Below are positions 1-21,755 of a DNA stretch of 21,755 bases, one piece after another. How positions within the stretch are numbered: position 1 is the stretch's first letter; every line of letters begins with the position of its first letter. The stretch comes from a virus. The stretch spans positions 1-21,755 of the IMG/VR virus record IMGVR_UViG_3300030382_001644. One strand, written 5' to 3'. Both the position numbers and the translations under genes were made by a program. The notes beneath the pieces are model-generated. The model searched no databases and was not told the DNA's origin. It saw nothing but the letters and a program-made list of their open reading frames with translations.

Positions 1-47
1 CACCGCGGCTCCTGATATCGTCCAATGGATTGACGAAATACCTTGAT

Positions 48-326
48 TTCCTCGCCTTATATATAAATAGATCTTTATATGATTGGATGGCCGGCCGGAC
101 CGAGTTCTGTCAAGTATTTTTTCCCAGTTTTCTGCCATTCCATTCGATTCGAAGCATGGATCGGAGCTAATGGCTTCCTGAGGCATTTGAAATCTGCGAG
201 GTTTTACGCCCTTTTTATAAATCTATTGTTATACTATTGACGGCTGGACCGATCCAACCGAAGTTCCTGTGGAATTTATATAGAATGGGTTTGAAAGTGG
301 GTTTTACCAAAAACTGCCAAAATTTT
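48..326 (+). repeat. Diverged non-coding direct repeat, copy 1
   Basis: This segment shares an ordered set of short words with 1123-1441. They are TTCCTCGCCTT (48-58), a GAAGC/GCTTC hairpin ending in ATGGCTTC (151-177), TACGCCCTTT (205-214), GTTATA followed by TTGAC (228-241), TACCAAAAAC (305-314) and AAAATTTT (319-326). Each word alone could be chance; the conserved order argues for an old duplication. Inside this copy the stretches 51-110 and 205-270 also resemble each other: CGCC, TATAAAT, TTATA, ATTG, GGACCGA and GTTC/TGT occur in the same order, with 24 of 33 matches over 53-85 against 207-239. Function is unknown; a structured leader, promoter region or packaging/recombination site are options. 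Confidence 0.5.
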
Positions 327-439
327 TATCTCATATTTAAGCGACAATGAGGTTTAAGGAAGTGGGCTGTATGTTTAGACCTGTGAATTTAATGAAATTT
401 AGTTGTTGCAATTTGTTATAAGATGTTGTTTAGTTAGTT

Positions 440-460
440 ATCAATTAATAGTTAATTGAT
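440..460. promoter_or_regulatory. Perfect AT-rich dyad upstream of the 485 gene
   Basis: ATCAATTAA (440-448) and TTAATTGAT (452-460) form a perfect 9-bp inverted repeat around a 3-base spacer TAG, ending 24 bases before the ATG at 485. Such compact symmetric sites are typical of operators for dimeric repressors; in RNA it would be a weak AU hairpin. No regulator gene is visible in the window, so its role is inferred from position and symmetry only. Confidence 0.4.
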
Positions 461-484
461 TTAACCATTTAGAAAGAGGTTATT

Positions 485-859
485 ATGACTAAAAAATCTA
501 AATTAAATGCACAAGCAATCAATGTACTTGTTGAGTACAGAACTGCTTTAGACATTAAGAATAGTATTGATAAGTTAGTATCTCAACTAAAGAATGAATT
601 TACTGAAATAGTAAATAATCATAAGTTAGTAAGTGATAAGAAAAACTTTGTCTTTGAATTTGGCAACGATACTTTCGCTATATCTCAAAGTCAAAGAGAT
701 ATACTTAACCAATCAGAAGTTAAAAAACTATTAACTTCTAAAAAACTTCCTATCCCTTATAAAACTTCAACTAGCATGACTATTAAAAATGTTAGTGGTA
801 GTGCTAATAATGTTGATAGTGAATTAGTTAGAATGTTGAAGGTGTCTAATGCCAGATAA
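485..859 (+). CDS. Hypothetical protein, 124 aa
   Basis: I do not recognise a family. The ATG follows a good ribosome-binding site (GAGG in AAAGAGGT, about six bases upstream). The protein is Lys/Asn/Ser-rich, with a helical first half (residues 8-50, a possible coiled coil around the IKNSIDKLVSQLKNEF segment) and a more polar second half. No signal peptide, membrane segment or catalytic motif is visible. It overlaps the next gene by 11 bases, so the two are probably translated together. Its place upstream of terL is where a small terminase subunit often sits, but I see no helix-turn-helix motif, so that role is not claimed. Codon use is very AT-rich, like the rest of the genome. Confidence 0.75.
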   Translation: MTKKSKLNAQAINVLVEYRTALDIKNSIDKLVSQLKNEFTEIVNNHKLVSDKKNFVFEFGNDTFAISQSQRDILNQSEVKKLLTSKKLPIPYKTSTSMTIKNVSGSANNVDSELVRMLKVSNAR

Positions 860-1088
860 TTATTTAGACATATTAAGACAAGCTAATGCTGTTGGTCAAG
901 TTAGACCAGACTCACTAATTGAAACAGTAGAGAATGGTCAAGAACAAGTTAATTGGCAGATGTTGGCTAGTTATTTAGATAGTAGTATATTTGAATTCAT
1001 ACTACAAAATAAAGACATACCACAAGTTAGTGCGTATGGTATAAAGTTAGCCCAAGAATTAGCTAACAACTTCAATATAAACAGATAA
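849..1088 (+). CDS. Hypothetical protein, 79 aa
   Basis: Small, acidic, mostly helical protein of unknown family. It starts inside the end of the upstream gene (11-base overlap in another frame), with a weak GAAGG Shine-Dalgarno six to eight bases upstream, so translational coupling is likely. No membrane segment, cysteine cluster or catalytic motif is seen. It is followed within ten bases by a strong hairpin (1097-1123) that probably ends the transcript. Together with the 485 gene it forms a two-gene cassette with duplicated non-coding DNA on both sides, which suggests an accessory unit rather than a core packaging gene. A small terminase subunit is possible only by position. Confidence 0.7.
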   Translation: MPDNYLDILRQANAVGQVRPDSLIETVENGQEQVNWQMLASYLDSSIFEFILQNKDIPQVSAYGIKLAQELANNFNINR

Positions 1089-1096
1089 TCTATTTC

Positions 1097-1123
1097 AGTA
1101 AGGGGGTTTGAAATCCCCTTACT
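1097..1123 (+). terminator. Terminator-like hairpin
   Basis: A 9-bp perfect stem, AGTAAGGGG (1097-1105) with CCCCTTACT (1115-1123), lies just after the stop codon of the 849 gene. The inner bases can extend the stem (G-T, T-A, T-A). No T run follows immediately; a pyrimidine-rich stretch with scattered T runs (1132-1150) does. This fits an imperfect intrinsic terminator or an RNA-stabilising 3' end hairpin. Confidence 0.6.
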
Positions 1124-1190
1124 TCCTCGCCTTTATTTAATTTCTTTTCTTATATTTAACTGGCTCGGTTTCAATCCAGGCAACTTCACC

Positions 1191-1218
1191 TGCAGCAGCC
1201 AGGATGCAGCAGCCTGGA
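1191..1218 (+). repeat. 14-bp tandem repeat before terL
   Basis: TGCAGCAGCCAGGA (1191-1204) is followed directly by TGCAGCAGCCTGGA (1205-1218), with 13 of 14 identical bases. It is GC-rich in an AT-rich genome. Short tandem repeats next to terminase genes are often recognition sites for the small terminase subunit, so this is a candidate packaging site (inference). Confidence 0.6.
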
Positions 1219-1310
1219 AGCGAGATGGCTTCAGGTTATTACAGTCATCATACTAATACATACTATATCTAGTAGTCCAAAGCACTTGGAGTCCCTACAT
1301 ATATTTCGTT

Positions 1311-1316
1311 TATAAT
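1311..1316 (+). promoter_or_regulatory. Putative promoter -10 box upstream of terL
   Basis: TATAAT at 1311-1316 matches the bacterial -10 consensus exactly. The best upstream partner is TTGGAG (1286-1291), a poor -35 with a 19-base spacer. It would give a leader of roughly 140 bases containing the AGTCTGA/TCAGACT stem-loop (1376-1400) before terL. Confidence 0.35.
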
Positions 1317-1375
1317 CCCAACGATTCTACGCCCTTTATCCCGTTCCTACCGTTACATTAGGAGCGTTGACCTTT

Positions 1376-1400
1376 AGTCTGAGTTTTGCACAGTCAGACT
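1376..1400 (+). promoter_or_regulatory. Stem-loop in the terL leader
   Basis: A 7-bp perfect stem AGTCTGA (1376-1382) / TCAGACT (1394-1400) with an 11-base loop, 64 bases before the chosen terL start. It has no following T run, so it is not an intrinsic terminator. Confidence 0.45.
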
Positions 1401-1464
1401 CACCCCCTTCACTACCAAAAACAAGTTGGTTGAAAAATTTTAAAAAAAATTGTACATACTAGGA

Positions 1465-2946
1465 ATGTCTTTGGATTTCGACACCACAAATCCTGAAGAA
1501 GCAAAAGCCTTAATGTTGAAGTTAGAACTTCGACATAAAGAATTAGATACTGCTACTAAAGCAAAAGAAAATTTTTTGGATTTTGTTAAGGCCGTATGGC
1601 CTGAGTTTATTTCAGGATACCATCATCAAAAAATTGCAGAAAAATTTCAGCTAATAAAAGATAAAAAATTGAAACGTTTAATCGTGAACATGCCACCAAG
1701 GCACACGAAGTCTGAGTTTGCATCCTATTTACTTCCAGCATGGATCATGGGCCATGCACCAAAAACCAAGATCATACAAGCGACACACACTGGCGAACTA
1801 GCCTTCCGCTTCGGAAGGAAAGTAAGAAACCTGATGGATCACGAAGATTATCAAAGAATATTCAAGGACGTTGAACTATCACAAGATTCTAAAGCAGCAG
1901 GTAGATGGGAGACTAATAAAGGAGGAGAATATTTCGCAACAGGTGTTGGAGGTGCAATCACAGGTCGTGGTGCAGATCTATTAATAATTGATGATCCTCA
2001 TTCCGAGCAAGATGCATTATCTGAGACGGCGTTCGATAATGCTTATGAGTGGTATACATCAGGTCCGAGACAAAGACTTCAACCCGGTGGTATCATTGTT
2101 ATTGTCATGACAAGGTGGTCTACCAAAGATTTGACAGGAAGATTAGTAGGAGCACAAAAAGAAGTTAAAGCAGATCAATGGGACATTATAGAATTTCCGG
2201 CAATCTTTCCAAAGTCTGGTAATCCTATATGGCCTGAGTATTGGAAGAAGGATGAACTGCTCTCCGTTAAAGCGTCACTGAATGAACAGAAGTGGCAAGC
2301 ACAATGGCAACAGGCACCCACTTCAGAAGAAGGATCTATAATCAAAAGAGAATGGTGGCAAAAATGGGAACCTGACTCCCCGCCCACTAACATACAACAT
2401 ATTATACAAAGTTATGATACGGCATATTCTAAAAAAGAAACAGCAGACTATAGTGCAATAACTACATGGGGTGTATTTACATCTGAAGCAGACGGGAAAG
2501 TTTATTTGATTTTACTTGATGCAGTTAAAGGTAGATGGGAGTTTCCTGAACTAAAGAGGAAAGCATTAGAGAAGTATAAAGAGTTTGAACCGGAGACAGT
2601 AATCATTGAGGCTAAAGCATCTGGATTACCCCTGACCCATGAACTAAGACAGATAGGAATTCCAGTTACGAACTTTACACCGAGCAAAGGAAATGATAAA
2701 CATGTAAGAGTAAACGCTGTAGCACCGGTATTTGAGGCAGGCCAAATTTGGGTTCCCGATAAGAGGTGGGCGCAAGAAGTCATTGAGGAATGTGCTGCCT
2801 TCCCTTTTGGTGATAACGATGATTATGTTGACTCAACCACCCAAGCTGTGTTACGTTTTCGCCAAGGAAATTTTGTTACATTACCTGATGATTATTACGA
2901 AGAACCAACTGTTCCTGATTACGGGAGCGAGGAGAGATATTACTAA
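1465..2946 (+). CDS. terL: Terminase large subunit (DNA-packaging ATPase/nuclease)
   Basis: The motor that translocates phage DNA through the portal into the prohead and cuts the concatemer. The N-terminal ATPase has a Walker A-like motif MPPRHTKSE (residues about 76-84), in the variant form common in TerL, and Walker B LLIIDDPHSE (about 172-181). The C-terminal RNase H-like nuclease has its acidic residues in SYDTAYS (D318), VIIEAKASG (E382) and DDYVDSTTQ (D452/D453/D456). The 493-aa length is normal. I chose the ATG at 1465; a TTG at 1450 is in frame but has no ribosome-binding site, and the ATG also lacks good spacing (AGGA lies next to it), so the start is uncertain. The stop overlaps the next ATG (TAATG), indicating coupled translation. 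No small terminase subunit was recognised nearby. Confidence 0.96.
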   Translation: MSLDFDTTNPEEAKALMLKLELRHKELDTATKAKENFLDFVKAVWPEFISGYHHQKIAEKFQLIKDKKLKRLIVNMPPRHTKSEFASYLLPAWIMGHAPKTKIIQATHTGELAFRFGRKVRNLMDHEDYQRIFKDVELSQDSKAAGRWETNKGGEYFATGVGGAITGRGADLLIIDDPHSEQDALSETAFDNAYEWYTSGPRQRLQPGGIIVIVMTRWSTKDLTGRLVGAQKEVKADQWDIIEFPAIFPKSGNPIWPEYWKKDELLSVKASLNEQKWQAQWQQAPTSEEGSIIKREWWQKWEPDSPPTNIQHIIQSYDTAYSKKETADYSAITTWGVFTSEADGKVYLILLDAVKGRWEFPELKRKALEKYKEFEPETVIIEAKASGLPLTHELRQIGIPVTNFTPSKGNDKHVRVNAVAPVFEAGQIWVPDKRWAQEVIEECAAFPFGDNDDYVDSTTQAVLRFRQGNFVTLPDDYYEEPTVPDYGSEERYY

Positions 2947-5900
2947 TGGATGATGAAAGACTCGGCAGACCTATAGGAATTAGTAGTTTATTTTTACAGA
3001 TAGGTAAAAAGAAAGCTGATATACAATTGGAACGAGGTGATATTACAAAAGATGAATATGATGAAATCATAAAAATTTTATATCCCCCTCTAAGTTTGGT
3101 TGATGATAAAAAGAATGGTGGTGTACCTAGATTTGCGTCTGGTTCGGCAACCATGGCCCCTGGACCATCTATAGATTTAGATGATATTTTAAGACGTCTT
3201 GGTAAGGTATCAAAGTTTATTGGTCCCGCATCAAAGTTTATTGGCACAAGAGTTCCTTTACTTAGTAATTTAATTACTAGTTCTGGAGCAGGTCAAGCTG
3301 AACTTGATTGGGAAAAATGGAATATGGCAAACAACATAGCCGAAGGTATTCCCGGCGTAGAAAACGCAGGTGATTTAAGTTCCGATCCTGAGGAAGTAGA
3401 GAGAAAAAGAAAAGAACGACAAGCAGCCTTAGATGAAGCAAGAAGAAACAAAGCAGCAGCGGCACAATCTGCCGGAATTAAAAAAGCTGCAGAAGAAGGT
3501 CAATATGCTGGTGTAGATGGAATGATTAACAAAGCAATGCAATGGACACCAGAAGGTTGGGTGTCTGGTCCAGATCTACCAGAAGAAGAATCTTTAGAAG
3601 AATGGAAGAAAAAAAACATTTTATCAACTCCAATAAATCCACCATTAACAAAAGAAGATTTAATTCCTGGTGGAGGATTTAAACCAATAGATCCAGAAGA
3701 TATACCTCGAAACACAGGGGAGCCAATACCTCCAATTGAATTACCAACACATACAGGATCTCCAATACCGGAGATAGAATTACCTACTATTTTAACCATG
3801 GCAGGACAGAAACCTAAAATAACTCCTGAAATGACAGAGGAAGTCTTTGAAACATTAGATGATTATTTTATTAAAGATAAAGATGGAAAAATTATTAGCA
3901 CGACAGTAGGTCCTGAAAGAGACATTATTAAGAAAACCATATCAGATGTTGTTGATAAATATGGTGTAGATAAAGCTATAAGAGGTTCAGTTGTCCAAAG
4001 ATTTTTAGAACAAGCATTAAAAAATAAGCAAGTTACTAAAGAAAATTATGATATTTATTTAAAGTACAGAGATAAATCAGCAGTAAGTAAAATTAATCCT
4101 GCTAATATTGAAAGAACAAGAATATCAAAGGAAACAAGTTTATTAAAAGGACAAAAACTTTTAGAAGTTGCACAAGAAATTGAAGCAAAAAATAAAAAAG
4201 ATGACCCTAACAGTATAACAGGATTTACTCATCAGCAACTATTAGAAGAAGCTACTAAAAAATATCCTACTCTTTTTTCTAATACTAATGCTTTTGAATA
4301 TGCTGGTACACATTCATTACATATGAAACCTTTTTTAGAAGCTGTTCCAGAAGTAAAAAAATATTTATCAGGTCCTGGTAAATTTGGATCTGAGAGAATA
4401 ACAGAAAATTACACTGTAGCAAAAGGTCAACCAAGAATGGATATTAAATTTCGTGGTTTTGTATCACAAAATAAAGATCTATTCCCCGGAGCTCAAGGAG
4501 ATACAATTGGAACCCAAAAAGAAAAATCTAGATTTTTATATTATGTTTTAAGTGGAATGAGAGGAGGCAATGCTGCTATTAGGAGTGGAGATTATGAAGA
4601 AGCCTTAGAAACTTTTGAAGAATTTTTCCCTGGAGGTTTTAATAGTTTAAGTGATAAGTCTGGTCCTAGTGAATTAAAAGATCAATTTATTAAATTTAAA
4701 GCAAAGGATGATGTTAGATACAAACTAATGAATTTAAACCAAGGACAAGGAGAAGTTCTTCCTGACAATCCTCATAACATAAGACCTTTCTTACAAGAAG
4801 TATTTGGAGAAAATGTTAAATTAAACATGGCCCATGATTTTGAAAGAGGTATAGTTAGAAAAGAAAATGCATTACAATCTTTTGCAGATAAAGGAGGAGA
4901 TGCTTCTTTTATTAATATTGATCTTGATGTAGTTAATACTCAAATTCAACCAGAAATAGAAAAAGAAATTAGAAAACTAGAAAATATAGAAGCAGAAGAA
5001 TTATCTAAACCTAATCCTAATCAAGATATTCTTGATGGAATTGATTTTAAAGTTAAAAAATTAGAAGAAAAACTTGTTGGAATAGGAGGACAAGGATTAT
5101 CTAAGTATGGTCAAATAGGACAATCTATTCCTTTTTATGATAAATTAAATCAAATTATTGATGAATATAATATTAAAGCAGAAATGGAAGGTAGACCTTC
5201 TGCAATGAAAAAATATCCTAATTTAAAAAATGCTTTAGAACTTTTAAAAAAAGGAGATGGTAAAAATACTTACGCAGATGGTGGAACACTTAAATTTAAT
5301 GATGGTAGCAGACTTAATGATTATGATCCTTATGACATTAATCAATTTCAAATGGGACAGTTCCCAAGTTATGAAAGTTTATACGGGGATCAAGGAAAGT
5401 TTCCTGTTAAAGAAGAATATATAGAAGCAGCAAGAGCCAAGGCTCTTGAAGAAGGAAAAAAATATTACGGGGACGCTACTCAATTTGAAATCTTTAAAGA
5501 TGGACTATTCAATATGCCTGATGGTTTTATTAACTATCTTGCAGGTTCGGCTGAAGGAATAGGTGAATTAGGAATGGGTTTATTTGAAGCCACTAAAAAA
5601 GGTTTACAGATGCAAACTTTTCCTACAGACCAAATAGCTAATCTTGATAAAAGAAACATTTCTAAATCATCTCCAGACTATTCTCCTTTTAGTGATAAGT
5701 TTCAAGCTCTTTTAGATGCTCCTGCTTTCACTAAATATATGGGTGAATTTAGAGGAAAGATTCCAAGACCTAATTTAGCAGATGAAAAAATATCTGGACT
5801 TAGTATGGATGAGTTCGGTGAGAAGATTGGTTATTACACAGGTCCTCCTACAGCAGTATTAACAGCTCCTTATACTCTAGGTAAAATGCTAACTGGTGCT

Positions 5901-8552
5901 TCCAAAGCATCTAAGGCAACAAAAACACCAATAAGTGAAGTATCTAAATTAGCAGATGAAGAAATAGTTACTCCTCTTTCTAAAGTAGATGAAGCTGTAG
6001 AAGAGACAATAGAAGTTACTCCAAAAAGAACAGAAACAAAAACAATAGCTGAACCAGAAATTCAAATTGAAAAACCAAAATTAGATCCAAAAGAAGTAGA
6101 GAGAGCTAATTCATTAGATACTTATATAGCCCCAAGATGGAGTAAAGTTGATGAGTATGTTCAAACTAAATATTCAGGTAGTGCTTCTAAATCAAAGAAA
6201 AAATTAAGTAAGTGGAAAAAAGAATTAGAAGATGCAGACGGAGCTAATTTAAAAACTGAAATGAAAGACAACGGAATGTCTTTCCAAATAGGTAAACTTA
6301 TTGAAGAAGGCGGAGATGAAACAATTGATGCAGTACAATTTTTAAATCTTACTCAAGAATTACTAGGTAGAAATAATCAAATTAAAAGAGGATATAGTGA
6401 GTTTGTAGGGGCTGATCAATTAGGTAATCTTACAGGAGCTGCTAAAGTAGGAACAGAAATTACTCCTGATGCTACAAGACAAGTAGTATCTGCAGCTAAA
6501 TCTGAATTAGCTAACATTCCTGTTACAGCTACAGGAAAAACAGGTCGTGTTTTACAAGAATATAAAATGGCTGTTCAAAGCATGATAGACGAATTAGAAG
6601 TACTAGCAGGAGGAACAAGTAAAAGAACATTTAAAGGAACTGAAAATCCAAGTCTTATTATAGACAAGTACACAAAACAAATTTTACCTAACATTTTAAA
6701 GAAAGCAAAAAATCCTAATATTAATTTACTTTATACAGAAGCACAAAAAATGAATGGGTTAGTAGATAGATTTAAACGTCTTAATGTTAATCCACGATTA
6801 AGTAGTAGTTTTAAAGATACCGGGTGGCCAGGGACCAGGACGGAAGATTATAGTATTATTGAACAAGGTTTCACTCCTCAGAAAGGACAAGCCTCTCGTC
6901 ATGAAGCACATAACACGGGACACCCAAGTTCACCGAATGCTGTTTCTTGGAGTAGATCTATAGATAAAACAACTACTGATGGTAGAGTTACAGAAAATAT
7001 TATGGAGGCACAAAGTGATGTTCACCGTGCAACAAAATCTTATAGAAGCCCGGAAGATTTAGAAGGTATTAATATACTAGAAAATGCAGAAAAAAAATTA
7101 AAACCACAAGCAGATAAAGCATTAGATGATGCGTGGAATCAATTTACAGCAGATCATAAATTATATAAGTTTGATACTGATCCAATTAATATGCCTGCAG
7201 AAACCATGGTTCCTGATATGTTTGAAATACAACTTAAATCAGGGACAGCAGATAATCCTATCTGGGAAGTAATAAATACAAGAACAAAAAGAAAAGTTCC
7301 AAAGAAAAGTTTTGGTACTGAAGATGATGCACAAATATTTGCTGATGCAAAAACTAAATTAGAATGGGCTAATCAAAAGAAGAAACCACAGCCTACAGGA
7401 TTTGATGTTAAACTAGACCAAGTATCAAATGATTTATTTCAAGTTCCTTTTAAAAGTTTAAAGAAATCCCAACAACAAAATGTAAAACGAGCTATATTAG
7501 ATAACTACGGAACTGTTAATCAAAAGATGATTGATGAAGCAAATGAATTTTTAAGTGGACTTACCACAGCTTCTAAAAAAGAATTAGGAAAAGCTAGAAA
7601 TCCAAACTTCTTAAATGCACAAAGAATATCAAAATTAGAAGTAGGAGATTCTGCTTTTGGTAATTATGATAAATTCTGGTCTCGTAAAATGTCAACAGGA
7701 GAAGAGGGACAAAAATCATTAATTGAACGTCTTGCAAATATGGATGAATTACCTAGATCCGCACAAAATATGCCTGAATCTTCTACTTCAAGAGTTCAAT
7801 CTAAAATTAAAGAAATATTAGATAATGCTCAAGGAGGTAAAGTAACAGAAGGACCTTTTGCAGGAGTAGATGCGTTTACTGCTATTAAAGCAGAAATAAC
7901 ACAAAGCACAGGATTACCTGTAGAAGAATTTTTAGCCCGAGTATTTCCTGATGAAGTTAAATTTTCTGGTTCGTATGCAGATATATCAAAGAACGCAAAA
8001 TTACGAAGAAAACGATATGAAGAAGGTTCTCAAGATTATCCATTTAAAAAACAAAAAGATTGGGTTAAGAATGTTTTAAAATCACATATTGAAAAAGCAA
8101 TATCAGAAGGTAAGACCAATGTATCATGGAACCCTGGTGAGATTGTAGGTGTGTATGAATCAGCTAATGCGAAAGATATTATAGGATATAAAACAATATA
8201 TAATAAACTTATGGTAGAAGCTGCAGAAGATTTAAATAAAGATTTAGTTGCTCGTGCAATAAAATTAGGAATTGATCCAGATAAAGCTAAAATAAAAGTA
8301 TCGGGTGTAGGAGAAGATATGAATTTTACATTACAATTTGATCCAAGTAATTATCAAGGGTATAAATCTGGTGCTCCTGATCTTGTTAATACTTCTTTTG
8401 ATAAATCAAAAATGGAAGTATCAGGATTACCTTATGTTGATTTTAGTGAGTCAATAGATATAATAAGAAAAATAGGTTTACCACAGCACGCAGATGGTGG
8501 TAGAGTAGGTTCTAAATTACCTGATATAGATGAAATGATAGGAACATTATAA
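2946..8552 (+). CDS. Giant polyvalent-type protein, 1868 aa
   Basis: Very large multidomain protein between terL and the portal, overlapping both by one base (TAATG). Visible parts: an Ala/Arg/Lys-rich helix (about 150-180); a tandem 13-residue proline-rich repeat TG(E/S)PIP(P/E)IELPT (257-282); a mixed alpha module ending in YADGGTLKF (776-784); Gly/Ala-rich hydrophobic stretches (about 859-885 and 966-990); a long helical middle; and a C-terminal region (about 1290-1840). That last region contains MEAQSDVHRAT (1353-1363) and NVSWNPGE (1725-1732), which I recognise as a degenerate form of the EEIQSDWHQ ... W-x-x-G(E) core found in phage polyvalent proteins. It ends with HADGGRVG (1848-1855). 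Polyvalent proteins are thought to travel in the particle and enter the host with the DNA; that role here is inference. It has no tape-measure-like repeats and no enzyme could be assigned. Confidence 0.9.
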   Translation: MDDERLGRPIGISSLFLQIGKKKADIQLERGDITKDEYDEIIKILYPPLSLVDDKKNGGVPRFASGSATMAPGPSIDLDDILRRLGKVSKFIGPASKFIGTRVPLLSNLITSSGAGQAELDWEKWNMANNIAEGIPGVENAGDLSSDPEEVERKRKERQAALDEARRNKAAAAQSAGIKKAAEEGQYAGVDGMINKAMQWTPEGWVSGPDLPEEESLEEWKKKNILSTPINPPLTKEDLIPGGGFKPIDPEDIPRNTGEPIPPIELPTHTGSPIPEIELPTILTMAGQKPKITPEMTEEVFETLDDYFIKDKDGKIISTTVGPERDIIKKTISDVVDKYGVDKAIRGSVVQRFLEQALKNKQVTKENYDIYLKYRDKSAVSKINPANIERTRISKETSLLKGQKLLEVAQEIEAKNKKDDPNSITGFTHQQLLEEATKKYPTLFSNTNAFEYAGTHSLHMKPFLEAVPEVKKYLSGPGKFGSERITENYTVAKGQPRMDIKFRGFVSQNKDLFPGAQGDTIGTQKEKSRFLYYVLSGMRGGNAAIRSGDYEEALETFEEFFPGGFNSLSDKSGPSELKDQFIKFKAKDDVRYKLMNLNQGQGEVLPDNPHNIRPFLQEVFGENVKLNMAHDFERGIVRKENALQSFADKGGDASFINIDLDVVNTQIQPEIEKEIRKLENIEAEELSKPNPNQDILDGIDFKVKKLEEKLVGIGGQGLSKYGQIGQSIPFYDKLNQIIDEYNIKAEMEGRPSAMKKYPNLKNALELLKKGDGKNTYADGGTLKFNDGSRLNDYDPYDINQFQMGQFPSYESLYGDQGKFPVKEEYIEAARAKALEEGKKYYGDATQFEIFKDGLFNMPDGFINYLAGSAEGIGELGMGLFEATKKGLQMQTFPTDQIANLDKRNISKSSPDYSPFSDKFQALLDAPAFTKYMGEFRGKIPRPNLADEKISGLSMDEFGEKIGYYTGPPTAVLTAPYTLGKMLTGASKASKATKTPISEVSKLADEEIVTPLSKVDEAVEETIEVTPKRTETKTIAEPEIQIEKPKLDPKEVERANSLDTYIAPRWSKVDEYVQTKYSGSASKSKKKLSKWKKELEDADGANLKTEMKDNGMSFQIGKLIEEGGDETIDAVQFLNLTQELLGRNNQIKRGYSEFVGADQLGNLTGAAKVGTEITPDATRQVVSAAKSELANIPVTATGKTGRVLQEYKMAVQSMIDELEVLAGGTSKRTFKGTENPSLIIDKYTKQILPNILKKAKNPNINLLYTEAQKMNGLVDRFKRLNVNPRLSSSFKDTGWPGTRTEDYSIIEQGFTPQKGQASRHEAHNTGHPSSPNAVSWSRSIDKTTTDGRVTENIMEAQSDVHRATKSYRSPEDLEGINILENAEKKLKPQADKALDDAWNQFTADHKLYKFDTDPINMPAETMVPDMFEIQLKSGTADNPIWEVINTRTKRKVPKKSFGTEDDAQIFADAKTKLEWANQKKKPQPTGFDVKLDQVSNDLFQVPFKSLKKSQQQNVKRAILDNYGTVNQKMIDEANEFLSGLTTASKKELGKARNPNFLNAQRISKLEVGDSAFGNYDKFWSRKMSTGEEGQKSLIERLANMDELPRSAQNMPESSTSRVQSKIKEILDNAQGGKVTEGPFAGVDAFTAIKAEITQSTGLPVEEFLARVFPDEVKFSGSYADISKNAKLRRKRYEEGSQDYPFKKQKDWVKNVLKSHIEKAISEGKTNVSWNPGEIVGVYESANAKDIIGYKTIYNKLMVEAAEDLNKDLVARAIKLGIDPDKAKIKVSGVGEDMNFTLQFDPSNYQGYKSGAPDLVNTSFDKSKMEVSGLPYVDFSESIDIIRKIGLPQHADGGRVGSKLPDIDEMIGTL
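3714..3791 (+). repeat. Tandem 39-bp coding repeat (proline-rich)
   Basis: Two adjacent 13-codon units inside the giant gene encode TGEPIPPIELPTH and TGSPIPEIELPTI, with three differences. At the protein level this is a short extended proline-rich linker between the N-terminal helical part and the following module. Confidence 0.7.
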
Positions 8553-10939
8553 TGGCAATAGATAAAGCATTACCAAATATGGCTCCAGGGGAGTTAGATC
8601 CTCTTGGTGTAGCCGCTGAGCAATCAGAAATTAATGTAGAATTAACTGATGATGGGGGAGCACTAATTAATGAAATGGAAGAACAACCGCAATTACCTTT
8701 TGATGGTAATTTAGCAGAAGTAGTTGGAGAAGATGAATTAGGTAAAATGTCAGATAGCCTAAGGGCTTATTATGAAGATGATAAATCATCAAGACAAGAT
8801 TGGGAAAGATCTTATGTTGATGGTATTAAATTATTAGGATTTAAATATGAAGAACGAGCTAGACCTTTTCAAGGAGCTAGTGGAGTTACTCATCCATTAC
8901 TTGCTGAATCAGCAACACAATTTCAAGCGCAAGCTTATAAAGAATTACTACCAGCAGGTGGTCCGGTAAAATGTAATATAGTTGGAGAACAAAATGAAGA
9001 AAGTGAACAACAAGCCAACAGAGTAAAAGATTACATGAATTATCAGATTACTACTATTATGGAAGAATACGATCCGGATATGGATCAATTATTATTTCAT
9101 TTAGGGTTAGCTGGTTCTGCATTTAAAAAAGTTTATTTTGATGCTCAGGAACAAAGAGCTAAAGCTTCTTTTATTCCTGTAGAAGATTTAATAGTTCCTT
9201 TTTATGCAACCGATTTAGAATCAACTCAAAGAGTTACTCATATAGTTAAACAATCATATAATGAAGTTAGAAAAAATCAGGTAGGAGGTTTTTATAGAGA
9301 TGTAGAAATTAGACCTTCCTTAATTGATGATGATCAAATACAACAAGAATATCAAAACATACAAGGTATTAGTTCTACTACTTATGGTGAAGAAGATGAT
9401 AATGAATATACTTTATTAGAGTTTCATTGTGATTTAGACATACCCGGATTCGAAGATAGGAATTTGGAAACAGGAGACGCAACAGGTATAAGATTACCTT
9501 ACGTTGTTACTGTAGATGAAGGTTCAGGAAAAGTTTTATCAATATATAGAAATTTTAGAGAAGATGATCAGCTGCGTAAAAAGATACAATATTTTGTACA
9601 TTATAAGTTTCTCCCTGGTCTTGGTTTTTATGGCTTTGGTCTTATACACATGCTCGGGGGTCTCTCCAGGACAGCTACGTCAGCCCTCCGTCAACTCATT
9701 GATGCTGGTACGTTGTCCAATCTCCCTGCAGGTTTTAAAGCAAGAGGGTTGCGAGTTGCAGACGACGATAACCCAATCCAACCCGGAGAATTCAGGGATG
9801 TAGATGCACCATCTGGTGATCTAAGAGCAGGGTTATTACCATTACCTTACAAAGAACCATCACAAACTTTATTTTTACTTTTAGGTTTTTGTGTGGATGC
9901 AGGAAAAAGATTTGCGTCTGTTGCAGATGCGAAGATAGCTGATTCTAATCAAGCTAATCCTGTAGGAACTACAATGGCTATGATTGAACAAGGCACTAAA
10001 GTTATGAGTGCTATACATAAAAGATTACACTATGCACAAAAAGTAGAATTTAAATTATTAGCAAAAGTATTTCAACAGTATTTACCGCCAGAATATCCTT
10101 ACAATGTAGTTGGTGGACAAAGAAATATTAAACAAACAGATTTTGATGATCGTGTTGATGTTATACCGGTAAGTGATCCAAATATATTTTCTATGTCTCA
10201 ACGTATTCAGTTGGCACAAGCACAATTACAATTAACAGGAGCTAATCCTGGAATTCATAATATTTATGAAGCTTATAGAAGAATGTATCAAGCACTTGGA
10301 GTTAATAATATTGATGCAGTATTACCACCTCCACCTAAACCTGGACCTGTGGATCCTGCAAAAGAAAATTCAGAAGCATTAAAATCTAAACCATTAACTG
10401 CTTATCCAGAACAAAATCATGAGGCACATATAAAAGCACATAGAGCTTTTATGTCCTCTAGTTTGGTTCGACAAAGTTTAATTGCTATGGCAGCTTTACA
10501 ATCTCATATTAGTGAGCATATTTCATTCATGGCAAGACAACAAGTGATGGAAAAGAACAAACAAGAGTTAGAACAACTTCAACAACAGTTAGGTGGACAA
10601 CAATTACCTCCTGAACTACAAAAAGAGATGCAAGTTAGACTGGAAAGTGAAATTGCAGAAGTAGAATCAACCATAACTGAAGAAATTGTAGCAGAAGAAC
10701 AAGAATATTTAGAAGGAACTGGAGAAGATCCACTAATTAACTTAAAACAACAAGAAATTGACATAAAAGAGCAAGATGCACAACGTAAGGCACTCTATGA
10801 CAAAGAAAAATTAGAGATAGATCGTGATAAATTAGATCAAAAGACTGAAATTGATCAGAAAAAACTGAATCAAGACGCTGAAATTGCTGCTATGAGAGCC
10901 GGTGTTAATCTAAAACAATCAAAAATGAGAAAAAAGTAA
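8552..10939 (+). CDS. Portal protein
   Basis: Forms the dodecameric ring at the capsid vertex through which TerL pumps DNA and to which the tail attaches. At 795 aa it is long, like portals of T7-like and many uncultured marine phages. Supporting stretches are SRQDWERSYVDGIKLLGFK followed by FQGASGVTHPLLAE near residues 85-125, and FLPGLGFYGFGLIHMLGG (about 353-370) followed by SALRQLIDAGTLSNLPAGFK, a hallmark of this portal group. A PPPPKPGP linker sits near 591, and a Gln/Glu/Lys-rich coiled coil fills about 650-795. The ATG overlaps the upstream stop by one base and the stop overlaps the next ATG in the same way. Codon use is anomalously GC-rich at 9601-9780 only. The assignment rests on recognised conserved stretches and position after terL. 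Confidence 0.9.
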   Translation: MAIDKALPNMAPGELDPLGVAAEQSEINVELTDDGGALINEMEEQPQLPFDGNLAEVVGEDELGKMSDSLRAYYEDDKSSRQDWERSYVDGIKLLGFKYEERARPFQGASGVTHPLLAESATQFQAQAYKELLPAGGPVKCNIVGEQNEESEQQANRVKDYMNYQITTIMEEYDPDMDQLLFHLGLAGSAFKKVYFDAQEQRAKASFIPVEDLIVPFYATDLESTQRVTHIVKQSYNEVRKNQVGGFYRDVEIRPSLIDDDQIQQEYQNIQGISSTTYGEEDDNEYTLLEFHCDLDIPGFEDRNLETGDATGIRLPYVVTVDEGSGKVLSIYRNFREDDQLRKKIQYFVHYKFLPGLGFYGFGLIHMLGGLSRTATSALRQLIDAGTLSNLPAGFKARGLRVADDDNPIQPGEFRDVDAPSGDLRAGLLPLPYKEPSQTLFLLLGFCVDAGKRFASVADAKIADSNQANPVGTTMAMIEQGTKVMSAIHKRLHYAQKVEFKLLAKVFQQYLPPEYPYNVVGGQRNIKQTDFDDRVDVIPVSDPNIFSMSQRIQLAQAQLQLTGANPGIHNIYEAYRRMYQALGVNNIDAVLPPPPKPGPVDPAKENSEALKSKPLTAYPEQNHEAHIKAHRAFMSSSLVRQSLIAMAALQSHISEHISFMARQQVMEKNKQELEQLQQQLGGQQLPPELQKEMQVRLESEIAEVESTITEEIVAEEQEYLEGTGEDPLINLKQQEIDIKEQDAQRKALYDKEKLEIDRDKLDQKTEIDQKKLNQDAEIAAMRAGVNLKQSKMRKK

Positions 10940-11175
10940 TGTCTTATTCTGAAAATGATGCTAAATTAAGTCAGGGTATAAATGATTTCGCTGCGCATGT
11001 TGAGCAATATGCTAAAACGAGCGAAGATAAATTAATTATGGCTTCGGCTATGCTAGCTGTTGTTAAAGCTATCTATATAGATCATGCTTTAAAGGGACAA
11101 ATAGCAGAAACTGTCTTTGAAAAGCAACTTGAGGATGTTTTTCAAATTAATTTGGTTAAACCAACGTTACACTAG
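10939..11175 (+). CDS. Hypothetical small helical protein, 78 aa
   Basis: Starts on the last base of the portal stop codon (TAATG), so it is probably translated by coupling with the portal. It looks all-helical (residues 5-68), acidic to neutral, with no signal peptide or membrane segment despite the hydrophobic stretch LIMASAMLAVVKAIYI at 32-47, which is probably an amphipathic or buried helix. Similar small proteins directly after the portal occur in uncultured marine phages, from memory. Function is unknown; an adaptor or packaging accessory would fit the position. Confidence 0.75.
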   Translation: MSYSENDAKLSQGINDFAAHVEQYAKTSEDKLIMASAMLAVVKAIYIDHALKGQIAETVFEKQLEDVFQINLVKPTLH

Positions 11176-11183
11176 GAGTAAAT

Positions 11184-11378
11184 ATGCACGGACCAGGAAC
11201 ATACGGAAAAAAAGTTGGACGACCTTCCAATAAAGAAAAAAAAGGTTATATGCACGGGGGTAAAATTCATCCCGGACCATCAGTAGATGGTATTGATGTT
11301 GCAACAAACGTCAAAAAGCCTAACAAAACAATGCGAGGAGTAGGTGCAGCAACCAAAGGAATTAAATTTTTCGGATAA
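11184..11378 (+). CDS. Conserved small basic Gly-rich protein, 64 aa
   Basis: Preceded by a strong AGGAG five bases before the ATG. Basic (many Lys, few acids) and probably disordered: it opens with MHGPGTYGKKVGRPSNK, has YMHGGKIHPG (22-31) and ends RGVGAATKGIKFFG. The C-terminal (A)T(K/R)G(I)KF ending and the xGGK motif recur in small proteins of marine phages, as I recall. The GRPSNKEKK segment resembles an AT-hook-like DNA-contact patch (GRP core), though only one is present. It overlaps the Cys-rich gene by 35 bases. Function unknown; nucleic-acid binding is a guess from charge. Confidence 0.8.
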   Translation: MHGPGTYGKKVGRPSNKEKKGYMHGGKIHPGPSVDGIDVATNVKKPNKTMRGVGAATKGIKFFG

Positions 11379-11514
11379 TATTTGTCAACACTGTGGACAT
11401 GCTTGCCACCATACGAACGGGGGAAGCTGTACTAGTTGTGATTGCAATAATTGTGAACATGAGCTAGAAAAGACTGTTGAATTCGAAGCGGACTTCGATT
11501 TAACTATTCATTAA
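11344..11514 (+). CDS. Cys-rich putative metal-binding protein, 56 aa
   Basis: A short gene with seven Cys in 24 residues. From C14 to C37 the spacing is C-x2-C-x3-C-x7-C-x2-C-x-C-x2-C, interleaved with His (CQHCGHACHH, SCTSCDCNNCEH). This pattern fits a small zinc- or iron-binding ribbon. The tail (40-56) is acidic. The only usual start in frame is GTG at 11344, three bases after GAGGAG (11335-11340), which is a tight spacing. The gene would overlap the 11184 gene by 35 bases. The long Cys/His spacing would not arise by chance in an unselected frame, so I think it is real, but the exact start is uncertain. Confidence 0.65.
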   Translation: MQQPKELNFSDNICQHCGHACHHTNGGSCTSCDCNNCEHELEKTVEFEADFDLTIH

Positions 11515-11527
11515 CTAAGGAGGTTAT

Positions 11528-11662
11528 ATGAATTTAATAAAAGATCTATGGGGCCATATTAAAGAATGGTCGGAATGGAAAATGAAGGACTGGATAAAGG
11601 CCGCTATTGTAGCCATTATAGTTCTTTGGGTCATCAGTGCGATGACAGGTGGAGCCGCCTAG
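11528..11662 (+). CDS. Small single-pass membrane protein, 44 aa
   Basis: Has the best ribosome-binding site of the region (AAGGAGG, four bases before ATG). The N-terminal half is Trp/Lys-rich and amphipathic (WGHIKEWSEWKMKDWIK), followed by one transmembrane helix (about 23-39, AAIVAIIVLWVISAM) and a short GGAA tail. It lies next to the holin-like pair and the lysozyme, so a lysis role (pinholin-like, antiholin or holin partner) is plausible, but no family motif proves it. Similar tiny Trp-rich membrane proteins occur in marine phages from memory. Confidence 0.75.
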   Translation: MNLIKDLWGHIKEWSEWKMKDWIKAAIVAIIVLWVISAMTGGAA

Positions 11663-11665
11663 ACT

Positions 11666-11833
11666 ATGGTCTGGCAACTCTTAGCAAAACCCTTACTCGG
11701 CGTCGCCGCAGACACGGTCCGTGGCTTCGTCGAGACCAAAAAGGCTAAAGCTGAACTTAAAGTTACAGAAGTTAAAGCAGCTACTAAACTCAAACAAGAT
11801 CAAATAGCCGGGAAAGTGAAGTGGATCAAATGA
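11666..11833 (+). CDS. Holin-like gene, N-terminal half, 55 aa
   Basis: Begins MVWQLLAKPLLGVAADTV, then a charged helix rich in Lys/Glu/Ala (22-50). In related phages, as I recall, such an N-terminus is continuous with a C-terminal part beginning (N/G)SWKDE and carrying membrane helices, matching the GTA/3TM holin style. Here the frame closes at TGA (11831-11833), overlapping an ATG (ATGA), and the C-terminal part continues in the -1 frame. The -1 frame is open back to 11788. It starts three bases after the stop of the 44-aa membrane protein and is GC-richer than its neighbours (11690-11745). Confidence 0.7.
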   Translation: MVWQLLAKPLLGVAADTVRGFVETKKAKAELKVTEVKAATKLKQDQIAGKVKWIK

Positions 11834-12045
11834 AAGGCTCGTGGAAAGATGAGCTAATTTTAATTTGTCTTTTGGCTCCGGCAACACTTGTATTTTTTCC
11901 AGGAATGACTGTACATATAGAAGCTGGGTTTGTAGCCCTGCAGCAGCTTCCGGATTATTATAAACATTTATTATATATTGCCTGCTCAGCGAGCTTCGGC
12001 ATCAAGGCCGGAAAAGGTGCAATGGGATTAATTAAGAAAAAATAA
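11830..12045 (+). CDS. Holin-like gene, C-terminal half, 71 aa
   Basis: Starts MKGSWKDE and has two probable membrane helices (about 8-25 and 46-62) and a basic tail (KGAMGLIKKK). The SWKDE motif followed by hydrophobic helices is the mark of the small phage holins that I associate with GTA/3TM-type holins, which open the inner membrane so that lysozyme can reach the wall. ATG at 11830 overlaps the stop of the N-terminal half (ATGA), so reinitiation would work; GTG at 11821 is an alternative start. No strong ribosome-binding site is seen, which supports coupling. The stop overlaps the next gene by one base. Either a natural split gene or a one-base indel in the sequence could explain the two halves. 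Confidence 0.7.
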   Translation: MKGSWKDELILICLLAPATLVFFPGMTVHIEAGFVALQQLPDYYKHLLYIACSASFGIKAGKGAMGLIKKK

Positions 12046-12257
12046 TGCCATTTAAATCAGAGAAACAAAGAAAATATCTTTGGGCTAATGAACCAGAAAT
12101 TGCAAAAAAATGGTCTAAGGAATATGGTAGTTCCATTAATGCGAAAGATGGTGTAAATCTTTCACAACTTAGAAAAAATTCTAAAAATCCAAAAGGGGTT
12201 GCAAAAGGTTGTGGTCTTGTAATGGAAGATAGAAGAAAGGAAACAAAGTATGCCTAA
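12045..12257 (+). CDS. Conserved small basic protein, 70 aa
   Basis: Begins MPFKSEKQRKYLWANEPEIAKKW and ends GCGLVMEDRRKETKY. Both ends match a small protein that I recall as very widespread in marine phages and often next to head and lysis genes; its function is unknown. It is strongly basic, with no membrane segment. The start overlaps the upstream stop (TAATG) and the end overlaps the lysozyme gene by eight bases, so the three are likely co-translated. Confidence 0.85.
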   Translation: MPFKSEKQRKYLWANEPEIAKKWSKEYGSSINAKDGVNLSQLRKNSKNPKGVAKGCGLVMEDRRKETKYA

Positions 12258-12687
12258 TTTAGCAGAAAGAGTCATGGAACATGAAGGGTTCGTTAATAAA
12301 ATTTATAAAGATACCCTAGGTTTTGCCACAATTGGTTTTGGTCATAAGGTAACTGAATCTGATAATTTTGAAGAAGGAGTAGAATACTCTAGAGAAGAAT
12401 TAGAAAAGGTATTTCATCACGATTTAGAACACGCACAATTATTATGTGAAAAAATGTTTATGTGTGATTTAAGTTATGATCCTCCTGAATTATTAAGGGA
12501 CATTTATACAGAAATGATTTTTCAACTTGGCCCTGGTGGAGTCTCCAAGTTTAAAAAAACATTTGATTATGTTAAACTTAAACAATTTAAAGATGCAAGT
12601 ATTGAGATGCTCGATTCGAGATGGAATAAGCAAACCCCTAACAGGGCAAAAGCTTTAAGTGATTTAATGGCTTCTGTTGAAGCATGA
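12250..12687 (+). CDS. T4-type lysozyme (endolysin, muramidase)
   Basis: Cleaves the beta-1,4 bond between N-acetylmuramic acid and N-acetylglucosamine in peptidoglycan to release progeny. Alignment by eye with T4 lysozyme gives the catalytic triad Glu12 (EHEG), Asp21 (IYKDT) and Thr27 (FATIGFGH), plus the conserved SRWNKQTPNRA (123-133). At 145 aa it is slightly shorter than T4 lysozyme (164 aa). No signal peptide is present, so it needs a holin to reach the wall, consistent with the membrane-protein genes just upstream. AAAGGAAA lies about nine bases upstream of the ATG. Its TGA overlaps the next ATG (ATGA). Confidence 0.95.
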   Translation: MPNLAERVMEHEGFVNKIYKDTLGFATIGFGHKVTESDNFEEGVEYSREELEKVFHHDLEHAQLLCEKMFMCDLSYDPPELLRDIYTEMIFQLGPGGVSKFKKTFDYVKLKQFKDASIEMLDSRWNKQTPNRAKALSDLMASVEA

Positions 12688-12863
12688 AATTACCTGGAAA
12701 AAGATTTGGTCCTCCTCCACTAAGAGGTCCATTACCACAAGGTTTAAAATATAAACCTTTAAAAGTTACAAAGATAAAAATATCAGACGATTTTCCTAGT
12801 TTTAAAAACGGAGGATTATCTAATGATAAATTAATTAAAAAAATAAGGAAAAATTATGCCTGA
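12684..12863 (+). CDS. Small conserved Pro/Gly/Lys-rich protein, 59 aa
   Basis: A short gene starting on the lysozyme stop (ATGA at 12684). It begins MKLPGKRFGPPPLRGPLPQGL, a type of start I recall in small proteins of marine phages, followed by a basic stretch (KYKPLKVTKIKI), FKNGG (40-44) and a Lys-rich end. It is basic, largely disordered and has no membrane segment or cysteines. It ends eight bases inside the following gene. Start and stop overlaps with both neighbours support it as a true gene. Function unknown. Confidence 0.75.
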   Translation: MKLPGKRFGPPPLRGPLPQGLKYKPLKVTKIKISDDFPSFKNGGLSNDKLIKKIRKNYA

Positions 12864-13059
12864 TCCAGTGATCATTTTAGTTGAAAGACTAAGAAAAGAA
12901 ATAAAGACTAGACAAGAGCAGCTAACTCAAGTTATAACAGGAGATGTGAAGGAACTTATCACATATAAGTATGTGTTAGGACAACTTCATGCTTGGAATA
13001 AAATAGATCAGGAACTCACGAACCTGCTAAAAAAACAGGAGCTAGATGACGATGAATAA
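12856..13059 (+). CDS. Small helical hypothetical protein, 67 aa
   Basis: All-helical, coiled-coil-like protein (LVERLRKEIKTRQEQLTQVI, then YKYVLGQLHAWNKIDQELTNLLKK) with an acidic tail ELDDDE. It overlaps the genes on both sides (8 and 14 bases). AAGGAAA lies about eight bases upstream of its ATG. It comes just before the GroES-like gene; small helical proteins of this look occur at this place in marine phages from memory. Function unknown; no enzyme or DNA-binding motif is visible. Confidence 0.8.
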   Translation: MPDPVIILVERLRKEIKTRQEQLTQVITGDVKELITYKYVLGQLHAWNKIDQELTNLLKKQELDDDE

Positions 13060-13474
13060 AACTAATGTAATCCCTACAAAAGTTTTTGCCTTAGAAAAAA
13101 AGAATAAAGAGAAAAAAGATACCAGAACAGAACTAGAAAAACTACCTGATCCTTGTGGTTGGAGAATAGTTGTAATGCCTTTAAAAATTAAAGAAAAAAC
13201 TAAAGGTGGAGTATTACTAACAGATAAAGTTGTTGAAGAAAGTCAATGGACTACAAATGTTGGGTTGGTAATGAAAGTTGGAGATTTATGCTATTTAGAT
13301 AAGATAAAATTTCCTACTGGTCCATGGTGTAAAGAGAAAGATTGGATACTCTTCGGTAGATATGCTGGAGCAAGAATTAAAATCGACGGTGGAGAACTAA
13401 GGATACTTAATGATGACGAAGTTATGGGCATTGTAAAGAAACCTGAAGATGTCTTATCACCGCTAACAAACTAA
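13046..13474 (+). CDS. GroES-like co-chaperonin (Cpn10 fold)
   Basis: Likely caps host GroEL to help fold capsid proteins, as T4 gp31 does. The GroES fold spans about 33-130: WRIVVMPLKIKE (the strand like GroES LHDRVIVKR), TKGGVLLTD (52-60, corresponding to the GroEL-binding mobile loop with its GGIVL element), NVGLVMKVGD (71-80), WILFGRYAGARIKIDGGELRILNDDEVMGIV (strands and the C-terminal motif like SESDILAIV). It differs from bacterial GroES by a Lys-rich extension of about 30 residues at the N-terminus and a short Cys/Trp-containing insertion (81-99). AGGAG sits four bases before the ATG at 13046; an in-frame ATG at 13052 is possible. It lies directly upstream of the scaffold and capsid genes. 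The match is by motif only, with no search done. Confidence 0.85.
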   Translation: MTMNKTNVIPTKVFALEKKNKEKKDTRTELEKLPDPCGWRIVVMPLKIKEKTKGGVLLTDKVVEESQWTTNVGLVMKVGDLCYLDKIKFPTGPWCKEKDWILFGRYAGARIKIDGGELRILNDDEVMGIVKKPEDVLSPLTN

Positions 13475-13489
13475 CATGAGGAGATAGTC

Positions 13490-14428
13490 ATGCCAGAAGC
13501 ACAACCATCATTAAGTGAAGAAAAAACAATACCTATTGAGGATACTGGAAATCCGGTAGATGTTGAAGTAAAAGAAGAACAAACAGAGGAAAACCAAAGT
13601 ACTCCTGTTGAAACACAAGAAGAAACTCCAGAATCTTCAGAACATGAAGAATATTCTTCAGGTGTTAAAAAAAGAATAAATGATTTAACAAAAAAATGGA
13701 GAGAAGAAGAACGTCAGAAAAAAGCAGCACTTGAGTTCGCTGAAAGTGCAAAGAAAAAAAATGATGAACTTCAAAAGAAATTTACAAGTTTAGATGATAC
13801 TTATATTGAGGAAGTTGCTCAAAGAGTAGATGCTACTGAAATGGCTTTAAAAAGAGCTTTATCAGAAGCTCATCAAAAACAAGATTTTGACGCTGTTGCA
13901 GAAGCTCAAGCTAAATTAGCAGAGAATGCTGTTCATAAACAAAGAGTAGTTGCTGCTAAAAATAAAAAAGATGTAGCCCCTAAAGAGGAAATTGTTTCTC
14001 AAGGAGCTCCTCAACAAGTACAACAGCAAGTCCAACAACAACAAGCTCCTCAACCAAGCCAAAAAGCTCTTCAATGGGCTCAACGTAATCAATGGTTCGG
14101 TCAAGGAGAAGGAAAAGATCAAGCAATGACCTATGCTACATGGGGCATTCATACTACTTTAGTTAATGAAGGAATGGATCCTGAGTCAGATGATTACTAT
14201 AATGAAATTGACACTAGACTAAAGGGGTATTTTCCTGATAAGATAGGACAAACGAATTCTAACACAAGTATAGCTAGCAATAAGGTCGCTCAGACTGTTG
14301 CTGGCGCTAATACTCGTGTTGGAAATAAAACTGGGCGCCGCACTGTGAAGCTCACACCATCACAAGTAGCTATAGCTAAAAAGCTTGGTGTGCCATTAGA
14401 TGAATACGCAAAATTCGTGAAGGAGTAA
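13490..14428 (+). CDS. Capsid scaffolding-type protein, 312 aa
   Basis: Acidic, Glu/Gln/Lys-rich protein with the layout of a scaffold. It has an acidic disordered N-terminus (1-55), a long coiled coil (about 58-165, KKRINDLTKKWREEERQKK...), a Gln/Pro linker (173-192), and a C-terminal region with a globular part (ALQWAQRNQWFGQG..., about 193-250) and the basic tail LTPSQVAIAKKLGVPLDEYAKFV that would contact the capsid protein. Scaffolds guide prohead assembly and then leave. The gene lies between the co-chaperonin and the capsid genes and has GAGGAGA before the ATG. No protease motif was seen. Identity rests on composition and position. Confidence 0.8.
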   Translation: MPEAQPSLSEEKTIPIEDTGNPVDVEVKEEQTEENQSTPVETQEETPESSEHEEYSSGVKKRINDLTKKWREEERQKKAALEFAESAKKKNDELQKKFTSLDDTYIEEVAQRVDATEMALKRALSEAHQKQDFDAVAEAQAKLAENAVHKQRVVAAKNKKDVAPKEEIVSQGAPQQVQQQVQQQQAPQPSQKALQWAQRNQWFGQGEGKDQAMTYATWGIHTTLVNEGMDPESDDYYNEIDTRLKGYFPDKIGQTNSNTSIASNKVAQTVAGANTRVGNKTGRRTVKLTPSQVAIAKKLGVPLDEYAKFVKE

Positions 14429-14431
14429 AAC

Positions 14432-14899
14432 ATGGAAAACGTAAAACTTAAAAAAACTACCCGACACGCTGAAACTAGGGACATTGAAGCTCGTAAAACG
14501 GTATGGTCCCCGCCGAGACAACTAGATGCACCTGAACCACCGGAAGGGTTCAAGTATCGTTGGCTTAGGGAGTCACTCCAAGGTCAGCCTGATGATAAAA
14601 ATATTACATCAAGGTTGAGAGAGGGGTACGAACTAGTCAGAGATGATGAATTATCAGCAGAGGATAAATTAAAATATCCTTCGTTGGCTGAAGGTAAATA
14701 TAAAGGTGTAATAGGAGTTGGAGGTTTGTTATTAGCTAAAATTCCTGTTGAATTGGCTAAATCTCGAAATGAATATTTTGAGAGAAAGTCAAAAGAGACA
14801 CAAGAAGCTATTGACAATGAGGTTTTAAAAGACGAGCACCCGAGCATGCCTATTACTAAAAATAGGAGCTCAAAAGTAACATTTGGGGGTTCTCAATAA
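14432..14899 (+). CDS. Conserved head-region protein, 155 aa
   Basis: Unknown function, sitting between the scaffold and the decoration-like protein. It is charged, with a basic start (TTRHAETRDIEARKTVW), SPPRQLDAPEPPEGFKYRWLRESLQG, a central REGYELVRDDEL and GVGGLLLAKIPVELAKSRNEYFERKS, and a C-terminal KVTFGGSQ. Proteins of this look occur in the same head-gene position in uncultured marine phages as I recall, which argues for a virion or assembly role. AAGGAG lies seven bases before the ATG. Codon use is GC-richer near 14460-14580 than in the flanks. Confidence 0.75.
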   Translation: MENVKLKKTTRHAETRDIEARKTVWSPPRQLDAPEPPEGFKYRWLRESLQGQPDDKNITSRLREGYELVRDDELSAEDKLKYPSLAEGKYKGVIGVGGLLLAKIPVELAKSRNEYFERKSKETQEAIDNEVLKDEHPSMPITKNRSSKVTFGGSQ

Positions 14900-14945
14900 T
14901 TCTGAATTGGTCGGAATATTGATGCCTCTAGAAAAGGAGTAAATT

Positions 14946-15530
14946 ATGGCAAATGTAGATGCGCCTAGAGGATGCGTGCCTGTGAAAATGCTTGGAAACA
15001 AGTATGAATCAGCTGGATTCTCTACTTATAAAGTTGCTTCTGGTTACGCATCAAACATCTTTAATGGCATGGCTGTACAATTAAATGCTAGTGGAACTAT
15101 TGAAAAAGCGGTAGACGCTAAATCAAATAGTGCTAAAATAGTAGGAATTGCTGCAGGTGTAAGTTACACTGATTCAACTGGAAAACCAGTTTGGAAAAAC
15201 TTCTGGCCAGCTTCAACTGCAACGCAAGGCGCAGTAGATGCGGAAATTAAAGTTTATGATGATCCAGACCAACTATTCATCGTTCAAGCGGACGGTGCTG
15301 CTGATCAAACATCAGTAGGAGCCAATGCACCTATGGTAGGTAACGCAAATGGCAACACAACTAATGGTATGAGTACAATGGAACTCGACTTTTCAGCATT
15401 AACAGCTTCAGATGAGCAGTTAAGAGTTATTGGAATAGTTCAAGATCCTGACAATACTGCTGGTTTAACAAACGTAGATTTGGTTGTTAGAATTAACGAT
15501 CATGCCTACACTAACTTAGCGGGGATATAA
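14946..15530 (+). CDS. Head decoration-like structural protein, 194 aa
   Basis: Begins MANVDAPRGCVPVKMLGN and is rich in small residues, Thr and Val, as beta-sheet structural proteins are. There is no signal peptide. Directly upstream of the major capsid gene is the usual place for capsid-stabilising or decoration proteins (like lambda gpD position), and the MANVDAP start is one I recall from such proteins in marine phages. AAGGAG lies six to seven bases upstream of ATG. A 45-base gap separates it from the gene before, with no promoter recognised. Role is inferred from position and composition. Confidence 0.75.
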   Translation: MANVDAPRGCVPVKMLGNKYESAGFSTYKVASGYASNIFNGMAVQLNASGTIEKAVDAKSNSAKIVGIAAGVSYTDSTGKPVWKNFWPASTATQGAVDAEIKVYDDPDQLFIVQADGAADQTSVGANAPMVGNANGNTTNGMSTMELDFSALTASDEQLRVIGIVQDPDNTAGLTNVDLVVRINDHAYTNLAGI

Positions 15531-15533
15531 TAT

Positions 15534-16457
15534 ATGGCTATTTCAAGATCCCAGTTAGCCAAAGAATTAGAGCCGGGTTTAAATGCTCTCTTTGGCTTAG
15601 AATACAAACGCTATGAGAACGAAGCAGCAGAAATCTTCGACCAAGAAAGTTCAGACAGAGCTTTTGAAGAAGAAGTAATGTTAGGTGGGTTCGCTGGAGC
15701 TCCTGTGAAAAATGAAGGTGCAAGTATTAATTATGATACTGCGCAAGAATCTTTCACTGCGAGATACACTAACGAAACCATTGCTCTTGCTTTCGCTATC
15801 ACTGAAGAAGCTGTAGAGGATAACCTTTACGACAGAGTCAGTGCTAGATACACAAAAGCACTAGCCCGTTCGATGGCTAATACTAAGCAAGTTAAGGGTG
15901 CTAATATCCTTAACAATGCATTTTCAACAAACGCTGCTAATTTTGGTGGAGACGGGGTTGCATTAGCATCCACTGCTCACCCAACTTTAACAGGTGGAAA
16001 TTTCTCAAACAGATCTGCAACAGATGCTGACTTGAATGAGACTTCTCTTGAACAAGGAGTTATTGATATTTCAAACTTCATTGATGAAAGAGGATTGAAA
16101 ATTGCATTAAAACCAATGAAAATGATTATTCCTTCTGCTCTACAATTTGTAGCAGATAGATTAATGAATTCAGACGGTAGAGTTGGTACAGCTGATAATG
16201 ACATCAACGTATTTAAAGCGAGTAGATCTAATGGATATATTCCTCAAGGATACACTGTTAATCATTATTTAACTGATACTGACGCTTGGTTCTTAAAAAC
16301 CGATTGTCCAAATGGTCTAAAGCATTTTGTAAGAACACCAATTACAACTGCTATGGAAGGCGATTTCGATACAGGAAATATGAGATACAAAGCTCGTGAA
16401 AGATATAGCTTTGGTTTCTCTGATCCAAGAGCAGTTTATGCTTCTCAAGGTTCGTAA
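15534..16457 (+). CDS. Major capsid protein (Mu gpT-like, HK97 fold)
   Basis: Forms the icosahedral shell. At 307 aa it fits the Mu gpT-like group. Recognisable parts are the N-terminal MAISRSQLAKELEPGLNALFGLEYKRY, IALAFAITEEAVEDNLYDR (about 82-100), LASTAHPTLTGG (143-154), the segment with LKIALKPMKMIIPSALQF (189-206), and GFSDPRAVYAS at the C-terminus. It starts three bases after the previous stop, with a weak GGGGAT as ribosome-binding site, which is surprising for what should be the most abundant phage protein; the upstream gene may supply coupling. It is followed by a strong intrinsic terminator, which closes the head operon. Confidence 0.93.
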   Translation: MAISRSQLAKELEPGLNALFGLEYKRYENEAAEIFDQESSDRAFEEEVMLGGFAGAPVKNEGASINYDTAQESFTARYTNETIALAFAITEEAVEDNLYDRVSARYTKALARSMANTKQVKGANILNNAFSTNAANFGGDGVALASTAHPTLTGGNFSNRSATDADLNETSLEQGVIDISNFIDERGLKIALKPMKMIIPSALQFVADRLMNSDGRVGTADNDINVFKASRSNGYIPQGYTVNHYLTDTDAWFLKTDCPNGLKHFVRTPITTAMEGDFDTGNMRYKARERYSFGFSDPRAVYASQGS

Positions 16458-16484
16458 AATTTAACTAATCTTTCTTAGGTGAAG

Positions 16485-16511
16485 AAGGCGCTTGTAAGAG
16501 CGCCTTTTTTA
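16485..16511 (+). terminator. Rho-independent terminator after the major capsid gene
   Basis: AAGGCGCT (16485-16492) and AGCGCCTT (16499-16506) form an 8-bp perfect GC-rich stem with a 6-base loop, followed directly by a run of T (16505-16510) and further T-rich sequence. This is a textbook intrinsic terminator and ends the packaging/head operon. Confidence 0.92.
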
Positions 16512-16538
16512 TTTTATACTCATAGTTTCCTAGATTAA

Positions 16539-16544
16539 TATAAT
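16539..16544 (+). promoter_or_regulatory. Putative promoter -10 box for the second operon
   Basis: TATAAT (16539-16544) matches the -10 consensus exactly, between the terminator and the next gene. No good -35 is present at 16-18 bases (TATACT at 16515-16520 is the nearest), so it may need an activator or be weak. Confidence 0.4.
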
Positions 16545-16567
16545 TGTGCAGACTGGCTAGGCAGACG

Positions 16568-16596
16568 GTATAGAGACTGCATGGTTAGGTCTATAC
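16568..16596 (+). promoter_or_regulatory. Leader hairpin just before a ribosome-binding site
   Basis: GTATAGA (16568-16574) pairs with TCTATAC (16590-16596), a 7-bp stem with a 15-base loop, ending five to ten bases before the GGAGG (16602-16606) of the next gene. It could protect the 5' end of the mRNA or tune translation. Confidence 0.45.
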
Positions 16597-16611
16597 ACCA
16601 CGGAGGTAAAC

Positions 16612-17523
16612 ATGGGTAATACGACTTTTTCGGGTCCGGTAAAATCGGGCGACATATTAGCTACTGGCGGAGCACTGCTAGGAACTAATATAGGCAATAC
16701 AAACTGGGTCAGTAATGTGGCTAGTATGTATACACAATCACCAACAGCAGGTAATGCTACAGAATTAAAAACTGTAGGAGCTATTACTTCTGGTATGATA
16801 ACTAATACAGGTGAATACAACATAACTTTAAATGGTTCTGGAATTTCTAATGGAACTTGGAATCCTGCAAGTAGCGATACAAACGGGGGAGCAAGTTGGG
16901 CTCGTAAAATTCAATTTACAAGCACAGGAAATGATTCAGCGTTAATGTTTACGGTTACTGGAATTGATGCAGCAGGACAATCTTTAAGTGAAACAACTGC
17001 AGCAGCAGGAGGTCCTAATGCAGGAACTTCTTTCACAACTGGTTTGTATAAAGCTGTTTATTCAATAACTGTTTCTGCAGTAAGTGTTGGAAATATTAGT
17101 GTTGGAACAGGGCATACAGCTGCGGATCAATATCAACATTTAATTGGAGTTGTTCCTTATGGATCAACTTTAACTAGACTTTATTCTTACAGAACAGAAG
17201 CATGGAACGGTGGAGGTAACGAAGTTATGTCTATCGGAACTACTGTAGATGTAGATGAGTTTGGAAGTATTGCTTCAGCAGTTACTAAAGGTGCTGTTAC
17301 AGCTAATACCGCTGGGGATGCAATTACTACGACTGCAGCTCAATCAACAAGTTGGTTTAATGTAGAACAAAATCCTGGAGCTTCTTCTGGTGATGCAGAT
17401 TATCAAGTAGATGCAGGGATGATTGTTACTTATACTCCATCTGGTACATTAGCTACCACAGGTAAAAGTGTATTTATTGCAGAATATGCACAAAAAAGAT
17501 TATTAACCAACGAAGGCTGGTAA
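16612..17523 (+). CDS. Virion structural-type protein, 303 aa
   Basis: Low-complexity beta-rich protein with abundant Gly, Thr, Ser, Ala and Asn, lacking cysteines and charged clusters. It starts MGNTTFSGPVKSGD, a beginning I recall in structural proteins of uncultured marine phages coded just after the capsid gene. No signal peptide. GGAGG lies six bases before the ATG. It is the first gene after the terminator and the putative promoter, so it may be expressed separately from the capsid operon. Head fibre, decoration or tail-associated protein are all possible; the sequence alone does not decide. Confidence 0.75.
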   Translation: MGNTTFSGPVKSGDILATGGALLGTNIGNTNWVSNVASMYTQSPTAGNATELKTVGAITSGMITNTGEYNITLNGSGISNGTWNPASSDTNGGASWARKIQFTSTGNDSALMFTVTGIDAAGQSLSETTAAAGGPNAGTSFTTGLYKAVYSITVSAVSVGNISVGTGHTAADQYQHLIGVVPYGSTLTRLYSYRTEAWNGGGNEVMSIGTTVDVDEFGSIASAVTKGAVTANTAGDAITTTAAQSTSWFNVEQNPGASSGDADYQVDAGMIVTYTPSGTLATTGKSVFIAEYAQKRLLTNEGW

Positions 17524-17536
17524 TCTAAATAACTCT

Positions 17537-17560
17537 GGGTGAGGTGTAATGACCTCACCC
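17537..17560 (+). promoter_or_regulatory. Strong intergenic hairpin without a T run
   Basis: GGGTGAGGT (17537-17545) and ACCTCACCC (17552-17560) form a perfect 9-bp stem with loop GTAATG. The following bases are TTAACAGGAG, with no T tract, so it is not a standard terminator. It may be an mRNA-stabilising or processing hairpin; the ribosome-binding site of the next gene follows directly. Confidence 0.65.
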
Positions 17561-17576
17561 TTAACAGGAGAAAATT

Positions 17577-18020
17577 ATGTCACAAGTAATTACAAAACAA
17601 TTTGATGGAACTAGAAAAGCTATTTTCACAATGAATTTTAAAATAGCAAGTACTACAGCTGAAACTTATACAATTGTACCCTCTGCTTTAAATAATTCTA
17701 AAGGATTTGCTACAGGGGCTACTGCTAATAGTGGTGATGTTTGTACTAACCTTACTCTTAATAAAATATGGTGGAGTGTTAATAACACTGCTGTTACCAA
17801 ACCACTTTTAGTGGAATGGAAAGCAACTACTAATTCACAAGCTATCACTTGTAACTATGCAGATTCAAAAGATTTTAGTGCTATTGGAGGATTATTAAAT
17901 CCTTTAACACCTGGGACAGCTGGAGCAACTGGAGGATTGGATATTAAATTCCTTTCTGTAACAAATGATGACACAGCTACTATAGTTTTAGAATTTTTGA
18001 AAATTTATACAAGTTACTAA
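17577..18020 (+). CDS. Probable small virion protein, 147 aa
   Basis: Thr/Asn/Ala-rich, probably all-beta protein of unknown family (MSQVITKQFDGTRKAIFTMNFKI..., IWWSVNN, LEFLKIYTSY end). Three Cys are present (about 58, 91 and one further along), with no signal peptide. AGGAGA lies seven bases upstream. Its composition resembles the preceding 303-aa protein and other phage virion proteins. It is directly followed, without a gap, by the start codon of the secreted 187-aa protein. Function unknown. Confidence 0.75.
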   Translation: MSQVITKQFDGTRKAIFTMNFKIASTTAETYTIVPSALNNSKGFATGATANSGDVCTNLTLNKIWWSVNNTAVTKPLLVEWKATTNSQAITCNYADSKDFSAIGGLLNPLTPGTAGATGGLDIKFLSVTNDDTATIVLEFLKIYTSY

Positions 18021-18584
18021 ATGAGACTACTGTTCTTATTACTATGTTTTATACTAGTATTGAGTGCAATCACTAGCGCTAAAGGTGCAGACACCAATAC
18101 GGTGTCTAGCACCGTAGTGACGGATAAAAGTGTACCTACTGCAAATGCACCAAGCGTCGTGGTCAACAATTCAGACATCTGTAAGACAGCGGCGTCGACC
18201 GCGGTTCAAACACAAATCCTCGGAATTGCGTCGGGAATTACAATCACTGATGAAAACTGTGAAAGAATAAAATTATCACGATCACTTTACTCGATGGGTA
18301 TGAAGGTAGCTGCAGTGTCAACATTATGTGCTGATCCTCGAGTTTTTGATGCTATGCATATGGCAGGAACTTATTGCCCTTACATGGGCGCTATTGGTAA
18401 AGAAGCCGAAGAAGGATGGAAAGAAAATCCTGACATGGTACCTGAAGGATCATTAGTATTTAAAAAAATAGAAATTGAACAAAAAGAATTAAAAACAACT
18501 GGATTAACGGATGGAGAAAAACTTGCGAAATTTATTTTATTTGGCATGGCTATGCACTCTGGCATTGTGGCCTTCTTCCCTTAA
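18021..18584 (+). CDS. Exported Cys-containing protein, 187 aa
   Basis: Has a clear N-terminal signal peptide (MRLLFLLLCFILVLSAITSAKGA, cleavage probably at 20-23), so it should be sent to the periplasm, unusual for a virion gene region. The mature part has Cys54, Cys80, Cys103 and Cys119, enough for two disulfides, and the segment DENCERIKLSRSLYSMGMKVAAVSTLCADPRVFDAM-x-MAGTYCPYMG region is one I recall as conserved in marine phages. The C-terminal stretch KLAKFILFGMAMHSGIVAFFP (about 168-187) is hydrophobic and may anchor it. The ATG touches the preceding stop; no ribosome-binding site is seen. The last 74 bases also encode the start of the next gene in another frame. Confidence 0.85.
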   Translation: MRLLFLLLCFILVLSAITSAKGADTNTVSSTVVTDKSVPTANAPSVVVNNSDICKTAASTAVQTQILGIASGITITDENCERIKLSRSLYSMGMKVAAVSTLCADPRVFDAMHMAGTYCPYMGAIGKEAEEGWKENPDMVPEGSLVFKKIEIEQKELKTTGLTDGEKLAKFILFGMAMHSGIVAFFP

Positions 18585-20124
18585 AGCAGAATGTCCTGTT
18601 ACAGCAACAGGATTATGTACTCCAGGTGTAGAAGAAACAATTGTCATAGATGAAGTAGAAACAATTGAATATGAGGCTGATGGTTATACCGTAACTACAG
18701 AAACAACGACTACAACCACAACAGTAACGACAACAAATCCGGATTCAGGAGATATTCTTGATGGAGATAATGGATACGTTTCATCAAAATTTGAAGGGGA
18801 TATGGATGTTGACTGGGGAGGTCAAGGTCCGGCAACAATGCCTTCTGGTAATTCTTGTTATAATCTAGGAACAGATAAGTGTGCTCAAATTACTGGATCA
18901 GGTAATTCAACATCAACAATGGGTGTATCAGGAATGGGTACAACATTTGTTAATACAATAGATATATCAGAACTTGATATAGAAAATGGAGGAAGAACTA
19001 ATTATTCAATAAAAGTAGATAAACAGGATGCACAAGATCGTATCTATATGCATATCACAGGTAAAGATGGAAATACGTCTGTATTTAGTGGAACAGATAT
19101 ATTATCAGAATCAGGTGTAGCAAGTGGTTATCAAACTTATGAGAGTGGTTTTGATTTTGCAGGAACAATTACAACTCTTGTAATTGAAGTTGGTGGACGT
19201 GATATTAATTTGGCAATCGGACCGCTATTTGATGATATACAAATAAATGTATTATACAACGTAGTTTCAACCATCGTTACAGAACATATACTTAGTGTTG
19301 AAATGTGGGTAGCTTATGGAGGAAGTACAGAAACAGAAATAATAGATATTGTAGAAAATATTATTGATCATAATGATATGATAGAAACACCTGAGGGTGA
19401 TATGTATTTTGAACCAGAATTTGATGAACCAAATATGGATATGTCTTATGAAACTGTAGAGATAGAAATGGAATTTGAAATGCCTAATATTGATATGGAA
19501 GAAGTAGAAGTAGCAACATTAGAGTATGAAATGGAATTAGAAATGGAAATGGATTTAGAAATGCCTGAACCGGAAATGGAAACCCCAGTAGAAATTGAAG
19601 TTGACACTGAACCAGAAATAGAAGAACCTGTAGTAGAAGAAACCGAAATGGAAACAGAGGAGGTATCAAATGAACCTACTGAAGAATCTAATGAAGAGCC
19701 TCAAGAAGATATGGCAGAAGAGCCAGAGCCTGAAGAAAGCTCATCAGAGACTACTGAAGATGAGGCTGAGGAAGAAAAAGTAGAAGAAAAGCAGGAAGAA
19801 CCTAAAAAAGAAGAAGAAAAAAAGGAACCAGAATCTAAAAAGGAAAAAGCTGCTAAAAAGATCGTTAAAAAGATGGGGGATAAAGGTAGATATGATTCAA
19901 CAAATCAGTTAAAAACATTAATAGTTATGCAAGTTCTAGGTAATACTAAAACTTTTTTTGACTCACAAAAACAATTAAATGATCGAGAAGGATTTTTTAC
20001 AGATATGATAATACCTGATACCCAACTAAAAAATAATAATCTTGCACAATACTACCTTTTTGCAGGCAGTGATGGTTTAATGAATGAAATGATAGACAGC
20101 CAATGGCAGACGGATTCGGAGTAG
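18511..20124 (+). CDS. Secreted acidic repeat protein, 537 aa
   Basis: Signal peptide MEKNLRNLFYLAWLCTLALWPSSLKA followed by ECP, cleavage expected after residue 26. Then: a Thr-rich tract (60-75), a globular beta-rich domain (about 80-290) with DILDGDNGYVSSKFEGDMDVDWGGQGPA-type sequence and KVDKQDAQDRIYMHI, a very acidic Met/Glu/Pro-rich region (about 290-445), a Lys-rich stretch (about 430-460), and a conserved C-terminal domain (about 450-537, RYDSTNQLKTLIVMQVLG...). It starts inside the end of the upstream gene (74-base overlap) with no ribosome-binding site, and the next in-frame Met (about 98) would lose the signal peptide. Export to the periplasm is the main inference; it may be an adhesin-like or envelope-modifying factor, or part of the virion. 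Confidence 0.85.
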   Translation: MEKNLRNLFYLAWLCTLALWPSSLKAECPVTATGLCTPGVEETIVIDEVETIEYEADGYTVTTETTTTTTTVTTTNPDSGDILDGDNGYVSSKFEGDMDVDWGGQGPATMPSGNSCYNLGTDKCAQITGSGNSTSTMGVSGMGTTFVNTIDISELDIENGGRTNYSIKVDKQDAQDRIYMHITGKDGNTSVFSGTDILSESGVASGYQTYESGFDFAGTITTLVIEVGGRDINLAIGPLFDDIQINVLYNVVSTIVTEHILSVEMWVAYGGSTETEIIDIVENIIDHNDMIETPEGDMYFEPEFDEPNMDMSYETVEIEMEFEMPNIDMEEVEVATLEYEMELEMEMDLEMPEPEMETPVEIEVDTEPEIEEPVVEETEMETEEVSNEPTEESNEEPQEDMAEEPEPEESSSETTEDEAEEEKVEEKQEEPKKEEEKKEPESKKEKAAKKIVKKMGDKGRYDSTNQLKTLIVMQVLGNTKTFFDSQKQLNDREGFFTDMIIPDTQLKNNNLAQYYLFAGSDGLMNEMIDSQWQTDSE

Positions 20125-20672
20125 CTATGGCAGAGATGGAGTTTGCAGGAGTCAAGTTCAAAGGCGGAAAAATATTCGTGGTGCTTACAGCCTTAACTAC
20201 TTTAGGTGGTGGATTATGGGGAGGTTTTGAATTTTATAAAGATTACCTAAACATGAAAGAGCAAATACAAAATTATGTAGCTCCAGACCTATCAGAATTT
20301 GATAAAAACATCGCGCTTACAAAAGAAGAAATGTCTAGCAAGACAGAACTATTAAGTACAGAAATTGAAATGCTCATGCAAGAAATGGAAATGATGATGG
20401 CAGAAATAAGACTGGTGTCAGATGTAGCTAACGAGTTGAAGAACGATCTTCGTCAAGATGTAAGACGTGTTGAGAAAATTGTTAATGATGTAGAACAACA
20501 AACAAAAGAAGATTCTAGAGATAATGCAAAAGATTTAAAGGTTATAATAGATACTCTTGAAGATGATATGAAAAAATTAGAAGAGAAAATAAAACAAGCA
20601 CAAAAAGAATTAGAAGAAAAAATAGATAAAAGAATTAAACGTGCGTTAGAAAATCCTTTAGGAGCATCATAA
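20103..20672 (+). CDS. Membrane-anchored coiled-coil protein, 189 aa
   Basis: One N-terminal membrane helix (about 23-43, IFVVLTALTTLGGGLWGGFEF) and then a long charged coiled coil (about 60-180, Met/Glu/Lys-rich), ending ENPLGAS. Likely topology: anchored in the inner membrane with a rod in the periplasm or cytoplasm. It overlaps the acidic protein gene by 22 bases. A second in-frame ATG at 20127 has GGAG five bases upstream and starts after the previous stop, so a 181-aa form is equally plausible. The size and layout loosely recall spanin-type or membrane-spanning phage proteins, but no lipobox is seen. Confidence 0.8.
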   Translation: MADGFGVAMAEMEFAGVKFKGGKIFVVLTALTTLGGGLWGGFEFYKDYLNMKEQIQNYVAPDLSEFDKNIALTKEEMSSKTELLSTEIEMLMQEMEMMMAEIRLVSDVANELKNDLRQDVRRVEKIVNDVEQQTKEDSRDNAKDLKVIIDTLEDDMKKLEEKIKQAQKELEEKIDKRIKRALENPLGAS

Positions 20673-21064
20673 TGAAAGTATCAGATAACACAGCGATCAG
20701 CATGCCTATGAGAAATTTGCTCTCGATATTGGGGGCCGTCGGAATTGGCGTCTGGAGCTATTTTGGGATTGTAGAGCGCCTAAATAACATTGAGACAAAT
20801 GGCAAACTAATGATTGCCGACGTTGATAAAAACACAGAATTTAGAATTAAGTGGCCCAGAGGTGAAATGGGCAGTCTGCCTTCAGATAGTCAGCAGGATC
20901 TTCTTCTGGAATTTATGGCCTCGCAATTAGAGGCTATGCAATCAGAAATGGAAGGAATGATGAGTAATTCAGTAAATATAAAAAGAGCACAAACAGATAT
21001 TGAAAAAATGTTAATAGATATTGAAAAGCTCAAAGACAAAGTGAGGCAAAATGGAAGTAATTAG
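20672..21064 (+). CDS. Small membrane-anchored coiled-coil protein, 130 aa
   Basis: Starts on the upstream stop (TAATG). A short N-terminus, one membrane helix (about 15-33, NLLSILGAVGIGVWSYFGI), the linker IETNGKLMIADVDKN, and a coiled coil (about 75-128, EFMASQLEAMQSEMEGMM... then IEKMLIDIEKLKDKV). It looks like a shorter version of the preceding protein, and the two may form a hetero-oligomer. It is GC-richer at 20700-20890 than its neighbours. It overlaps the next gene by 14 bases. Function unknown. Confidence 0.8.
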   Translation: MKVSDNTAISMPMRNLLSILGAVGIGVWSYFGIVERLNNIETNGKLMIADVDKNTEFRIKWPRGEMGSLPSDSQQDLLLEFMASQLEAMQSEMEGMMSNSVNIKRAQTDIEKMLIDIEKLKDKVRQNGSN

Positions 21065-21362
21065 CGTGATACTTATGTTCGTTTTCGGGAACATGAATGA
21101 TCAAAATACACAGATGACACAGTATATTCCTATGAAATCATTATCTTCTTGTATGAAAGAAGTAAGACTAATGAAGAAAAAGAATACAGGATACGATAAG
21201 GATGCTTTTTGTGGTCCTGGTATTGTTCATATAGAAGACGGAGAAGTAATAGCTTTATATAATGAAGTGCCAGCTGGTGCTACAATGGTTAAAAAAGATA
21301 TAGATGTAGAAGCTTTTGAAAGATGGAGTCTACGAGCTAAAGAGAAATGGAATAAAGATTAA
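21051..21362 (+). CDS. Small protein with hydrophobic N-terminus, 103 aa
   Basis: Begins MEVISVILMFVFGNMN, which could be a short membrane anchor or signal sequence, followed by a mixed domain with Cys34 and Cys54 (SSCMKEVRLMKKK, DAFCGPGIVHIEDGEVIALYNE). The two Cys would allow a disulfide if the domain is periplasmic. It overlaps the upstream coiled-coil gene by 14 bases and the following 21-aa reading frame by one base. Unknown family; it completes a run of small envelope-directed genes. Confidence 0.75.
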   Translation: MEVISVILMFVFGNMNDQNTQMTQYIPMKSLSSCMKEVRLMKKKNTGYDKDAFCGPGIVHIEDGEVIALYNEVPAGATMVKKDIDVEAFERWSLRAKEKWNKD

Positions 21363-21427
21363 TGGATCCTGTTACTTTCGCATATATTTTTTTCGGAACA
21401 CTTTGGGTAATAGGAATATTATCCTAG
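21362..21427 (+). CDS. Possible 21-aa hydrophobic microprotein
   Basis: ATG overlaps the upstream stop (TAATG). The product MDPVTFAYIFFGTLWVIGILS is almost entirely a hydrophobic segment long enough to span a membrane. The TAATG junction has the same pattern as several real junctions in this phage, which is the main support. It overlaps the minus-strand 73-aa gene in antisense, so it could be a by-product of that gene's sequence. A small size leaves the call uncertain. Confidence 0.4.
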   Translation: MDPVTFAYIFFGTLWVIGILS

Positions 21428-21593
21428 TCCATAATGTTGGACGATAGCTTCCATCATTCCAAACTTCATACCAAGGATCATCCCCTGATTTAGAATAGCC
21501 TACTCTAGCTGGCCATTTTTGTTTTAATTTCATCTTATAAAAAAGTAATAAAAAAGACCTAAAACTATACTTGCGTCTAAAGAAAGAGACCAT
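21372..21593 (-). CDS. Hypothetical protein, 73 aa, minus strand
   Basis: Basic and Trp/Tyr-rich, with MKLKQKWPARVGYSKSGDD as a likely core start (internal Met21, at 21533), PWYEVWNDGSYRPTLWTRII and a basic end FRKKYMRK. The 21593 start is 12 bases after the stop of the next minus-strand gene, consistent with an operon; neither start has an obvious ribosome-binding site. The WYEVWNDG-YRPTLWTR patch looks like a compact folded domain I dimly recall from marine phages. It converges on the plus-strand structural operon. Function unknown. Confidence 0.55.
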   Translation of the reverse strand: MVSFFRRKYSFRSFLLLFYKMKLKQKWPARVGYSKSGDDPWYEVWNDGSYRPTLWTRIIFLLPKVFRKKYMRK

Positions 21594-21605
21594 ACAATAT
21601 AAGAT

Positions 21606-21755
21606 CTAAACAGCCACTTTATTACTATCTTCCTCTTTCGCATAAAATTTAATCTTTTTTAACATGCTATGAACACCATTATTTCTGCCTGGTGTTAATA
21701 ATATACTAAGGTTCATTTTCTCAAACTCTTTTTGATCAAACTCTCTGATGTCCTG
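21606..21755 (-). CDS. Partial minus-strand gene, C-terminal 49 aa
   Basis: The minus strand is open from the window edge to a TAG at 21606-21608. The visible end reads ...FDQKEFEKMNLSILLTPGRNNGVHSMLKKIKFYAKEED..., a hydrophilic protein tail with ordinary codon use. The start is outside the window. It would be the upstream gene of a minus-strand operon with the 73-aa gene, separated by 12 bases. Family not recognised from this fragment. Confidence 0.55.
   Translation of the reverse strand, partial: QDIREFDQKEFEKMNLSILLTPGRNNGVHSMLKKIKFYAKEEDSNKVAV

What the first reader, a model, noticed from the sequence alone, without database searches (positions are those of the whole stretch)
2946..8552. 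1868-aa polyvalent-type protein between TerL and portal
An unusually large protein sits within the most conserved packaging gene pair, sharing one base with each neighbour. Its C-terminal region (about 1290-1840) carries MEAQSDVHRAT and NVSWNPGE, which I read as a degenerate EIQSDWHQ ... W-x-x-G-E core known from phage and element polyvalent proteins. Its position suggests it is loaded with the DNA or attached to the portal. The degenerate core may mean a changed or lost activity.
Basis: partly seen in the sequence, partly recalled or inferred. Interest (0 to 1): 0.7.

Follow-up and report, generated by a model that had tools for sequence, protein, structure and literature searches.

The report
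Giant swappable phage cargo-type protein
A marine phage carries, between its DNA-packaging motor gene and its portal gene, a 1868-residue protein whose tail end is a distant relative of a domain found in large phage proteins thought to be injected into bacteria, while its middle has been swapped wholesale between close relatives, so this spot may be a loading bay for exchangeable phage effectors.

Summary
ORF 2946-8552 encodes 1868 aa. It shares one base (TAATG) with TerL and with portal, a layout kept in IMG/VR relatives.

The polyvalent reading is largely right. Two C-terminal blocks (around EAQSDVH, and PFKK..SWNPGE) each match a profile of 76 phage proteins with the canonical EIQSDWHQ core (E 1e-7 and 7e-5; scores about twice the best of 60 shuffles; same order). 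Some canonical proteins carry ART-PolyVal, LPD39 or InPase; Pfam and NCBIfam hold no model of the core itself.

"Lost activity" is not shown: the core is altered (W to V, Q to R, GR..G lost) but under strong purifying selection.

New: residues ~312-765 are replaced by unrelated sequence in relatives whose C-terminus is 76-86% identical. The TerL-portal interval is a variable slot: gap under 300 bp in 16 of 62 TerL-selected relatives, an ORF in 45. Of 12 slots with an ORF of at least 1000 aa, 9 carry an EIQSD-type core. Other slot giants add ART-PolyVal or a cell-wall hydrolase.

Most likely a virion-carried, injected polyvalent-type protein with an exchangeable effector. No proteomics places it in a particle; a GNAT-like fold is weakly supported.

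The parts
1450..2946 (+). Terminase large subunit (TerL); last base shared with the giant's ATG
   Evidence: phrog_38 E 1.7e-114, Terminase_6C 4.7e-12; TAATG junction
2946..8552 (+). The 1868-aa giant protein
   Evidence: ORF; 15 relatives
2946..3275 (+). Conserved N-terminal region, residues 1-110
   Evidence: Matches L003 (1-132) and L008 (1-311) by phmmer; dN/dS about 0.3 against both
3879..5240 (+). Exchanged central module, residues about 312-765
   Evidence: No similarity to L003 or L008 at this place although both flanks match; no relative found in viral contigs; no Pfam domain
5265..5318 (+). Right border of the exchanged module, around YADGGTLKFNDGSRLN (residues 774-791)
   Evidence: phmmer similarity resumes at residue 766 (L003) and 773 (L008); GG and GSRLNDYDPYDINQF invariant in A1
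5283..6815 (+). Conserved region of unknown function, residues 780-1290
   Evidence: A1, A5; AlphaFold model poor
6885..7082 (+). Core block A, residues 1314-1379, with EAQSDVH at 1354-1360 (7005-7025)
   Evidence: hhalign to 76 canonical EIQSDWHQ proteins E 9.9e-8, score 49.0; best of 60 shuffles 20.3
7101..8030 (+). Long insertion within the core, residues 1386-1695, where canonical cores have a much shorter helical insert
   Evidence: Position between the two hhalign blocks; canonical model helices 148-215
8037..8141 (+). Core block B, residues 1698-1732, YPFKKQKDW..SWNPGE
   Evidence: hhalign E 6.8e-5, score 35.7; best of 60 shuffles 18.9; 164 columns to the L243/L270/L275/L290 group E 5.8e-5
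8487..8549 (+). C-terminal tail HADGGRVGSKLPDIDEMIGTL
   Evidence: Invariant HADGGRVG in relatives; aligned by hhalign with the tail of the L243 group
8552..10939 (+). Portal protein; first base shared with the giant's stop codon
   Evidence: phrog_1216 E 2.1e-52; TAATG junction

Best explanation
The protein is a polyvalent-type cargo protein, encoded and probably co-translated with TerL and portal (TAATG at both ends), held in or at the head and delivered into the host cell with the DNA. Its N-terminus and its C-terminal part, which holds a divergent EIQSD core, form the constant carrier; the middle (residues about 312-765) is an exchangeable effector module. Shown: gene layout, homology of the core, exchange of the middle, variability of the slot, purifying selection, and polyvalent or cell-wall-hydrolase domains in slot proteins of related phages. 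Inferred: presence in the virion, injection, effector role of the middle, and the role of the core (perhaps a GNAT-like fold, active or turned into a docking domain).
For: Core homology in two blocks, through intermediates and by window HMM hits to canonical proteins at E 2e-5. Middle replaced wholesale while flanks stay 76-86% identical. Slot empty, small or giant in relatives, and 9 of 12 slots with an ORF of at least 1000 aa carry an EIQSD-type core. Same slot elsewhere holds ART-PolyVal plus core (L048), cell-wall hydrolase plus core (L300), LPD23 (L178), PcfJ (DSL-LC04). In phage PH1 the core is fused to a conserved protein encoded directly after portal. dN/dS 0.02-0.42 in the core blocks. 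Iyer et al. (PMC5512222) argue that phage polyvalent proteins encoded with virion genes are packaged and injected.
Against: No virion proteomics of any carrier was found. The window protein itself has no named polyvalent or enzymatic domain. A slot can be empty, so the protein is not needed for head assembly in general, but that alone does not show injection. The model of the window region is too poor to use.
Confidence: 0.55

Rival explanations
1. It is an assembly or structural protein of the head (an internal core, scaffold-like or portal-bound protein) that stays in the particle or is lost at maturation, and is not an injected effector.
For: Position between TerL and portal, one-base overlaps with both; N-terminus and C-terminus conserved; a related core in PH1 is fused to a protein encoded next to portal.
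Against: Related phages have an empty or tiny slot (16 of 62 gaps under 300 bp), so no conserved assembly role; the middle is replaced wholesale; slot proteins elsewhere carry ART-PolyVal, LPD23 or a cell-wall hydrolase.
Confidence: 0.2
2. It is an intracellular protein made late in infection that never enters the particle, for example one acting on host functions or on the packaging motor.
For: No proteomics shows it in a virion; the core could be enzymatic.
Against: Domain company and position match the pattern of virion-packaged polyvalent proteins (PMC5512222); expression timing of the slot genes could not be read (supplements not open).
Confidence: 0.18
3. The resemblance to the EIQSDWHQ core is chance, and the protein is an unrelated orphan.
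For: Pfam and tblastn do not link them; the canonical HMM does not pick up the giant at E 1e-3; the window profile has low diversity.
Against: Two independent blocks in the same order, scores 49.0 and 35.7 against shuffled maxima 20.3 and 18.9; the window HMM finds canonical proteins at E 2e-5; chain window to L243 group 5.8e-5, L243 group to L157 group 3.9e-7 to 1e-5, L157 group to canonical 5e-11.
Confidence: 0.07

Closest known systems
Phage polyvalent proteins (Iyer et al. 2017, PMC5512222)
   Same: Very large multi-region protein encoded among head/packaging genes of a portal-terminase phage; C-terminal core shared with proteins that carry ART-PolyVal, LPD39 or InPase; fast exchange of domains
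   Different: No named polyvalent domain in the window protein itself; its core is not one of the Pfam LPD models
Canonical EIQSDWHQ-core phage giants (unnamed in Pfam/NCBIfam; part of phrog_7348)
   Same: Blocks A and B in the same order; several lie in the same TerL-portal slot (L030, L043, L047-L049, L057 and others)
   Different: W to V and Q to R in the motif, GR..G lost, about 310-residue insertion between the blocks instead of a shorter helical insert
Slot genes of HTVC023P-type pelagiphages (HTVC027P gp41/gp42; 023Pt_psg01; DSL-LC04)
   Same: Same interval between homologous TerL (61-67% identity) and portal (47-51%)
   Different: The slot proteins themselves show no detectable similarity to the window giant; two ORFs or other domains (HTH, PcfJ)
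MuF-effector and T4 Alt-type head-carried effectors (as described in PMC5512222)
   Same: Comparison of how it might work: effectors carried on a head protein and delivered with the DNA
   Different: No MuF domain found in the window protein and no ART-PolyVal match in the window record

Membership tests
Phage polyvalent protein | Two or more domains of different activity in one polypeptide | tested here: inconclusive
   Modular anatomy is clear but no second domain could be identified
Phage polyvalent protein | Contains at least one catalogued polyvalent domain (LPD, ART-PolyVal, PBECR, InPase and so on) | tested here: not met
   No Pfam or NCBIfam match in P0001
Phage polyvalent protein | Encoded with virion or packaging genes of a portal-terminase phage | tested here: met
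   TerL upstream, portal downstream, one-base overlaps
Phage polyvalent protein | Packaged in the virion and injected | not testable with these tools
   Needs proteomics; none found
EIQSDWHQ-core family | Block A around EIQSDWHQ | tested here: met
   hhalign E 9.9e-8, score 49.0 vs shuffled max 20.3; motif altered to EAQSDVHR
EIQSDWHQ-core family | Block B PFKK..W..W-x-x-G-E after block A | tested here: met
   hhalign E 6.8e-5, score 35.7 vs shuffled max 18.9
EIQSDWHQ-core family | GR..GY following the motif | tested here: not met
   EAQSDVHRATKSY in the window, EAQSDVHRGSTSY in relatives; canonical G140, R141, G144
GNAT acyltransferase | GNAT fold in the canonical core | tested here: inconclusive
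   Strand/helix order fits; best PDB match SpNatD prob 0.89 but E 0.055, TM-scores about 0.2-0.3; no sequence match in the PDB
GNAT acyltransferase | CoA-binding (Q/R)xxGx(G/A) loop in the window protein | tested here: not met
   No such loop after EAQSDVH

The most novel reading that the evidence does not exclude
The TerL-portal interval of this broad phage group is a dedicated cargo bay. Proteins encoded there are placed at the portal vertex, by coupled translation and/or through a docking version of the EIQSD core, and the central module is exchanged like a cassette, so that the phage changes its first-strike effector without changing the carrier.
Probability: 0.25. Interest if true: 0.75.

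Novelty: new variant of a known kind. Interest (0 to 1): 0.52.

Why it matters
[quoted passage not shown] A fixed, recognisable slot with an exchangeable module gives a simple way to list candidate injected effectors across aquatic phages. It also ties a widespread but unnamed domain (the EIQSDWHQ core) to head genes, which can be tested in the cultured phage PH1.

Tried and rejected
(1) A glycine-glycine motif as a shared packaging tag. A[DNESRK]GG[RLVIAGTKS] looked strongly enriched in slot proteins, also in a held-out set with a pre-stated test (1.25 vs 0.107 per 1000 aa). With one sequence per homologous cluster it falls to 0.31 vs 0.27, because most hits come from one cluster of 45 related ORFs; the Fisher values are therefore not usable. 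Rejected as a general tag. (2) By eye, window 1059-1150 resembled the module upstream of the core in canonical giants; hhalign gave E 0.053, so rejected. (3) A nuclease-like (HNH) reading of the exchanged module had no support. (4) PH1's upstream gene is labelled 'putative TerL' in GenBank, but PHROGs calls it portal (phrog_156); PH1 is portal-giant, not TerL-giant-portal, and was not counted as the same slot. (5) AlphaFold of window 774-1868 gave pLDDT 44, so no fold search was run on it. (6) Literature searches for EIQSD and for virion proteomics of relatives gave nothing usable.

Full report
OBSERVATION. ORF 2946-8552 (+) encodes 1868 aa. Its neighbours are TerL (1450-2946; phrog_38 E 1.7e-114) and portal (8552-10939; phrog_1216 E 2.1e-52). 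Both junctions read TAATG with one shared base. The window is a whole IMG/VR record of 21,755 bases, probably a fragment of a genome. A scan of viral contigs gave 15 relatives; wherever the flanks are present the order is TerL-giant-portal.

ANATOMY. Alignment A1 and phmmer split the protein sharply. Residues 1-132 and 193-286 match L003, and 1-311 match L008. Residues 766/773-1868 match both with more than 1700 bits. Nothing matches in between. The middle (about 312-765) is therefore a wholesale replacement, with unrelated sequence of a different length in the window, in L003/L002 and in the L008 group. The left border is a proline-rich repeated linker and the right border is YADGGTLKFNDGSRLND. 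The window's version of the module has no relative in viral contigs by the pattern search and no Pfam domain.

THE CORE. Their ORFs are mostly large, up to 4073 aa, some cut by contig ends. Of these, 76 were aligned and compared by hhalign with the window family. Block A (around EAQSDVH) scores 49.0 (E 9.9e-8) and block B (YPFKKQKDW..SWNPGE) 35.7 (E 6.8e-5). The best of 60 column shuffles score 20.3 and 18.9. The window HMM also finds canonical proteins directly at E 2e-5. Intermediates in the same slot of other contigs help to close the gap: window to the L243/L270/L275/L290 group 5.8e-5 (score 44.6; shuffled max 24.7), that group to the L157 group 3.9e-7 to 1e-5 depending on direction, and the L157 group to canonical 5e-11. 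The direct link of the L243 group to canonical is weak (0.0016). In the window version E, QSD, H, Y, PFK, W, K and G are kept, while the W of EIQSDWH, the following Q and the GR..G are changed.

NOT A RELIC. NG86 dN/dS in blocks A and B is 0.02-0.11 between L008 and L004/L005, and 0.22-0.42 between the window and its relatives. Yardsticks for L008/L004 are about 0.12 for portal and 0.05 for part of TerL (from the dN and dS). The 'degenerate' core is thus among the best-kept parts of the protein.

WHAT THE CANONICAL CORE IS. Pfam and NCBIfam have no model for it. Of 26 long canonical proteins, 3 carry ART-PolyVal, 1 InPase and 1 LPD39. A model of a canonical core from 74 sequences is good (pLDDT 84). 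Its BFVD matches (E down to 1e-21) are large phage proteins, some named as polyvalent or lytic transglycosylase proteins. The element order after residue 87 is strand-strand-strand(EIQSD)-helix[helical insert]-helix-strand(TTG)-helix(FYDK)-strand-strand, which I read as GNAT-like. The best PDB match is the GNAT SpNatD (prob 0.89), and other GNATs recur in the list, but E is 0.055 and TM-scores are about 0.2-0.3. I give GNAT-like about 0.45, and CoA-dependent activity of the window version about 0.15.

THE SLOT. Two surveys that were not selected for the core were made. In 62 TerL-selected loci with both genes visible, the gap is under 300 bp in 16, and 45 have at least one ORF of 100 aa or more; gaps reach 6.1 kb. 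A portal-selected set gives the same picture. Eight TerL-selected slots have an ORF of at least 1000 aa; 7 of these carry an EIQSD-type core (3 by HMM, 4 by the EIQSD string plus group-level hhalign). The portal-selected set has 5 such slots, 3 with the core by HMM. One contig is in both, which makes 9 of 12. Slot contents elsewhere include ART-PolyVal plus core (L048), cell-wall hydrolase plus core (L300), LPD23 (L178), PcfJ (DSL-LC04) and HTH matches. Cultured or named relatives: HTVC027P has two ORFs of 483 and 892 aa, 023Pt_psg01 two of 615 and 751, HTVC023P one of 201, and in Roseobacter CRP-901/902 TerL and portal matches overlap.

A FUSION CLUE. Pseudoalteromonas phage PH1 has a core protein of 1299 aa (canonical HMM E 2.5e-23) starting on the last base of its portal gene (labelled TerL in GenBank, phrog_156 portal). 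From about residue 417 it is 37-42% identical to proteins of Edwardsiella KF-1, Vibrio VPMS1 and Dickeya Amaethon phages that lack a match to the core part. In KF-1 that gene also overlaps its upstream neighbour by one base and lies just before a small ORF and the tailspike gene. Some records call it 'tail tape measure'. I infer an internal or ejection-type virion protein, but its function is unproven (phrog_21759, unknown function).

INTERPRETATION. The parts fit a virion-carried, injected polyvalent-type protein with a constant carrier and an exchangeable effector. The steps from 'encoded with the head genes' to 'in the particle' to 'in the host' are inference from the pattern described by Iyer et al. 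(PMC5512222). The window protein fails one tested feature of the formal polyvalent class (a catalogued domain), so I describe it as polyvalent-type, a new variant, not a proven member.

LIMITS. Relatives of the window family are few and similar, so its profile has low diversity. The 9-of-12 figure counts contigs, some of which are related, and 4 of the 9 rest on a short motif plus group-level profile matches. All homology beyond the close relatives is by profile only.

Noticed in passing
slot ORFs such as L252:6105-8378, L257, L260, L266, L272, L298: Many marine slot ORFs end in A[SDG]GG[LI]A.[ML]LGE, and partner ORFs end in a GP.PE.GPN.QGL..L tail. Most belong to one cluster of 45 related ORFs, so the tails may simply be inherited.
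   Followed up: partly
KX365747.1 35582-37417 (L303:5872-7707): Annotated 'putative TerL' in GenBank, but PHROGs gives portal protein (phrog_156, E 2.4e-98).
   Followed up: yes
L300:12453-16553: A slot giant combines a cell-wall hydrolase domain (PF07486, above cut-off) with an EEIQSDMHQ core.
   Followed up: partly
L019:10344-12821 (-), phage DSL-LC04: The slot protein carries a PcfJ domain (PF14284, E 5.2e-9), a domain known from conjugative elements.
   Followed up: no
L014:2273-7003: The giant is broken into several frames in this contig, either by sequencing errors or by real decay.
   Followed up: no
window 13046-13474: Probable co-chaperonin GroES, judged by the same place in related phages where it is so annotated.
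   Followed up: no
window 12250-12687: Looks like a T4-lysozyme-type endolysin (MEHEGFVNKIYKDTLGFATIGFGH), by eye only.
   Followed up: no
window 18511-20124: 537-aa protein with a long acidic Glu/Met/Pro-rich stretch; its start overlaps the preceding ORF in another frame.
   Followed up: no
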